A stretch of 64,000 nucleotides of DNA from Rosistilla ulvae (GTDB lineage: Bacteria > Planctomycetota > Planctomycetia > Pirellulales > Pirellulaceae). This document shows, piece after piece, positions 1-64,000 of this stretch (positions are counted from its first letter, which is position 1; each line of letters opens with the position of its first letter). Below the pieces are notes generated by a model. It did not search any database, was not told the DNA's origin, and saw nothing but the letters and a program-made list of their open reading frames with translations. The position numbers and the translations under genes were made by a program. The DNA is taken from the NCBI RefSeq assembly GCF_007741475.1, contig NZ_CP036261.1, forward strand, positions 1,488,001-1,552,000, in the 5' to 3' direction.

Positions 1-438
1 CAACCGCTCGGCATCGTCGCTGCCAACTCGCAGCGTCCCTCGCTGCATCTGGATCAGGACGCATCGCCGTCCCCACAGATTCCAAACCCAGCCCCCGCGA
101 GGACTGAAGTGGATTCCCCAGCCGTCCATCACTGTCGTGCGGTCGATTTGCGCGTCGACGATCTCGTCGTAGCGCACCGAGCGACGAAAAGTCGGCAGCG
201 GGCCGAAGCGGATCGAAATCCGGTCCCCTTCATCTTCGACAGTCAGATGATGGAACGAAGCGGCGATCCACAGCATCGCCAATCCGACGACGGGGAATAA
301 CCACTGCAGAACCGGCATCCCGCGCGTCAGCCAAGCGGCCAATGCAAACGGAATGCACAACAGATACAATCCCCAGCACAGCGGCGCGTGCTGGGTGTGC
401 CGGTAGGTCGTCGCCCGGTTTCGGTTCTCGGAAGCCAT
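1..438 (-). CDS. Partial membrane protein with PH-like domain
   Basis: The 5' 146 codons of a minus-strand gene that runs off the left edge. It reads from an ATG at 438 and starts MASENRNRATTYRHTQHAPL. Two hydrophobic stretches follow (about residues 20-35 and 42-60), then a soluble part with short beta strands: RISIRFGPLP, a conserved-looking DGWGIHFSP and WVWNLWGRRCV. That layout (two membrane helices, then a pleckstrin-like beta domain) resembles small bacterial membrane proteins with a bPH-like domain, but this is a resemblance and not an identification. It lies 65 bases downstream of uvrA on the same strand and could be co-transcribed. The function is unknown. Confidence 0.75.
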   Translation of the reverse strand, partial: MASENRNRATTYRHTQHAPLCWGLYLLCIPFALAAWLTRGMPVLQWLFPVVGLAMLWIAASFHHLTVEDEGDRISIRFGPLPTFRRSVRYDEIVDAQIDRTTVMDGWGIHFSPRGGWVWNLWGRRCVLIQMQRGTLRVGSDDAERL

Positions 439-503
439 CGCACTACCTTTTTGAGTGAGCAATCGGCCGGTCCTCGATCGCGGGCGATGTCGATCGTCCG
501 CCG

Positions 504-3500
504 TTAACTGCCGACGGTTTTGTTCCAGTGGTTCTTGAGGAATTTGTCGAACGGTTCAGCATTCAACTTTTCGTCGTTCCAGAACTCAAAGGTGACTTTG
601 ATGTCTCCCTTGGTTCGGGCCGGCGGTTTAATTCCCAGTTTACCCAACGCGACGCAGTCGATCGCTTGGTGCGGTCCGTCGACAGTGATCCGCAGGTTCA
701 TCGGATCTTTGGTTTCGATCTCGCACCAAGAGTGATTTTGGCCCGCCGGACGGACGTTGATCTTCTCGGGCGAACCAAACTCGACGCTCTCCTCGCCGGC
801 AAAGGCGATGATTTTATCGAGCAACTTGTCGACAAGTTCCAACGGCCAATCGGGCTTTTCGCCTTCGGGGAAGCCTTTTTCCAGGGTGTGCCATTTGCGG
901 CCCATCACCCGCCACGGGCTCATCGCATCCAGCTTCTCTTCGACTTCCTTTTCGGCTTGCAGCGCGGCCTGCCGGGTTCGAGCGACTTCGACCTTCGATG
1001 GACCATCCTCGGGACCGCGCCAGCTGGGGCGACTGATCTGCGGTTTGGTTCGCGTCTCGTGAACAAACACCTTGGCGTACGCAGCGATCGCTTCGTCCAA
1101 GAAGTGCCAGAACTCGGGGCGATCCATCTCTTCAAACTTGACGAATCGAATCTCGATCTCTTGGAACTTCGGATCGGTGTGGACGCGAACCCGTGGTTCG
1201 TTGCTGTAAGCCGGGATGTCTTCCATCTGATTCAGCGTCGGCAGCGGCAGGCGTCGTGGCAGATCGTCTTTGTTAAACGTTCCCTTTGGAACCCGCAGCT
1301 TCAACTTCATCCACCACGATTCGGAGGTGAACAAGTGCATGAACCAGGGACGGCTGGCGATCGGGCCTTTGACTTCGACGATGTTGCGGTGGTTGAAGTT
1401 GATAGGTTCGAAACAGTCCGCCTCTTCCATCCGCTGGACGATCGGCAGCACCATCTTCTCTTCCCATGAGACGGGATCGCCGGCGTTGTCGACAAGTTCG
1501 GTCGTGTGCCATTTGCGGCCATCCTCTTCCCAGGGCATCTTGGACCCTTCGCCGATCACAGGAGCGGCCTGTTCGCGTTCGAACTGTTCCAACGCCGCGG
1601 CGTGCGGATCAAATTCGTCACGATGTTCGTAGGGGCCCGCTTCGACCACGGGCGCCAAGAATTCACCGGTATAGCTGCGAAGCGGCTTCGTTTTGGCTCG
1701 CGACTTTTTCCCGGCGACTGCGTATTCGCTCAGCTGTTCGGGGGTTCCGGCGAAGACCAACTGGCCCCCTTCGGCTCCCGCTTCGGGACCGATGTCCAGG
1801 ATCCAGTCGGCAGCTTTGATGATGTCCAGGTTGTGTTCGATCACCAGCACTGTGTTGCCGACGTCGACAAGTCGCTGCAGGACGTTCAACAGCTTGGCGA
1901 TGTCGTCGAAGTGCAAACCGGTTGTCGGTTCGTCCAACAGATACAGCGTCCGCCCGGTATCGGGGCGGGCCAATTCCGCCGCCAGTTTAATCCGCTGGGC
2001 CTCACCACCGGAGAGCGTTGGTGCGCTCTGGCCGAGGGTGACGTAATCGAGTCCGACGTCGCAGATCATTTGCAGGATCCGCGTGATCTTCGGTTGGTTT
2101 TCAAACAGCCCGACAGCATCGCCGATCGACATGTTCAAGACATCGCTGATCGAATTGCCGTGGAACTTTACCTCCAACGTTTCGGGCGTGTAACGCGAAC
2201 CGCCACATTCCTCGCACGGCACCCAAACGTCGGGCAGGAAGTGCATCTCGATCTTACGGCCACCGGTACCCTCGCAAACTTCGCAACGACCGCCGGGGAC
2301 GTTGAAGCTGAACTGACGCGCCGTGTATCCGCGAGTCTTCGCTTCGGGAACTTGCGTATATAGATTGCGGATCAGATCGAACGCGCCGGTGTAAGTCGCC
2401 GGGTTGCTGCTAGGCGTGTTGCCAAGCGGGCTCTGGTCGACGCGGATCACTTTGTCGATCAATCCGATCCCGTCCAACTTGCCGTAACGTCCCGGACGAA
2501 CGCCCGAACGATGCAGCTTGCGGGCCAACGCGGGATACAAAATGTCATCGATCAACGAACTCTTACCGCTTCCCGAAGGACCGGTCACTGCGGTGAACGT
2601 TCCCAGCGGGATGTGGACATCGATGCCACGCAAGTTGTTTTCGCGGGCGTCGCGGATCGTGATCCATTGGCCCAACGGTGGATAATGCGTCGGCGCGTAA
2701 TCGGCTTTGCGAGCCAGTTTGCGTTCGGCCATCGTCTCGGGCCGCTTGCTGCTCTTCTTCTTAACCGGTTTGGCGGCAGACGCCTCGCTTTCGGGAGCCT
2801 TAATCATTCGCCGATTCGAAGGGATCGGGATCGCTTTGGCGTCGGAGATATACGGGCCGGTGACCGATGTCGGCGACTTGCCGATCTCTTCGGGGCTGCC
2901 ATCGGCGACGACTTGGCCACCGTTGCGACCCGCCTTGGGACCGAAGTCGAAGATATGGTCCGCACCGGCGATCACATCCTTGTCGTGCTCGACGACCAAC
3001 AACGTGTTGCCGAGGTCCCGCAGTCGATGCATTGCCGACAGCAAGCGGTGATTGTCGCGTGGGTGCAGGCCGATCGTCGGTTCGTCCAAGACGTACAACA
3101 CGCCGCACAGTCCGCTGCCGAGTTGGCCGGCCAGTCGAATACGTTGGGCTTCACCACCGGAGAGCGTCGACGCTCCGCGGCCGATGCTCAAATAGTCCAG
3201 CCCCACATCCAACAGGAACTGGATTCGCGATCGGATCTCGCGGATGATCTCGCCAGCGATCTTCTTTTCTCGCGGGTCAAGCTTCCAGGATTTGACAGTC
3301 TCGCCCAGTCGCGACAGCGGCATGTGAACGATGTCGCCGATCGTCAGGTCGCGGAATCGGACAGCCGACGCGTCGTCGCGAAGTCGCGTTCCGCCGCACT
3401 CGGAACAATCGATCTCGGCGGTGAATTTTTCCAGTTTGGCCCGCAGGGTCGGTGATAATTTCGAGGCCAATTCCAGCGAGGGATAAAGACCCTTGAAGCG

Positions 3501-6500
3501 GAACTTGAACAGCACACCCTTGGACGCACCGCTGTTAAGCGCTTCTTCCAATCGGTCGCCGCGGGTGTCGGTTGCGGCTTCGCCATCGGCATCGGAGCTG
3601 CTTCGTTTGCGTTTGGCGTTGTAAATCTTGTCGGCGACTTCGCGATCCGATTCACGCACGGCGATCCATTCGTCGCCGGTACCGTGGAAGATCAGATTGC
3701 GTTCGCGAAGCGTCAGGTCGTCGATCGAGCGGTCGATCGGAATCCCAGCGTGGCGTCCCAGGGCAGCCATCATTTGACGGGCGACACTGCGTTGCAGTTT
3801 CGGCCACAGGAAGACGGCACCTTCCATCAACGACAGTCGGCGATCGCGCAACAGAGCGTCGGGGTTGGTGCCGTGTTGGGTTCCCAGCCCTTCGCAGCGG
3901 CGGCAATAACCGGCGGCGCTGTTGAAGCTGAAGTGATGTGGAGTCAGCGGTTCGAAGCTGCGGCCGCAACACTCGCAGGCCAAGTGTTGGCTGTGCCGGA
4001 AGACCTTCCATTGCAGTTCGGGGCGATCTTCGTCAACGATCGCAAGGTCCATGATTCCGCCGCCGATTCCGAGCGCCAATTCGATCGATTCGGCAAGCCG
4101 GCCGCGGGTCTTCTCGCTGATCGAGACGCGGTCGACGACCAGTTCGATCTTGTGATTGGTCCGCATGTCGATCGTGGGAGCGTCTTGGATTGCACTTGTG
4201 GTGCCGTCGATCCGGATCCGTTGGAATCCGTTCTCTTGCATCTTGGCGAAGTGTTCCTTTGGATCTTCGTTGCCGCTGATCTCGATTGGAGCCAGCAGAT
4301 ACGCCTTGGTTCCCTCTTCCAATTGCAGCACCTTGTCGGTGATCTGGTCGGGCGTCTGCGTGCCGACCGGCTTGCTGCAATCGGGGCAGAACATCTTGCC
4401 CAGCCGAGCCATCAGAATCCGCAGGTAATCGTAGACTTCCGTTACCGTTCCGACGGTCGAACGCGGGGAGTGCCCCATGTTCTTTTGTTCCAATGCGACC
4501 GCGGGCGATAGGCCTTCGATCCGTTCGACGATCGGTTTTTGCATCTGCCCGATAAATTGGCGGGCGTACGACGACAGGCTCTCGACGTAGCGACGCTGCC
4601 CTTCGGCGTAGATCGTGTCCATCGCAAGGGATGACTTGCCGCTGCCGCTGGGGCCGCAGAAGACGCTCATCTTGTCGCGCGGTACCATCGCGTCGACCGA
4701 TTTCAGGTTGTGCTGTTCGGCTCCTTCGACCTCGATGAACATCGCTTCGCCGCCGCGCCGGTCGGTCGCGCCGTCGGTCAATTCGCTGAGCGATTTCTCG
4801 TTGGCTGCAGGATCGACCTCGCCGAACATGAACTTCCGCATCGCGCGGCTTGTATACGAGACCTGGTTCTGAGCCACCTCTTCAGGTGTGCCCGCTGCGA
4901 CCACGGTACCGCCGCCGGCGCCCCCTTCGGGACCGATGTCGATGATCCAGTCGGCCGTTTTGATGACGTCCAGATTGTGTTCGATCACCAATACTGTGTT
5001 GCCCCGTTCGACCAGGCTGTCCAAGACGCCCAACAGCATCCGGATGTCGGCGAAGTGCAAACCGGTTGTCGGTTCGTCCAAGACGTACATCGTGCTACCG
5101 GTCGACTTTTTGGAGAGCTCGCGAGACAGCTTGATCCGCTGCGCCTCGCCGCCCGAAAGCGTCGGCGAGGGTTGGCCGAGCTTCAAGTATTCCAGGCCGA
5201 CGTCAATCAATGTCTTTAGTTTGTCGGCGACCTTAGGAATGTTCTCGAACAGCGAAAACGCGGCCGAGACGTCGAGGTTCAAGACGTCGGAGATCGAGTG
5301 GTCTTTGAAGCGGACGCTGAGCGTTTCGCGGTTGAAACGCGCCCCTTCACAGACCGGGCAGGTGACCCAGACGTCGGCCAGGAAGTCCATGTCCAATCGC
5401 GTCGCTCCGTTGCCGTCGCACGCTTCGCAGCGGCCGCCGGAAACGTTGAAACTGAAGCGACCGGGCGTGTAGCCGCGCTTCTTCGCTTCGGGCAATTGAG
5501 CGAACAGTTTGCGGATCTCATCGAAGACCTTAACGTAGGTCGCCGGGTTGCTGCGCGGGGTGCGGCCGATCGCCGATTGGTCGATCGCGATCACTTTATC
5601 CAGATGTTCCAGACCGGTGATCTCATCGTGCTCCCCTCCTTCGCACTCGGCGCCGTTGAGGAATCGTCGCAGCGTCGGTTCGAGGATCCCGTTGACCATC
5701 GAACTCTTGCCACTTCCCGAAACGCCCGTCACGCAGACGAACAAACCGATCGGGAGGTCGACGTTGATGTCCTTCAGGTTGTTGTGCCGCGCACCCAATA
5801 ATCGCAGCCAACGCTCGTTAGGTTGGCGGCGGTGCTCGGGCGTTGGGATCGTTTCCTTGCCCGAAAGGAACTGGCCTGTGATGCTCTTCTTCGCTTTGGC
5901 AAGATCTTCCAGCTTCCCTTGAGCGACGACATAACCGCCGTTGACACCGGGGCCGGGACCGAAGTCGATGATCCGATCGGCCGCTCGCATCGTGTCTTCA
6001 TCGTGCTCGACGACGACCAGCGTGTTGCCTGCGTCGCGCAGCCGCAGCAGCGTTTCGATCAACCGATCGTTGTCGCGCGGGTGCAGACCGATCGATGGCT
6101 CATCCAGAATATAGAGTACGCCGACCAAGCCGCTGCCGATCTGGCCCGCCAAGCGGATCCGCTGCGATTCACCACCGGAGAGTGTTGGCGCGGTGCGGTT
6201 GAGGGTCAGGTATTCGAGGCCGACGCCCAACAGGAAGCCCAATCGCGTGCGGATCTCTTTAACAGCTTCGCCCGCGATCATCTGCTTCAATTCGTCCAGC
6301 TGCAGATAGCCGAGGAACTTGGCGGTTTCGGAGACCGGCAGATCGCAGAGCTCGGGGAGCGAGAGGGACGACTTTTCCATAAAGTCGGGATGGTCGGTCG
6401 CGATCCGAACCGCACCAGCTTGCGAATTCAATCGCTTGCCGTTGCACTCGGGACAGACCATCGTGTCCATGTAACCTTCGAACTGCGTCAGCTTGGTCTT

Positions 6501-7883
6501 GGCTGTCGTCTCTTTGTATTTCTCCAGCAGTTCGGGAATGATCCCCGTAAACGTGCCGCCGTATTTGACCGGGCTCGCCCCGCCACGCCAGGTGTAGGTG
6601 ACGTGCAGGTCGCCGGTTCCCCACAGCCACAGGTGCTGCAGTTTCGGATCGAGATCGCTCCAAGGGGTCAACAGCATCGTGTCGGGGGGCAGTTCCATCT
6701 GCCGTTCGATCGATTCGGCCACGCCCTGGTAGATGTGACGCTTGTAGCGGCCCATCGCTTTCCAGTCGCCGACCAATTCGAAGCAGCCCTTTTTGACGCT
6801 CTTTCGCGGTTCGGGGATCAACAGATCGGGCACGAAGGTGTACAGCGTTCCCAGCCCGTCGCACGATTCGCACATCCCTTGAGGGCTGTTGAACGAAAAC
6901 ATCTGCGGCGTTGGCGATCGGAAACTCTTGCCACACGAACCACACGAATATTTTGCCGAAAACAAGACGTCGCGTCCGGCGGAGATCTGCGGCGGCAGCG
7001 GCGCATCGTCGTCGTCTCCCGCGGCGGCCATCGGCAATTCGACCGATGCATCCTCGTCGTCCAGGTCGGCTTCGTCGTCGAGATCCTCTTCGACGTCGTC
7101 GGCGATTTCGTCGGAGGCTTCAAAGTCGTCGGGTGAAGCTTCCCACTTGCTCTTGTCCGCTTCGTCGACAAGCCAAGCGATGATGCTGTCGTCGCCCAGC
7201 TTCATCGCCGCGTCGATCGCTTCGGCCATCCGGCCTCGTTCGCGTTCGCCCGACGGCAGTCGATCGATCACAAGTTCAACGTTGTGCCGGCGCTGGCGGT
7301 CGAGGCTTGGCGGTTCGGCCAATTGGATCAAGCGGCCGTCGACGCGAGCCCGCGCATAACCCTGTTTGCGAAGGTCTTCGAAGAGGTCTTTGAATTCACC
7401 CTTTTGGCCGCGGATCAGCGGAGCCAACAGCAGCAGCATCGAATCGCTGGGCAATTGCATCAACCGGCCGAGGATCTGTTCGCGCGTCTGCGCACTGATC
7501 TCGGTGTTGCAGCTGGGGCAATAACCGGTGCCGATCCGCGCGTACAGAACGCGCAGGAAATCGTAGATCTCCGTGATCGTACCGACTGTCGAACGCGGGT
7601 TGTTGCCGGCCGATTTCTGGCTGATCGAGATCGACGGCGAAAGGCCGCTGATCAGATCGACGTCCGGCTTGGGCATTTGCCCCATGAATTGGCGCGCATA
7701 CGACGAGAGGCTTTCGACGTAACGTCGCTGCCCCTCGGCGTAGAGCGTATCGAAGGCGAGCGAGCTTTTGCCGCTACCCGAAACGCCGGTAAAACAGATG
7801 AGTTCCCCTCGAGGCAACACAAGGTCAACGCCTTGCAAATTGTGCTCTCGAGCCCCTTTGATAATGATGTCAGTGGTTGTCAT
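504..7883 (-). CDS. uvrA: Tandem-fused excinuclease ABC subunit A (UvrA-UvrA) with C-terminal extension
   Basis: Damage-recognition ATPase of nucleotide excision repair, here as two complete UvrA copies in one 2459-residue chain (a usual UvrA is about 940). Four Walker A motifs are visible: GVSGSGKSS near residues 33 and 720, and GPSGSGKSS near 1075 and 1767. Each half has its ABC signatures ([22 protein letters not shown]) and zinc-finger CxxC pairs, for example CGSC with CESC, and CECC with CRRC. Module 1 carries an acidic insert at about 250-300. UvrA homology ends near YTGEF (about 2070). The last 385 residues are extra and contain two repeated units, each beginning PW followed by GRKWHT (about 2113 and 2320). 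From memory, fused double UvrA also occurs in Chlamydia. The ATG at 7883 starts directly with the ABC domain. A PLP enzyme lies divergently upstream. Confidence 0.97.
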
Positions 7884-8015
7884 ACCGCAACATTAGCCAT
7901 CTCGTGAAACCTAGAAAAGCCCACGGGACAAGAACGTTTGTGGATGGTATGATCCGGGGTGCTTTGCCGCCGAACGAGCCCCGCCTGAATCCTCGAGAGC
8001 CGTGTTTTAGCTATC

Positions 8016-9020
8016 ATGACGATCCCCATCGCGACCATCGACGACGTCCGAAAAGCTCAAAAAGTGATCGATCAGCACATAAGTCCCGCTCCGTTGGTGC
8101 GGTCTTATGCGTTGGAAAAAGAGCTGGGGTTGCCGCCGAGTCGCCGCGTTTGGCTGAAGGATTACGGTTGGACGCCGGTTGGATCGTTCAAGCTGCTGGG
8201 AGCGCTCAACTGGATGGCGAACCACCTGGAAACGATCGGCGATCGCCCGGTCGCCGCCCATTCGTCGGGCAACTTCGCTTCGGGAATCTCTTTTGCCGGC
8301 ATGCGATATCAAAAGCAAGTCGTGATCGTGATGCCCGACACCGCGCCGCAGGTGAAGTTCAATTTGACCAAATCGTTTGGTGCGGAGGTGCATACCTATG
8401 ATATCTCTCGCGACCACGAGACCGGTGATCGCGATCGTCTGACACGCGAGATCGTCCAACAGCGGCAGTGCGTCCAAGCCTCGCCGTACGACGATCCGCA
8501 TGTGATTGCTGGCAATGGTGTCGGCGGATTGCAGATCGTCGAAGAGTTGAAGCGACAGCAGCGGGGCGTTTCCGATTTTGTCTGCCAGGTCAGTGGCGGC
8601 GGCCTGATGGCTGGCCATGCTCTGGCGATCGCCGACGGTTTCCCGCAGGCAAGGATCATCGGCGTCGAACCCGATGGGGCGGAGGACTTCCGCCAATCGT
8701 TGGCCGCCGGAGAGCGAGTGCGCGTCGAGCGCCCCAGCAGCATTTGCGACGGATTGCTATCGTACGACGTGGGCGAACATAACTGGCCGATCTTGCGGAA
8801 GCATGTCGCGTCTTCGGTGACTGTCGCCGATCTGCAAACGCGGCAAGCGATGCGATGGTTATATGACAAGCACGGCCTGCGGACCGAACCGTCCGGCGCG
8901 GCGGCGACCGCAGCATTATTGACCGGCCAGATTTCTCCCGACGGCGAAGGGGATATCGTGCTAGTCGTCAGCGGTCGAAACGTCGACCAACAACCATTCA
9001 TGGACTGGATCGAAGTCTAA
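8016..9020 (+). CDS. Threonine/serine dehydratase-like PLP enzyme
   Basis: A 334-residue fold-type II PLP enzyme. The PLP-lysine motif is visible as GSFKLLGA (family SFKxRGA), the phosphate-binding glycine loop as SGGGLMAG, and the C-terminal strand as VLVVSGRNVD. Length and lack of an ACT domain fit the short catabolic form of threonine ammonia-lyase or serine dehydratase, cytosolic enzymes that deaminate Thr or Ser to 2-oxo acids. A serine racemase or another beta-family lyase cannot be excluded from sequence alone, so no symbol is given. It stands alone, divergent from uvrA with a 132-base gap. No strong Shine-Dalgarno precedes the ATG. It is followed by a palindromic repeat rather than a clear terminator. 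Confidence 0.88.
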   Translation: MTIPIATIDDVRKAQKVIDQHISPAPLVRSYALEKELGLPPSRRVWLKDYGWTPVGSFKLLGALNWMANHLETIGDRPVAAHSSGNFASGISFAGMRYQKQVVIVMPDTAPQVKFNLTKSFGAEVHTYDISRDHETGDRDRLTREIVQQRQCVQASPYDDPHVIAGNGVGGLQIVEELKRQQRGVSDFVCQVSGGGLMAGHALAIADGFPQARIIGVEPDGAEDFRQSLAAGERVRVERPSSICDGLLSYDVGEHNWPILRKHVASSVTVADLQTRQAMRWLYDKHGLRTEPSGAAATAALLTGQISPDGEGDIVLVVSGRNVDQQPFMDWIEV

Positions 9021-9039
9021 CATTCGCGCTGGAGTCAAT

Positions 9040-9200
9040 GCTTCAGCCGACGACCGCCCTCGTTTAACCGCGTGCCCAACGGGCCGCGCGTCTTGAGAAG
9101 CGGGAGTGCTGCACGGCGGAAAGAACTGCTAGCCGCGCGGGGCGTTGCCCACGCGGTTAAACGAATGCCGCGCAGTGTTGTAGGCGAGGCTTCAGCCGAC
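9040..9200. repeat. Intergenic palindromic repeat between convergent genes
   Basis: Two arms of 21 bases, 9061-9081 and 9143-9163, are inverted copies of each other (cgtttaaccgcgtgcccaacg against cgttgcccacgcggttaaacg) except for the central three bases, which read the same way in both. The whole is flanked by a 12-base direct repeat, gcttcagccgac, at 9040-9051 and 9189-9200. It sits between the convergent dehydratase and the membrane-anchored protein and fills almost the entire gap. There is no U-tract, so it looks like a dispersed repeat element rather than an intrinsic terminator. Confidence 0.6.
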
Positions 9201-9213
9201 CGAGCGCATCCCA

Positions 9214-10566
9214 TCAATCCTCTTTCTCAGGATTGAGCGTCAATGCGACGTCCGGTTCCGCTTTGTCGCCACCGATGCCGCCGTCGTCGACCATGTCGAC
9301 GCCGACACACCAGGCGATCGGGTACCCATCGCGTAGAGCGTAGCGAACCGGAGCGTTATCGTGCGGATCGATCGGCACGCTGGGCAGGTAGGCGGGGACC
9401 ATTTCTTCGATCGTTTTAGGGTACTCGGATTTCGCGAGCTTGTAGCGCTCCGCAGCGATCAGCACATCGGCCAGCTTTGCATAGGAATCGGCTCGCGCCC
9501 CCGCAGTGTTGACAGCTTCTAAGGCGGGGAAGAATAAAGTTGTCAGCAGAAATCGAATTCCGTGGATTGGACTTTTAGTGGCCTCCGTCAGCCTTGTTTG
9601 AGCCGAGTCAGCCGCTCGGAAACTCTCTGACCACGAGACTTTCAGCCCTTCGGTGTAATCTCCCATCAGTTCCAGATACAACGCTTGATCCCCCGCACGA
9701 AAAAACGGTAAGCCGGGGAGCACCGAACGTTCACCGTCGATCGCTATCGGGTTCTCGAATGCATGCATCACAAACACCTGTTCGCCCAACAGGCTGTTGC
9801 GGACCGAATCGAGATAGTTGGGTTGCCGAACCAATAATTGCAGACGTTGCAGTTGGGAATCGTTCCACTGGAGATGCGGCAACAGATCGACCGTTGTATG
9901 GACCGCCATGCCGTCCATTGCGATCATCACCAGCTGAGAGACCAGGATCGGATCGTTTTCGATAGCGCGGCCGATCGTAAACAACGCTTCGAGCGATTGG
10001 AGGCACGCCGCTGCGTCGCCATGGTGGGCATTGGTGTGAGCTTCCAGTTTAAGCATCCGCGCTCCGCTGCGAAGGCTTTGGACGTGAGGGAGCTGCAGTT
10101 CGATACCTCGTGTGAAATCGTGATCGAACCGGGCATCGCCGCCGATCGCTGTCGCCTGATGCATCAACTGCATCGATTCGGCGTAGTCGGCCAGCAATTG
10201 TTCCACTGCCGCCTGTTCTTTCCACGGCATGCCTGGCAGCGGAATTTCATCGGGGCCATCCGCACCTACAATCGGCAGGTCGCTAGCTGCAGTACTAAAT
10301 TGTTTGGTATCCAAAGGCGTGCAGGCGTCGATCCACAGCTGCGTCGTATCTTCGGCGCCGGCTGGAAGGACGTAATGCTTCGACAGTTCGGCCGCCGTCG
10401 TCGGTTGTCCGTTGGCTCGTATACGGTCGAGCTGTTTTTCCAGCTTCGCTTTGGAGCTCGCTCTCCAAGTCAAGATTCCCGCGCAGGGAATGAGAAATCC
10501 CGCCAATCCGATCGCGGCCAACGCGATGGCCACGTTGCGTCCCCGTTTGCTTTTCTGCTCGCCCAC
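9214..10566 (-). CDS. Membrane-anchored protein of unknown function
   Basis: About 450 residues. After a basic N-terminus (GEQKSKRGRN) comes one hydrophobic segment, VAIALAAIGLAGFLIPCAGI, probably an uncleaved anchor. The rest is a predicted extracytoplasmic, largely helical region with no motif I recognise. It ends with a strand-rich part carrying YLPSVPIDPHDNAPVRY, reminiscent of the C-terminal pseudopilin-like or 'SVPKDPF'-type tails of planctomycete secreted proteins. The GTG at 10566 is chosen because GAGG lies 7 bases before it. A TTG at 10596 would add ten residues with no ribosome site in front. It is convergent with the dehydratase. Function unknown. Confidence 0.8.
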   Translation of the reverse strand: MGEQKSKRGRNVAIALAAIGLAGFLIPCAGILTWRASSKAKLEKQLDRIRANGQPTTAAELSKHYVLPAGAEDTTQLWIDACTPLDTKQFSTAASDLPIVGADGPDEIPLPGMPWKEQAAVEQLLADYAESMQLMHQATAIGGDARFDHDFTRGIELQLPHVQSLRSGARMLKLEAHTNAHHGDAAACLQSLEALFTIGRAIENDPILVSQLVMIAMDGMAVHTTVDLLPHLQWNDSQLQRLQLLVRQPNYLDSVRNSLLGEQVFVMHAFENPIAIDGERSVLPGLPFFRAGDQALYLELMGDYTEGLKVSWSESFRAADSAQTRLTEATKSPIHGIRFLLTTLFFPALEAVNTAGARADSYAKLADVLIAAERYKLAKSEYPKTIEEMVPAYLPSVPIDPHDNAPVRYALRDGYPIAWCVGVDMVDDGGIGGDKAEPDVALTLNPEKED

Positions 10567-10742
10567 CGTGATTACCTCGTTTTCATCGCCTCGCAATTTT
10601 TAAATGCCGGCGATTGTTATATCAGGAAATAAGGTGGCTCGATGAAAAGGGGCACGATACGCTGCAGCGCGCTCCCTGCAGATCTTAGAAGCAGGTTGAA
10701 GGAGGCCTGATCGGGCGGCGCAACTCAACCAGGGCTATTCAC

Positions 10743-10829
10743 TTTTTCAGACTAGCGTGTCTGAAAAAATGGTAACCCGACGCGTAAGCGAGGAATTTAC
10801 ACGGTGCCTCGCTTACGCGTCGGGTTACC
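10743..10829. repeat. Two consecutive perfect inverted repeats
   Basis: First hairpin: 10-base arms tttttcagac (10743-10752) and gtctgaaaaa (10759-10768) with a 6-base loop. Second: perfect 23-base arms 10771-10793 and 10807-10829, starting ggtaacccgacgcg, with a 13-base loop. They lie downstream of the parvulin gene and upstream of the membrane-anchored gene. The first has A/T-rich outer arms and may act as a terminator. The second looks like a dispersed palindromic repeat; I recall similar GGTAACCCGACGCGTAAGCG units in Rhodopirellula-type genomes but cannot check that here. I see nothing else in 10597-10742. Confidence 0.7.
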
Positions 10830-10868
10830 AATAGTGCCCAAATTCAATCCGTGATTTGGCCTGGCGAC

Positions 10869-12020
10869 TCAGCGCAGCGATTTGGTTTCGGCCGATGCGA
10901 CGGCGGCGCTTTCCAAAGGTTTGGATTGCGGGACATCGTCGGGGAAGATCGTCCAAACGGGGATCTTCCGTTCCAATTCGGTGATCAGATTTTTCTGTTG
11001 TTCTTGTTGAATGTTCTCTTTGAGAACTTTGCGGATCTCTTCCTGAGCATCGGCGAACGAAAGCATCCCCGCCTCTTCGCGTTCCAGAACGCGAATGATG
11101 TGGAATCCGTTGTCGTCTTCGATGATCTGGCTCAACTTGTTGACCGGAAGACTGAAGATCTGTTGGTCGAGGACGTCCGATGCGAGGCTGCCCTTGTTGG
11201 TCCAGTCGTGTAGGCCGCTGGTCTCGTCGGCCAATGGTTCTTGCGACAACCGCTTGGCGACAGCTTGAACGTTACCGCCGTAGTAGGCTTCGTTGCCCAT
11301 TCGGATGATCGCGTCGCGGGCTTCTTGTTTGGTTTCAAATCGCGAGAACAGAGCGGTCAGTTGTTCCCAGCGGGCCCGCGCATTGCGGCTGAATTTTTCG
11401 GTGTTCTGTTCGTAATAGAACTTCATGTCGGGCAATGGAATCTCGGGATCCTTATCCATTTCGCCACGGATATACTCCTGGCCGAGAATGCTCTCGACAA
11501 ACCGACGCTCTTGTTGTTCCAACGACGAACCGCTCTTCCGTAGCATCGCATCAGCTTCGGAAACGGTGTCGAGTTTGTATTGTTCGAGCAGCTTGGGCAG
11601 CTGTTGCTCGTAGAACATTTTGCGGACGTTACTCGTGATCGACTGTTCCATCTCCGCCCGCTTGTCCTCGGGCTGAGTGCCAGTCATCTTCCGCACGAAC
11701 GCGCGGTACATCATCTTGCCTTGGATCTCTTTCCGCAACTCGCGGCGGATCAGCGTCGTCCGGGCCATCTTCAGTTCTTCGGGGCTCGGTTTACGCCCCG
11801 AACTGGCGATGATCTGTTGAATGTTGTTGTCGACGGTTTCGGCAACATCGCGCAACAGGATCGGCACGCCATCGACATTGGCGACCATCGCCGTCGGTTC
11901 CGAAGGTAGTTCGACATCGGAGAATGCGATGCCGGGCGGCTGCGCAACAGCCCACGAACCACTCAGACAAAGACTTGCCAGCAGTGCGAGCGTTGAGAAA
12001 TATTTCAAACCAACAATCAT
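10869..12020 (-). CDS. Exported parvulin-type peptidyl-prolyl isomerase
   Basis: 383 residues from the ATG at 12020. This start is preferred over an upstream frame because GGAG lies about 9 bases before it and the product then begins with a clear signal peptide (MIVGLKYFSTLALLASLCLS, cut near AVAQ). The N-terminal half is helical, SurA/PrsA-like (VDGVPILLRDVAETV). The parvulin domain is at about 210-320, with the family signature read as SGLHDWTNKGSL, LDQQIFSLPV and GFHIIRVLERE. Expected role: folding of exported or outer-membrane proteins in the periplasm. It lies 165 bases downstream of mfd on the same strand. It could be a PpiC, PpiD or SurA relative; the exact subfamily is not decided. 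Confidence 0.88.
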   Translation of the reverse strand: MIVGLKYFSTLALLASLCLSGSWAVAQPPGIAFSDVELPSEPTAMVANVDGVPILLRDVAETVDNNIQQIIASSGRKPSPEELKMARTTLIRRELRKEIQGKMMYRAFVRKMTGTQPEDKRAEMEQSITSNVRKMFYEQQLPKLLEQYKLDTVSEADAMLRKSGSSLEQQERRFVESILGQEYIRGEMDKDPEIPLPDMKFYYEQNTEKFSRNARARWEQLTALFSRFETKQEARDAIIRMGNEAYYGGNVQAVAKRLSQEPLADETSGLHDWTNKGSLASDVLDQQIFSLPVNKLSQIIEDDNGFHIIRVLEREEAGMLSFADAQEEIRKVLKENIQQEQQKNLITELERKIPVWTIFPDDVPQSKPLESAAVASAETKSLR

Positions 12021-12185
12021 GGAGAACTCCGCGATTCCATTCGCAGCGACCAGTTGAAACTGTGCTTTTCGTATCGCCATCGACCGAGGGCCAGCAATAA
12101 TGCGAGCCACGCCGCTGAATCGACCGGTGCAACTGGTGCAGTTTGACGGTGGGCGATGGGTTACTGTTGGCTTATAAAGACGTCG

Positions 12186-15100
12186 CTAGGCCAAGTGCAA
12201 GATCGATCTGGCAAGTTCCAACCAGTCGATCTCCGCGGCGTTGTTCGCGGCCGGTTGAGGCTTGCCCTTGGTCGACTTTGCTATCAATGCCGGAACATAC
12301 GCTTGTTGATCGTCGACGATTCGAACCGGCCGATTGGCTTGACGCTTTAGTTGTTCGATCCGGCTGCGGTCGGTGTATTGCAGGACCAGGTAATCGCCGT
12401 CGATGCGGATCTCGCTGACCTGCCAGATCGCCGCGTCGAACCTCAGTTCCGCGATCTCCATCATCCGTTGGACTTCGATCGGCAGCGGGCCAAAGCGATC
12501 CAACAGCTCTTCGCGCATCTCCTGCAATTCGTCGAACTGTTCCATCCTTGCGATCCGCCGATAGAGATCGATCTTCTGCCGCAGATCGGGGACATAGTCC
12601 TCTGGCAGATAGGCTTCGATCGGTAGATCGACATCGACGTCGGCCGACAGTTTAGGGGGCAGTTTCTTCATCTGCCGGACTGCCGATTCCAACAACTGGC
12701 AATACAGTTCGTATCCGATCGCGGCGATGTGGCCACTCTGCTGAGTGCCCAGCAGATTTCCGGCACCACGAATTTCGAGGTCCCGCATGCTGATAGCAAA
12801 TCCAGCTCCCATCTGGCTGAATTCTTCGATCGCCCGCATCCGCTTCGCCGCCGAGGGGCTTAGATGTTTGTGGGCGTCGATCATCATGTAGCAATACGCT
12901 TGATGTTTGTAGCGACCGACGCGGCCCCGCAATTGATGCAGATCCGACAGCCCGTACCGATCGGCTTCGTCGATGAAGATCGTGTTGGCGTTGGGGATGT
13001 CCAGACCGCTCTCGATGATCGTCGTCGCCAGCAGGATGTCGAACTTGCGAGCGATGAAGTCGACCATCACCTGTTCCAGGTCGTTTTCGTTCATCTGGCC
13101 ATGCCCGACGACGATGCTCGCCTGCGGGACGATCCGCTTCAGCTTCTCCGCAACTTGGTGGATGTCGTTGACGCGATTGTGGACGAAATAGATCTGGCCG
13201 TTGCGGTTGAGTTCCCGGACGATCGCGTTGTGGATCAGTTTCTCATCCCACCGCGTGACCCGCGTCTCGACGCTCAAGCGATCTTCGGGCGGTGTCTCCA
13301 GGTTGCTGATATCGCGGACGCCGACCATCGCCATGTGCAGCGTTCGTGGGATCGGTGTCGCCGACATCGTCAGCACATCGACGTTGCTGTGTTTGGTCTT
13401 CAGCCGTTCTTTGACCTGCACGCCGAACCGCTGCTCTTCGTCGATGATCACCAGGCCCAAGTTGTTGAACTTGACGTTCGCTCCGGCGACGCGGTGCGTT
13501 CCGATCACGATATCGACTCGCCCCGACTTGATCCCTTTGAGCGTTTCTCGCTGTTCTTCGGGGCTGGCAAACCGGCTGAGCTTGCCGATATCGAAAGGGA
13601 ACTCGCCCATCCGGCTGGTGAACGATTGGTAGTGCTGTTCGGCCAAGACCGTTGTCGGGACCAAGACGGCGACTTGATAACCGGCATCGACAGCTTTGAA
13701 GGCGGCCCGCATCGCGACTTCCGTTTTGCCAAACCCGACGTCGCCGCAGATCAAGCGGTCCATCGGCTGTGTCGATTCCATGCTCTCTTTAAAAGCGATC
13801 GTCGCCAGGGCTTGGTCGTGCGTGTCGGTGTAAGGGAATGAAGATTCAAACAGCCGCTGCCAATTGCTGTCCGATGGAAACGCGATCCCGCGACGCGCCG
13901 ACCGCTGCGCCTGAAGCTCCAACAGTTCCGACGCCATGTCGGTCACCGCCGACTCAGCCGCTTTCTTGTTTTTGGTCCAGGATTGGCCGCCGATTTTTGC
14001 GAGCCGTGGACGACTCTTGTTGCCGCCGATGTAGCGTTGGATCAGCCCGATCCGCGTCGCCGGGACATAGATCTTGGTGCCGCCGTCGAATTCGATCGCC
14101 AGGTGTTCCAGTTTTTGGCCGTGCTTTTCCAGCAGTTCCAGGCCGCGGTAGAGTCCGATGCCGTGGGACAGGTGGACGACCAAGTCGCCCGGATGCAGTT
14201 GCAGGAAGCCGTCGATCGGTTTGCTGCGGACCTGGGCTTTGACGCGTCGCAGCGGCGTGCGGTGGAACAGTTCGGCACCGGTCAGGACCAGGACCGCGGG
14301 ATCGTCGATCTGGAAACCGCCCCCGAGCGAACCGGTTTGGAAACTCAGTTTGCCCCGCTTGGCGACCTCGGTCCCGATCAACAGTTCGCTCATCCGTTGA
14401 TTGTCGGCTGGCGTGTCGGCGACGACGATCACCTGTTGGTCGGCCGCAACTTGGTCGATCCGCCGCGTGATGTATTCCAGGTCTCCAACAAATCCATCGA
14501 CCGAAACGCTGTGCAGGTCCAACACTTGGTCGGTTCCGGCTTCGGCTAACTGCGTTCCCATCGCGATTCGAAACGGTTGGCACTGGACCAGCAGGTCGTT
14601 CCAGGAAAGGTAGTCGTCGTGATGGCTGGTGCGAGCCAGCAGCGCGTCGATCGATTTCTTGCATGCCTCGGGATCGACGATCACGATCGCCGTCTCCGCC
14701 GGCAGATGCTGCATCAACGTTCCCGACGAATGGCTGCCACTGTCGACCGCTGAAAATTCAAACTGCGGGACATTGTTGATGCTGCGTTGGCTGGCGACAT
14801 CAAACGAGCGGATCGAATCGATCTCGTCGCCAAACAATTCGATCCGGTAGGGATGCTGGTGATCGGGGGCGAAGACATCCAGGATCCCGCCGCGCATGCT
14901 GAATTCGCCATGCAGTTCGACTGCGGTCGAGGCGTGGAATCCAGCGGTCGCCAGCCATTGTCGCAGTTCGTCGACATCGATCCGTTGGCCGACCTTCAGC
15001 GTGCGGCTGGATTGTTCCAGCTTCTCCGGCGACGGGACGCCTTGGATCGCTGCGGTGATCGGGGCGGTGACGACATCGGGGACGCCGCCGGGCTGCCAGG

Positions 15101-15473
15101 CTCGCAACTGCTGCAGGACTTGCAAACGGCGGGCGTAATCCTGGTCTTGGATCGACTCGGGAGTCCCTTCGGCGGTGCTGAAGGGGAGCGTCAGGGCGCT
15201 CGGAATGTCGAACGATTCGAGGTCGGCGGCGACCAGATCGGCGGCGCTGCCGTCGGGCGTCAGGACCAACAGCGGGCGGGTGTGCTGGCACAGAACGGCG
15301 GTCAACAGCGAAGCCGTGCCGCTCCAGACGCCTTGGATCCAGAGCGGTTCGCCTGGTTTCCAACGCTTCAGCGCAGCGGCAACCGGGCGCCGCCGCGCGA
15401 TCGCGGGGGGAAGTTGAGCAAGCGTTTTGATCTTCGATCGAGGTGCCCGTTTCGCCGGTTTGGCAACGGGCAC
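12186..15473 (-). CDS. mfd: Transcription-repair coupling factor Mfd
   Basis: 1095 residues. Mfd displaces RNA polymerase stalled at DNA lesions and recruits UvrA. Order of domains: UvrB-like N-terminal region with the ARRLQVLQQLRAW and FSMRGGILDVF segments, the RNA-polymerase-interacting domain (LHPGDLVVHLSHGIGLYRGL), the RecG-like helicase with Walker A GDVGFGKTE and DEEQRFG box, motif VI HQLRGRVGR, and the C-terminal TRCF domain (EAYLPEDYVPD). The GTG start has GGAAG about 8 bases upstream. It is slightly shorter than E. coli Mfd (1148), with no lost core motif. It acts in the same pathway as the fused UvrA encoded 4 kb away, but the two genes are not in one operon. Confidence 0.98.
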   Translation of the reverse strand: MPVAKPAKRAPRSKIKTLAQLPPAIARRRPVAAALKRWKPGEPLWIQGVWSGTASLLTAVLCQHTRPLLVLTPDGSAADLVAADLESFDIPSALTLPFSTAEGTPESIQDQDYARRLQVLQQLRAWQPGGVPDVVTAPITAAIQGVPSPEKLEQSSRTLKVGQRIDVDELRQWLATAGFHASTAVELHGEFSMRGGILDVFAPDHQHPYRIELFGDEIDSIRSFDVASQRSINNVPQFEFSAVDSGSHSSGTLMQHLPAETAIVIVDPEACKKSIDALLARTSHHDDYLSWNDLLVQCQPFRIAMGTQLAEAGTDQVLDLHSVSVDGFVGDLEYITRRIDQVAADQQVIVVADTPADNQRMSELLIGTEVAKRGKLSFQTGSLGGGFQIDDPAVLVLTGAELFHRTPLRRVKAQVRSKPIDGFLQLHPGDLVVHLSHGIGLYRGLELLEKHGQKLEHLAIEFDGGTKIYVPATRIGLIQRYIGGNKSRPRLAKIGGQSWTKNKKAAESAVTDMASELLELQAQRSARRGIAFPSDSNWQRLFESSFPYTDTHDQALATIAFKESMESTQPMDRLICGDVGFGKTEVAMRAAFKAVDAGYQVAVLVPTTVLAEQHYQSFTSRMGEFPFDIGKLSRFASPEEQRETLKGIKSGRVDIVIGTHRVAGANVKFNNLGLVIIDEEQRFGVQVKERLKTKHSNVDVLTMSATPIPRTLHMAMVGVRDISNLETPPEDRLSVETRVTRWDEKLIHNAIVRELNRNGQIYFVHNRVNDIHQVAEKLKRIVPQASIVVGHGQMNENDLEQVMVDFIARKFDILLATTIIESGLDIPNANTIFIDEADRYGLSDLHQLRGRVGRYKHQAYCYMMIDAHKHLSPSAAKRMRAIEEFSQMGAGFAISMRDLEIRGAGNLLGTQQSGHIAAIGYELYCQLLESAVRQMKKLPPKLSADVDVDLPIEAYLPEDYVPDLRQKIDLYRRIARMEQFDELQEMREELLDRFGPLPIEVQRMMEIAELRFDAAIWQVSEIRIDGDYLVLQYTDRSRIEQLKRQANRPVRIVDDQQAYVPALIAKSTKGKPQPAANNAAEIDWLELARSILHLA

Positions 15474-15616
15474 CGAATCTTCCGTGGGAATAACCGCACC
15501 TCGCGATTCGTGTACCTTGCGAATTTAAAGATAACGAATCGCGGTGAGAAAACATCCAGGGCGGCGAAAAAGAATGGCGGCCGCAGCCGCCGTCGCAGGG
15601 CCCGTGGCGGCGGAGA

Positions 15617-16675
15617 CTACTTTGCTGGCAAATTGAAGTCGCCGGTCAGATCGCGCCAAACGCAGTGGATGTGGTTGGCTGGATTGCCGGCCGCATCGGG
15701 CTGCGTGTTGACGAATTCGATCAGGAACGATTTGCCTTGGACGCGGTAGTAGTGGCCGATTCCGGTCTTCAACGCACCGCCCCAAGCGAAGTGGACGTCG
15801 TTCCAGCCATCGTTATCGATGATCTGACGACGGTCGGCAGCGACTTCGGCGGTCATCGAATCGATGTAGACATCGACCAGCGAGCGCAACATCTCTTGTT
15901 GCTGTCCGTTGAGCGAGGCGTACGAAATGCCAACCAGCTTTGGCGCGGTCGGTTGCGGTTCGCCCGCGTCGCTGATCTCGGCGGGGGCTTCGGCGGCGAA
16001 GATCGCTTTTTCGCGTTGGCTCGACTGCAGCGAAGCCATCAAATCGAAGGCCAGTTGCTCTTCGTCACGCAGCACGCGGGTTCCCTTTTTCAGCGGGCCG
16101 CTGACATCGTTTTTGATCTCGGCGGGATTGCTGGCGAAGAACTGAGGCGTCGAGTCGACGATCTTGCCCCCTTCGACGACGAAGTTCAACGACATGTGGT
16201 GCCCTTCAAAACTGAAGCCCCACGGTTGCGTGTCGCTCGGTTCGCCGAACAACGTTACATAATACTTCTCTGGATCGCGGCGGCCCTTGCTTTTGGGACC
16301 TTCCAATTCCAACAAGACAGCTTCCAGCGACATGATCCGTCGCGACTTCTCGTACCCGGATTCGCTGAGCGCCGCTCGCAGCAATCGCAGCGCGGCAGCT
16401 TTTTGAGCTGGGTTCATGTCGCGGATCACAAGCCCTTTCCGCGTTGGCATCGGAATGAAATGCCACTTCGTCCGCTCGGCTGCATCGTAAGCCAACAGCG
16501 CCTTCGATTTTGCAGCGTCGTCCAGCGTGCTCAGGAAGGCGTTGGCCGATTGAACCATCGCCGCACCGCCGGAGTTTGCTTGCAACAGGATCGCGCCGGT
16601 TGCTGTCGCCAAAAGCCCTCCGAAACAGAGCATCGTGATCAGGGAGAGGCGTGAGAAGAGTCGAGGGTTGCGCAT
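15617..16675 (-). CDS. Exported DUF3500-family protein
   Basis: About 352 residues from the ATG at 16675, which gives a signal-anchor-like N-terminus (RLSLITMLCFGGLLATATGA). Recognised as DUF3500 from the pattern FIPMPTRKGLVIRDMNP, YVTLFGEPSDTQPWGFSFEGHH and, at the end, GHYYRVQGKSFLIEFVNTQ and HIHCVWRD. Members are secreted bacterial proteins of unknown activity; His- and Trp-rich conserved blocks such as EGHH suggest metal or ligand binding, which is inference. An in-frame extension upstream to 16804 adds 43 residues without signal features and is rejected. It is a single gene between mfd and a small hypothetical gene, both on the same strand. Confidence 0.88.
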   Translation of the reverse strand: MRNPRLFSRLSLITMLCFGGLLATATGAILLQANSGGAAMVQSANAFLSTLDDAAKSKALLAYDAAERTKWHFIPMPTRKGLVIRDMNPAQKAAALRLLRAALSESGYEKSRRIMSLEAVLLELEGPKSKGRRDPEKYYVTLFGEPSDTQPWGFSFEGHHMSLNFVVEGGKIVDSTPQFFASNPAEIKNDVSGPLKKGTRVLRDEEQLAFDLMASLQSSQREKAIFAAEAPAEISDAGEPQPTAPKLVGISYASLNGQQQEMLRSLVDVYIDSMTAEVAADRRQIIDNDGWNDVHFAWGGALKTGIGHYYRVQGKSFLIEFVNTQPDAAGNPANHIHCVWRDLTGDFNLPAK

Positions 16676-16834
16676 ATTGGCGGGTCCGTGGTGGAGTGAA
16701 TGGATCGTGTGGGAGGCCGGGATGGCCAGCGAGTATGATATTCGCCCGCCGGCTGCAATGCAAAACGGGGATGCCCCTGTTGCTCGACGATCCTGTATCC
16801 GCATCGCTCGTCAATCGTGAACGACAGGAAGGGA

Positions 16835-17092
16835 CTACGCGGCAAGCACTTCCCTGTCCAGTTCGATACGCTTCACGATCAGTCCGCATTCTTCGATCTG
16901 CTTTACGGCTGACTGCATCGCTTCGTCGCGTGACTCCGCTTCGCGATCAAACACAACTTCGACCCCTTCGGCATGGCCGCCAAGATGACCGTCATCACAC
17001 CCCGCCGCCGCTAGACGGTCCGCCAAATCCAGCATCTCGTGTTCGCTCTTTACCTGGTGGTTTATCACCACTCGAAATCGATATTCAGTCAT
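16835..17092 (-). CDS. Small conserved-looking protein, function unknown
   Basis: 85 residues. The composition is that of a real folded protein: an amphipathic beta strand (YRFRVVINH), a helix (MLDLADRLAAAGCDD), a Gly-rich turn, a strand (GVEVVFDREA), a long helix (SRDEAMQSAVKQIEECG) and a final strand (IVKRIELDRE). This beta-alpha-beta-alpha-beta plan resembles short stand-alone proteins found next to toxin or HTH genes in many bacteria, but no partner gene is adjacent, so no role is assigned. No clear ribosome site precedes the ATG. Confidence 0.65.
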   Translation of the reverse strand: MTEYRFRVVINHQVKSEHEMLDLADRLAAAGCDDGHLGGHAEGVEVVFDREAESRDEAMQSAVKQIEECGLIVKRIELDREVLAA

Positions 17093-17552
17093 TTGATTTC
17101 TCGCTGTCTACACCTTGACCAGGGCAAGCCGCCACCTTGCGTTTGATCTGTCTCGCGTGATTTAGCGGGTTTCTCGGAGTCGAATAGATCGCCATTCAGC
17201 AACTTTTATGATCAAAATTGCAATGTATTGTACGCCCTGGCGTGGGCACGCGGTCCACTTTTCTTCACCGCCCAGCAGGGCTGATACCTCAAATTGAAAC
17301 ACTGAATAGCTCTGGGGGATTCGATGGCATGGTGGCACGCTCCCGAGATTTCCGTAGCGACTTTTTGCCACCGAGCACTCAGAGGGCAATGAGTCTTTGA
17401 TTTTCTAGTTTAAGGTGTTGTCTCCGTGAACTCGGCGGCCTCTGTGGCGAAATCAAATTCTTCGTTCTCCACCAGCGTCTCTGTTAGCCTCGGGAGACGC
17501 TCCGATTCCGTGAAGTTCACTGCGGCCAAAACACCGTTTGTTGCATCTATGT
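17093..17552. other. Non-coding stretch, 460 bases
   Basis: No convincing gene. Short open frames lack ribosome sites and have non-protein-like composition. 17417-17449 reads, on the minus strand, as a CCACAGAGGC...CACGGAGACA string of the kind that recurs in intergenic DNA of many environmental bacteria (from memory). This may be a fragment of a dispersed repeat. Otherwise I see nothing. Confidence 0.5.
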
Positions 17553-18353
17553 TCAATGATCCGGATCGTGTTTGCCGGGGTCGAGGTCGTGATGGGTTTG
17601 ATCGATGTGAATGTGCAGGTCGCGGCGTTTTTCGAACATCGCTTGCCAGCCGGCATCGGTGACGCGGCCTCCGTCGATGTACAGCGAACGCAGGCTCTTC
17701 AGATCGGCTAGCCGCAGCAGATTTTCATCGTCGACGGGAATGTCGATCAGGTGCAACGATCGCAAGCCGGTTAGTTCGCTGATCGGCTGGCAGATCGCTG
17801 CGGTGGCGTGAGTCGAACCGAGCCGCAGTTGCCGCAATTTGGAAAGCTGTTTCAGTTCGGCGATCCCCGCCGCGGTGACCTGCGACTGAGGTAGATTCAA
17901 AATTTCCAGCTCTGCCATTTGAGCGATCTGCTGCATCCCAGCGTCGCTGATCGGCGAAAACCGCAGCCGCAGGTGCTTGAGGTTGGGGCAGGTGGCGATC
18001 GCGGCGAGCCCCTTGTCGGTGACAACGCCTCCATCGATCAAAAGATCGGTCAGGGAATCGAGGTTCGAAAGCTGAGGGAGATCCGAAGCGGTGATCTTTG
18101 TGATGACGTCGATCCGCGTGGTTTGCGACGCTTGGACGTCGGCGATCTGTTGAGCAAAGGTTGGCTCGGACGTCGACGGATCGGTTTGCGAGTCGCGAAT
18201 CGTATCGGCAGCCGGGTCGCGAGAATCCGCGGGGGGAGAGCTTGGGCTGCAGCCGATGATGGCTAGGCTTAGCGCTGCACCGCTGAACAAGAGCCGAGGC
18301 TCGGTTCGCCAGACGCTGGCCCGTTGCGTGCGGGAACAATTCGGTGAAGACAT
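17553..18353 (-). CDS. Leucine-rich-repeat lipoprotein
   Basis: 266 residues from the ATG at 18353. The N-terminal signal ends in a lipobox, SLAIIGC, so the mature protein should start at Cys about 35 and be lipid-anchored. A Ser/Pro/Asp-rich linker follows. From about residue 95 there are six or so LRR units of the ribonuclease-inhibitor-like type: LTDLLIDGGVVTDKGLAAI, LKHLRLRFSPISDAGMQQI, LEILNLPQSQVTAAGI, LRQLRLGSTHAT, LRSLHLIDIPV and LRSLYIDGGRVTDAGW. Likely a protein-binding surface at the cell envelope; partner unknown. A TTG at 18398 would lengthen the leader by 15 residues and is less likely. Confidence 0.8.
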   Translation of the reverse strand: MSSPNCSRTQRASVWRTEPRLLFSGAALSLAIIGCSPSSPPADSRDPAADTIRDSQTDPSTSEPTFAQQIADVQASQTTRIDVITKITASDLPQLSNLDSLTDLLIDGGVVTDKGLAAIATCPNLKHLRLRFSPISDAGMQQIAQMAELEILNLPQSQVTAAGIAELKQLSKLRQLRLGSTHATAAICQPISELTGLRSLHLIDIPVDDENLLRLADLKSLRSLYIDGGRVTDAGWQAMFEKRRDLHIHIDQTHHDLDPGKHDPDH

Positions 18354-18495
18354 AAGGCGTGGGGGCGGTTGCGTAGAGCTGGGGAATTCGGTCTGCAACC
18401 TTCACTTATAAAGGATGCAGCGCCACGAAGAACGATCGAAAGAGGACTTCGCCCATTCTAGCCAGAGAACCGAGAGGTGGGAGCGCAACGAAAAG

Positions 18496-18762
18496 AGGGC
18501 GGTTGTCTGTGAATGCTCACAGGCAACCGCCCTCCGCTGTTCTCTGGCACCGAGGCGACGCATTGGCGACGCCCCGGTGCTCAGTAAAGCTCTGCCGCGA
18601 AGCACCGCATGGGACCCTCGACCCAGATAGGGTCCCAGTTGGCTATTGCTCCATCCCCGGAGGGATGGCAGTTGTCAGTTCCCGCAATCCGACAACTGTA
18701 ACGGCACAGCTTCAATTGGCTTTCTTATCGATCGTCGAACAGACCACCACGGGGGTGGTAGT
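18496..18762. repeat. Cluster of six hairpins in an intergenic region
   Basis: The 550-base gap between the LRR gene and the NtrC-type regulator has no convincing gene but is densely palindromic. Arms: 18496-18512/18517-18533 (17 bases, one mismatch, 4-base loop); 18548-18558/18571-18581 (11 bases, one mismatch); 18611-18619/18630-18638 (tgggaccct, perfect); 18652-18658/18663-18669 (ccatccc, perfect); 18670-18677/18692-18699 (cagttgtc, perfect); and 18744-18749/18755-18760 (accacc). They are evenly spread and non-overlapping, unlike a single terminator. This could be a mosaic of REP-like elements or a structured RNA. Confidence 0.65.
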
Positions 18763-18905
18763 CCGATAGAAATGGCAATTACCAAGATCGAATCGAACGT
18801 GTCAACGCGGATTGGCCGTAAAGCAACAGAAAAGCGTAGAGCGACGGTCGCCAGGCGGATTACAAGGAACTGGGGGCGAGTGGGTTGAGATTGTAAAATA
18901 CTGGG

Positions 18906-20345
18906 TTAATGAGCTTCCGCACCCATGAATTGCAAGCGTGGATCGTCCAGTCCCAGCCGCTTCATTTTTTTGTACAAAGTCGTCCGATTCACGCCCAACG
19001 TGTCGGCCGTTGCGGCCCGATTCCAGTTGTGCGAGCGCAGCGATTCCAGAATGATTCGTCGTTCGGGTTCTTCCAACGCCTCGCGGAGCGTCTGTGGCTG
19101 GTCGGGATCGTTGGATTGCATTCCTGACGACGCGACGCTGCCGATCACCGATTGTGGTTGCCCGGAACTGGCCAATAATTGCGGCGGCAGATCGTGTCGG
19201 GTGAGGACCGAATCGCGTGCTAGCAACACCGCCCGCTCGACGACATTTTCGAGTTCGCGAACGTTGCCCGGCCATGAATAAGCTTGCAGCGTCGCCAGTG
19301 CATCGCGATCGAAACCTTGGACATCGCGGCCGGTCGCTTCGCAGACTTCGCGGAGGAAGTGGTCGACCAGCAGGGGGACGTCGCCAGCCCGTTCTCGCAG
19401 CGCCGGCAGTTCGATATTGATCACATTGACGCGATAGAAAAGGTCTTGGCGGAACTGGCCGCTGGTCACCGCATGGCTCAGGTTTTCATTGGTCGCCAGG
19501 ATCACGCGGGTATCGACGGTGTCGGTCTCGGTGCCGCCGAGCGGTTCGAATTGCAGTTCCTGCAGGACGCGAAGCAGTTTGACCTGGAAAGCCTGAGACG
19601 CGGTCCCGATCTCATCCAGAAAGATCGTTCCCCCGTCGGCTTGTTTGAATTTTCCGATCTTGTTTGTCGTCGCGCCGGTAAAGGCACCGATCACGTGTCC
19701 AAACAATTCGCTTTCCAGCAGATTGTCGGGCAACGCCCCACAAGCGACCTCGACAAAGGGATTGCTGCGGCGATTGCTCCGCTTGTGAACGGCGCGAGCG
19801 ATCATCGATTTACCCGTTCCATTTTCCCCGGTGATCAAAACCGAAGCCCGGGCGTCGGCGACGCTATCGATCACGTCGAAGATCTTCAGCATTCGGTAAT
19901 CGTGGCTGAGGATATGTTCCAGGCCAAAGCGGCTGTCCAACTGGGCTCGCAGTTGTTCGTTTTCCGCTTCGATGTTCCGCTGGGCCAGCGCCCGTTCCAG
20001 GGCGTGGGAGAGTTCTTCGTCGACCAACGGCTTGGTCAACAGATCAAACGCCCCCGCTTTTACCGCTTCGATCGCAGTACTGGGGGTCGCGTAGCCGGTC
20101 AGAACCAGGATAGCGCAATCGGGCTGACGCCGTTTGGTTTCGGCGATCAATTCAAAACCATCGCCGTCTTCCAAACGTAGATCCAACAGCAACAGATCGT
20201 AGCTGTGTTCTTGAATCGCGCGTCGGCCGGTGGCCAACGAATGGGCTTGGTCGACGCTGAATTGTTGGTATCGCAGCCAATCGGCCATCGATTCGGCAAG
20301 ACGTCGATCGTCGTCGACTAACAGCAGCTTGGGATTCAAGGTCAT
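18906..20345 (-). CDS. Sigma-54-dependent NtrC-family response regulator
   Basis: 479 residues from the ATG at 20345. Receiver domain: acidic pocket VDDD near the start, phospho-acceptor Asp55 in [10 protein letters not shown], and Lys in LTKPL. AAA+ domain: Walker A GENGTGKS (172-179), GAFTGA loop for sigma-54 contact (219-224), and Walker B TIFLDEIG (238-245). The C-terminal Fis-type HTH reads [21 protein letters not shown]. It should bind upstream enhancers and activate sigma-54 promoters when phosphorylated. No histidine kinase is encoded nearby, so partner and targets are unknown. The upstream in-frame extension to 20414 lacks receiver features and is not used. It is divergent from a NarL-type regulator. 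Confidence 0.95.
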
Positions 20346-20678
20346 CGGCGAACCTGTATGCGAAATAGAGTGCCAGCAAGCAAATGGAGAACGAACCAGG
20401 GATGCAATCAGCACGAAAGAAAACTTCTTTCCAGTATTTAGGTCGCAAATCGGGGTGCGTCAAAAAGACAACATCCACGTCGCCCGAACGCAACGGAGGC
20501 CCTCATTTTGTTGTAAATCCCGTTATTTCCGCCACTTCCAAAGCAAAAGACTGCTAAGGTTAATTAGGAGGTGTGCAATTACGCACACATTCGCTGAGGT
20601 TGACTCTTCTCTACCATCTATTGGCGGAAAAACACGCTCCAGTTGCGATTCACGCGAAATCGCAAATCAGATCGCTGG

Positions 20679-20705
20679 TTGATGTACGCCCTATTCTGTT
20701 ATATT
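20679..20705 (+). promoter_or_regulatory. Possible promoter of the NarL-type regulator
   Basis: TTGATG at 20679-20684 and TATATT at 20700-20705 lie 40 bases before the start codon, in an AT-richer part of the 399-base gap between the two divergent regulators. The spacer is only 15 bases, shorter than the usual 17, so this is tentative. Nothing else was recognised in 20346-20678. Confidence 0.3.
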
Positions 20706-20744
20706 CCCCGTAAAAATTAGCCCCAGTCGAAGGCGACAATAGTC

Positions 20745-21383
20745 ATGAAAAGTTTGGATGTTGTAATTATTGATGATCATGAGGTGGTTCGTAGTGGCAT
20801 CACCAGCTTGCTGTCGGGCCCTGAAGTCACGGTCGTTGGTAGCGCGGCTTCCGGACAGGAGGGGCTGGAGTTAATGAGCAGCAAGCTGCCGGACGCCGTC
20901 TTGTTGGACATTCGTATGCCCGACAACGATGGGCTTTCGACGCTGCAAACACTTCGTGCCAGCCACCCGGATTTGCCGATCGTAATGGTCAGCACCTATG
21001 ATAATCCGACCTACGTAGCCCGGTCGGTTGCATTGGGGGCTAACGATTACGTCCTCAAAGGAGATTCGCGTTCGGTCTTTTTGGACGCCATTAAGCGTGC
21101 CGCTAGCGGCGAAGAACCCTCCACTGACAGCTTGCTGCGTAAGATCGGCGAAGCGATGTCGCGTTCGGGGAAAGAAGCACCTCCGATGGACGTGCCGTTG
21201 ACCGCTCGCGAGGTTCAAGTCCTGCGACACGTCGCTCTGGGCTTGAGCAACAAAGAGATTGGTCGTTCGTTGAACATCAGTGTCGAAACGGTCAAAGAGC
21301 ACGTGCAGAACATTTTGCGCAAGCTGAATGCTGCCGATCGGACCGACGCGGCAGTTCGTGCCGTCAAGATGGGACTGGCCTAA
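20745..21383 (+). CDS. NarL/FixJ-type response regulator (REC-LuxR HTH)
   Basis: 212 residues. The receiver is at 1-120, with acidic residues Asp10/Asp11, phospho-acceptor Asp55 (VLLDIRMPD), a Ser/Thr switch in VMVSTYD and Lys105 (YVLKGD). The LuxR-type HTH is at about 150-212: LTAREVQVLRHVALGLSNKE, then VETVKEHVQNILRKL. It should act as a phosphorylation-controlled DNA-binding regulator. No sensor kinase is nearby; it is divergent from the NtrC-type regulator. A GAAGG lies about 13 bases before the ATG. The bidirectional hairpin at 21646-21680 probably ends its transcript. Confidence 0.95.
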   Translation: MKSLDVVIIDDHEVVRSGITSLLSGPEVTVVGSAASGQEGLELMSSKLPDAVLLDIRMPDNDGLSTLQTLRASHPDLPIVMVSTYDNPTYVARSVALGANDYVLKGDSRSVFLDAIKRAASGEEPSTDSLLRKIGEAMSRSGKEAPPMDVPLTAREVQVLRHVALGLSNKEIGRSLNISVETVKEHVQNILRKLNAADRTDAAVRAVKMGLA

Positions 21384-21645
21384 GCCCAGACCGCAACGGC
21401 TGAAATTCTCTGCCCCACGGATCACTTGAATCGATACGACAAGTGGTCCAGTCAGGGTCCCAGCGGTTGCCGCGGCCCCAGCGGTTGCCGCCAGCTTCGA
21501 TCATCCAAGCTGGCCAACTCCGTCTCTTTGCTCGATTCCCAACTGTCGCCCTGCGGCAGATCGACCGTCCCCATGCATTCCAGCCCCGCAGACAGCGGAG
21601 ACGCATCGCAGCGGTGCTGCCGATGGGACGCCAAAGCGGATAACA

Positions 21646-21680
21646 AAAAAAGCTAGCTCCGATTGGAAGCTAGCTTTTTT
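21646..21680. terminator. Bidirectional intrinsic terminator
   Basis: Perfect 13-base inverted repeat: aaaaaagctagct (21646-21658) and agctagctttttt (21668-21680), loop of 9. The arms end in A6 and T6, so it works as stem plus U-tract on both strands. It probably terminates the NarL-type regulator gene. Confidence 0.85.
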
Positions 21681-21710
21681 CGTTTGATTGATGCTCGCCC
21701 CGCCTGAAAA

Positions 21711-21735
21711 TACCAGCACGAAGCGCAAGCGAGTG
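21711..21735. repeat. 25-base dispersed element, copy A
   Basis: taccagcacgaagcg continuing caagcgagtg. It matches 24 of 25 bases of the element at 51478-51502, and close copies lie at 51552-51576 and, inverted, at 51608-51632. Confidence 0.7.
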
Positions 21736-22030
21736 GTCAAAGTAACCGGCGTAAGCAGCTTTTCGGTTTAATCAGCCGATTGGGCGTAAGCCCCGGTTCC
21801 GCTGCCACTAAACTGGTGCCAACGCCCAAACGGCTAATGCAAGGAAGCTCGTTGTGACTAAACCGACAAGCCGCTAGCGTTTGCTGGGGGATGCCTCTAG
21901 TTGAAACACGGAATTCCCTGAAATTGGATGCCCTGATCGGAGCGATTCTCGGATGCAATCGATGCACGGATCGAGTCGATGCACCGGCGCTCCTTTAGAT
22001 TTCGGGAAGTCGGTTCGGCATCGAGCCAAT

Positions 22031-22063
22031 AAAAAAGACTAGCCTCTGAGAGAGGCTAGTCTT
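22031..22063 (-). terminator. Intrinsic terminator of the DUF1598 gene
   Basis: Perfect 13-base arms aagactagcctct (22035-22047) and agaggctagtctt (22051-22063) with a 3-base loop. On the minus strand the stem is followed by a T-run (from A31-A36 on the plus strand), 47 bases past the stop of the DUF1598 gene. Confidence 0.85.
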
Positions 22064-22109
22064 ATGCATTGCTTGGCAATTGGTTATCCCAAAGGGATCG
22101 GGATCGGGA

Positions 22110-23528
22110 TCAGTCCCACCACCATTGGCCGGGCTTCAGCGAATCGGTCCGCTGCGATTTGTAGGCTTGAGCCGCCCGTCCTTCGCTGTCGGGTTGGATC
22201 CGGCTGCTGTTGAGTGCAACTCGCGGTTGCAGCTTGATACCGCCACCAAGGGGAGTCATCAGCGTGTTGCCACGCCAGATCGCGTTGACAGCCGTTTCGA
22301 CTTGAACCGGTGCGGTGCGGGTTTCGACAGCAAAAGCTTGTTCGGAACCAAAGACTGGCATTTCCCAGCCCGCTTGGCCGTAGAAGTCTTGTTTTTGGAT
22401 GTAGGCCGCGGCGATCGAAACGTCGATCAGGTTACGCAGTTGTGCGTAAACGACAACGGTCCGCGAAATCTCTTCGAATTTGTTGGTGAAGTCCTGGCAG
22501 AAGGCTTGGCTCGCTTTGTTGACGCCACGCGTTGCTTCGCGTTCGCCTCCCTTCCCGACGCGTTCACCCGCAGCGATCAACTTGACCCCTTTGCCGAGCA
22601 ACTGCATCGCGTTTTCGTCTTCGCTGACGCGAACGCAATCGTAATTAGGAACAAAGTACCAGCGTTCCATCGCGTTGGCGGCGACTTGCCGCGGGTGGAC
22701 CCGATCGACATAGCTGAGCAGACCGACCGGCAGTTTCTCCAGCCCGATACCTACCAATTTCATGCGGTAATCGGCTTCGACCAGCACTTGAGCGAAGTGT
22801 GTCGACGTCGAAACGCCCTTGAAACTGACGTTTTGCATTCCCATCGTCCCCTTCAGCCCGGCAGCCAAGCGAGCCGCGTCGCTGGGGCGAACTCGGCCGC
22901 GAACGCTAGCCAGGAACTGCTGCATCCGCTGTAGCCCCTCTTCAGTGGGGTCGATCGAGACGCTGATTACTGCATTTGATTTCTCGTGTGGCGGAAAGGC
23001 TCGCAACGCGACGACCAGATCTTCCAACAGGACGACAGGTCGGCCGGTGTCGATGCCGCGGACACGTCCGCTGGCGTCTTGGACGAAGCCTTCGGCAGGT
23101 CCCGCCAGAACGATTTCCCCTTCTTCGGGGTAGAAGAAGACGTATTCAACACCGGTCAGACCGGCGAGAGCAAGCATATCTTCGGGGACCTTTTCGCCCG
23201 CTTCCACCTTGGCGGCGACAGCTTGTTCGAGCCGCTGCAGCGAGATCTTTCGCAACGGGCTGCGTCGCGCCAAATCGGGGGGCAATTGCTGTCGAGCGGC
23301 CGCGATTCGCTGCCGCGTCAGTTCGGGCGAGAACTCACGAACGCGCAGGACTCCCGCGGCGTCGATCTCGATCCCCGCAACCTGATTGAAATTCTGATCG
23401 TTGTCGTTGTCGCCCCCACCGTCGCCAGAGTAGGCCTCGGTAAGCGGCAGGCCAGCAAAAACTACCGTCATCAACGCACTCAAGAGTCGTGTGCGGAGCG
23501 ATATGTGCGAATTTGAAATCATCATCAC
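22110..23528 (-). CDS. Exported DUF1598-domain protein
   Basis: 472 residues with a signal peptide (LLSALMTVVFAGLPLTEAYS). Recognised as the planctomycete DUF1598 type from the order of conserved blocks: SPLRKISLQRLE, LAGLTGVEYVFFYPEEGEIV, DDLVVALRAFPP-like LEDLVVALRAFPP, SIDPTEEGLQRMQQFL, FAQVLVEADYRMKLVGIGLE, RWYFVPNYDCVRVSED, and C-terminal AAAYIQKQDFYGQAGW and GGGIKLQPR. The function of the family is unknown; export and abundance in planctomycetes suggest an envelope role, which is inference. Three consecutive ATG codons occur at the start. It is followed by a clear intrinsic terminator. Confidence 0.92.
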   Translation of the reverse strand: MMMISNSHISLRTRLLSALMTVVFAGLPLTEAYSGDGGGDNDNDQNFNQVAGIEIDAAGVLRVREFSPELTRQRIAAARQQLPPDLARRSPLRKISLQRLEQAVAAKVEAGEKVPEDMLALAGLTGVEYVFFYPEEGEIVLAGPAEGFVQDASGRVRGIDTGRPVVLLEDLVVALRAFPPHEKSNAVISVSIDPTEEGLQRMQQFLASVRGRVRPSDAARLAAGLKGTMGMQNVSFKGVSTSTHFAQVLVEADYRMKLVGIGLEKLPVGLLSYVDRVHPRQVAANAMERWYFVPNYDCVRVSEDENAMQLLGKGVKLIAAGERVGKGGEREATRGVNKASQAFCQDFTNKFEEISRTVVVYAQLRNLIDVSIAAAYIQKQDFYGQAGWEMPVFGSEQAFAVETRTAPVQVETAVNAIWRGNTLMTPLGGGIKLQPRVALNSSRIQPDSEGRAAQAYKSQRTDSLKPGQWWWD

Positions 23529-23724
23529 GGGAAAGCCACCTTCATCGCTGTGAAAGCGTAGAGAAGAGTAAACGAACGGTCACGAACATCCTCAGATTAG
23601 TCTGAATCCCACCAGGCGACAACACTTTTGAATGCTCGCCGCCAATTAGTTGAAACGATTCATCCGATTGTGCCCATCGTCGGGCGTGCCAGCGACAGAT
23701 CGCTTGGCGCGGCAGGCGACGGAG

Positions 23725-24987
23725 CTAGCCAACATCCCCGAGTCCGCCCAACGCCGCTTCGGCGGCGCGGATCCCGCTACTGAGTGCCCCCTGTATCGAC
23801 GCCGTCTCGCGGTGGTCGCCACAGACAATCGGCATTCCCGCCCGTTGGACCGGTTTGATCACGGTTTGCATGCGATCGATCGATTGTTCGGGCAAGGCAA
23901 AGGGGATGTGAAACGTCCGCAGCAACGACCACGTGTCGACCTGTTCGCCAAACCAACTGCGGAGTTGTTTTACCACCGGTTCGTGCAGCTCCATCGCCGG
24001 CACGTCAGATTTCAAAACGCTGACGCTGATCAGCGTTTTGCCGGCCGGAGCATATTCGGGAGCGACCGTGCTGAGTTCGCAAAGGTTGTTGATCGGCCCC
24101 GACGTCTCCCCCGACAGAATCATTTGCTTCGTCTGCAGCGGAGCTTCGTCGGCGGTGAAATAGAGGCAGCTGACCTGTTGCCAGGGGATGTTTTCGTCGA
24201 TCTTCAACAACCGGGCGGCGGCGGGGCCTTCGGTCGCGATCACGATCTGATCTGCCGATCGCTGCGAACCATCGGTCATCCGAACCGTCGTCCCTTCGAT
24301 TTCCGAGACCGTCGATTCCAGCTGAAGCCTGTCGGCCGGGATCCGTTCGGCCAGCTGTTGCGGGATCGCTTGCATTCCCTGAGCTGGGACTGCGGCATCT
24401 CCTTGAGCGAACATTCGAAGCACAAACTCCATCATCCGGCTGCTCGTCTGCAGCTCGGGATCGAGAAAGATGCCTCCCAACAGCGGCTGCAGGAATTGCT
24501 CGATAAAGCGATCGCTGAAGTTCAGCCCTGGCAAGCGGTAGCGAGTCGGCTGGGCGACGTGCTCCCAAATCTCATCGAGCTCGCCGCGGCAGACGTCTCG
24601 ACTCAGGCGAGCCATGCGAAGCTTATCGGCTAGCGATCCGACGGGGCTCAGCGCGCTGGCGAGGATCGACGCGGGGCGGCGGCGGGGATCCAACAGCGAT
24701 GAAAATTGATCGCCGCAGCGAACCAAAGCTCCCGGTTCTAACGGCCGTAACTGCAACCGGTCGTAATCCAGCAACTGCTGGGCCGCCGGGTAGGCTGTCA
24801 GGAAAACTTGAAAGCCATGATCCAGCCGGTAACCGTCGACGATGTCGGTGCGAACGCGTCCGCCAACGCGGTCGGTCGCTTCCAGAATTTCAAAGTCGAC
24901 GCCGCGCTTGGCCAATTGAACGCCGCAGGCCAAGCCGGCCAGACCGCCTCCGATAATGATGACCTCTTTTTTTCTGTTGTCACGCAC
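23725..24987 (-). CDS. FAD-dependent amine-oxidase-like oxidoreductase
   Basis: 420 residues, GTG start. The N-terminal Rossmann FAD-binding motif is VIIIGGGLAGLACGVQLAKRG, with the downstream ribose-binding Glu in ILEATDRVGGRVRTD, the second family signature. A typical amine oxidase or phytoene-desaturase-like pattern follows (HGFQVFLTAYP; C-terminal IVCGDHRETASIQGALSSGIRAAEAAL for FAD contact). The substrate is unknown; carotenoid, porphyrinogen and amine substrates all occur in this fold. It ends close to the 3' side of DUF1598 and starts 24 bases after the astB stop, so it may be the last gene of the astD-astB transcript. Confidence 0.88.
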   Translation of the reverse strand: MRDNRKKEVIIIGGGLAGLACGVQLAKRGVDFEILEATDRVGGRVRTDIVDGYRLDHGFQVFLTAYPAAQQLLDYDRLQLRPLEPGALVRCGDQFSSLLDPRRRPASILASALSPVGSLADKLRMARLSRDVCRGELDEIWEHVAQPTRYRLPGLNFSDRFIEQFLQPLLGGIFLDPELQTSSRMMEFVLRMFAQGDAAVPAQGMQAIPQQLAERIPADRLQLESTVSEIEGTTVRMTDGSQRSADQIVIATEGPAAARLLKIDENIPWQQVSCLYFTADEAPLQTKQMILSGETSGPINNLCELSTVAPEYAPAGKTLISVSVLKSDVPAMELHEPVVKQLRSWFGEQVDTWSLLRTFHIPFALPEQSIDRMQTVIKPVQRAGMPIVCGDHRETASIQGALSSGIRAAEAALGGLGDVG

Positions 24988-25011
24988 GCGGAAGCACTCG
25001 GTTGGCTGGCA

Positions 25012-26346
25012 TTAAAAGGAAACGTCGGGTCGGATCGATTGCAGGTTTAAGATCGAACTCAGTTCCCGCATCGCTTGTTGCGTCTGTTCGATCCGATCGA
25101 AATCTCCCAGATCGTCCAGCGTTAGCTTAGTCGGATAGTGCGAGATCACCCAGGCCCGCAGCCGATCGTCCAACTGCGGCGACCAGATCAGACTCGCGGG
25201 GATCTTTTCCAATTGATCGTCGTCGATCGGCACGCGCAACCGCAAACATGCTGGCCCGCCGCCGTTGTTCATACTCTCCCGCAGATCGACGAATTCGACG
25301 GCGGTGATCGGATTGGGATCGGCAAGGATTTTGTCGATCGCGGCCCGAGCCCGTGGATGCTGCTGGCAGGCCAGAGGGGAGATCAATCGCAGCGATCCGT
25401 CGCGGTCGTCGCCAGCGCGAACGATCTGGCTGTTGAACAGATAGGTATCGATCGCGTCGGCAAGCGAAAAATCGTTTGCAGCGATTTCGATCCGGTACAG
25501 CGGCCCGCCAGTCGATTTTTGAAAGTCAGCTGCCAGTTGGTCCAACGCCGACTCCGCATCTTCGAACGCCAGTTGGTGATACAGCAGAACGTTTTCGCAG
25601 CTGGTGGCGACGACGTCGTTGTGAAACGCGCCAGCCTCGATCGCTGCGGGATGCTGCTGCAGAAACAGAGTCCGCTGCGGCAGCAGCTGATGCCGCCGGG
25701 CGATCGCTTGGCAAGCGGCTTCCGCTTGGCGTGGCGGAAACCGCGTCCCTTGAGCTTCACCATAGACAAAGAGATCCCAGGAATCGTCGCCGCTCGGATC
25801 GCTCAACCGCATGTGGTTCGCAGCCCCTTCATCGCGCAGCGGCGTCGCTGGCGGAAGCGGATCGTGGACGCAAAAGCTGGCGTCGGCAAAGATCTCGCGC
25901 AACACAGCCGTCGTCCATTGCGGTTCGATCGAGCGGTGCAAGCTGCTGACCAGGTTGGCGGGCGAAAAATGAGTCCGCCGATCGCCGCCGCGGTTGCTGC
26001 GCGTGACCGTCGCGGCGTTGGCCGCCCACATGCTCGACGCGCTATAAGCCGCCGACAACAGGCTCGGCGCCGCCTGGCTCGCCTGGCCGATGATCTCCGC
26101 CGGCGTCCCCGCGAACCCACACGCTCGCAGCAGTCCCATGTCGGGGCGCGGTTGCGGCGGCAGCACGGCTTGTCGGCAGCCGAGTCGTGCGAGAGTCGCC
26201 ATTTTGTCGAGCCCCTGCAGCGCGGCAGCTCGCGGATTGGCAACCTCCCCGGCGTGCCGATGCGATGCCAAGTTGCCGATCCCCAATCCGCCAAAGTGAT
26301 GCGTGGGGCCTACGATACCATCGAAATTGATCTCGGAAATTGTCAC
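25012..26346 (-). CDS. astB: N-succinylarginine dihydrolase
   Basis: 444 residues. AstB hydrolyses N2-succinylarginine to N2-succinylornithine, NH3 and CO2, the second step of the arginine succinyltransferase pathway; cytosolic. Seen: N-terminal NFDGIVGPTHHFGGL, FSPANLVSSLHRSIEP, an EGAANHMRL block, AGAFHNDVVA with the likely catalytic His, and the catalytic Cys at about 367 in NNGGGPACLRLRV. Length equals the E. coli enzyme. The GTG start overlaps the astD stop (GTGA), pointing to translational coupling. astA, astC and astE are not next to it in this window. Confidence 0.96.
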   Translation of the reverse strand: MTISEINFDGIVGPTHHFGGLGIGNLASHRHAGEVANPRAAALQGLDKMATLARLGCRQAVLPPQPRPDMGLLRACGFAGTPAEIIGQASQAAPSLLSAAYSASSMWAANAATVTRSNRGGDRRTHFSPANLVSSLHRSIEPQWTTAVLREIFADASFCVHDPLPPATPLRDEGAANHMRLSDPSGDDSWDLFVYGEAQGTRFPPRQAEAACQAIARRHQLLPQRTLFLQQHPAAIEAGAFHNDVVATSCENVLLYHQLAFEDAESALDQLAADFQKSTGGPLYRIEIAANDFSLADAIDTYLFNSQIVRAGDDRDGSLRLISPLACQQHPRARAAIDKILADPNPITAVEFVDLRESMNNGGGPACLRLRVPIDDDQLEKIPASLIWSPQLDDRLRAWVISHYPTKLTLDDLGDFDRIEQTQQAMRELSSILNLQSIRPDVSF

Positions 26347-27902
26347 GGTTGGGTATCTTCTAATCCAGGTAGAAGCGAAGCGGGGGATGCCAGCCGATCG
26401 CTCTCCAGCGAAGCGACCGGATCGCTGCAGAAATCAGCGGCAAAATAACCGGCCGGGCGATGATTGCCACTCTCGCGGATACCGCCAAAGGCCAAGCGGC
26501 CGCTGGCGCCGGTCGTCTGCCGATTCCAATTGATCACTCCGGCGCGAACCTCGTGGCGAAAACGAGCGAAGTCGTCGGCCGATCCGCCGACCAATCCAGC
26601 CGCCAGTCCGAACCGAGTCGCGTTAGCCGCCGCGATCGCTGCGTCGAAATCGTCGACCCATTGCAACTGCAACAGCGGGCCAAAACACTCCTCGTCGTCG
26701 ACGTCCGCTGCCGTCACATCGATCAGTCCAGGCGACACCAACGAACGGCAGACCGAATCGCGCGACGCAGCCACCAGCGACAGACCTCCCTGCTGACACA
26801 AGGCCGCTTGAATCGCCAACACCTTCTCGGCGGCGGCGGGAGAAATCAACGGACCGCAGAACGGGGGCAGATCGGCGTCGGGCAGACCGCAGCGGATGCG
26901 AGGGATCGCCGCCACCAAACGCTTTACAAACTCGCGGTTCTCCGGAGATTCGACAACGATCAATCGGCGGGCGCAGGTGCAGCGTTGGCCGGCGGAAAGG
27001 AAAGCCGACTGGATCACCAGATCGATCGCCGCAGCCATCGGTTGCGCGTCGGCGACGACCAACGGATTGTTGCCTCCCATTTCCAGAGCCAATTGGACTT
27101 CGGGACGCCCCGCCAATTGGCGATGGATCGCCGCCCCCGCGGTTCGGCTGCCCGTGAACAGGACGCCGCCGGTTTTCGGATGATCGATAGCCGCGGCGGC
27201 GACCTTGGCGTCTCCCTGCAAAAGGTTGATCACTCCCGCTGGCAGCCCCGCCGCTTGCCAAGCCTGCACCAACATCTGACCAACCGCCGGCGCTAGTTCG
27301 CTCGGTTTGAAGACGACCGTATTGCCAGCCAACAGGGCGGGGATGATCTGGCCGCCAGGAAGATGCAGCGGGAAGTTGAACGGCCCGAGAACTAACATCA
27401 CACCGATCGGACGATAGCGACCGACGGCACGGAAACCATCGAGGTCTTGCTGAGTCACAGGGGTGCGGTCGTCGATTGCGGCGATCGAAACTTCGACTTT
27501 TGCGATCGATGTCGCGACTTCGGTCGCTGCCTCCCAGACCGGTTTACCTACTTGTTGTGAAATGCAGCGGGCAAATTCGTCGCGGCGACTGGCAAGTTGT
27601 TCGCCAAAGCTGCGGACGACGGCGATCCGATCCGCCAGAGAGCAAGCGGCCCAATCGGCCGCGGCGCCGGCGGCCGATTGAACGGCAACCCGAGCTTGGT
27701 CGCCGCTCGCTTGGCGTCCCGACCATACGGTCGATTCGTCGGCTGGGCTGGTTCGATTCAGCGGCGGCCCCTCGCCAGCGATCCAGTTTCTCTCGATGAA
27801 CAGATCGGACAGCGGTTCTTCGCGGCGGGTGGAGTCTGGCAACGGTCTGGCCTTCGGTTTAGTGAATCCGCGATCCGGCGGCCGATTGCCAAAGGTCGGC
27901 AT
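26343..27902 (-). CDS. astD: Succinylglutamate-semialdehyde dehydrogenase
   Basis: 519 residues from the ATG at 27902. AstD oxidises N-succinylglutamate semialdehyde with NAD+, the fourth step of arginine succinylation catabolism. Seen: GPFNFPLHLPGGQIIPALLAG, FKPSELAP, GSRTAGAAI, general-base Glu in LEMGGNNPL, and catalytic Cys in SAGQRCTCARRL, the AstD-type signature. This ATG lies inside the end of the aldo/keto reductase gene (44-base overlap). A TTG at 27842 with AAGG 8 bases upstream would avoid the overlap and give 499 residues, so the start is uncertain. The stop overlaps astB. Confidence 0.94.
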   Translation of the reverse strand: MPTFGNRPPDRGFTKPKARPLPDSTRREEPLSDLFIERNWIAGEGPPLNRTSPADESTVWSGRQASGDQARVAVQSAAGAAADWAACSLADRIAVVRSFGEQLASRRDEFARCISQQVGKPVWEAATEVATSIAKVEVSIAAIDDRTPVTQQDLDGFRAVGRYRPIGVMLVLGPFNFPLHLPGGQIIPALLAGNTVVFKPSELAPAVGQMLVQAWQAAGLPAGVINLLQGDAKVAAAAIDHPKTGGVLFTGSRTAGAAIHRQLAGRPEVQLALEMGGNNPLVVADAQPMAAAIDLVIQSAFLSAGQRCTCARRLIVVESPENREFVKRLVAAIPRIRCGLPDADLPPFCGPLISPAAAEKVLAIQAALCQQGGLSLVAASRDSVCRSLVSPGLIDVTAADVDDEECFGPLLQLQWVDDFDAAIAAANATRFGLAAGLVGGSADDFARFRHEVRAGVINWNRQTTGASGRLAFGGIRESGNHRPAGYFAADFCSDPVASLESDRLASPASLLPGLEDTQP

Positions 27903-28854
27903 TCGTTCCCATCGCCTGTTTCAGCGGATCGGTCACTTGGTTGACTTGTTTCAGCAATTCTTTGTCCAACGGTCGCGCGATCGCTTCGGCGTTGGCTGCG
28001 ATTTGTTCTGGCGAACTGGCACCAACCAAGATCGACGTGATCTGCGGATTCGACGCCAACCAACGCAGCGCCAGTTCGACCATTGTATTGTGCGAGACGT
28101 CGGCGAACTGCTGCAAGCACTCGATGGTATCAAACGTCAGCGTCTCGTGTCCGTCTTCGTCGTGACGGACGTGTTCGCGCTGCGACGAGAAGTGTCGGCT
28201 GCGGGCGCGCGTCGCTGGCACCTCGTCGGCCGTTTTCCATTCGCCTCGCAACATCCCGTGCATCAGCGGGCTGTAGGCGAGAACACCCATCTTCTGCGTT
28301 TTGCAGCGGGGCAGGATCTCGTTTTCGATCGCGCGGAACAACAGGTTGTAGGGCAATTGATTGGTCGACGGTTTCTCCAACGAAGAGACCACGTCGAGTT
28401 GTTTTGGGCCGAGGTTGCAGACGCCGACAGCGCGAGCTTTGCCAAGCTGCTTCAGTTGGATCAACGCGCCCCAGACTTCGGCTAGCTCCTCATCGGTGCC
28501 GGCCCAGTGAATTTGATAGAGGTCGACGTAGTCGGTTTTCAGTCGAGTCAGCGATGCATCGAGCCCCGCGGCGACCTCGTCGGCAGTGGTTTGCGCCGGC
28601 GTGCACTTTGTGGCGATTTGGACTTCGTTGCGTTTCCCAGCCAGCAATTCGCCCAACAGCGTTTCGTTGGCGCCATCGGCATACATTGTGGCGGTGTCGA
28701 ACAGCGTGATCCCGGCATCCAACGCGGCAGCGACTGTCGCTTGTGCCGCTGCGGAATCGCGTTGGCCCCAATGGAAATCGCTGGTCAAACCCCAGCAGCC
28801 CAAAGCCAGTTGCGAAACGGTGACGTCGGATCCGGGAAGGGTGGATTGTTTCAT
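27859..28854 (-). CDS. Aldo/keto reductase
   Basis: 331 residues, a TIM-barrel NADPH-dependent oxidoreductase. The full catalytic tetrad is visible: Asp53 and Tyr58 (FDTATMYADG), Lys83 (IATKCT) and His116 (YQIHWAG). The C-terminal NADPH-binding part is seen as SILVGASSPEQIAANAEAI. It is of the YajO/Tas-like group by layout; the substrate is unknown. First gene of the likely AKR-astD-astB transcript. A link to arginine breakdown is only positional. Confidence 0.93.
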   Translation of the reverse strand: MKQSTLPGSDVTVSQLALGCWGLTSDFHWGQRDSAAAQATVAAALDAGITLFDTATMYADGANETLLGELLAGKRNEVQIATKCTPAQTTADEVAAGLDASLTRLKTDYVDLYQIHWAGTDEELAEVWGALIQLKQLGKARAVGVCNLGPKQLDVVSSLEKPSTNQLPYNLLFRAIENEILPRCKTQKMGVLAYSPLMHGMLRGEWKTADEVPATRARSRHFSSQREHVRHDEDGHETLTFDTIECLQQFADVSHNTMVELALRWLASNPQITSILVGASSPEQIAANAEAIARPLDKELLKQVNQVTDPLKQAMGTNADLWQSAAGSRIH

Positions 28855-28993
28855 CGCGTTGCCAAATGTTGCCTGTTCTGGTCCACGTGGAAGGGACGAC
28901 CGATCGACCTTCGTTATCGAGGGTTGCCGCTGGCGCAGGGTGCTGCCGCACGCGGTGGGTTATCAAGTGAACGTCTCACCGAAGGCCTGATGT

Positions 28994-28999
28994 TATACT
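28994..28999 (+). promoter_or_regulatory. Possible extended -10 element
   Basis: TGTTATACT, with TATACT at 28994-28999, lies in the 388-base divergent gap between the aldo/keto reductase and the PQQ-like gene. No good -35 is seen. It would give a leader of about 240 bases. The rest of 28855-29242 shows nothing recognisable. Confidence 0.25.
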
Positions 29000-29242
29000 T
29001 CAATCGCGACGCCGCAACATCCTTGCAATGCTGGCGCTCCCACCGATTTGGCTGCATCCGCTGCCGAGCCGCCGGTTGACGCAGCGTTCCGCAGACAGTT
29101 TCATACCGATTGCCAAGGAGCGTCGCAGGCTGCTGAACGCGGTTTCCTCAGTCGTTCCCTATCCGACAACCGGGGGTTCCCCGGATCGCAACGCAGCATT
29201 GGACTCGCCATTTGCTCTCCCGCCTTCCAAGGATTCTTTGCA

Positions 29243-30547
29243 ATGAAGACCAACGATCGATTGCCGATGATGGTTAAGATTTTGTGTTTATTCCTCCCCG
29301 CCACGGCGCTCTTCGGACAGTCGACCGATTGGCCGCAGTGGCGCGGTCCGCATCGCGACGGCAAAGCAGCCGAACAGGCGTTGTTGCAGCAGTGGCCCGA
29401 GGGTGGCCCCAAGCTGAAGTGGACCTTCCGCGATTGCGGCGTCGGATATTCGGGGTTCTCGATCGTGGGTGACCAATTATTCACGATGGGGCTGGAAGAG
29501 GGCCAGTGTTATGTGATCGCTGTGAAGCCGAGCGACGGCAGCGAACTCTGGCGCACGCCGATCGGACCGGCTGCAAAAGAGGACGCTTATCTAATGGGCT
29601 GGGGAGGCGGGCCGCGTAGCACCCCCACCGTCGATGGCGATCATTTATATGCGCTCAGCGATACCGGCGTGTTGGCCTGCTTGAAAACCGCCGACGGTGA
29701 ATTGGTTTGGAAAGTCAGCCTGGTCGACGACTTCGGCGGCTCGATTCCCAAATGGGGTTACAGCGAATCGGCGTTGATCGACGGCGACCGCGTGATCGTC
29801 ACGCCCGGCGGTAAGAACTTTATGATCGGTTTGGATAAACAAACCGGAAAACAGATTTGGGGCAGCGAAGGGATCGAAGCGAAGGCGCAGTATGCGTCGG
29901 TAATCAAACACACCGTCGATGGGATCACGTTTTACGTCACCGCCAGCAACCCGGGACTGATCGCCGTCGATGCAACCAGCGGCAAGCAGGTGTTTGCCGA
30001 CACGGGCACTGCCAACGGCGTCGCGGTGATCCCAACGCCGATCGCAACGGGCGACTTCGTTTACCACACGTCGGCCTACGATGCCGGCAACACGTTGGTC
30101 AAATTGGCCAAGGGGGATTCGGGAACCCTGGCTGTTGAACCTGTCTATTCGCTTTCGAAGGAATCCAAAAGCATGGAGAACCATCACGGCGGCGTCGTGT
30201 TGGTCGATGGCGTGATCTATGGATTCACCAAGACAAATCGTGGCAACTGGATGGCTCAAGACTTCCAAACCGGCGACACGCTGTGGATGGAATCGGTCGG
30301 CAAGACGCGCAGCGGTTCGATCGCGTATGCCGATGGCCGGCTGTATTGCTACGGCGACCAAGATGGCTCGGTCGTGTTGGCTGAACCAAGTCGCAATGGT
30401 CTTGTCGTGAAAGGTAAGCTTGTGCTGCCCGAACAAACGGACATCGACCGCGGCAAGGGAGCGATCTGGGCTCACCCGGTGATTGCTGGCAATACATTGT
30501 TTCTGCGCGACCAAGATCTGGTCTTCGCTTTTGATCTGAAACGTTAG
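29243..30547 (+). CDS. Exported PQQ-like beta-propeller protein
   Basis: 434 residues from the ATG at 29243. AAGGA lies 9 bases upstream and the product starts with a signal peptide (MVKILCLFLPATALFGQ). The mature N-terminus STDWPQWRGPHRDG is the hallmark of planctomycete PQQ-like propellers. Repeated blade motifs follow: DGSELWRTPIG, DGELVWKVSL, TGKQIWGSEG, TSGKQVFADTG and TGDTLWMESVG. No calcium or PQQ catalytic residues can be claimed, so it may be a binding or scaffold protein rather than a dehydrogenase. A longer in-frame version from 29048 lacks a leader. Role unknown; periplasmic. Confidence 0.9.
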   Translation: MKTNDRLPMMVKILCLFLPATALFGQSTDWPQWRGPHRDGKAAEQALLQQWPEGGPKLKWTFRDCGVGYSGFSIVGDQLFTMGLEEGQCYVIAVKPSDGSELWRTPIGPAAKEDAYLMGWGGGPRSTPTVDGDHLYALSDTGVLACLKTADGELVWKVSLVDDFGGSIPKWGYSESALIDGDRVIVTPGGKNFMIGLDKQTGKQIWGSEGIEAKAQYASVIKHTVDGITFYVTASNPGLIAVDATSGKQVFADTGTANGVAVIPTPIATGDFVYHTSAYDAGNTLVKLAKGDSGTLAVEPVYSLSKESKSMENHHGGVVLVDGVIYGFTKTNRGNWMAQDFQTGDTLWMESVGKTRSGSIAYADGRLYCYGDQDGSVVLAEPSRNGLVVKGKLVLPEQTDIDRGKGAIWAHPVIAGNTLFLRDQDLVFAFDLKR

Positions 30548-30582
30548 ACGATCCGGTTTATTGAACCGTCGATGGAAACGAA

Positions 30583-30618
30583 AAAAGCCTGGCTGCGATC
30601 GCTCGCGGCCAGGCTTTT
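30583..30618. terminator. Bidirectional intrinsic terminator
   Basis: Arms aaaagcctggc (30583-30593) and gccaggctttt (30608-30618), perfect over 11 bases, between the convergent PQQ-like gene and the lipoprotein gene. A/T tails lie on both sides. Confidence 0.85.
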
Positions 30619-30647
30619 CGTTTTGTTGCGTTGGATGTCGCAGCGGC

Positions 30648-31223
30648 TTACAGTTCGGGGACGGTTGCCGGGTCGACATCGCCCACCATGTGAAGGTGGT
30701 TGTGATCGACATAGATGATTTCGACCGAGTCTTGATCTTCGAGCGTGTGCGGCACAGGATAGCCGACGATCGTTCGCTCGGAGAAGTAGACGGTGCACTT
30801 GTAGTGAGCGTGGTGCAGTTGAACCGGGCCAACCAAAGGCATCACGCGAGGCGGATCGACGTAATCGGCGATCTTCTCTTTGATGATCCGCACGTTGTTG
30901 CGTTGACGCTCAAACAGCAACGGAATGCCACCTTGGATCGGCCGCGCTTTCTCCAGGGCCATCATGACTTCGTCGTCGCTGGGAGGATCCAACGCGATGG
31001 GGGGACCACCCGAGGTGATCGGTCCCAGAATTGGCACGCGAGCGTACCGTTCGTGCTCCCAGAACTTTTCTTCTTGCCGGTGTTGGTAATAAGGGCTAAC
31101 GGGAATTGGGAATCCAAAAATTCCCAACGTTGCCCCCGAGTCTACACCAAAGCAACCCGCTGAACTGATAGCCGCCAACGCAGCAAGCAGGGTGAGGAGG
31201 GTCTGTGATCCTTTGCGATTCAT
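30648..31223 (-). CDS. Putative lipoprotein, function unknown
   Basis: 191 residues from the ATG at 31223, chosen because AAGGA lies about 10 bases upstream. The leader TLLTLLAALAAISSAGC ends in a lipobox, so the protein is probably lipid-anchored. The mature part has Pro-rich turns (FGFPIPVSPYY, VPILGPITSGGPP) and a C-terminal beta-rich region (HYKCTVYFSERTIVGYP, SVEIIYVDHNHLHM). I do not recognise the family. Planctomycete genomes carry many such single lipoproteins. It is preceded by a 425-base gap without genes, which holds only the BON-gene terminator. Confidence 0.78.
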   Translation of the reverse strand: MNRKGSQTLLTLLAALAAISSAGCFGVDSGATLGIFGFPIPVSPYYQHRQEEKFWEHERYARVPILGPITSGGPPIALDPPSDDEVMMALEKARPIQGGIPLLFERQRNNVRIIKEKIADYVDPPRVMPLVGPVQLHHAHYKCTVYFSERTIVGYPVPHTLEDQDSVEIIYVDHNHLHMVGDVDPATVPEL

Positions 31224-31579
31224 CCAATCAGTCCTTCGCGGTTGACTATCCATCGTCGCCAGCAGCGGTTGCGTGCTCTTCCTGATGCCCGCACGCTGCC
31301 CATGGAAATCCTGTTTCCAATATTATCTATCGTGTAAATTTGTAACGATCTTGCGGGTTTTTCAGGTAAACCGCCAAATTCCTTGTCGCTAGCAATTGTC
31401 TGCCGTCGTTCGGCGACAAATCGGCTGCCCGGCAGCATCGGACAAGCGACGCGTGGGGGCCGTTGCAGCTCCGTTCTGCAGGGTGAATCCTTGCAGATGG
31501 GGGCGACAGCGTAGCCGATCGGCGGCGTTCTATTGGCCCGTTGCGCAGACAGGCCAGCTGCTCGCGGGAGTGCAAACGA

Positions 31580-31607
31580 AAAAAGCCCTCGACATAATGT
31601 CGAGGGC
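31580..31607 (-). terminator. Intrinsic terminator of the BON-domain gene
   Basis: Arms gccctcgacat (31585-31595) and atgtcgagggc (31597-31607), perfect over 11 bases. On the minus strand the stem is followed by TTTTTTC, 42 bases past the stop of the BON gene. Confidence 0.85.
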
Positions 31608-31648
31608 CTTTCATCGCAAGCATTTAAGAAGGGGACGCTAGCTGACGA

Positions 31649-32962
31649 CTAGCGAGACTTCGACGAGTAGTCGAGCTGCCACCATCCGTCGTCCCATTCC
31701 AGGGTCACCTTGCGCCAGTTCAATGGCACTTGGGGATAAGGATAGAACGGGCCGATGTAAGGCCAAGCCGATGGGCTGTACTGCTTGGGGTACGACAACG
31801 CGGCGTAGTTTGGGTAAGCCGAGTAGCCAGGCCATGCGTAGTTAGGCAGGTTGGGTTGATCGGTTCGTGGCGAACCGTAAGCCATTCCAGCGGATGCAGG
31901 TTGCATCGGCATCGGTTGGCCACCCATCATCGTCGCTCGGTTGACAGCCATTCCGTTCGATGCGTTGGCATACGGTTGCGGCATGGTGCTAGGACGATAA
32001 GGAACAGGCATCATTCGTGCTGGCGAACGCGTCATGCCAGCATGGGGTGCCGCTTGGGCAACCGCAGGCCGTGGAACCGGATGAACCGAAGTAGGAGCAA
32101 GTCCTGGCGATGGCATCGGAACCGGTGCTGCCGAGAAGACGGGGACCGCGTCGGAAGCTTGGCGAACACGCCCCGAATCGTCTTTCATCATGACGTTGAT
32201 GTCATTCAATACATTGGTCACGCCAGGAACGTTGCGGACGATTTCCAGCATCGTTTCGCGTTGTTCGCTGGTCACGGTGCGACCTTGCAACCAGACCTCG
32301 CCACCGTTGGTGGTGATGTCCATGGCGAATCCACGCAACCGACCATCTTGCTTTGCTTGCGTCAAAGCTTTGGTGATCCGGGCGTTGAGTTCGCGATCGA
32401 GATCCCCGGCGGTCGGTTGAGGAACCGAGACGATAGGTTCATTGTTGCTGACAGGAGCAATTTGAACGGGTGCAATCGTCGTTGCCAGTTGAGTCACAGG
32501 ACCCTTGGTCGGACGGGTGATCGCTTCGGGAACGACAACTTTGCCCGCAGGCTTTACGACGCCCGCTGGGGTCGCATCGACGATCAATACCGGTTCTGGC
32601 TTCTTGATCGATGAGACCGCGGTTGCTTCTGGAACCGACTTGACGGCTGGTTTGGCCATGACCAAAGTTGGTGCCGTGGTCGCTGGCAATTTCATGCCGT
32701 CGACAATGTCTTTAATGCCTTCAATGCTCTTGGTCGCGTCGAGGACCAAATCCCGTTGGGTCAACGATGCGACGCTGCCATCAAAGGCAACCACACCGTC
32801 GTTGACCTTCAGGTCGACCTTGAAGTCTTTCAACGCGCCCGAGTCGCGATGAGTCTTTAGCTTTGCAATAATCTGTTCGGCGATCTCGCGATCTCCCGAC
32901 CACGCACTCAACGGCATCGACATCGTTGCCATCATCGCCATACCGACAAATAGTCGTCGCAT
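31649..32962 (-). CDS. Exported protein with two BON domains and Pro/Tyr-rich tail
   Basis: 437 residues with a strong ribosome site (GGGAGGGGG) before the ATG and a signal peptide (LFVGMAMMATMSMPLSAWS). BON domain 1 is at about 25-92 (AEQIIAKLKTHRD, LKVNDGVVAFDGSV, GIKDIVDGM). A low-complexity Pro/Val/Lys linker follows. BON domain 2 is at about 190-265 (LNARITKALTQAKQDGRL, NGGEVWLQGRTVTSEQRE, VPGVTNVLNDINV). The tail of about 170 residues is rich in Pro, Met, Tyr and Ser. BON domains bind membranes or envelope components, so an outer-envelope stress or structural role is likely, as inference. Confidence 0.92.
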   Translation of the reverse strand: MRRLFVGMAMMATMSMPLSAWSGDREIAEQIIAKLKTHRDSGALKDFKVDLKVNDGVVAFDGSVASLTQRDLVLDATKSIEGIKDIVDGMKLPATTAPTLVMAKPAVKSVPEATAVSSIKKPEPVLIVDATPAGVVKPAGKVVVPEAITRPTKGPVTQLATTIAPVQIAPVSNNEPIVSVPQPTAGDLDRELNARITKALTQAKQDGRLRGFAMDITTNGGEVWLQGRTVTSEQRETMLEIVRNVPGVTNVLNDINVMMKDDSGRVRQASDAVPVFSAAPVPMPSPGLAPTSVHPVPRPAVAQAAPHAGMTRSPARMMPVPYRPSTMPQPYANASNGMAVNRATMMGGQPMPMQPASAGMAYGSPRTDQPNLPNYAWPGYSAYPNYAALSYPKQYSPSAWPYIGPFYPYPQVPLNWRKVTLEWDDGWWQLDYSSKSR

Positions 32963-33364
32963 GGTAACCCCCTCCCTAAGTTCAATTTGTAGATCCCACC
33001 GGATCTCTTGCTGCGATTCTTTAGCGGTGATAGCGGTCTGAGAACAGCGTCGCTGCCACCTAACAAAAACCTTCTGGATCGATCTGCCTGGTCGGCAAAT
33101 GCGTGTTTCCGGTAAACAGCTTTGAACCGTGCATCGAAGCCTAGCGCAAACCTGTTTCCTGTCTAGTTTTCGGCCAAACGAATATGCAGCCGATACGGTT
33201 TTTTCCGATTTTGTTGGTCTTCACGATTCTGCGTAGCTTACGGTGGCGCGATGCGTAGAGCGTGAAGAAGTCGAACGAGCACTCCATCGAACGATTCGAT
33301 AGGGCAAAAACGTCGGCGCGGGCACGCGTTGAGAGGACCCAGGGAAGCGAAAACCGGTCCCTAG
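32963..33364. other. Non-coding stretch, about 400 bases
   Basis: Upstream of the BON gene and downstream of the Deg operon. No convincing gene, terminator or promoter was recognised. Short open frames here have Arg/Ser-rich, shadow-like composition. Confidence 0.5.
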
Positions 33365-33500
33365 TGGCATCGGCATCGCGGCGGCTGACGGCGCAAATGC
33401 CAGCTAAGAGGACCGGAAGAAGCGGGGAAACGCTTGGCGATGGCATCGGCATCGCGGCAGCTGGCGGCGCAAATGCCAGCTAAGAGGACCGGAAGAAGCG
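33365..33500. repeat. 60-base direct duplication spanning a stop codon
   Basis: Copy 1 at 33365-33424 and copy 2 at 33441-33500, both starting tggcatcggcatcgcggc and ending accggaagaagcg, with two mismatches and a 16-base spacer. Copy 2 contains the last seven codons and stop of the 113-residue membrane protein; copy 1 repeats that stop region downstream. Confidence 0.85.
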
Positions 33501-33821
33501 AATGAACGCTCCAAACGCCAGCAACGAACCAAACAGCGGGATCAAGACGATCAGCAATTTGGGGTTGAAGAACGTTGCACCAATCAAGATCACGCCGATA
33601 GCTGTCGCCCCAGGAGGCAGCCAGGCCGCGGGGCGACGGACCACGGGGTAGGCGACCCAACAGGCAAACAGCACAAATCCAACCCGCAGAAGAGCGGCGT
33701 TGGAGACCGATTGGCCCAGTCGATCGCTTGTCAATTCGCCGATCCCACCCCACGCCAGCAGAACGACCGCAACGATCAAGATCAGCACGCGTTGGATGTC
33801 GATTTTGGTTTCACTGCTCAT
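33480..33821 (-). CDS. Small membrane protein, last gene of the Deg operon
   Basis: 113 residues with three or four hydrophobic segments: VLILIVAVVLLAWGGI, LLRVGFVLFACWVAYPV, AIGVILIGATFFN and LLIVLIPLFGSLLAFGAF. It starts 6 bases after the stop of the double-inactive Deg-like gene, so it is almost certainly co-transcribed. No family recognised. It may anchor or assist the protease-like proteins, which is inference from position only. Its final codons (FFRSS) fall inside a 60-base sequence that is duplicated downstream. Confidence 0.8.
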   Translation of the reverse strand: MSSETKIDIQRVLILIVAVVLLAWGGIGELTSDRLGQSVSNAALLRVGFVLFACWVAYPVVRRPAAWLPPGATAIGVILIGATFFNPKLLIVLIPLFGSLLAFGAFIRFFRSS

Positions 33822-33827
33822 CGGCGA

Positions 33828-35789
33828 TCAGATCCGTTCCAACGATCGGATCCAACGTCCGACCGCATCGCGAACTTTGGGATCATCCGCCAACGGTTCT
33901 TTCTCCGTCGATGGCTGCTGGAGAACGGGGAAACCGACGTTGGCGATCACACGTCCCCAAACAGGCATCTCGGTTCCGCCGACGACCAGAAATTGGACCG
34001 GCGAGGCGGGATCGTTTTCGCTCAACGCAAACCCGCCCGGTCGACTGCCCGAAGCGGCAATGCCACCTCGGACCAGTTCGCGATCACGCAGCGCGACAAG
34101 CATGCTCATCTCCGCTCCCGCTCCAAATCCGCCGACGACGATCTGTTGCGGCGCGACGTTGATCGCCTGTTGCGTCTGTTGAATCAACCGCACGATCACG
34201 TCCGATTCGGCGGGCTTCCAGCGATCGCTTTCGGCTGCCCCGATCGCCAGGATCGCCAACTGATGCTTCGCCGCGACACTTTTCCATGCTTCGACCAACG
34301 GTTCCAATTTCTCGGTACCCGGGCGAGCCAACAAGACAAGCAGGCCAAGGCTAGGTCCTTTGTCTCCCTTCGGTTTCAGCAGACAGCTTTTGTTGGAGAC
34401 GTCCGGCAGCGAACGGGGGACGATTTCCCAAGCCTCTTCGGCGATCGGATCCTTCAGTTCCGGCAGCTCAGCAACAACGGTTTCGGGAGTCGATTGCAGG
34501 TCGCAGCGAACGTCCAACGGTTTGCCGTCGCGAAGGACTGTCAAATCCAAGTCCTCGCCGGGAGGATGGGTCATCACCAACAACCGGGCCCGATCGACGT
34601 CGTCGATCTTGTTGCCATCGATCGCTTGAATCGTGTCGCCGATCTGCAGCTTCGCACTGGCGGCGGCCGAGTCGTCAAAAATGTGAGCGATTTGCAGCGA
34701 TTTGTCCTGCGAATCGGCCAGCACGCCCAGCACCCGCGGCCGGAAGGCGGGGATATCGGCGGCCAATTCGACCTCGAACTCCAGCTCCTTCTCGTCGCGG
34801 AGAACCTTGATTTTCAAGACCTCTCCCGCGTCGCGTGGCCCCAGTAATTGTTTGATGTCGGCGTTCCAGCGAACAGCTTGTCCGTCGATCGCGATCAATT
34901 TATCTGCGGCTTGAATGCCGGCTCGCTTCGCTGGCGAAAGAGCCAGGACAGCCGACAGCGTCGTGTCATCGGAAAAGGGCATCTTGCTGGCCGGCACAAT
35001 CCCCAGCTTGCCAGCCCGAATGTCTTTTCCCGCCTTCATCGTTTCGACCCGGCTGGCGATTGCTTCGGCCGAGACAACAAAGGCGATCCCCGAATCGTAC
35101 CAGTCCGACTTTTCACCCGCCGACCCCGCTTCGGGTTTCATCGGGACCGAGATGCCGATCATTTCGCCGTTGATATCGACGACCGGACCGCCATAAAACG
35201 ACGGTGAAATACGAGCGTCGATTTGCACTGCGCGGCCGAACATTCGCTCGGTGGCACTGACGATGCCGATCGAAACCGAAGGGGTTTCGGGCGAGATCCC
35301 GCGGCCGACGGCGATCGCCCACTGGCCAACACGCACCTTCTCCTTGCGCTGCAACGCGACATGGTTCCCCGAACCGCTGGGTTTTGTTTTCAGCAGCACC
35401 AGCTCGCGGCTGAAGTCCCGCGCGACAAGTTCCGCTGGCTGCCGCGAACCATCCGCCTGGACGATCAAGATGCTCGCCGGCGTCTCTTCCAAGCCCCACA
35501 GGCTGGTCAGAATATGCCCTTGGTCATCGATCCGCGTTCCCGAAATCGGCGCCCCCAGGGTCAGTTCGCCCTGCGATGCCGAAGCTCCAATCGTTTCGAT
35601 CTGCACCACGGCACCTGCCGTTTTTTGGATCGCTTGTTGGATCGCTGCGTATTCGGCGTCTTGAGCGATCGCGACGCCAGGCGGCTGCGACGCGGCAAAC
35701 ACGACGGCTAGCGAAAGACTCGCAATGAACGGAGCGATGCCCCGGCGGCCTCGCCGCGACGACTGGTGATTTTGTCTCATGTGTTTCAT
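33828..35789 (-). CDS. Inactive Deg-like protein with two PDZ domains and alpha/beta-hydrolase-like domain
   Basis: 653 residues, exported (ASLSLAVVFAASQPPGVAIAQ). A trypsin-like S1C domain is at about 50-250, but aligned with its active neighbour all three catalytic positions differ: His to Trp98 (GHILTSLW), Asp to Glu129 (SRELVLLK) and Ser to Tyr199 (SPSFYGGP instead of NPGNSGGP). PDZ-like domains are at about 258-345 and 353-435 (AKRAGIQAADKLIAIDG, SAKLQIGDTIQAIDG). The C-terminal 190 residues resemble an alpha/beta hydrolase, with GGFGAGAEM where GxSxG is expected, so this nucleophile also seems lost. The product may be a non-catalytic binding partner. It starts 9 bases after the previous stop. 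An ATG three codons in (35780) has AGGA better placed. Confidence 0.88.
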   Translation of the reverse strand: MKHMRQNHQSSRRGRRGIAPFIASLSLAVVFAASQPPGVAIAQDAEYAAIQQAIQKTAGAVVQIETIGASASQGELTLGAPISGTRIDDQGHILTSLWGLEETPASILIVQADGSRQPAELVARDFSRELVLLKTKPSGSGNHVALQRKEKVRVGQWAIAVGRGISPETPSVSIGIVSATERMFGRAVQIDARISPSFYGGPVVDINGEMIGISVPMKPEAGSAGEKSDWYDSGIAFVVSAEAIASRVETMKAGKDIRAGKLGIVPASKMPFSDDTTLSAVLALSPAKRAGIQAADKLIAIDGQAVRWNADIKQLLGPRDAGEVLKIKVLRDEKELEFEVELAADIPAFRPRVLGVLADSQDKSLQIAHIFDDSAAASAKLQIGDTIQAIDGNKIDDVDRARLLVMTHPPGEDLDLTVLRDGKPLDVRCDLQSTPETVVAELPELKDPIAEEAWEIVPRSLPDVSNKSCLLKPKGDKGPSLGLLVLLARPGTEKLEPLVEAWKSVAAKHQLAILAIGAAESDRWKPAESDVIVRLIQQTQQAINVAPQQIVVGGFGAGAEMSMLVALRDRELVRGGIAASGSRPGGFALSENDPASPVQFLVVGGTEMPVWGRVIANVGFPVLQQPSTEKEPLADDPKVRDAVGRWIRSLERI

Positions 35790-35798
35790 CCTAACTGA

Positions 35799-36809
35799 CT
35801 ATCGAACCAGTCTCAGCGACAAGATTTCCGAGCCCCGCTGCAGGACGATCGAAACCGGATCGCGGCGATCGATGCTGCGCAGCTGCTCCAACAGACGGTC
35901 CTGGTTTTCAATCCGGACCTTCCCAACCAACAGAATCAAATCGTCGGGCCTCAGCCCCGCCGCGGCGGCGGGCGATCTGGGCACGACGGCGTCGACGTAG
36001 GCGGGCGTCTGATCCAAGACGTTGGGGACCATCAACATTCCCAGAGTTTCAAAGTTGTGCGATTTGTCGCGAGCCAACAGCTCCGTTTTGGGTGGCTCGA
36101 CGATCGCTTCGCCCGAGACGATCGCTAGCAACCGCGGCCGCAACGTCGTTGCGGGCAGGGCGTAGTTCAGCCAGGCACCGCTGCGCGCGTCGCGGAGTTC
36201 CTTGCCGAGCATGCCGACAAGTTCGCCGCCTCGAGTGACCAAAGCCCCACCGGCCGCGCCGGGGTTGTTCGCAACCAAGTCCAAGATCAGGACCTCGCCT
36301 TGATAAGCCGATTTGAAGACGCCGCTGCGGGCGTCCAGTTCGGCAACGCCAGCGACGTAGCCCTGCATCACGCTCGCTGGTTCCCGGCCGGTGGCGATGT
36401 TAAACAGATTGCTGATCGCCAACACCGGCTGGCCGGCTTGCGTCGGTGGCACCTCCCGAATCGCGAAGTAGGGCAAATCGCCTGCTTCAATTTTCAAGAC
36501 CGCCAGTTCTAACTGGGGTTCAAATCCGACAACTTCGGCTTCGAAGCGTCGCCCGTCGTCGAGGATCACCACGGGATCAACGTCCAGGACATAGCTCCAG
36601 GCCGTCGCGATGTGCCCCTCCGGAGAGACGAGGAAACCGCTTTGATAGGCTTCCAGACCTCCCAATCCACCGGCACCGTAGACCTTCACGACTTTACGCC
36701 GCGCGTCTTGGATCGTCTTTTTGACGGGATACTGAGCCTGTAGCAGAGCGGTGTTGAGGACCAGCGTCGCCAGCAACGCCACCGTCACGCATCGAATTCT
36801 ATTGTTCAT
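35799..36809 (-). CDS. Inactive Deg-like protein with PDZ domain
   Basis: 336 residues from the ATG at 36809, with a signal peptide (VTVALLATLVLNTALLQAQ). The trypsin-like fold is recognisable (SGFLVSPEGHIATAWSYVLD, LELAVLKIEAG, NNPGAAGGALVTRGGELVGM), but the triad is gone: the His position is Ser72, the Asp position Glu101, and the nucleophile Ala186 in NPGAAGG, which should be NPGNSGG. One C-terminal PDZ domain is at about 245-330 (SPAAAAGLRPDDLILLVG). It overlaps the end of the active protease gene by 11 bases, indicating coupled expression. Likely a pseudoprotease acting as a binding or regulatory partner in the periplasm, as inference. A longer start at 36881 would add 24 residues without leader features. 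Confidence 0.9.
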   Translation of the reverse strand: MNNRIRCVTVALLATLVLNTALLQAQYPVKKTIQDARRKVVKVYGAGGLGGLEAYQSGFLVSPEGHIATAWSYVLDVDPVVILDDGRRFEAEVVGFEPQLELAVLKIEAGDLPYFAIREVPPTQAGQPVLAISNLFNIATGREPASVMQGYVAGVAELDARSGVFKSAYQGEVLILDLVANNPGAAGGALVTRGGELVGMLGKELRDARSGAWLNYALPATTLRPRLLAIVSGEAIVEPPKTELLARDKSHNFETLGMLMVPNVLDQTPAYVDAVVPRSPAAAAGLRPDDLILLVGKVRIENQDRLLEQLRSIDRRDPVSIVLQRGSEILSLRLVR

Positions 36810-38517
36810 TTGCCGACGCCTTCCATTGTTCGACCTGCATCCGCCAAGCCCGCCGCTCGCCAAAATAGAGCGACAGTCCAACGGGTTGATTTTTGTCTCC
36901 CGCTTCGATCAACAGTTCCGCCGGGTCGCGGAAGCGATCGGCCCAGCATTCGACAGCTTCCAGCCGCCCCGATTCCGGATCGAAGTAGAACCATGATTCG
37001 AGTTCTCCGGAGGTGCCGACCAAGACGTCGCGGAGTGGATATTCGCCACGCAGCGGCATCGTCCCCAGATAATAGACCTCACCGAATCGATCGGGCCCCA
37101 ATTCAACCATCCGATGCCACGCGTCCAGACAAGCGGCGAAGGCGGGCAATTGCTGGCTATCGATCCCGTCGTATAAAGCTGTCGGGTCCAACAGGGTCGG
37201 CTGGCCCCCATCGGTTGCGATCGAGACCTGCTTGCCCAGAGTCAGATCCAGCACGGGGCCATCGTTATCGGTCGGTCCCTCGATCGTCCAAGCTCCCGAC
37301 GCGTTGGGGCTGTGCTTTTTCAAGGACTCCCACAACCGCTGCTGATGCAGTCGATTGAAGTAGTAATTGGCGTATCCGTGTTTGGCTTCGTAAACCGCTT
37401 CGACCGACGCCGGCAGTTCGGCGTCATGAGCGTTTGCGGCAGCGATCTGATCCTTTTCGGAATCCCCTTCTTTTTCCTGCGGGCGAGGAGGAGGTGGCGG
37501 CATCGACGCGGCCATCTTCTCTAGCAGTTCATCGCGTCCGTGGACGCCCGCCAAGCGGACGATCGTGTCGACGTTGCGACCTTCGTGGCGGAAGCTGATC
37601 GGCACTCGCCAGCCTTTGGGAAGCGTACCGAGCACGTTTTGCAAGTCGTTGGCCGACGCGACGTCGCGGCCGTTGACCGCCAGGATTTCGGCACCGTAAC
37701 GCAGCCCGCGGCGGTAGGCGTCGGAGTTCTCTAGGATATTGCTGACGATCACCTTCCCTTCGTCGGTGGCAACGGTCGCACCTAGCGTGGCGTGATCGAC
37801 GATCCGGCCGCTGTGCAGATAGCCGAGGAAGTTCTTGGCTTGGTTGATTGAAATCGCGTAGCCGACGCCAACGTTCACGCGGCCTCGCTTTTCGAAGGAG
37901 GCGCGGCCGACGATACCGATCAGTTTCGAATCGGCAGCGTACAGCGGACCGCCCGAATTCCCTGGATTGATCGACGCGTCGGTTTGCAAGCAATCGGCGT
38001 ATTCCAAAAGCGTTCCCGAGGGATATTGATAGCGATGAACGCCGCTGATCAATCCCCAGGTGACGGTCGGTTGCAGGTCGTTGGCCAGCAGGAACGGGTT
38101 GCCGATCACCATGCACCAATCGCCCTGTTGGACGCGGTCGCTGTTCCCCAGCTCTGCGGCGGAGAAGTCGCTGCGTCCCAGCAGCTTGACGAGCGCCAGA
38201 TCGCCGACCGGATCGATTCCCACGATGACTGTGTCGTAAAGATTCCCGTCGGCCATCCCACAGACCATGTACGCGCCGGCGGGGCTGCTGACGTGAAAAT
38301 TGGTCAGCGCGAAACCTTCCGGATCGATCACCACTCCGCTGCCGCCACCGGCTCCGCTGGGGACAAACACGCTGACGGCCGACTTGGTCGCCTGGGCGAT
38401 CGCCGCAATCCGATCCGCTTCGGCTTTCAAAACGCTAGCATCGACATCCGCACTGCGGCCGGTTGCCGGCAAGGCGACCAGCAGACACGCGGCTAAAAAC
38501 GACTTCCGGTCGATCAT
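36799..38517 (-). CDS. HtrA/Deg-family serine protease with PDZ domain, active site intact
   Basis: 572 residues, exported (signal FLAACLLVALPATGRS). S1C trypsin-like domain with a complete triad: His75 (LTNFHVSS), Asp106 (VGDLALVK) and Ser188 (DASINPGNSGGPL). A PDZ-like domain is at about 243-320 (NSDAYRRGLRYGAEILAVNG). A Pro-rich linker (MPPPPPRPQEKE) follows, then about 220 C-terminal residues of a domain I do not recognise (YANYYFNRLHQQRLWE, GPVLDLTLGKQVSIATDG, ELESWFYFDPESGRLEAVE). Expected role: envelope protein quality control. The ATG overlaps the stop of the NPCBM-like gene (ATGA). Two catalytically dead paralogues follow in the same operon. Confidence 0.93.
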   Translation of the reverse strand: MIDRKSFLAACLLVALPATGRSADVDASVLKAEADRIAAIAQATKSAVSVFVPSGAGGGSGVVIDPEGFALTNFHVSSPAGAYMVCGMADGNLYDTVIVGIDPVGDLALVKLLGRSDFSAAELGNSDRVQQGDWCMVIGNPFLLANDLQPTVTWGLISGVHRYQYPSGTLLEYADCLQTDASINPGNSGGPLYAADSKLIGIVGRASFEKRGRVNVGVGYAISINQAKNFLGYLHSGRIVDHATLGATVATDEGKVIVSNILENSDAYRRGLRYGAEILAVNGRDVASANDLQNVLGTLPKGWRVPISFRHEGRNVDTIVRLAGVHGRDELLEKMAASMPPPPPRPQEKEGDSEKDQIAAANAHDAELPASVEAVYEAKHGYANYYFNRLHQQRLWESLKKHSPNASGAWTIEGPTDNDGPVLDLTLGKQVSIATDGGQPTLLDPTALYDGIDSQQLPAFAACLDAWHRMVELGPDRFGEVYYLGTMPLRGEYPLRDVLVGTSGELESWFYFDPESGRLEAVECWADRFRDPAELLIEAGDKNQPVGLSLYFGERRAWRMQVEQWKASANEQ

Positions 38518-39662
38518 TTTCGCAACCTCGGTTTCCTGAGCAGAAGAGCATCTCCGGTCGAACTGTCCTGCCCCGATTCGATGCGGATCTGCATCCGTCG
38601 CTTCCCCGCGACATCCAATTGAATCGCTTCGGGCAGCTCCGCCGCCGTCAGTTTTTTGTCCAACGCGGCGTCATCATCCAACTGGATCACCACCCGGACG
38701 ACGCCGCCGTCGAAGGAGCGGTTGGGAGTTTCGACGATCGTTTCGAACAAGCGGTCGTCGTCGCCCAACCGGATCGTCAGTTCCGAACCTGCCGACAACG
38801 CGATCCCCGCAGCGACATCGCGCGGGCCAAACATCGACTTGGAAAATTCGGGATCCAAAAGCCCGCCGATCGCAGCGGTGAAAGAGACGTTTGCCGCGTC
38901 GGCGGCTCGCAGCATTCGCACGTTGCCGCGGAATTCGATTTGGTGAATCCGATCCAAGGGGATCGAGCGAGAGATGCCGGCGGGAGTCTCCAGCTGCAGC
39001 GTCTTCCCCTGGCCGGTGATTTTGCTAGCGGACCAAGTCGATCCGCCGGCGTCGGTGATCTGAGCTTGAATGCGTGCCGCGTCGCCGTCGCTGCTGCGGA
39101 AGACGATCCCTTCCAAACGATCCAGCGGAGCTTCGACCTGTTGGCCCCCAAGATCGAACGAGACCGCATCGCGGTTGATCGCCAGCACGGTCCCGGCGAC
39201 TTCGTCCAATTGATCGTTGCCCGCTCGCACGACCAAGGTGTCCGACGGCTTGTCGGCTCCCAGCTTCTGCTCCCATTGATCGTTGATCGCTTTAGCGACC
39301 GGAGGGCGGAAGCGGATCGACGCGACTTGCGAGACGGGGAAGCTCAACAGAGCGTCGTCGGCCGCGGCCCCCAGCAGATCGATCTCCACCGACTTGCCCT
39401 GCATCTTCACGTCGCGGGTCAGCAATTGGCTGCCGTCGGCCAGCCCGACGCGGACCGCGGTGGGGGAAGTCGATGAATCGGCGTCGCGCTGCAGTTTGAC
39501 GACCGATTCGAGCGGGAACTGTTCGGTTTTACCGGCGGTCTGGATCGAGATCGCGTTTTCGTCGATCGCCACCCATTCGCCCGAGACCTTTTGCCCATCG
39601 ACGCGGTCGACGGTCACTTGACCGAGCCCTGCGACGATCAGCAATAATCCAATATATGCCAT
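38514..39662 (-). CDS. Exported NPCBM-like protein, first gene of the Deg operon
   Basis: 382 residues from the ATG at 39662, which places the hydrophobic leader (MAYIGLLLIVAGLG) at the N-terminus. It contains several short beta-rich repeats of similar plan (SGEWVAIDENAISIQTAGKT, GTVLAINRDAVSFDLGGQQV), each followed by LxxVVxLxR or LEGIVFR. The C-terminal 110 residues resemble an NPCBM-type carbohydrate-binding domain (GSELTIRLGDDDRLFETIVE, GGVVRVVIQLDDD, IQLDVAGKRRMQIRIE). It could tie the downstream protease system to cell-surface polysaccharide; this is inference. The stop overlaps the HtrA start. No strong ribosome site is seen. Confidence 0.8.
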   Translation of the reverse strand: MAYIGLLLIVAGLGQVTVDRVDGQKVSGEWVAIDENAISIQTAGKTEQFPLESVVKLQRDADSSTSPTAVRVGLADGSQLLTRDVKMQGKSVEIDLLGAAADDALLSFPVSQVASIRFRPPVAKAINDQWEQKLGADKPSDTLVVRAGNDQLDEVAGTVLAINRDAVSFDLGGQQVEAPLDRLEGIVFRSSDGDAARIQAQITDAGGSTWSASKITGQGKTLQLETPAGISRSIPLDRIHQIEFRGNVRMLRAADAANVSFTAAIGGLLDPEFSKSMFGPRDVAAGIALSAGSELTIRLGDDDRLFETIVETPNRSFDGGVVRVVIQLDDDAALDKKLTAAELPEAIQLDVAGKRRMQIRIESGQDSSTGDALLLRKPRLRK

Positions 39663-39842
39663 GTTTTGGTTAGCCAGCGGAGATGAAACCTGGGAACGCA
39701 AATCGCCCCGACGCTCCATTGTAGGCTGTAAACATTAACATGTCTTGCACCGATCGATCGTGTCGATCGGTTGCTAAGCGGTCGCAACAGTTAGCTGCAT
39801 TGCTTCTCTCGGCTGACACTTGGCGAAAGCTCCGCACGACGC

Positions 39843-40721
39843 TCACTTGTGAGCGAGCTGGACCTGACGGCGGATACCGCGATGTCTGGCGGGCGAAGGT
39901 TCTTCCGCAGGCGAAAGTTCCTCTTCCGGCAATCCGAACAGCGTTTCCAGATTGCAGCTTGGATCGGCCAGTTCGGCGACCGATTCGACCACCAGATCGG
40001 GACCGAACGCATAGTTGTCCAGGTCGGTCAGCTGGGTTCCGCCCGACAACGCCAGCGCGGTGTGATAGCCCATTTGAACACCACCGATGATGTCGGTTTC
40101 CATCGTGTCGCCGATCATGACGGTCTCCGACGTGGTCAAGCCGAGCTGTTTGCGGGCCGCACGCATCATCACGGGGCTCGGTTTCCCCATGCTGGATGCC
40201 TTTTTGCCGGTCGCCATTTCCAGGAACGCAACGGTCGCACCGCAACCGGGGCGGGTGCCGCTGGCCGTGGGGCAATTCGGATCCAGGTTGGTCGCAATCA
40301 GTTTCGCCCCGGCCAGAATCATCCGGGTGGCGGCGTCCAATGCTTCGGCAGTGACGGTTCTTCCCTCTCCGACCACGACATAGTCGGGATCGGTATCGAC
40401 GATGGAATAGCCATTCAAATGGAGCGCCTGCAGCAAGCCTCCTTCGCCGATCACATAAGCGGTCCCATCGGGTTTCTGTTTGGAGAGGAAGCTAGCCGTC
40501 GCCATCGCACAGGTGAAAATCTGGTCCTCGCGGGCGTCGATCCCCATCCGTTGCAACCGCACCGCGACATCGCGTTGCGTGCGTTGGCTGTTGTTTGTCA
40601 AAAACAGAAACGGGTGATCGTTCTCGTGCAGTCGGGCGATGAATTGATCGGCACCCGGGATCAATTGGTTGCCCTTGTAGATCACGCCGTCCATGTCGAT
40701 TAAGAATCCAAGTTTGCTCAT
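39843..40721 (-). CDS. NagD-like HAD-IIA phosphatase
   Basis: 292 residues from the ATG at 40721, chosen because AAGGG lies about 9 bases upstream and HAD motif I follows directly. Motif I is FLIDMDGVIYKG (nucleophile Asp9, acid Asp11), motif II FLTNNSQRTQ, the Lys motif GKPSPVMM, and motif IV IGDTMETDIIGG. The C2-type cap lies between. Likely a cytosolic phosphatase for nucleotides or sugar phosphates; the substrate cannot be read from sequence. The C-terminus is a short charged tail (SPAEEPSPARHRGI). In-frame codons up to 40871 are rejected as a leader. It stands alone. Confidence 0.92.
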   Translation of the reverse strand: MSKLGFLIDMDGVIYKGNQLIPGADQFIARLHENDHPFLFLTNNSQRTQRDVAVRLQRMGIDAREDQIFTCAMATASFLSKQKPDGTAYVIGEGGLLQALHLNGYSIVDTDPDYVVVGEGRTVTAEALDAATRMILAGAKLIATNLDPNCPTASGTRPGCGATVAFLEMATGKKASSMGKPSPVMMRAARKQLGLTTSETVMIGDTMETDIIGGVQMGYHTALALSGGTQLTDLDNYAFGPDLVVESVAELADPSCNLETLFGLPEEELSPAEEPSPARHRGIRRQVQLAHK

Positions 40722-41243
40722 TTTGAAGCCCTTTAAAAGAATATTGTTAGCTGAATCGCAAGTCGTCTGTCCCGACGCGCCCCCCGTGGGAGGCTCGTCT
40801 GAAATCGGACGCCTGGCACGTCGCTGGGGTTGCGAATCGTCAGGGTTGAAACTGCTGGCATCGATGGCCATTGGCAGGGGAGCTTACGCAAGTGCCGCGC
40901 CAGTTCGGATTCGGTTGGGGGAAAAGAACGCCAGCAAACCTTGCTGAGGACGTGTTGTGTTTGAATGATCCCCGCAAACGATCGATTAAGCGGTTCCGGT
41001 GCCCCGATTTTTTGCCGCAAACCGAGAGATTAAACTTCGTGGCGCTGGGGAGATGCCAAAGATGTAAGACGACTTGCCAATCCGTTGCGCAGTCGCTGCA
41101 CAGTTACCCGACAGAGAATCGAGGCGTGTTGCTCTGTTGCGGCCAAGATCGGGTTTCCATTCGCTACCGGTCTGGGGCAGATGGAGTTCCGTTGCGATCG
41201 GCGGGCTGCGTTCATCGCACGCACCGCGCCCGATATCGGTTTC
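40722..41243. other. Non-coding stretch, 522 bases
   Basis: Lies between the NagD-like gene start and the SRPBCC gene stop. No gene, terminator or clear promoter was recognised. A plus-strand open frame from 40871 has Arg/Cys-rich shadow-like composition. Confidence 0.45.
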
Positions 41244-41699
41244 TCAAACCGCGTTGGCTTGTTCGACTGCCCGTTTTAAGTGCCCCAGGTTGTGGCGGAT
41301 CCGTTTGCGAGCGATCCAACGGATCAGCGGCGCGACCATTCGAGTGGGAATGCGCAGCAGCGGCCGGAAGTGCAGCTGAACGTCTTGCCTGACGACCGTC
41401 TGGTCACCCGCCGGTTCCAAGCGGTAATCGACTCGCACACGCATCCCTCCTTGATCGATCTGCATGCCGAGCAATTGGTCCTGGCGGAAGGCGACGATCT
41501 CGCCCGAAGTTGCGACGACGCGGTTCTTATATTGGAACCGCTGATGGAACCGAGTCCCGATCCGTTGGCCAGCCGCCTCTTGATGCGCGTTGGCGATCAT
41601 TTGCGGAACCCACTGCAGGACCCGCTGAGGATCATCCAACCACAGGAAGACCTCGGCCGGTGTTCCCGCGATCTCGACATCTTCGCCGGTGCAAATCAC
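41244..41699 (-). CDS. SRPBCC-family (START-like) protein
   Basis: 151 residues from a GTG at 41699 that overlaps the stop of the PQQ-like gene (GTGA). The pattern is that of the polyketide cyclase/START fold: EIAGTPAEVFLWLDDPQRVLQ, then WVPQMI, a beta sheet (GTRFHQRFQYKNRVVATSGE, VRVDYRLEPAGDQTVVRQDV) and a long C-terminal helix (APLIRWIARKRIRHNLGHLK). Such proteins bind hydrophobic ligands in a deep pocket; ligand unknown. The frame is open upstream to 42230, but that part has shadow-like composition inside the PQQ gene. Coupled expression with the propeller gene is likely. Confidence 0.85.
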   Translation of the reverse strand: MICTGEDVEIAGTPAEVFLWLDDPQRVLQWVPQMIANAHQEAAGQRIGTRFHQRFQYKNRVVATSGEIVAFRQDQLLGMQIDQGGMRVRVDYRLEPAGDQTVVRQDVQLHFRPLLRIPTRMVAPLIRWIARKRIRHNLGHLKRAVEQANAV

Positions 41700-42982
41700 G
41701 GCGTTTCGATGCGATAGAGCGCTTTGGCGGTCCGCAGTAGGATCGACGAATCCAACGGAGCGAGACTGGCCAACGTTCGCTCGCCGAGGTCGTTCCTCGC
41801 CAACTCTTGGAAGTCGCGACTGGCCTGGATCACCGTCGTCTCGCCCGCTTCGCTTGTGAAGTAGATCTTGCCGTCGGCCAACAACGGCGAGGCGGAGTAT
41901 TGTCCGCCGATCCGTTTCTGCCAGATCCGGTCGCCACTGGCGGCGTCCAAGCAATAGGCAACGCCCGCGTCGTTGATCATATAAAGCAGCCCCGACTGCA
42001 TCAGCGGCGTCGGCGTCTTGGGAGCTCCTTTGTCCAGCTGCCACAACACGTTTGTTTCGGTGATGTTCCCGCGGCCGCGAGGATCGATCGCCAACAGGCC
42101 TCCTTTGTCGTAGCTGGTGCAGACGATCAAGATGCCGCCGGCGTAAACCGGTTGTGGAATCACCGAATAGCCATCGTAGTCGACTTGCCAAAGGATCGAT
42201 CCATCGGCCGGCTCGATTCCCAACACGCAATTACTTCCCGGTGCGACGATCTGTTGTTTGCCGTCGACCTCGATCACCGCGGGGGTGCTAAAGGAGAACT
42301 TCTTCTTCGCTTCGACCGGCCGCGGGCACTTCCACGCCAACTCGCTGGTGTCGGTCTTCAAAGCTGCAACGAAGGGTTCGCTGGCACCATCGCAAGTGAA
42401 GACCAACCGATTGTCAACCAACACCGGCGATCCGCCGTTACCGTGAATGGCCTTGAAGCTCAGGTCGCGATTGATCCACAGTGTCTTGCCTTGCAAATCG
42501 GTGCAGACGGTTCCCTGGAATCCGAAATGGGAATAGAGCCGGTCGCCATCGAGGATCGTGGTCGGGCTGGCGTGCGAATTTTTGGCGTGGATCTTTTGAG
42601 TCTCTTCCGCCGTTTGATGGATCAACGTTTGTTGCGTCTGCAGCTCGCCCGTCTCGGCGTCGATGATCAGCAGCGACAGATCGAAGCTGCCGTTGGAAGC
42701 ATCTTCCCCCGCCGCGGCTTTGTCGCTGGGGATCGCCGCGGTCAGATAGATCCGTTTTCCATCGGTCACCGGCGACGACCAGCCTTCGCCCGGCAGTTCG
42801 GACCGCCAGCGAATGTTTTTCTTGGCATCCCACTGCACCGGCAGCGCTACGTCCGGGACGATCCCCGCTCGATCGGCACCGCGGAACTGAGTCCAAGTCG
42901 GCTCGGCAGCGGACGATGTGGAAACTCCCAAGCCTGCCAACAGGAAGAAGATTGGCAGGAATCGATTTGCGCGTGTATCCAT
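41696..42982 (-). CDS. Exported PQQ-like beta-propeller protein
   Basis: 428 residues from the ATG at 42982, which places a leader (FLPIFFLLAGLGVSTSSAAE) at the N-terminus; starts at 43000 and 43033 are possible. The mature start TWTQFRGADRAGIVPD and NIRWRSELPGEGWSSPVTDG are typical planctomycete PQQ-like propeller openings. Blade motifs are DAETGELQTQQ, KTLWINRDL, ADGSILWQVDYDG and ASGDRIWQKRIGG. Probably periplasmic; enzymatic activity not shown. It is paralogous in plan to the gene at 29243. Its stop overlaps the SRPBCC start. Confidence 0.9.
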   Translation of the reverse strand: MDTRANRFLPIFFLLAGLGVSTSSAAEPTWTQFRGADRAGIVPDVALPVQWDAKKNIRWRSELPGEGWSSPVTDGKRIYLTAAIPSDKAAAGEDASNGSFDLSLLIIDAETGELQTQQTLIHQTAEETQKIHAKNSHASPTTILDGDRLYSHFGFQGTVCTDLQGKTLWINRDLSFKAIHGNGGSPVLVDNRLVFTCDGASEPFVAALKTDTSELAWKCPRPVEAKKKFSFSTPAVIEVDGKQQIVAPGSNCVLGIEPADGSILWQVDYDGYSVIPQPVYAGGILIVCTSYDKGGLLAIDPRGRGNITETNVLWQLDKGAPKTPTPLMQSGLLYMINDAGVAYCLDAASGDRIWQKRIGGQYSASPLLADGKIYFTSEAGETTVIQASRDFQELARNDLGERTLASLAPLDSSILLRTAKALYRIETP

Positions 42983-43238
42983 CAAGGGGCTCGCTGGCAT
43001 GGTGAACGGGAGAAACTCAACCAGTTTAAACACCGCCAGCGAAGATGGCTATTGTCGTTCCCCACGCTAGACCGTGAGAGGAGTCAGAGCGTGCGAGCTG
43101 AACGCAGGATTGGCGTTAACGGGGAATGGAGATTGGCAGAATGATGGGGCAAAATGATTTTTATTGAGGCAATCATTCTGCCAAGCCTCGATTCTGCCGC
43201 TTCGCAATCATCCTGCAGCTTAGGTAGCAGAATTAGTT

Positions 43239-45038
43239 TTAGATCGTTTTGACGATCCCTTCGGGGGTGCGGAGCTTGAAGAGGCCGAAGATGTCGTCGC
43301 GGCTGAGCCCGACGGTGCCGGGGCTGGCGCTGTCGGAGAAGACCGATTCGAACAGCTCTCGCTTTTGGTCGAGGACTTCGGCGATCCGTTGTTCGATCGT
43401 GTTCATCGCCAGCATCCGCGTGATCGTCACCGACCCGGCTGCTCCGATCCGGTGGGCGCGGTTGATCGCTTGATCCTCGATCGCCGGATTCCACCAACGA
43501 TCGAACAGGAAGACGTACCGGCAGAACTGAAGGTTCAGCCCCACGCTTCCCGCTCCGTAACTCATCAAGATCACATGCTTGCTGGGATCGTTCTTAAATT
43601 GATCGATCACGCCGTCCCGTTTTTTGTGCGGGATCCTGCCGTGATATTCCAGCGGCCCAAAGCGTTCGAGCGCCGGCCGCATCTTGTCGATGCTTTTGAC
43701 CCATTGGCTGAAGACGATCGCCTTGTGTCCGCTCGCCGCCACCTCTTCCATGTCGGCGACCAAGCGTTCCATCTTGGTGCTGGTCCCGGTGGCGGGGTCG
43801 AAGTTGCAGATCTGTTTCAGTCGCAGGACGAGTTCAAAGACGTGCTGGACGGTCAGCGATTTGCCCATCTCTTCCAACTGGATCACGCCGCTATCTTCGG
43901 CCTGTTGATAGGTCGCCCATTGTTCGGGAGTGAGATCCAATTCGGCGTCGCGATACAATCGCGGTGGCATGTCGGTGAGCACTTTATCTTTGGTCCGCCG
44001 CAAGACGAAGTCACGGGTCGCTTTGCCCAGCGCCAACGGCGTCATGTCGTTGTTCAGATACCCAGGCGACAAAAACTCGAAGATCCCCACGAGATCGTTG
44101 GGGCTGTTTTCGATCGGCGTTCCGGTCAGCGCCCACGACCGTTTGCGAGAGATCGCGTGGACGATCTTGCTGGTCGTGCTGTTGCGGTTCTTGATTCGTT
44201 GAGCTTCGTCCAACGCGACCAGATCAAATTTCAATTCGGGGTCGGTGACGACGTCGCGATCGCGCATCAGCAATTCATAATTGGCGATCTTCACCGGCGT
44301 CGCTCGCTGCCGCCACTGCCACGCTCGCTTTTCGGAATCGCCTTCGACGATTCCGATTGGAATTTCGGGAGCCCAGAGCTTGAACTCGCGCTGCCAGTTG
44401 GTCACCAGCGGCTTGGGGCAGACTAGCAAAATGCTGCTCGCTTCGCCCGAGCACAACAGGAACCGGATCGTGCTGATCGCCTGCATCGTCTTGCCCAACC
44501 CCATCTCGTCAGCCAACACGGCGGCATAGCGGGGGAACAGGAACGCGATCCCATCAAACTGATACGGGAAGGGCTTAAACGGAAAGTTCAACTCACCCGA
44601 ACCAACAAGCGATTCCATCGGCGGCTGCAACAAATAGTACAACCGGTCCTGCAGCTTAATCACATCCGACGGCGGGTCGATCCGCGTCGCCGACTTCTTT
44701 TTCTTCGCTTTCGGCTCGGGATCCTCTTCCGGAACAACGATCTCGTCGGCCGGCTGGACCTGTTTGCGGACGACCTTCTCTTCGGACTTCTTTCCCCACA
44801 TCGGCGATTCGGGGAAATCGAAGCCGGTCGTCTTGATCTTGATGTTGTTCAACTTGACCGACAGCAGCTTAGGCGTCTCGAAGGCCAGCGGTTCGCTGGT
44901 CAGTTCGACGCTCGGCGATTCGGGATCCTCGTCGGCATACCAGCTCGGTTCGGCGAGAACGATCCGCAGATCGGGGCGCGCAGCGGCAGCCGGTTCTTCG
45001 TCGTCGGGTGCTCGATCGGAGAAAGCAATGAGATTCAC
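43239..45038 (-). CDS. SNF2-family DNA helicase/translocase
   Basis: 599 residues, GTG start with GGAAGG just upstream. The N-terminal 150 residues are acidic, then Lys-rich (PKAKKKKS), and show no known domain. SNF2 core: Walker A ADEMGLGKT (about 176-184), DEAQ box ALDEAQRIKN, motif III SWALTGTPIENS, and in lobe 2 KAIVFSQWVKSIDK, SYGAGSVGLNLQ and motif VI QAINRAHRIGAAG. Such translocases remodel protein-DNA complexes or assist transcription recycling (RapA-like) or defence. It lies 30 bases downstream of a gene of unknown function on the same strand, and the pair is probably one transcript. Confidence 0.94.
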   Translation of the reverse strand: MNLIAFSDRAPDDEEPAAAARPDLRIVLAEPSWYADEDPESPSVELTSEPLAFETPKLLSVKLNNIKIKTTGFDFPESPMWGKKSEEKVVRKQVQPADEIVVPEEDPEPKAKKKKSATRIDPPSDVIKLQDRLYYLLQPPMESLVGSGELNFPFKPFPYQFDGIAFLFPRYAAVLADEMGLGKTMQAISTIRFLLCSGEASSILLVCPKPLVTNWQREFKLWAPEIPIGIVEGDSEKRAWQWRQRATPVKIANYELLMRDRDVVTDPELKFDLVALDEAQRIKNRNSTTSKIVHAISRKRSWALTGTPIENSPNDLVGIFEFLSPGYLNNDMTPLALGKATRDFVLRRTKDKVLTDMPPRLYRDAELDLTPEQWATYQQAEDSGVIQLEEMGKSLTVQHVFELVLRLKQICNFDPATGTSTKMERLVADMEEVAASGHKAIVFSQWVKSIDKMRPALERFGPLEYHGRIPHKKRDGVIDQFKNDPSKHVILMSYGAGSVGLNLQFCRYVFLFDRWWNPAIEDQAINRAHRIGAAGSVTITRMLAMNTIEQRIAEVLDQKRELFESVFSDSASPGTVGLSRDDIFGLFKLRTPEGIVKTI

Positions 45039-45068
45039 GCGTACCTTCCAGTGGTTCGTGGTGGGAAC

Positions 45069-45605
45069 TTAGGCGGCGGCGCGAGACGTGCCACGGGCTT
45101 CACTGAACGCTTCGCGAATGCGATCGAACGGTTCGTTCAGATCAAACGTCGCGGGTAATTCCTGCAGGATCTCCATCACCTCGCCACGTTGCCCCGGCGA
45201 CGCGATCGCTTGCCAGCCATCGACCTCGATCACATCGTCGATGTTCGCTCGCTTGCTGACCTCGGTGCAGGCGAACGGGATCCCGCTGCGGCGAGCCAGC
45301 GGCAGCGCGTCGACGTTGTCGGCAAGGACCAACTGAGTCTTCATCTTGGCACGATCCAACAGCGCCTTGCCGATCAGGTCGCCGACCAGATAGGCGCCCA
45401 AGGAGGGACCGTAGAGGATTTGTTGGGTGCGAGTCGGTCGCAGAGGCAACGAACAATGGAACTCCAGCGGGCGGCCGCTGGAATTGAGGACCAGATAGCC
45501 CCCCATCCAGCCTGCGGTTTCGTCGTTTTGCACCAGGTAAAAACCAAGGTTGATGTCTTTCTTGGTCGCCAAGATCGTGTGCCTCCAGCGGCATTCATGT
45601 TGCAT
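45069..45605 (-). CDS. Unknown protein upstream of SNF2 helicase
   Basis: About 178 residues if it starts at the ATG at 45605; starts at 45641 or 45713 are possible and no ribosome site decides. Sequence blocks: NLGFYLVQNDETAGWMGGYL and RPLEFHCSLPLRPTRTQQ, then a helical part (GAYLVGDLIGKALLDRAK), a Rossmann-like strand (TQLVLADNVDALPLARRSG) and a C-terminal helix (LNEPFDRIREAFSEA). No family recognised. Only 30 bases separate it from the SNF2 gene, suggesting a functional link. Confidence 0.72.
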   Translation of the reverse strand: MQHECRWRHTILATKKDINLGFYLVQNDETAGWMGGYLVLNSSGRPLEFHCSLPLRPTRTQQILYGPSLGAYLVGDLIGKALLDRAKMKTQLVLADNVDALPLARRSGIPFACTEVSKRANIDDVIEVDGWQAIASPGQRGEVMEILQELPATFDLNEPFDRIREAFSEARGTSRAAA

Positions 45606-45842
45606 CGTCAATTGCCGCGGCAAAGTCGCCGCAATCATTCCAATCGGTACGACACCTACGACCGCTTGAGCTTTGCTGACCGATGCGAGCGGAGAATTTT
45701 CCGATGCTATCAAACCTACAATCGGCCCGATTGTGACCGCTTTCCCGGCTCGCCTACCCCAACTTGGATGGGTCTATATCGCGCTATCGTTCGATCCGGC
45801 ATGCAACGCAAATCTTTCAATTTGATAAACATTTCTAGATGC

Positions 45843-45872
45843 TCGACATTTTTAACAGGCCGTGGTTATACT
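45843..45872 (+). promoter_or_regulatory. Possible promoter of the coiled-coil gene
   Basis: TCGACA (45843-45848), an 18-base spacer and TATACT (45867-45872), in a locally AT-rich segment 40 bases before the start codon. Nothing else was recognised in the 307-base divergent gap 45606-45912. Confidence 0.4.
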
Positions 45873-45912
45873 CGAAAAGTCCTCATTTTTTGCAATCATT
45901 GGAGCCTCGACG

Positions 45913-46374
45913 ATGTCCAATCCTCACCGACCGGTATCGCCTATTTTTAGCATCGATGTCTCGGCGGAGCCCCCCACACCGGCAAGCCCTCAGTTCGATG
46001 GCGACGAGCAGGTGATCGAGCTGCTGCGAGAACTTGTCGTCGGCCAACAGAAGCAGAATCAGTTGCTCGAACAGATGACGCAACAGACCGCTGCGATGCA
46101 AAAGCAACGCTCCAACGAATTGCAACAGTGGAAAGATGCCAACCCGTTGCTATCAAAGCACTGCCACCGCGCCGCCGAAACACTCAGCCGCGTGCAGACC
46201 CAGTTCCTGGAAAATCTGACCGTCGAAGTGCTCGACAATGCCGAGCATCTAGTCGATGGCGAATTCATGCTCAACGAATTTGTCGATCGCTTTGGACCGC
46301 GGATGGCACACCTCAACGGAGTGCTGCAAGTCTTGGCCCAATTGGGAACCGGTCAGCCGACATCGGAAACCTGA
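45913..46374 (+). CDS. Coiled-coil protein, function unknown
   Basis: 153 residues from the ATG at 45913, with GGAG about 9 bases upstream. After a Pro-rich N-terminus (SPIFSIDVSAEPPTPASP) comes a Gln-rich helical region likely to form a coiled coil (EQVIELLRELVVGQQKQNQL, LEQMTQQTAAMQKQ), then a second helical segment (HCHRAAETLSRVQTQFLENL) and a C-terminal helix. No membrane segment. Not recognised beyond a conserved-looking small cytoplasmic protein. It is divergent from the SNF2 pair. Confidence 0.78.
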   Translation: MSNPHRPVSPIFSIDVSAEPPTPASPQFDGDEQVIELLRELVVGQQKQNQLLEQMTQQTAAMQKQRSNELQQWKDANPLLSKHCHRAAETLSRVQTQFLENLTVEVLDNAEHLVDGEFMLNEFVDRFGPRMAHLNGVLQVLAQLGTGQPTSET

Positions 46375-46431
46375 TCCCGTCTATTAATAGGTAACCGCAT
46401 CGCGAGGTCGTTCCCACGCGGGGGCGACCGA

Positions 46432-46878
46432 TCAGTAATCGATTGGCAGCTTGAACGCCCCTTGCTGCCAGGCTCCTAAAAAATCGGGCATGCTGCCCAA
46501 CAGATCCCGCCGCGGAGTGATCTCGCTTCGCTTGAGCCAGAAAATCTCTTCGACCTCTGCTGGGTTGGGAATCGGATCCAGATCGTGGGCCGCTTCGATC
46601 AACCACCATCCCAGTTCGGTCCCCCACCGCGTAACGCTCTCCCAGATCCGTTGACTGGGGACGATGTCGATCGCCAGTTCTTCTTGCATCTCGCGAACCA
46701 AGGCGTCCTGTTCCGACTCTCCCGCTTCGACGCCGCCGCCAGCGAAACAGACGAATCCCGGCGCGGTGACCGTTTTGCTGCGACGGATCAACAGAAACCG
46801 ATCTTCGCGTAAAATGACACCGACGACTCCCATCCCGGTCCGTTGGCGTCGATCGGCACGATCCTTGTTTGTGTCCAT
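46432..46878 (-). CDS. Nudix hydrolase
   Basis: 148 residues. The complete Nudix box is GGGVEAGESEQDALVREMQE followed by ELAI, which binds Mg2+ and hydrolyses nucleoside diphosphates linked to another group. The preceding strand is VVGVILREDRFLLIRRS; a C-terminal strand is EVEEIFWLKRSEI. The substrate cannot be told; MutT-like sanitising and mRNA-cap-like roles both occur. It is divergent from the CCA-adding enzyme, with only about 40 bases between starts. Confidence 0.92.
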   Translation of the reverse strand: MDTNKDRADRRQRTGMGVVGVILREDRFLLIRRSKTVTAPGFVCFAGGGVEAGESEQDALVREMQEELAIDIVPSQRIWESVTRWGTELGWWLIEAAHDLDPIPNPAEVEEIFWLKRSEITPRRDLLGSMPDFLGAWQQGAFKLPIDY

Positions 46879-46919
46879 TGCGTCTTGCTCTTGTTCTCGT
46901 GGAATTTTGGAAACCCGTA

Positions 46920-48236
46920 GTGACCGACTCCGACCAGCCGCTCGACCCTCGCGAACGCTTCGCCCGCAGCGTCGTGCAAAAACTAACCGATGCCGGCCAC
47001 ATCGCCTACTTCGCCGGCGGCTGTGTCCGCGACCGGATCCTCGGTCTGCGGCCCAAGGATTTTGACGTCGCCACCGACGCCACGCCCGATCGAATTCGCG
47101 AACTCTTCGGTCGACGGCGAACGCTGGCGATCGGGGCCGCCTTTGGAGTGGTCAGTGTATTGGGTCGCAAAGGTGCCGGGGAAGACCCGATCGAAGTCGC
47201 GACGTTCCGCAGCGATGGCGATTACAGCGACGGCCGTCGCCCCGATTCGGTGGTATTCAGTTCTCCCGAACACGATGCCCAACGACGCGACTTTACGATC
47301 AACGGGCTGTTCTACGATCCGATCGCCGGCCGCGTGATCGATTTCGTCGACGGACGCAGCGATCTCCAGGCGGGTGTGTTGCGGGCGATCGGCGATCCCG
47401 ACGCGCGGATCTGCGAAGACAAGTTGCGGATGCTGCGAGCCGTCCGGATGGCGACGGTATTCGGATTTGAGATCGAATCGGCAACCCGCGACGCGCTCCA
47501 TCGTCATGCCGCCGAAATCGATGTCGTCAGCAACGAACGGGTCGGCGCCGAGATGCGGCGACTGTTAGCCGCAGCCGCTGCTTTCGATGGACTCGCGACG
47601 CTCCGCGAGACACGGATCAGCGACGTCGTCTTTCCCCAGTTGGCTGAAATCTGGGAGGCGGAGATTCCTCAAACTGATCTGCCAGCGGAGATCCCCTTCC
47701 CCGCAGCGACCGGCGCCGTGCTGCTGTCGAAACTATTGGGGGCGCGGCGCGAGTGTGACTTCGTCTCGGGGCTGATCGTTTGCCTGTTGGCGATCCAGTG
47801 GACCGGCGGTGATGAGGGCGATGCGCTCCGTCGAATCGCCGACTTGTGGCGATTGTCGAACGAAGAGACGGCGCGGGCTGCGTTTGCCTTAAAAAGTTTG
47901 CCGACGGTGCTGCAGGCCGATCGCCAGCCTTGGTCGATCGTGCAACCGGTCCTCGCGGGACGCTACGCTGGCGATGCCGTCACGCTGGCTGAAACCGTCA
48001 CCCTCGCGTTGGATCTGCCGGGCGAAGCCGTTGCCGTCGCGCGACAGCGACTCGGATGGGAACCCAATCGGCTCGATCCCCCAGCGCTGCTCAGCGGCAA
48101 CACGCTGCAGAAACTGGGACTCACCCCGGGCCCAGGATTTCGCGAGATCCTGCAAGACGTGCGGGCTCGGCAATTGGACGGTCTGTTGAACGATGCCGAA
48201 GCGGCGGCTCAATACGTGAGCGCTACCTATTTATGA
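46920..48236 (+). CDS. CCA tRNA nucleotidyltransferase / poly(A) polymerase family
   Basis: 438 residues from the GTG at 46920, preferred because GGAAA lies about 10 bases upstream and because it clears the Nudix promoter; GTG at 46899 is possible. Class II nucleotidyltransferase motifs: AYFAGGCVRDRILGL with DFDVAT (metal-binding Asp47 and Asp49), then QRRDFTINGLFYDP and EDKLRMLRAVRMATVFGFEI, the tRNA-binding motif. It adds or repairs the 3' CCA of tRNA. Some bacteria split C- and A-adding activity between paralogues, so the exact specificity is open. The C-terminal third is a helical body region. Confidence 0.93.
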   Translation: MTDSDQPLDPRERFARSVVQKLTDAGHIAYFAGGCVRDRILGLRPKDFDVATDATPDRIRELFGRRRTLAIGAAFGVVSVLGRKGAGEDPIEVATFRSDGDYSDGRRPDSVVFSSPEHDAQRRDFTINGLFYDPIAGRVIDFVDGRSDLQAGVLRAIGDPDARICEDKLRMLRAVRMATVFGFEIESATRDALHRHAAEIDVVSNERVGAEMRRLLAAAAAFDGLATLRETRISDVVFPQLAEIWEAEIPQTDLPAEIPFPAATGAVLLSKLLGARRECDFVSGLIVCLLAIQWTGGDEGDALRRIADLWRLSNEETARAAFALKSLPTVLQADRQPWSIVQPVLAGRYAGDAVTLAETVTLALDLPGEAVAVARQRLGWEPNRLDPPALLSGNTLQKLGLTPGPGFREILQDVRARQLDGLLNDAEAAAQYVSATYL

Positions 48237-48245
48237 GCAAGCAGA

Positions 48246-48273
48246 AGCGATGCCCTTGAGAAGGGGCATCGCT
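48246..48273. terminator. Hairpin between convergent genes
   Basis: Arms agcgatgccc (48246-48255) and gggcatcgct (48264-48273), with additional pairing cctt/aagg towards the loop. It lies between the stops of the CCA enzyme and the TPR-like gene. There is no long U-tract, so termination is likely but not certain. Confidence 0.5.
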
Positions 48274-48290
48274 AACGTGAAGGCTGCTCT

Positions 48291-49025
48291 CTATTTCTCC
48301 GCCGGCTTCTCGATCCGAGCGACAACCTGTTGCAGGTGGACGTTGGCGACGTCGGCCATGTAGTGAGTCCGCTTTAAAGCGACAGCTTTTTCCAACCACT
48401 TCCGCGCCTCGGCCAGATTGCCTTGAGCATCTTCGTACATTCCCAGGTACAGCCAGCCGTAGAACTGAGCTGACGCGGCGCCGCGAGACTGAGCGGGAAT
48501 CGCATCGATCGCGTCGGTCACGGTTTGGATCGTCCCTGTTCCGGCGAACAGGTCGTAAACCTCTTGCAGTGGAACACGCGAATCTCCCGGTGCAGGCAAA
48601 TATTCGCGGCGAGCGGCGTCGACACCTTCGACGCGAGCGACACACATGTAATGCCAGACCGCGTTTTCGACATCGTGGGCATTCACCTCGCGATGAACGA
48701 CAAACTGTCTACGTCCGGCAGCGAACTCGCCGGCATAATATTGAGCGATCCCACGTTGCCACATGTAAGGAATCTGGGCTGGCTGGAGCTTGGCAGCTTC
48801 ATCGAACGCGATCAGCGACTCTTTAGCCATCCCCGCTCGAAGCAACAGACTGCCTCTGGCCATCGCCGCGGAGAAGGATGCGGGGTGCTGATCGTCGATA
48901 ATTTTTGCGATTTCCGCGACGCGAGCGAAATTTCCGGCGCGAAGGGCTCGGTAGCCTTCGCCCTCCCACTGGCCAATCGGATGGACCGGCTGAAGTAGCG
49001 TTAGAGCAAGAAGAAACTGAAGCAT
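48291..49025 (-). CDS. Exported TPR-like protein
   Basis: 244 residues from the ATG at 49025, giving a short hydrophobic leader (MLQFLLALTLLQPVHP). Helical pairs of the tetratricopeptide kind follow: AGNFARVAEIAKIIDDQHPA, AKESLIAFDEAAKLQPAQ, WQRGIAQYYAGEFAAGRRQF and, later, AQFYGWLYLGMYEDAQGNLA and ARKWLEKAVALKRTHY. The plan resembles NlpI-like or other small TPR proteins that mediate protein contacts in the envelope. Specific role unknown. The frame stays open to 49118, but the added residues lack leader features. Confidence 0.82.
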   Translation of the reverse strand: MLQFLLALTLLQPVHPIGQWEGEGYRALRAGNFARVAEIAKIIDDQHPASFSAAMARGSLLLRAGMAKESLIAFDEAAKLQPAQIPYMWQRGIAQYYAGEFAAGRRQFVVHREVNAHDVENAVWHYMCVARVEGVDAARREYLPAPGDSRVPLQEVYDLFAGTGTIQTVTDAIDAIPAQSRGAASAQFYGWLYLGMYEDAQGNLAEARKWLEKAVALKRTHYMADVANVHLQQVVARIEKPAEK

Positions 49026-49335
49026 TGCGACTTTCCCAATTGTACAACGAGACGTCGAATCGCTTGCCAGAGGGCAGCAAGAACGCGAAAAACGTATTAA
49101 ATGTACGGCATTTGCCAAACTGCCTAGATTGACAATCGCAGCGTGTTGGTTAGTTTAACGTGACAGTAAAATTGTTGCAAATTGCATCACAACCGCCATA
49201 AGCCTGAATTCCAGCGTGCACACAATGCATCGAGGATGGTCCTCACGGGAAGAAGGGTGAACGTATCGGGCTCCGGCACGTGCGGTTTGATCGGTTTGCA
49301 TTGGGTACCCAGAAACTTTGTTTGGAGATTTCAGA
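49026..49335. other. Intergenic region upstream of the Cys-rich gene
   Basis: 310 bases between divergent genes. It holds the upstream regions of the TPR-like and Cys-rich genes, including an AT-rich patch near 49150-49195. No promoter could be called with confidence. Confidence 0.4.
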
Positions 49336-49848
49336 ATGACGCGTACTATCGTTAGCTGCGTTGCAGTATTTGCAATGATGATCGCATTCGGCGCAACCGC
49401 TGAAGCGGGCCACAAGAAGAACAAGTGCTGCGCTCCAGCACCAACTTGCTGCGAAATGGTTGAGGAACTGAGCTGCTGCGAAGCTCCAGCTCCAATCTGC
49501 TGTGAAGCACCAGCACCAACCTGCTGTGAAGCACCAGCACCAACTTGCTGTGAAGCACCAGCACCAAGCTGCTGCGGCGCTCCTGTCGTTGAAAGCGGAT
49601 GCTCGAGCTGTGGCGGCGCAGTTGTCGTCGACGCTGCACCAGCATGTGCTTCGTGCGCTGGCGGTGCAGTTGTTGTTGACAGCGCTCCAGTAATCGTTGA
49701 AGAAGCTGCTCCAGCACCAGCTGCTCCAGCTCCAACTCCAGAGCCAGCTGCAGACGCTGCTTCGCCTTCGGACGCGGCTCCACCCGCTCCTGAAGCTAGC
49801 AACCTGCGTGCTCCAAACGTTTACCGCATGGTAAGCTTCCGTCGCTAA
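49336..49848 (+). CDS. Exported Cys-rich repeat protein
   Basis: 170 residues from the ATG at 49336, with GGAG about 10 bases upstream. Signal peptide: TIVSCVAVFAMMIAFGATAEA. The mature part begins HKKNKCCAPAPTCCEM and then has four near-identical 8-residue units of the form CCEAPAP(I/T/S), followed by GCSSCGG and CASCAGG and a long Ala/Pro-rich tail. Cys pairs make up a large share of the first 100 residues. It could be disulfide-cross-linked surface or sheath material, or bind metal; neither is shown. The tail ends NVYRMVSFRR. The downstream terminator is at 49959-49994. Confidence 0.85.
   Translation: MTRTIVSCVAVFAMMIAFGATAEAGHKKNKCCAPAPTCCEMVEELSCCEAPAPICCEAPAPTCCEAPAPTCCEAPAPSCCGAPVVESGCSSCGGAVVVDAAPACASCAGGAVVVDSAPVIVEEAAPAPAAPAPTPEPAADAASPSDAAPPAPEASNLRAPNVYRMVSFRR
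49474..49569 (+). repeat. 24-base tandem repeat inside the Cys-rich gene
   Basis: Four units of 24 bases (49474-49497, 49498-49521, 49522-49545, 49546-49569), each starting tgctg(c/t)gaagc and coding for one 8-residue Cys-rich unit. Units 2 to 4 are almost identical at the DNA level, suggesting recent expansion. Confidence 0.9.
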
Positions 49849-49958
49849 GTCGATCGGACGTTTGAAGTTGAATTGTACAAGCCGGGATGGGAACCCAATT
49901 TGCGTGCGGCTTGCACGCCGATAACTAAGGCTGTCCTAGAATAGGACGACAATCTATG

Positions 49959-49994
49959 AACCTCTGTTGCCAAACTCGGCGGCAGAGGTTTTTT
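49959..49994 (+). terminator. Intrinsic terminator of the Cys-rich gene
   Basis: Stem aacctctg (49959-49966) and cagaggtt (49983-49990), with inner pairing gcc/ggc, followed by TTTTTT at 49989-49994. A smaller hairpin, gtccta/taggac, precedes it at 49933-49947. Confidence 0.8.
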
Positions 49995-50031
49995 CGTGCG
50001 CCGATTTTCCCAGTAGCTCAGCCGCTCGGAA

Positions 50032-50502
50032 TCAGCCGCTGGTCCGCTCGTCGCTGCGGACCGATGCGGCGGCGGCATCGATCGTGTTGGGATCCGACTG
50101 CGTTGGCTGAGCGTTTTCGCCGAACCCGAAGGTTTGAATTTGAAAGCGACTGCCGATCCGAGTGGCCAGGTAGTGACGAGCCAATAACCGCGTCTGCGGG
50201 ATCAGCAACAGAAAACCCATCGCATCGGTCAGCAGCCCGGGAGTCAGCAGCATCCCGGCGGCAAAGAAGATCAGCAGTCCGTCCTGGACTTCGGGAGCGG
50301 GCATGCGTCCCTCAGCCAGCGCCTGGCGAAAGCGTTGCCAGGCGAGCGCCCCCTGCCAACGGGCGAGCATCGATCCGACGATCCCGGTGAATATCACGAT
50401 CCCGACGGTCACCAGCAGGCTGGTCGCCTTGGACAGTTGAATCAGCATCGCCAATTCGACGAGCGGGATGATCGTAAAAGCGAGCAGCAATTTGAGAAAC
50501 AA
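50032..50502 (-). CDS. FxsA-family membrane protein
   Basis: 156 residues from a TTG at 50502 with a strong GGAGGA about 10 bases upstream. FxsA pattern: LLLAFTIIPLVELAMLIQLS, LVTVGIVIFTGIVGSMLARWQG, a cytoplasmic WQRFRQALAEGRMP loop with the family P-ExxDG-like PEVQDGLLIF, and AAGMLLTPGLLTDAMGFLLL. Three to four membrane segments. In E. coli FxsA counteracts F-exclusion of phage T7 when overproduced; the general role is unknown. The C-terminal 35 residues are hydrophilic. Confidence 0.92.
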   Translation of the reverse strand: MFLKLLLAFTIIPLVELAMLIQLSKATSLLVTVGIVIFTGIVGSMLARWQGALAWQRFRQALAEGRMPAPEVQDGLLIFFAAGMLLTPGLLTDAMGFLLLIPQTRLLARHYLATRIGSRFQIQTFGFGENAQPTQSDPNTIDAAAASVRSDERTSG

Positions 50503-50661
50503 CGGAACGGATCCTCCCCGAATTTTTAGGTCGCCGGGGCCAACATGCCGCGGCGGTTTCGATTACTCTACGATGCCTGAGATTCACAGTGAAGGTCGCC
50601 CGGTCGGTCCGCGCGAACCCGCTGCGTTGGTTCATCATATCCCCTGCCCGGAGCGCGTCCC

Positions 50662-51417
50662 ATGCGTCTGTCCTCGATCGCTTCTGTTCTTTTCTTGTGC
50701 TTGCTTTTCGTGAGTGGTCGCGCCACTGCCGCCGAACCGCTGCGTGCGTTGCTAGTCACCGGCGGTTGTTGCCACGATTACGAAAACCAAATCAAAATCT
50801 TGCAAGCCGGATTGGGCAAGCATCTGAAGATCGATTGGACCGTCGAACAATACGATGAGAAACGCGACCGGAAGGCTAACGTCTACACCAAGCCGAAGTG
50901 GGCGGAATCGTTCGACGTGATCATCCACAACGAATGCTTCGGTGGCGTGACCGATGGCGAATTTGTCGAGAGCATCGTCGCCGAACACGTCCGGTCGGGC
51001 GTCCCCGCCGTCGTCATCCACTGCTCGATGCACTCGTATCGCAACGCTCCTACCGCTGACGCATGGCGTGGTTTGATCGGTGTGACGTCGAAGCGGCACG
51101 AGAAGGCAAAGCGCAGCCTGAAGGTGGTCGCTCGCGAAGCGGAGCATCCGATTCTCGAAGGCTTCCCCAGCCCCTGGTCGACTCCCAATGGCGAGCTGTA
51201 CATCATCGAACGCTCGTGGCCGAACACCCAAGTTTTGGCGTCGGCGTACAGCGACGAGGAGAAAGCGGATCAACCGGTCGTCTGGACCAACACCTACAAA
51301 GGCGTTCGCGTCTTCGGGACCACTTTGGGACACCACAACGAAACGATGCAAGACGATGTTTGGTTGAACCTGACAGCCAAAGGCATCCAATGGGCAACCA
51401 CCCCCGACGCGCAGTAG
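50662..51417 (+). CDS. Exported ThuA-domain protein
   Basis: 251 residues, with GGAG about 9 bases before the ATG and a signal peptide (SIASVLFLCLLFVSGRATAA). The ThuA-like (glutamine-amidotransferase-fold) domain reads RALLVTGGCCHDYENQIKIL, FDVIIHNECFGGV, VRSGVPAVVIHCSMHSYRN, EGFPSPWSTPNGELYIIERS and the conserved VFGTTLGHHNETM near the end. Proteins of this type are very common in planctomycetes, often near sugar-oxidation genes; the activity is unknown. It stands alone and is followed by a tandem duplication. Confidence 0.93.
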   Translation: MRLSSIASVLFLCLLFVSGRATAAEPLRALLVTGGCCHDYENQIKILQAGLGKHLKIDWTVEQYDEKRDRKANVYTKPKWAESFDVIIHNECFGGVTDGEFVESIVAEHVRSGVPAVVIHCSMHSYRNAPTADAWRGLIGVTSKRHEKAKRSLKVVAREAEHPILEGFPSPWSTPNGELYIIERSWPNTQVLASAYSDEEKADQPVVWTNTYKGVRVFGTTLGHHNETMQDDVWLNLTAKGIQWATTPDAQ

Positions 51418-51425
51418 TCCAGGCC

Positions 51426-51573
51426 GTGATCCCTCACCCCACAAGTTAGTCGCCTTTCGCTCCGCGAAACCCGCGCATACCAGCACGAAGCGCCAGCGAG
51501 TGATCTCCCACCCCACAAGTTAGTCGCCTTTCGCTCCGCGAACCCCGCGCATACTAGCACGAAGCGCCAGCGA
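51426..51573. repeat. 74-base tandem duplication
   Basis: Units at 51426-51499 and 51500-51573, both starting gtgatc and containing caccccacaagttagtcgcc and tttcgctccgcgaa, nearly identical. Each ends with a copy of the 25-base dispersed element (51478-51502 and 51552-51576). Confidence 0.85.
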
Positions 51574-51607
51574 GTGATTATTCACGGTACCGGCGAGATT
51601 CGTGAGT

Positions 51608-51632
51608 CACTCGCTTGCGCTTCGTGCTAGTA
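51608..51632. repeat. 25-base dispersed element, inverted copy
   Basis: cactcgcttgcgcttcgtg continuing ctagta. It is the reverse complement of the copy at 51552-51576 with one mismatch, so the two could form a long hairpin downstream of mutM and the ThuA gene. Confidence 0.75.
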
Positions 51633-51657
51633 ATCGTGCTCGTATCTCGCGCTCCAC

Positions 51658-52527
51658 CTAGGATCGATAATCGGCCAACGATTCGTGCAGGCCGCGTTTC
51701 TGCTGGCATGTGGGGCAATAAAACGTGCTGCGTTGAGCTTGCACGATTCGGGTGATCGGCCCTCGATCGCAGCGGTAACACGTTTGATCGGCCCGATCGT
51801 AAACCTGGTGCTGGCTCTGGTAATTGCCCGGATCGTTGAGCGCGTTGCGGTAGGTGCCATCCGAAAGAGTCGATCCCTCGTGCCGGATCGCGGTCTCCAG
51901 GATTTGGCCGATCGCCGCTTGGATCCGCTGCCACTGCGGGCCGCTCAATTGATCGCACCGCGTGCGTGGGTCGACGCCAGCCAAATGCAAGATCTCCGCG
52001 GCGTAGAGGTTGCCAATTCCGGCGACCACGCTCTGGTCCAACAGCGCCACCTTGATCGCTCGTCGGCTGGCTCGCAGCGCCTCGCGCAACTGATCGGTCG
52101 AGATCTGCAGCGCGTCGGGCCCCAGTCGCTCGGTGACCAACGCCCGCAATTCATCGGTCGACAGCAGTCGAACGGTCCCCAGTCCGCGGCGGTCCCAGAA
52201 CAGCAGCTCGCGATGCGTGACGCCAGTCAATTCGATCCTCAGCCGCAGATGCTCGATCCCCGGCGGATCGGCTAGCAGGACCAAACCGCTCATCCGCGGC
52301 TCGATCACGATCGCTTGGCCATCGTCCAAATGGATCACGACCCGCTTGCCCAATCGATCGATGTCGGTGATCGTACGGCCGCTGGCTCGCCGGTCCAGAT
52401 GATCGATCCGTGGCTTGATCGAGATCGGCCGGCAATGGCAAGGCGGCCGTTGGACGCTGGAAATCGTGGCTCCAACGATCGGCAGGATACCGCGGCGCAT
52501 CGTTTCGACTTCGGGCAATTCGGGCAT
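51658..52527 (-). CDS. mutM: Formamidopyrimidine-DNA glycosylase (MutM/Fpg)
   Basis: 289 residues. Base-excision repair glycosylase and AP lyase for oxidised purines. The N-terminus PELPEVETMRRGI supplies the catalytic Pro and Glu after Met removal; the conserved Lys is in RLGKRVVIHL; the helix-2-turn-helix motif is AGIGNLYAAEILHLAGVDP; and the C-terminal zinc finger is CYRC...CPTC. The Met of the void-filling triad is in EPRMSG, but the usual RRFG reads RRGLG, so the Phe seems replaced. Nei-family alternatives are less likely given PELPEVE and the finger spacing. Single gene, convergent with the ThuA gene across the repeats. Confidence 0.95.
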   Translation of the reverse strand: MPELPEVETMRRGILPIVGATISSVQRPPCHCRPISIKPRIDHLDRRASGRTITDIDRLGKRVVIHLDDGQAIVIEPRMSGLVLLADPPGIEHLRLRIELTGVTHRELLFWDRRGLGTVRLLSTDELRALVTERLGPDALQISTDQLREALRASRRAIKVALLDQSVVAGIGNLYAAEILHLAGVDPRTRCDQLSGPQWQRIQAAIGQILETAIRHEGSTLSDGTYRNALNDPGNYQSQHQVYDRADQTCYRCDRGPITRIVQAQRSTFYCPTCQQKRGLHESLADYRS

Positions 52528-52754
52528 CGCAGGGGGCTCGTGGTAGGGAATTCGCGAATGTTTGGCGAGCTATCGTTTTGGCGTTCGTCCAACGGCTCAT
52601 TTTGTAGCCCGAACCTTAGGCGTGCCCGGAGCACTCATTAGGTTCGTCGGCCACATTGCCCCGCCAAACGCACGCCTCCGGTTGTCGATCATTTGGGCTG
52701 ACGGGTAGGATAGATGAAAGCTCTCGAAACAATTTTATGCACTGGATAGTCGAT

Positions 52755-53981
52755 ATGTCAGGCACCCTGCCCAAGGCACTCAGCCCTCAATCTGTTCCCG
52801 ATTCGGCGGGCCGTTTTGGTTCGTTTGGCGGTCGTTTTGTTCCCGAAACACTCACCCGAGCGTTGGACGAACTGGTCGCGGAATACGACAAAGCGAAAGC
52901 CGATCCGTCGTTCCAAGAGGAGCTCGATGGGCTGTGGAAGACATTTGTCGGCCGCCCCTCGCCACTCTACTTTGCTCGGCGGCTGACCGAATCCTGCGGC
53001 GGCGCTCAGATCTGGCTCAAACGCGAAGATCTGAACCACACCGGGGCGCACAAGATCAACAACACCCTGGGCCAAGCGCTGCTGACGCTGCGGATGGGCA
53101 AGACTCGCGTGATCGCCGAGACGGGTGCCGGCCAGCACGGCGTCGCGACCGCGACCGCGTGCGCTCACTTTGGACTGCCTTGCGTGGTCTATATGGGTGC
53201 CGAAGACATTCGCCGCCAGAAGCCGAACGTGTTTGCGATGAAGTTGCTTGGGGCGGAGATCCGAGCTGTCGAAAGCGGTTCGCGAACACTCCGCGACGCC
53301 GTCAACGAAGCGATGCGCGACTGGATGAGCAGCGTCGAGGACACGCACTACATCATTGGATCGGTGATCGGCCCGCATCCGTTCCCGATGATGGTCCGCG
53401 ATTTTCAATCGGTGATCGGCCGCGAAGCCCGCGTCCAAAGCCTGGAAGCTTTCGACGGTAAGCTGCCCGATTGCGTCGTCGCGTGCGTCGGCGGCGGCAG
53501 CAACGCGGCTGGCATCTTCGCGCCCTTTGTCGCCGACGACACCGTCCGCTTGGTCGGCGTCGAAGCCGGGGGACGCAGCAGCGAACCGGGCCAACACGCC
53601 TCGCCCCTGACCTTTGGTCGTCCCGGCGTTTTGCACGGCAGCTACAGCTATGTGATGCAGGACGACGACGGCCAGACCTGCGATGTCCATTCGATGTCGG
53701 CTGGCCTCGATTATCCCGGCGTCGGCCCCGAGCACAGCTATTGGAAGGATACCGGCCGAGCGGAATACATCCAGTGCCGCGACGACGAAGCGATGAAGGC
53801 GTTCGACATGTTGGCCAAGAGCGAAGGGATTCTGCCGGCGCTGGAGAGCAGTCACGCGATCGCTAAGGGGATGGAAGTCGCGGGGAAGATGAGCCCCGAC
53901 CAGAACTTGGTCATCTGTCTGTCGGGTCGCGGCGACAAGGATGCGATGGAGCTAGCGCGGTTGCGCGGCGAAGAGTGGTAA
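52755..53981 (+). CDS. trpB: Tryptophan synthase beta chain
   Basis: 408 residues from the ATG at 52755. PLP enzyme joining indole and serine to make tryptophan; works as an alpha2-beta2 complex with TrpA. Seen: [15 protein letters not shown], Lys100 binding PLP in [26 protein letters not shown], the glycine loop [12 protein letters not shown], and the [14 protein letters not shown]-like [16 protein letters not shown]. An in-frame ATG at 52737 is possible. trpA follows after 150 bases on the same strand; no other trp genes are in the window. Confidence 0.97.
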
Positions 53982-54131
53982 CAGACGCCGGCGGCTGTGG
54001 ATTCCGCCGCCGCCCGTTTTGATTTATACTGCCGCCCCATTGCCGGAGGGTTTTGCGCTGCGGAGTCCCCGCGGCGTCGCTCGGCTTCCAAGACCTATCG
54101 TGTGCCGTTTTCCATCTGCTGAAAGTTGTTC

Positions 54132-54941
54132 ATGTCGTTGCTCGACGAAACCTTTGCCAAATTACGATCCGAGGGGCGCAAGGCCCTGCTTCCCTTCATC
54201 ACGGCCGGCGATCCCGATCTCGACTTCACCGGCGACCTGCTGAAAGACTTCGGCAAGGCGGGCGTTGCGGCGTGTGAAGTCGGCGTCCCCTACAGCGATC
54301 CGGTCGCCGACGGACCCGTGATCCAAGCCTCCTATCAACGGGCCCTCGAATCGGGCTTTCGATTGCAACAGCTGTTCGAGATGCGAAAGCGGATCGCGGC
54401 GAAAGTCACGATCCCAACGCTGACGATGGCCAGTTACGCGATCATCTACCGCGTAGGGTTGGAACGCTACATCGAACAATCGCAAGAGGCTGGATTCTGT
54501 GGCGCGATCGTTCCCGACCTGTTGGTCGAAGAGGCGGCGGAGTTTTCCAAACTGTGCGCCGACCGCGACTTCAACCTGATCCAATTGGTGACTCCCACCA
54601 CGCCACGGGAACGCCAGGTGCGGATCGCCGAATCGTCGTCGGGCTTCTTGTATTTCGTCTCGGTGACCGGGATCACCGGCGAGCGGAACGAACTGCCGCC
54701 GCAACTTATCGACAACGTCGGATGGTTGCGTGAACAGACCGACGTCCCCGTCTGCATCGGGTTTGGAATCAGCCAGCCCGAACACGTCGCCAAGCTGGGC
54801 CCGGTAGCGGATGGCTTGATCGTCGGATCGGCGATCGTGCGACGGATCGCTCAAGCCAACGCGGAGAATCGCGGCGAGGTCCGTGGCGAGATCGATCGCT
54901 ACGTCCGCGAGATGCTGGCAGCGATCAACGCAGTCAAATAG
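54132..54941 (+). CDS. trpA: Tryptophan synthase alpha chain
   Basis: 269 residues. Cleaves indole-3-glycerol phosphate to indole and glyceraldehyde 3-phosphate and channels indole to TrpB. TIM barrel with the catalytic Glu49 and Asp60 in CEVGVPYSDPVADGPVIQ, at the canonical positions. LLPFITAGDPDLDF and the phosphate loops CIGFGISQPEHV and DGLIVGSAIV are present. The ATG at 54132 gives the usual N-terminus; a TTG two codons earlier is less likely. It lies 150 bases downstream of trpB. Confidence 0.97.
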   Translation: MSLLDETFAKLRSEGRKALLPFITAGDPDLDFTGDLLKDFGKAGVAACEVGVPYSDPVADGPVIQASYQRALESGFRLQQLFEMRKRIAAKVTIPTLTMASYAIIYRVGLERYIEQSQEAGFCGAIVPDLLVEEAAEFSKLCADRDFNLIQLVTPTTPRERQVRIAESSSGFLYFVSVTGITGERNELPPQLIDNVGWLREQTDVPVCIGFGISQPEHVAKLGPVADGLIVGSAIVRRIAQANAENRGEVRGEIDRYVREMLAAINAVK

Positions 54942-55319
54942 AGGATCTACGACTCCTTGGATACGCATCGTTTTACGTCGAAACATTTCATCGAATCACG
55001 ACGACTTTCGGTTTAACGTTTTTCACACACGATGTTTGCGCGGGATTTATTCCGTCGCGCCATTTCTGGTTTGACGGCTCGCGTTCCATGAGACGGGAGT
55101 GGAGAATCTGAAATGGGGAACAGATCGACATTGCGTCTGATGCAAGGGCGACGCAAATCAACCTTAGTCGACGATCGCCCCCAAGCGACTGCCGCCCCCA
55201 CCAGAAATTGTGGCACCGTGAAATTTCGCGACCCCCGTTTGTCCAAAGCTGACGCGGCGGCTTAGGATAGAACTTCGCGGGGTGCTTGATTTTTTGGTTC
55301 GTGGGAGATTGTGATCGTT
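54942..55319. other. Non-coding stretch, 378 bases
   Basis: Between trpA and the QueD-like gene. No convincing gene, terminator or promoter was recognised. Short open frames have no ribosome site. Confidence 0.45.
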
Positions 55320-55748
55320 ATGGGTCTGACCGTGATGCGTCGTATTCGTTTCTGTGCAGGTCATCGGTTGGTTGGACACGACGGCAAGTGCGTCCATTTC
55401 CACGGGCACAACTACGTCGCTGAATTTTATGTGACCGGTGAAGTCCAAGACGATGTCGGGCGGATCATCGACTTCGGCGTGCTGAAGCGAAAGTTCAAAG
55501 GCTGGATCGACGAGAACTGGGACCACGCCTTTGTGCTCTGGGACCAAGACACCAACGGGCTGCAGGCGATCCGCATGGTCGAACCATGCCGCGTCTTTGA
55601 ATTGCCCTACAATCCAACCTCCGAAAACATGGCCCGCTATCTGTTGGAAGTCGTCTGCCCGGAACTGTTGCGCGACACGGGAACCCACGCCAGCAAGGTC
55701 GTGATCTGGGAATCCGAAGAGAGTTGTTCGGAAGTGACGCTGGGGTGA
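55320..55748 (+). CDS. 6-pyruvoyltetrahydropterin synthase / QueD-family enzyme
   Basis: 142 residues from the ATG at 55320, with GGGAG about 12 bases upstream; a GTG at 55311 is too close to that site. Zinc ligands: His in FCAGHRLVGH and both His of CVHFHGHNY, with the Cys of the CxxxHGH motif that is catalytic in QueD. Then DFGVLKRKFKGWIDENWDHA with the conserved DH, PTSENMARYLLE and the acidic VVIWESEE near the end. Makes 6-carboxytetrahydropterin in queuosine synthesis, or a related pterin. No other que gene is adjacent, so the symbol is withheld. It overlaps the EamA gene by four bases. Confidence 0.9.
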   Translation: MGLTVMRRIRFCAGHRLVGHDGKCVHFHGHNYVAEFYVTGEVQDDVGRIIDFGVLKRKFKGWIDENWDHAFVLWDQDTNGLQAIRMVEPCRVFELPYNPTSENMARYLLEVVCPELLRDTGTHASKVVIWESEESCSEVTLG

Positions 55749-56788
55749 GTGCACCAAACCAAGTTCAACCACAGTCTCCCGAGCCGTTGGAATCGATTGT
55801 CGCGGCCGCCAACGCGCTCCCACCGCAGCCGGTTGCCGCTCCCATCTCCTACACCGTCGGCGTGATCTATTGCCTGCTGGCCGCTGTCGGTTATACGTTG
55901 GCTAACATCGCGCTGCGACAGGTAAGCGATCTGGATCCGATCATGGTCACGGCGGCGAAAGCCTTTCCAACGATGATCGGGATGGCGCCAAGCGTGTTCC
56001 TGTTGTGGAACCGCGGCGTCGTCTTAACACCCCAGCGGTCGGCGATCGGTTACCTGCTGGCCGGATGTTGCGTCGGGCAATTCATCGGCAATTGTGCGTT
56101 CCAGTATTCTTTGAGCATCGTCGGGCTGGCGTTGGCGGTGCCGATCTGCCTGGGGACGATGGTGATCGGCGGAGCGGTCTTCGGACGTATCTTTCTAGGC
56201 GAACGCGTCACCGTGCGGACGGTCATCGCGATCGTGGTCTTGATCGTGGCGACGGCGATCCTTTCACTGGGCAGCGGTCGCAGCGCGGTCCGCGCCGACC
56301 TGACACCTCTGCAGATCGCCAGCGGAGTGATCGCCGTCTCGATCTCGGGGCTCGCCTTTTCATTCCTGGGAACGATGGTCCGCCGCAGTCTTCTGAGCGG
56401 GATGGCCGTCGCGACGACGATGTTTGTCAGCGGACTGGTCGGCACCTTCGGGTTATCGACGATCGCCTTGGCACGCGTCGGATCGGAGGGCTTGGCGGCG
56501 ACGACGGCAGACCAGTGGTTGGTGATGTTAGCCGCGGGGCTATTTAACCTGTTCGCCTTTTTTGTATTAACCGTCGCGTTGCAGGTCGTTTCGGTGGTTG
56601 TGGTGAACCTGTTAAACGTAACCCAAGTTGCGATGGCAGCGATCGCCGGCGTACTGATCTTTCAAGAACGCGTCACCCAATCGATGGTGATCGGCGTTTC
56701 GTTGACGATCGTCGGGCTGATGGTCTTGGGCAAGCGGAAGACGCCCCGTTCCAAACCGCTCACGCCGGAACCCGACGACGCTATTTAG
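55745..56788 (+). CDS. EamA/DMT-family transporter
   Basis: 347 residues from a GTG at 55745 that overlaps the stop of the QueD-like gene (GTGA). After a 35-residue Pro-rich cytoplasmic start come about ten membrane segments in two EamA repeats, for example VGVIYCLLAAVGYTLANIAL, SIVGLALAVPICLGTMVIGG, VIAIVVLIVATAILSL and VIGVSLTIVGLMVLG. Drug/metabolite-type transporter; substrate unknown. The tight coupling to a pterin/queuosine enzyme makes a related metabolite conceivable, as inference. It is convergent with the next gene, with an 8-base overlap of the 3' ends. Confidence 0.9.
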   Translation: MSAPNQVQPQSPEPLESIVAAANALPPQPVAAPISYTVGVIYCLLAAVGYTLANIALRQVSDLDPIMVTAAKAFPTMIGMAPSVFLLWNRGVVLTPQRSAIGYLLAGCCVGQFIGNCAFQYSLSIVGLALAVPICLGTMVIGGAVFGRIFLGERVTVRTVIAIVVLIVATAILSLGSGRSAVRADLTPLQIASGVIAVSISGLAFSFLGTMVRRSLLSGMAVATTMFVSGLVGTFGLSTIALARVGSEGLAATTADQWLVMLAAGLFNLFAFFVLTVALQVVSVVVVNLLNVTQVAMAAIAGVLIFQERVTQSMVIGVSLTIVGLMVLGKRKTPRSKPLTPEPDDAI

Positions 56789-57593
56789 CAAACTCGTTGT
56801 ACTTCACCTTGCCAAACCCTGGCAATTGTATCTCGGGCTGCGATGGTTTCTTGGGCGGTTTGGGAGTCGCGGATGCCGCAGCGGGCGGTTCGCTGAATTT
56901 CACATTGGCGACCGTGCCGCCATCGAGCCCGTTGAAGCCAGGACGCGGCTGGACAACCAATCGATCGTCGAGGATTGTGACCTTTTGGAACATCCCAACC
57001 AAAGCCGCAAAACGCGGGTCTTTGATCTCTTCGGTCGACAGCTTCAGATCGCGCAACTGGGTTAGCAGCGATTCGTCGATCGGCTCCCCTTTGACTTCCG
57101 CCTCGATCAGACTCAACGACACCGTCGTATCGTCCAGCGCCAATTCAAGCTTCCCCGACGCGTTGAGAAAACGCCCCGATCCGCCAGGAACTCGATCGGT
57201 TGGGATACTTAAATCCGCGTGCAATCGGCCGTTCTGCAACGTCACAAAAACGCGGTCCTTCAGCCCGGGCTGACTGTTCAACAGAACATTCAACTCGCGC
57301 GTCGAAAGGACAAACTGTTCGTCGGCATTTCCCGTTTGAATTCGCTGAAAAAATTCGTTAGCTCGCTGGCCAATCTCGTTCGCCTCTTCATCGGTGTAGG
57401 CGACCGTAGGGACAATGCGAGGCTCGGTCTCGGTATATTCGACGACCTTTCCGCTGAGGAAGTACCAGCCATAGCCTGCGGCCCCGGCCACACCGATCCC
57501 CAACAGCAACATCGGCAGCAAGCAACCGCACAAAAACAGCTTTCGAATTCCACCGCGTCGTGCAGCGGGAGGCATGGTAGGTGTTGTGTGCAT
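56781..57593 (-). CDS. Membrane-anchored protein, function unknown
   Basis: 270 residues from the ATG at 57593. After a basic stretch (AARRGGIRK) comes one membrane segment (LFLCGCLLPMLLLGIGVAGAAG), then an extracytoplasmic region: a helix (DEEANEIGQRANEFFQRIQ), and strands with LSTRELNVLLNSQPGL, RVFVTLQNGRLHADLSIP and LELALDDTTVSLSLIEAEVK. A Pro/Lys-rich stretch (TPKPPKKPSQPE) precedes the C-terminus. The strand-rich part resembles lipid-binding or DUF-type periplasmic domains but is not identified. Confidence 0.8.
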   Translation of the reverse strand: MHTTPTMPPAARRGGIRKLFLCGCLLPMLLLGIGVAGAAGYGWYFLSGKVVEYTETEPRIVPTVAYTDEEANEIGQRANEFFQRIQTGNADEQFVLSTRELNVLLNSQPGLKDRVFVTLQNGRLHADLSIPTDRVPGGSGRFLNASGKLELALDDTTVSLSLIEAEVKGEPIDESLLTQLRDLKLSTEEIKDPRFAALVGMFQKVTILDDRLVVQPRPGFNGLDGGTVANVKFSEPPAAASATPKPPKKPSQPEIQLPGFGKVKYNEFAK

Positions 57594-58012
57594 CGATTTA
57601 TGCTCGTGGAGCGCGAAGTTTTCAAGAGACTCGGGAACACTCAATAGGTAGCTCACTGGCAGGCGACGAACTGCGGATTTCAGGCAGTGCCGGGTACGCA
57701 AGCTCCGTCAGAAGTCCGGAAATTCGGGCTGCGCCGATGATAGGTACGTCGCTGCCACTGGATCCGCGTTTCGTTTCAATGCTCTCCACCATCGCAAACA
57801 GAACGGTTCGGTCGCCGAAAGCCTCCCGATCGCGTTGGAGAGGAATCGCATAGCGTCGTGACAACCGGCCGCCGATTCGGAGCAACAAACCCCCGTCCGT
57901 TGTGCGAAACCAGCACGCGACATCCAAAAGGAAGGCAGCTCCGTGGCGCGCTGAGGTATATTGTTCAGTTCACGTTTTGCGTTGGAACGTTCGTCCGATC
58001 GCCTCAAATCTG
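57594..58012. other. Non-coding stretch, 419 bases
   Basis: Divergent gap between the membrane-anchored gene and the SBBP gene. No convincing gene or promoter was recognised. A minus-strand open frame up to 58364 has Arg-rich shadow-like composition. Confidence 0.45.
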
Positions 58013-59596
58013 ATGGTCTCTGTGCCAATGACCTGCCTCCCCCTGCATCGACTGAAGTTACTGCTGACGATCCCGATTGTGATCTGCGGCACCCATTTAA
58101 ATCGCGCCGCGATCGGCGACGATTATGAAATCGGATTCTCCACATTGATTGGAGGTTCGGACTGGGAGCATGCCCGCGACGTCTTCGCTGACGAATCGGG
58201 GAACGTTTATGTCGTCGGCGGCACTCAATCCGTTGATTTCCCGACAACCGAAAATGCGCTGCGACGATCGCAGGATACGACGGGGAGGCAGGTTGGCAGC
58301 GGAGGTTACTGCGACGCGTTCGTCTGCAAATTTTCAGCTGACGGGGAATTGATCTGGTCGACATTGCTGGGAGGGCCCAACTACGATCGCGCTTATGCAG
58401 TCGAAGTCGATGACGAAGGATTTGTCTATGTCAGCGGACGCGGTGGCCCGGGATTTCCCGTCAGCGACAACGCGTTCCAAACCCAGTTTCGCGGAACCGA
58501 CAACGGGGTCTACGGGATGCAGAACGGGTTCATCGCGAAACTGTCCCCCGATGGATCTGAGATCGTTTGGGCAGCTTATGTTGGCGTGGGATCGCTGTGC
58601 CGCGATCTGTCGATCGACGACGATGGCAATGTCTATGTCGCGTTGCATTACACCGGCAGCGGCCCGCTACCGCCAGATTCCTGGTGCGCTGGCGGCTTCC
58701 AACCACAACCTGCTGGCGGTTCGGAGATCGGCGCGCTGAAGATCGCCAGCGACGGCCGATCGATCCTTTGGGGAACTTGGCTGGGGGGATCGAAGGACGA
58801 GGTTTCCAACTGTGGTATCCGCATCGACCGCCAGCGGCAGGTCTATCTGAACTTCACGACCAAGTCGACCGATCTACCAACCACCGCGGGCGCTCACGAT
58901 CGTTCGCATAACGGTAAAACCGACGCCTTCGTCGCGCGGATCAGTTCCGATGGATCCCAGTTGTTGCTGGGGACCTACTTTGGTGGCGCTGAAGACGACG
59001 AAGGCAACAGCACACACAATATGGCTGTCGACGCCCACGGGAATGCCTATTTGCTGTCGAGCACTCGCAGTGCCGACATCCCAGTCACGATGGGAGTCGT
59101 GCAACCCAAACTCAACGGTGCTCAACGCGATATCGTGGTGGCGAAGTTTTCTCCCGAGGGAGCGTTGCAACGTTGCACCTATCTGGGCGGCAGCGACAAC
59201 GATGGAGCCGACGGCATCTATGCGAACGATCAGGGGGATGTCTTTTTGACCGGCGATACCGCGTCGCACGATTTCCCACTGACCTCCAACGCGTTGCAGA
59301 CGCAGCGAGGCAAGTCCCAGGACGCCGTGGTCGTGGTGCTTGCTGCCGATTTTGCCAGCCTGAAATTCAGTACCCGGCTTGGCGGCCCCAATTATGATTA
59401 CGGGCGCTGCGGCTTTTTAGACAGCCGCGGAAATCTCTATATCACCGGATCGGTCAACGGTCCCGGCTGGCCCGTCCATCGCGCGTTCCAACCCGAATTC
59501 GCCGGCGGCGGTGGCGGCAAAGAACTTTGTTGCGAAGGGGGATGTTACGCGGGAGATGTGATCCTGGCAAAGTTGATCCGCTTGAAGAACGAATAG
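58013..59596 (+). CDS. Exported SBBP-repeat beta-propeller protein
   Basis: 527 residues from the ATG at 58013, with a leader (LKLLLTIPIVICGTHLNRAA); a start at 58028 is possible. It carries seven or so SBBP-type units built on the pattern STLIGGSDWEHARDV, then GNVYVVGGTQSVDFPTT and DAFVCKFSADGELIW, repeated with variations at YLGGSDNDGADGIY, RLGGPNYDYGRC and others. Predicted seven-bladed propeller at the cell surface or secreted. A Cys-rich C-terminal patch (KELCCEGGCYAGD) is unusual for the family. Function unknown. Confidence 0.88.
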   Translation: MVSVPMTCLPLHRLKLLLTIPIVICGTHLNRAAIGDDYEIGFSTLIGGSDWEHARDVFADESGNVYVVGGTQSVDFPTTENALRRSQDTTGRQVGSGGYCDAFVCKFSADGELIWSTLLGGPNYDRAYAVEVDDEGFVYVSGRGGPGFPVSDNAFQTQFRGTDNGVYGMQNGFIAKLSPDGSEIVWAAYVGVGSLCRDLSIDDDGNVYVALHYTGSGPLPPDSWCAGGFQPQPAGGSEIGALKIASDGRSILWGTWLGGSKDEVSNCGIRIDRQRQVYLNFTTKSTDLPTTAGAHDRSHNGKTDAFVARISSDGSQLLLGTYFGGAEDDEGNSTHNMAVDAHGNAYLLSSTRSADIPVTMGVVQPKLNGAQRDIVVAKFSPEGALQRCTYLGGSDNDGADGIYANDQGDVFLTGDTASHDFPLTSNALQTQRGKSQDAVVVVLAADFASLKFSTRLGGPNYDYGRCGFLDSRGNLYITGSVNGPGWPVHRAFQPEFAGGGGGKELCCEGGCYAGDVILAKLIRLKNE

Positions 59597-59659
59597 GACC
59601 CCACAACGCAAAGGAACTGGTACATTATTCCGCCAAGGCGGAACGTTTGCCCTGACGGA

Positions 59660-60157
59660 TTATTCATCCTCGCCCAGCAGATCGCTTTCTTGCAGCGTGC
59701 GGAAGTTCTTCGCTCGCAGCGTTTCGATCCCTAGATCGATATTGTCGACCATCAACGCCACCGCAGCCCGTTGGTTGGTGCGTGGGATCAAGGGATACGC
59801 TTGGATGATGTTCACTTCCGCCTGCAGCAGCGCCGTGCAGACGTGCAGCAACGGTTGCGACGTGTCGGGCAATTCGACGCCGATCAGGTCGGTTTCGATG
59901 ATCGACAAACCGGCCCGTTCCAGAATCTCACGAGCCCGTTCGGGATGGCTGACCACAAATCGCACAAACGCACACTCGGCGGCATCGTTGATCGACAGAG
60001 CGACGATCCGCAGACCGGTCCCCTCGAATCGACGCACGACTTCCAGCAACTGCCCGACGCGGTTCTCCAAGAAGACGGTGAACTGTCGAATCGCGGGATA
60101 ATCGCGGCCGCGAGCGGTTTGATAATCGATCGCGTTTCCTTCTCCGATGCTGCTCAT
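59660..60157 (-). CDS. Double ACT-domain protein
   Basis: 165 residues from the ATG at 60157. Two ACT-like units: the first begins IRQFTVFLENRVGQLLEVVR and continues with IVALSINDAAECAFVRFVV; the second begins SQPLLHVCTALLQAEVNIIQ and ends AAVALMVDNIDLGIETL. Stand-alone ACT pairs usually bind amino acids and regulate enzymes or transcription; the ligand is unknown. It lies 110 bases downstream of the TolC-family gene on the same strand. In-frame residues up to 60241 are not used because they lack ACT features. Confidence 0.88.
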   Translation of the reverse strand: MSSIGEGNAIDYQTARGRDYPAIRQFTVFLENRVGQLLEVVRRFEGTGLRIVALSINDAAECAFVRFVVSHPERAREILERAGLSIIETDLIGVELPDTSQPLLHVCTALLQAEVNIIQAYPLIPRTNQRAAVALMVDNIDLGIETLRAKNFRTLQESDLLGEDE

Positions 60158-60266
60158 CCGGCTGCCTGTGCTTTCTGCAAATAGTGACTTGGGAGCCCCA
60201 AACTCTAGTCCAGGGCTCAGTTTACGTTGTCGGGCCGCCAACGGTCAAACCCGGTCTTGCCCACAG

Positions 60267-62840
60267 CTACGGCGACGGAACGCGAAGCGGTTCGGCGGAA
60301 TTGATTTGATTTGTGGGAGCCGTCGCTGGCATTGGCAGCCGCTCAGGCAATCCACCGACGATCGGCGCGACAGCGCCGCTTTCCAACAGCGACGTATCGT
60401 CGGCCAGTGCGGCATCGGTAGGGGCTTCGATCGGCCCCGGATCGATCCAAACCCCCGTTGGATCCAATTGCATCGTCCCCATTTCAAAGTCCAGCAGAAC
60501 GCGGAGGACTTCGTAGTTGACCCACACATTAAGGAAGTCGTTTTGCGCGTCCAACAGATCCGACAACGCAGAGACCAAGTCGCGTGCGGCGGTCGGTGAA
60601 GTCGTGCTCTGTTGATTCGGTCGCAGCGGAGGATTCAGCTTCAGCCGCGCGATATCGACCTGCGCGATCGCCACCTGGACCGCGGTTCGACGCACTTCCA
60701 AGTTGATTCGGCTGAGTGCGGCGATCCGCAGCGTATTCCGCAGACTCAATGAAACGCGATCTTCGAACAGCATGTAGTTTCGACGGGCTTGTTGGTAATT
60801 CAGCAGCGCCTCGCGGTATTGGTTCCGTTCGACCAACCGAGCCGTCGGCGTATCGAACTGAACGCCAAACCGAACGCGGCTGCGATCGGGCGTGAACTGA
60901 ACGATGTTATCCGGATCGGTTCCCAATTCGCCATTGACGACCACGTCCAGATCGCTCTGCAACGCGTTGGCGAAGAATTCGATCTTCCGCCACACGTCGA
61001 CCAAGTTGGCGCGGGCGTTCATCCAATCCAAGCGATTGGTCCGGGCGTAGCTGAGCGCCTCAAATGGCTCGATCTCCAACGGCAACAACGTGATCCCCTG
61101 CAAACGCGTCTCGGCATGGACCAGCGATAACTCTAACAACAGGTCGGACAATCGCCCCGCCCGGTCGTTCAACGTCTTCCACTGCTCCTGCAGCGTTGGT
61201 CCCGCGGGCGATTCGGCATCGTCTCCATCAGCCGCTTGCAACGTCAGCTGTTGCTGAGATTGGGCGTACTCCTGACGCAACTGCTGCAAGTCGCGGGCGA
61301 TCGTGGGCAAACGTTTTTTGAGAAAGTCGATCCGTTTCATCAGCACCTGTTCGTCGTACACTCGGCTGTCGACATCGGCATGCAGTTCGTCGATCTGCAT
61401 TTTGACCTGCCGCAGCTGCTTGCGACGCTCGGGCAGATGTTTCTCTAGCGCTGCCAGATCGGAGAGCGCCGATTCCAGCTGAGGATCGATGCCAGCATTC
61501 AACGCGAGAATTTTGCCGCGGGCTGTTTCCAGCGATTCTTCAGTCGGGTTCTCGCGTTTGCTGCGGATCTCCAACAGGATCTCCGCCAGTTCGTCTTGTA
61601 TCTCAGTCAGCTTCGGATCGATCAAAGTAAAACGATCTAATAATTCATCGCGAATTTCGACGGGCAGCGTCGGAGGCAACCCGAGGTCGACTTTGAAGCT
61701 GTCGACGCGCGTTTGGTAAGCCGCTTTGGCCGCCAACAGCGAACTCTGTGCATTCAGCAACGCCTGGCGAGCTTGATCGACCTGCAACCGGCTGTTGATT
61801 CGATTCGCTTCAAACGCAGCTTCCAATTGTGCCAAACTGTCGCGGAGCGCCGTGATGTTGGTCGCTTGGTTGCGGATCTGTTGCTGGTCCTGCAACAGGC
61901 CCATGTAGCCGCCTGCATCGGCGGCTCCGCTCCGTCCGCTAGGGACACCGGCGATCAGACCGAGCCCCGCTTGGCCGACATTGGTGGCCAAACTTGGCCC
62001 GGGGCCGGAGTTGCGACCGGTGACGATGTCGACATAAAAGCCCTGCCGATATTGCTGCATCTGCCGCACGTTGGCCAGTAGATTCCGTTCGCTTTGCGTC
62101 AGTTGTTCCAAGACGCGAGCGCGACCGCCATACCGCAACAACGGCTGCACCAGGCTGAAATCGATCGTCGAAGTGAACAGATCGCTATCGCTGCCCCAGA
62201 AATCCCAGACCAACGAATTGGCAAATCCGACGACCAACTCGCCGCCGGTCGCACTCAGCTTGCGGACGCTGCCAAAACTAGTTTGGGTGAGCACGCTGCT
62301 GGCGCCGACGTCAGTTCCCCGGAACTCTTCAAACGTGCGGGTGCCCGAGAAAAATTGATGGTCGAAACGGAAGCGTTCGAACGAGACGTTCAGCGCCGAA
62401 CGATACAGCGTCTCGACATTTTGTTGGTAGTCACGCGAATTGATCCGAGCCACACCGACGGCATCGCGGAGGTTCAGGACGACGTTCCCCGTTTCATCTT
62501 TGGGGAGCGAGGCGAGCCAATAGGGAGATTCGATCGACGAAACATCCCCGTTGCGATGCCAATGTTTCCAACCGTGCATCCCATCGACACAGTGCATGTA
62601 CTGATGTGATTTGGGATCATCCGGAGGCATCGGCGACCGATCGATTGAAAACGGATCGAACATCCGCGAATCCGGCGCAACGTAGACGCTACCGCCATGC
62701 AGATGGCCACCTTTCTGCTGGATCAAGCAGTTGGCGTCTTCATCGGCCTGTTGGCGATACCAGCGCCGCGAACAGCCCACCAGCAACAACGCGCAGCAAG
62801 CGATCAGCATTCCGGTCGCGAAAAACCTTCTTCTGCCCAT
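60267..62840 (-). CDS. Oversized TolC-family outer-membrane lipoprotein
   Basis: 857 residues from the ATG at 62840, with GAGG six bases upstream. The leader MLIACCALLLVGC ends in a lipobox, as in OprM-type members. Typical outer-membrane factor features: LNLRDAVGVARINSRDYQQ, repeated long helices and FSLVQPLLRYGGRARVLEQL in the first half; EPFEALSYARTNRLDWMNAR, RQYREALLNYQQ-like NQYREALLNYQQARRN and AQVDIARLKLNPPLRP in the second. Between the halves (about 395-595) sits a 200-residue Gln/Glu/Leu-rich coiled-coil insert absent from usual 450-500-residue members. It probably forms the outer duct of an efflux or secretion system; no inner-membrane partner is nearby. Confidence 0.9.
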   Translation of the reverse strand: MGRRRFFATGMLIACCALLLVGCSRRWYRQQADEDANCLIQQKGGHLHGGSVYVAPDSRMFDPFSIDRSPMPPDDPKSHQYMHCVDGMHGWKHWHRNGDVSSIESPYWLASLPKDETGNVVLNLRDAVGVARINSRDYQQNVETLYRSALNVSFERFRFDHQFFSGTRTFEEFRGTDVGASSVLTQTSFGSVRKLSATGGELVVGFANSLVWDFWGSDSDLFTSTIDFSLVQPLLRYGGRARVLEQLTQSERNLLANVRQMQQYRQGFYVDIVTGRNSGPGPSLATNVGQAGLGLIAGVPSGRSGAADAGGYMGLLQDQQQIRNQATNITALRDSLAQLEAAFEANRINSRLQVDQARQALLNAQSSLLAAKAAYQTRVDSFKVDLGLPPTLPVEIRDELLDRFTLIDPKLTEIQDELAEILLEIRSKRENPTEESLETARGKILALNAGIDPQLESALSDLAALEKHLPERRKQLRQVKMQIDELHADVDSRVYDEQVLMKRIDFLKKRLPTIARDLQQLRQEYAQSQQQLTLQAADGDDAESPAGPTLQEQWKTLNDRAGRLSDLLLELSLVHAETRLQGITLLPLEIEPFEALSYARTNRLDWMNARANLVDVWRKIEFFANALQSDLDVVVNGELGTDPDNIVQFTPDRSRVRFGVQFDTPTARLVERNQYREALLNYQQARRNYMLFEDRVSLSLRNTLRIAALSRINLEVRRTAVQVAIAQVDIARLKLNPPLRPNQQSTTSPTAARDLVSALSDLLDAQNDFLNVWVNYEVLRVLLDFEMGTMQLDPTGVWIDPGPIEAPTDAALADDTSLLESGAVAPIVGGLPERLPMPATAPTNQINSAEPLRVPSP

Positions 62841-63461
62841 GCACCTCAACCCAACCGCCCAGTCCCTCACAAACAAAAATCGACGAACCGCACCGCGCAA
62901 CGGCGATCGGCTCTCCTTGGGATAGATCGGCGCCAGTCAGGAAAGATCTGAGGGTGAATCGGATTTTACCGGATATGAACCAATTTGCGGGGGTGCTCTC
63001 GCTAGCAAATCCCCAGAGTTCACACCGGCAGAACAGCACGGTTTTCCCGCGGCGCCAGCTGCCGACCTCACCAGCCCGGCACTGCCGAGAGGGGCGAATG
63101 ACGAGCCTTCGGCAATCGTGGTTTGATGCCGTTCGGTCCGTTCTCTCATGACAACTCATGTCACGAAGAATCTCCATAGATTGTCGTCAGGTCACGATTA
63201 CATCCGAACTGGCAGTGAAAAATTCGCCAGCGATGCCACCCCCATGCCTTCGCTGCAAACTCACTCGCGAAGCTGGCGGCACCCAACGCTGCGGTAGTCC
63301 CTGGTGCATACATTTGGCCGGATGCTGGTGATGGGGTGAGGGGGACTTGAAGTGGTGTCCTGCCCCAACAGCGTCCGAGTCGTCTTTCACGTATGATGGC
63401 AGCTTGATGCCACTGCCTTTGGCAAATTCTAAGCGACTCTCCCAGGCGACTGCCCCGACTT
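62841..63461. other. Non-coding stretch, about 620 bases
   Basis: Divergent gap between the TolC-family gene and the methyltransferase gene. Several short open frames on both strands have no ribosome site and shadow-like composition. No repeat, RNA gene or clear promoter was recognised. Confidence 0.45.
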
Positions 63462-64000
63462 ATGTTAGACCCATCGAACAACCTACTTGTTCAAGCCAAT
63501 CCACCGTTTCGCTATTTAAAGCAATTCAATTCGGAAGAGTTCGCGAAGAAGGCGTCATGCCGAGATCGACTTCGGCAATCCGATACACGATGGTTTCCCG
63601 GCGACTATCTGTCGTCGGTGTTTGCTCGAGAATTGTGCGAGCGCCAGGCGTTGCCGTTCAAAGAGGTGCTGGAGAGTTTTGAATTTTTCGCCTGCGTGCG
63701 AAATCGGATTCGCAGCAAATCGGTGGCCGATCTGTGTTGCGGACACGGGCTGGTTGGAATCCTCTTCGCCATGTTCGATCGGGATGTCGAAGACGTTTGC
63801 CTGTTGGACAAAGTGCGTCCGCCGAGTTTTGATCTGATCCTCGCCGCGGCGCAGGCGGTTGCCCCTTGGACCGAGGCAAAGATTCGTTACGTCGAAGCTC
63901 CGTTGAAACGAGCCCTGGACCATCTCGATGCGGGAACCGCAATTTTAGGTGTGCATGCCTGCGGTGCAAAAACGGATCAGTGCATCGCCCATGCGATCTC
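63462..64000 (+). CDS. Partial SAM-dependent methyltransferase
   Basis: The first 179 codons of a gene cut by the right edge, from the ATG at 63462. About 85 residues of helical N-terminus precede a Rossmann SAM-binding start: VADLCCGHGLVGILFAMFDR (motif I, with CCGHG for the usual glycine loop), then VCLLDKVRPPSFDL (acidic ribose contact) and, later, TAILGVHACGAKTD. The pattern resembles Methyltransf_32-type enzymes, whose targets are varied or unknown. The C-terminal half is missing, so substrate and length cannot be judged. Confidence 0.8.
   Translation, partial: MLDPSNNLLVQANPPFRYLKQFNSEEFAKKASCRDRLRQSDTRWFPGDYLSSVFARELCERQALPFKEVLESFEFFACVRNRIRSKSVADLCCGHGLVGILFAMFDRDVEDVCLLDKVRPPSFDLILAAAQAVAPWTEAKIRYVEAPLKRALDHLDAGTAILGVHACGAKTDQCIAHAI

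Follow-up and report, generated by a model that had tools for sequence, protein, structure and literature searches.

A conserved planctomycete trio of one active and two catalytically dead HtrA paralogues, candidate subunits of a single protease machine

Introduction

In the textbook view, HtrA proteases are symmetric homo-oligomers, and each subunit can sense as well as cut. Pairing of active with dead HtrA units has precedents in MamE/MamO, in plant DEG7 and in mixed HTRA1 trimers. MamE and MamO, an active and a dead HtrA, are encoded in one gene island, and MamO is reported to be needed for MamE proteolysis (PMC4794232). DEG7 carries active and degenerate HtrA domains in one chain. Deg5 and Deg8 are described as a mixed hexamer, of whose two components only Deg8 was active as recombinant protein (PMC3473262, PMC4754418). 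In engineered mixed trimers of HTRA1, a dead subunit is reported to restore the activity of another subunit (PMC11252331).

Here we analyse a planctomycete locus encoding one active HtrA/Deg protease (P1) and two dead paralogues (P2 and P3). Like MamE/MamO, it combines active and dead HtrAs at one locus; unlike it, MamE has one dead partner in AMB-1, not two, and serves a magnetosome task. MamO also bears a di-histidine metal site on its surface and a transporter domain of the TauE type; a Pfam search found no TauE-like domain in P2 or P3, which score 38.9 and 32.7 bits with the NCBIfam MamO model (cut-off 800). DEG7 resembles the P1–P2 fusions described below, but is a plant chloroplast protein with one degenerate domain, forms homotrimers of its two-domain chain and has no third dead gene. 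The HTRA1 trimers were built from engineered mutants of one gene, whereas the trio consists of three kept genes. The trio shares with E. coli DegS, DegP and DegQ its sequence kinship and PDZ domains, P1 having the full activation cluster and the P3 model their fold; those proteins, however, are homo-oligomers of active subunits, and P2 and P3 lack the triad. The preliminary description of the locus had taken the module to be undescribed. Among the literature matches listed, this holds for a trio in which an active HtrA is joined by two dead ones; it does not hold for active/dead pairs, as MamE/MamO and DEG7 attest.

Results

The window, a 64,000-nucleotide stretch of Rosistilla ulvae DNA, carries the trio on its minus strand between positions 33480 and 39662. 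Five minus-strand open reading frames lie there as first described; the first three overlap successively by 4 and 11 bases, and the last two follow after gaps of 9 and 6 bases. The first gene of the unit, P5 (38514–39662), encodes a 382-residue NPCBM/NEW2-domain protein with a hydrophobic N-terminus (NPCBM, PF08305, 28.0 bits; Pfam cut-off 23.9). It is followed by P1 (36799–38517; 572 residues), P2 (35799–36809; 336 residues), P3 (33828–35789; 653 residues) and P4 (33480–33821; 113 residues), a small membrane protein. Two sets of loci were taken around selected P2 matches, one within the family (n = 60) and one phylum-wide (n = 40). P5 lies 5′ of P1 in 54/60 family loci and is present in 28/40 phylum-wide loci. 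P4, originally counted as part of the module, does not belong to it: matches above 70 bits occur in only 3 of the 60 family loci and matches of any strength in 13, and this co-directional, lineage-specific gene matched no Pfam or NCBIfam family at an E-value of 0.1.

All three paralogues match Pfam Trypsin_2 (96.6, 75.5 and 70.4 bits for P1, P2 and P3; cut-off 27.6), carry PDZ domains above the Pfam cut-off C-terminal to the protease domain, and have HtrA/Deg entries as their best PDB sequence matches (best 60 per protein). P1 consists of a signal-like N-terminal stretch, an S1 domain, one PDZ domain and a C-terminal domain of about 190 residues (AF2 model, mean pLDDT 86.8). The C-terminal domain of the window copy matched no Pfam family at an E-value of 0.1; of 18 relatives, 8 gave weak DUF4292 matches (lowest E-value 2.1e-4), and the best PDB match had an E-value of 0.021. 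P2 bears one PDZ domain. P3 bears two, together with a weak alpha/beta-hydrolase-like tail whose nucleophile is not conserved (Ser in just 7/77); its AF2 model (mean pLDDT 91.2) matches DegP in Foldseek with an E-value of 2.3e-31, and also matches DegS.

Alignment to DegP, DegQ and DegS bore out the triad residues proposed for P1 (His75, Asp106 and Ser188) and for P2 (Ser72, Glu101 and Ala186 at the corresponding positions). Of the residues proposed for P3, Glu129 and Tyr199 held, while the His column falls on Trp98 in an alignment within its own genome and on Gly99 in another, neither of them His. The triad is His-Asp-Ser in all 97 P1 proteins compared, the His of two (L135 and L138), misaligned in this count, being assigned by eye. 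The nucleophile position of P2 is never Ser (0/100 loci, 0/171 rows), and that of P3 is Tyr in 94 of 95 orthologues, Phe in the other, and Tyr in 157 of the 158 non-redundant rows with a residue there. The His column of P3 varies (Phe, Trp, Tyr, Ile and others), as does its Asp column (Met, Gly, Lys and others). We rejected a triad shifted elsewhere in P2 or P3, since none appeared on alignment to the three E. coli proteins. The Asp-to-Glu exchange said to be shared by the dead copies is present in the window but does not extend across the module, where Glu occurs in 9/95 P3 and 49/100 P2 orthologues; common Asp-to-Glu ancestry was rejected on these counts, and the likeness is a local coincidence. 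By their residues, P2 and P3 are homologues of HtrA, not HtrA proteases.

The Tyr of P3 is unusually constant for a discarded site, which raises the possibility that P3 is still catalytic with Tyr199 as its nucleophile. We regard this as very improbable: no conserved His or Asp partners the Tyr, and the oxyanion-loop glycine (DegS Gly199) is lost, Gly remaining in 2/158 rows. In addition, the P3-like protein of a more diverged cluster (L252, genome G105), which encodes, in the gene order of the trio, an active HtrA and two dead ones, has Thr in place of this Tyr.

The preliminary description had left conservation of the gene order to a survey of relatives, and the order is widely conserved. 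P1, P2 and P3 occur together in 56/60 family and 38/40 phylum-wide loci, both sets having been taken around P2 matches, and in 69/80 loci among the best 80 of 563 relatives, all assigned to planctomycete groups except one given only as 'bacterium'. Among 392 genomes of the phylum, 66 have both P2 and P3, one has P3 only (G289, in which P3 lies at a contig end), none has P2 only and 325 have neither; P1 is present in 67/67 genomes with P2 and/or P3. The trio is complete even where its genes are scattered, all apart in G204 and G186 and with P3 apart in G403, G458, G438, G028 and G083. There are also contrary cases. Genus g51 carries a P2–P3 fusion to which P1 is not linked, and P3 stands without P1 or P2 nearby, despite upstream room, in L141 (where the frame is broken), L187, L204 and L210. 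In genus g39 (G039 and G089; assemblies 82 and 72% complete) P3 was found and P1 and P2 were not, G039 having no P2 within 1.5 kb upstream of P3. In a midpoint-rooted tree each paralogue forms one clade (support 100/100, 100/99 and 100/99 for P1, P2 and P3) with similar subgroups, and P2 and P3 are placed separately; with this rooting, activity may have been lost either once or twice. The trio is an ancient planctomycete module, inherited as a set.

Absence of catalytic residues from P2 and P3 is also what would be seen in decaying copies without function. We give this explanation almost no credence and rejected it on three grounds. Ratios of dN/dS against two congeners are 0.054/0.049 for P2 and 0.137/0.144 for P3 (0.041/0.048 for P1), the substitutions are fixed over the phylum, and P2 and P3 co-occur.

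P1 and P2, separate genes in the window, are fused into a single chain in eight relatives' loci (L121, L126, L136, L137, L203, L215, L247 and L248), and P2 and P3 are fused in two (L249 and L250). Judged by eye, the fusions contain no internal signal peptide.

Residues at the DegS activation positions were counted on non-redundant rows. P1 keeps Phe162 in 148/148, Arg178 in 147/148 and Gln191 in 149/149 rows. P3 keeps Arg178 and Gln191 in 158/158 rows, and its LD loop has mostly lost Pro161 (kept in 1/158) and Leu164 (11/156); position 162 is still aromatic in 97/158 rows, so the loss of the receiver is partial. In P2, Gln191 has given way to a hydrophobic residue in 155/155 rows and Arg178 is found in 22/155; position 162 is aromatic in 154/155, the oxyanion-loop glycine is kept in 155/155, and Pro161 is lost here too (kept in 8/155). 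Degeneration of the two dead copies is thus complementary, P2 having lost the sender residues and P3 part of the receiving loop. At one further column, which we take to lie in the trimer core, most P1 and P3 rows have Trp, whereas P2 mostly has Arg or Pro; by itself this is no test. Arg178 and Gln191 are also kept by seven ordinary active HtrAs encoded in the R. ulvae genome, though not jointly by four trypsin-like proteins that are more distant. These residues were therefore retained in P3, not gained. A second diverged cluster (L253, genome G138) differs in gene order, and there Arg178 is missing from the active copy instead of from a dead one. In DegS, Arg178 is reported to reach the LD loop of the neighbouring subunit and, in the resting protein, also to touch the PDZ domain (PMC11642142); given this second contact, the conservation of Arg178 in P3 could have a cause other than signalling between subunits.

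P2 and P3 might also form assemblies of their own, outside the P1 trimer, and act as substrate-capturing adaptors, chaperones or scaffolds for P1 through their PDZ domains and closed active sites. Both have kept PDZ domains, peptides could still be held by P2 given its oxyanion-loop glycine, P3 is solitary in a few loci, and the degenerate DEG7 domain, reported to mediate trimerisation, exemplifies a dead HtrA as an assembly part (PMC3473262, PMC4754418). We consider this arrangement unlikely, if a serious contender, since the eight P1–P2 fusions fix the P1:P2 ratio in those loci, and since loss of the P2 sender and partial loss of the P3 LD loop would be unexpected in signalling homotrimers.

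The surroundings of the trio bear on another explanation, that the dead domains were repurposed to bind a ligand, a metal or an envelope complex, much as MamO binds iron, the genes being linked only by a common pathway, for instance one that maintains a MoxR/Bat membrane complex. One gene family lies upstream of the trio in 66/95 loci and, by Pfam matches in two loci, runs on into MoxR, DUF58 and BatA genes. The invariant Tyr and frequent aromatic residue where P3 once had its active site could form a new pocket, and MamO is described as a metal-binding dead HtrA whose effect on MamE is possibly indirect (PMC4794232). Repurposing leaves the repeated P1–P2 fusions and the kept Arg178 and Gln191 of P3 unexplained, however, and in R. 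ulvae the trio has remained intact at a distance of 1.4 Mb from a BatA gene (2929099) and from the homologue of the nearest upstream gene (2938747). We therefore hold it to be rather improbable.

Discussion

The fusions, the co-occurrence of the genes where they are scattered, purifying selection and the complementary loss of activation residues lend indirect support to regulation of P1 by the dead copies, and suggest that these are non-cutting regulatory parts of a protease machine. The dead sites and their conservation, the co-inheritance, the fusions and the residue pattern are all read directly from the sequences. On this footing we give about an even chance to P1, P2 and P3 being subunits of one exported HtrA-type machine, a mixed, asymmetric oligomer in which only P1 cuts. 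Its simplest form would probably be a 1:1:1 assembly of P1, P2 and P3 on the usual HtrA trimer.

In such a machine P3 would be the sensor and sender. Once a cue is bound by its PDZ domain or domains, Arg182 in L3 (DegS Arg178) and Gln189 (DegS Gln191) of P3 could prop the LD loop of an adjacent P1, and this support would switch on the sole active site, that of P1. P2 may receive from P1, hold substrate without cutting it, or both, because its LD-loop aromatic residue and oxyanion-loop glycine are kept and its sender residues are not. If the ring runs from P1 to P2 to P3 and back to P1, the P2-to-P3 contact would be the only one at which both partners have lost residues. We infer the physical complex, its stoichiometry, subunit order, signalling direction and substrates from these patterns. 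The fully specified model is a natural, obligate, asymmetric heterotrimer with catalytic P1, dead sender P3 and dead receiver or holder P2, in which signalling passes one way around the ring, the P2-to-P3 interface is silent, and the whole is conserved over much of the phylum; we offer it tentatively, as a possibility somewhat more doubtful than probable. Quality control of an envelope complex is a plausible task for the trio, because in relatives it lies downstream of a MoxR/DUF58/BatA operon.

If the mixed oligomer is real, cutting and sensing would be divided among three paralogues, a natural separation-of-function system. It would open to study the relay from PDZ binding between subunits, for which engineered mutants have been used so far. 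The two dead copies would then be bacterial pseudoproteases of ancient origin and strict conservation, tied in relatives to a MoxR/Bat-type operon.

One active and two inactive Deg-like proteins

In the window, a minus-strand run of five genes (39662 to 33480) encodes P5, a protein with an NPCBM domain, then the HtrA protease P1, two Deg-like paralogues, P2 and P3, and the small membrane protein P4. The five-gene coordinates and overlaps in the preliminary description were all correct on recomputation; signal peptides were judged by eye. In alignments to E. coli DegS, DegP and DegQ, the triad columns hold His75, Asp106 and Ser188 in P1, Ser72, Glu101 and Ala186 in P2, and Trp98 (or Gly99, as the His column is ambiguous), Glu129 and Tyr199 in P3. 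This bears out the residues originally assigned; neither P2 nor P3 showed an intact triad. Across the host genome, a single contig of 7.48 Mb, Trypsin_2 is matched 20 times, 18 times above the cut-off, the window's three included. An imperfect direct duplication of ~60 bases was seen by eye at about 33365-33425 and 33440-33502, its second copy covering the 3' end of the P4 gene.

An AF2 model of P3 (mean pLDDT 91.2, pTM 0.85) has DegP as its top PDB match (3otp_D, E 2.3e-31) and aligns with DegS (3gdu_A) at a TM of 0.80 by target length; the P1 model has a pLDDT of 86.8. The P3 tail (window 33828-34470) is alpha/beta hydrolase-like, with a match to Abhydrolase_2 (E 3.7e-4) that is below the cut-off. 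This tail appears to be inactive too, because its nucleophile column is not conserved, with Ser in only 7/77. P3 is probably a double pseudoenzyme in these lineages.

Active-site residues across orthologues

The His-Asp-Ser triad is present in P1 of 97/97 orthologues, including two (L135, L138) where the alignment displaced His and the usual TNYHV motif is present. In a larger set of 162 P1 rows, every non-gap row carries the triad residue (gaps in three, two and one rows). Among 171 P2 rows, Ser was never found in the nucleophile column, which holds Ala in 135, Gln in 10, Gly and Tyr in 6 each, Thr and Pro in 5 each, Phe in 2, and Asp and Glu in 1 each; the His column has His in 1/171. The P3 nucleophile column is Tyr in 94/95 orthologues and Phe in the other, or Tyr 157/158 and Phe 1/158 in non-redundant rows. 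Within the P3 His segment, a His occurs in five rows, in no consistent column. An Asp-to-Glu change had been described as common to both dead copies, which holds in the window but is not conserved in orthologues: the column is Met 33, Gly 16, Lys 12, Glu 9 and others in P3 (n=95), and Glu 49, Asp 18, Gly 16 and others in P2 (n=100).

Gene order and fusions in relatives

Three sets of loci were compared; they have species in common, so their counts cannot be summed. The preliminary description had presented P1, P2 and P3 as a dedicated module, and this trio does stay together in relatives. For the family set, P2 relatives were sought in 100 Pirellulaceae genomes and 60 regions were taken from the stronger P2 places, so that the counts are conditional on P2. 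The trio is together in 56/60. Among the exceptions, P1 was not found in L060 (a 6-kb contig), P3 was not found in L092, whose contig stops shortly past P2, and in L041 and L050 (genus g28) P3 is megabases distant. P5 is present in 54/60 family loci; P4 is matched above 70 bits in just 3/60. In the phylum, P2 is matched at 1e-20 in 47/294 genomes. From these 47, omitting four family genomes and G138, G232 and G316, 40 further regions were taken, and 38/40 have the trio; L111 and L113 have P2 by itself. A GTDB contig scan gave the complete trio in 69 of the best 80 loci, P2 and P3 in 4 and P3 only in 7. All four P2-P3 loci are truncated by the contig start, as are the P3-only loci L188, L198 and L214; the P3-only loci with upstream space are L141 (frame broken), L187, L204 and L210. 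L096 (G047), L097 (G053) and L098 (G012) contain a second, diverged form of the trio whose P3 frame is shorter; G047 and G053 have both forms.

P1 and P2 form one open frame, by eye without an internal signal peptide, in 4/40 phylum loci (L121, L126, L136, L137). They are also fused in two of the best 80 GTDB loci, L203 (Pirellulaceae) and L215 (Planctomycetales), and in L247 and L248, which were picked because frame lengths hinted at fusion. Apart from L203 and L215, these fusions span four families (f41, f84, f37, f46). Genus g51 supplies two P2-P3 fusions, L249 and L250, with P1 encoded elsewhere in the genome. Thus, each adjacent pair is joined in some lineage.

Co-inheritance and history

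P3 and P2 profiles were each searched over the same 392 phylum genomes, with cuts placed at breaks in the ranking (6e-96 then 3e-81 for P3; 5e-72 then 4e-50 for P2). Both were present in 66 genomes, P3 only in 1, P2 only in 0 and neither in 325 (Fisher p 8e-75, which is overstated because the genomes are related). In the P3-only genome (G289), the contig with P3 is 5.4 kb long and stops next to the gene. P1 is present in 67/67 P3-bearing genomes, in deep lineages by a small margin over other HtrAs. The trio is complete though dispersed in seven genomes, with all three genes apart in G204 and G186 and P3 apart in G403, G458, G438, G028 and G083. Among the split-off P3 genes, those that were read (L221, L223, L225-L227) have the Tyr, Arg178 and Gln191.

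A further 17 family genomes, selected for weak or absent P2 or split-off P3, gave both genes in 7 (counting G093, where P2 is broken into two pieces), neither in 4 and P3 only in 6. Among the P3-only genomes, G035 has a P2 fragment at the contig start, P3 starts at base 6 of the contig in G034 and G054, and the contig ends beside P3 in G005. In genus g39 (G039, G089), where P3 is present, a search found neither P2 nor P1; G039 has 1.5 kb upstream of P3 without P2.

In a midpoint-rooted tree of 61 protease-PDZ segments, P1, P2 and P3 are single clades (support 100/100, 100/99 and 100/99) and ten ordinary HtrAs are separate (96/81). Because the three clades are distinct and contain similar subgroups, the tree indicates that P1, P2 and P3 are one ancient set, inherited jointly. 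Comparison with two congeners gave dN/dS values of 0.041 and 0.048 for P1, 0.054 and 0.049 for P2, and 0.137 and 0.144 for P3.

Other active and dead clusters

Two loci scored below the orthologue cut and were examined because several matches adjoined. L252 (G105 contig 77, minus strand, ORFs 5162-6205, 4136-5134 and 3117-4145) has one active and two dead HtrA-like genes in the window's order. Gene 1 has the full triad and gene 2 has Arg/Gly/Phe at the triad columns; gene 3 has Asn in the Asp column, Thr in the Ser column, no clear His, and both Arg178 and Gln191. L253 (G138 contig 184, plus strand, ORFs 486-1880, 1870-2976 and 2961-4280) has two dead genes and then an active one. Its dead genes have Ser/Asn/Asp and Asn/Asp/Thr, substitutions that differ from the window's; Arg178 is missing from the active gene and the trio residue pattern is not matched. 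Since both loci fell below the cut, the trio counts are lower bounds for the arrangement of one active plus two dead.

The host genome also holds a different family of active and dead trypsin-like proteins. Two overlapping genes of this family (L229, C1:6447500-6452000, ORFs 1181-2215 and 2187-3350) encode a 345-aa protein with LTAAHV and GDSGGPL and a 388-aa protein with VSKASEL and QCGGPV, the latter with a PDZ-like stretch within the protease domain. An active and a dead member are fused in one 658-aa protein at L231 (C1:2827000-2831500, ORF 1261-3234).

The nearest precedents of the trio are MamE/MamO (PMC4794232), DEG7 and Deg5/Deg8 (PMC3473262, PMC4754418) and mixed HTRA1 trimers (PMC11252331). 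The trio is described neither in the available text of a survey that classed 42 of 966 serine proteases from 91 genomes as inactive homologues (PMC2605481) nor in that of a study noting numerous PDZ proteins in planctomycetes (PMC6411480). No description was found among the literature matches listed, a coverage with most subscription journals outside it.

Upstream setting

One gene family occurs upstream of P5 in the same orientation in 66/95 loci. A second, coiled-coil-like family also occurs in 66/95, partly different ones; in many cases its frame is on the opposite strand and is then probably a shadow frame. In two of three longer stretches (L236, L237), the upstream genes run on into BatA, DUF58 and MoxR; in the third (L238), two proteins were scanned and neither had a family. 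In the host genome, the trio is about 1.4 Mb away from a BatA gene and from the nearest of these upstream genes, both of which are at 2.93-2.94 Mb. That the trio helps to maintain a MoxR/Bat envelope complex is no more than a lead. Seven BatA-domain matches in the host genome suggest several MoxR/Bat-type operons. Between the Bat/VWA genes and NPCBM there are long genes without a Pfam family, of 827, 568 and 371 aa in L236 and of 778, 642 and 351 aa in L237.

Activation residues and a possible heterotrimer

In DegS (PMC11642142), the active site is shaped by a cluster made up of Arg178 in one subunit's L3 loop, Pro161, Tyr162 and Leu164 in the neighbour's LD loop, and Thr167 and Gln191. Rows of P1 (162), P2 (171) and P3 (175) were aligned with the E. 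coli proteins DegS, DegP and DegQ, and both full and non-redundant counts were made. P1 retained the full set: Pro161, Phe162 and Leu164 each in 160/160, Arg178 in 159/160 (one Val) and Gln191 in 161/161. In non-redundant rows, P3 has Arg178 and Gln191 in 158/158, Pro161 in 1/158, Leu164 in 11/156, an aromatic at 162 in 97/158 and glycine 199 in 2/158. P2 has the LD aromatic in 154/155, Val, Ile or Leu at 164 in 149/155 and glycine 199 in 155/155, with Pro161 in 8/155, Arg178 in 22/155 and a hydrophobic Gln191 column in 155/155. Because of the residues that each has kept and lost, P3 looks like a sender whose receiver part is incomplete, and P2 like a receiver that lacks the sender part. Arg178 and Gln191 are both present in seven ordinary active HtrAs of the host genome; four more distantly related, triad-bearing trypsin-like proteins lack at least one of the two. 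Since ordinary HtrAs carry both residues, P3 has retained rather than gained them.

From these complementary losses we infer a ring in which signalling would run from P1 to P2, P2 to P3 and P3 to P1. In such a ring, the P2-to-P3 interface would be degraded on both halves and the other two would retain their main elements. Of the two ring orders that are possible, one would agree with losses of this kind by chance, and P3 has lost position 162 only in part. According to PMC11252331, a dead subunit in mixed HTRA1 trimers is able to activate another subunit. We conclude that the trio is a real, ancient and widely conserved module. A role of its dead copies as regulatory subunits of P1 has good indirect support, and a P1/P2/P3 heterotrimer is a specific, testable proposal.
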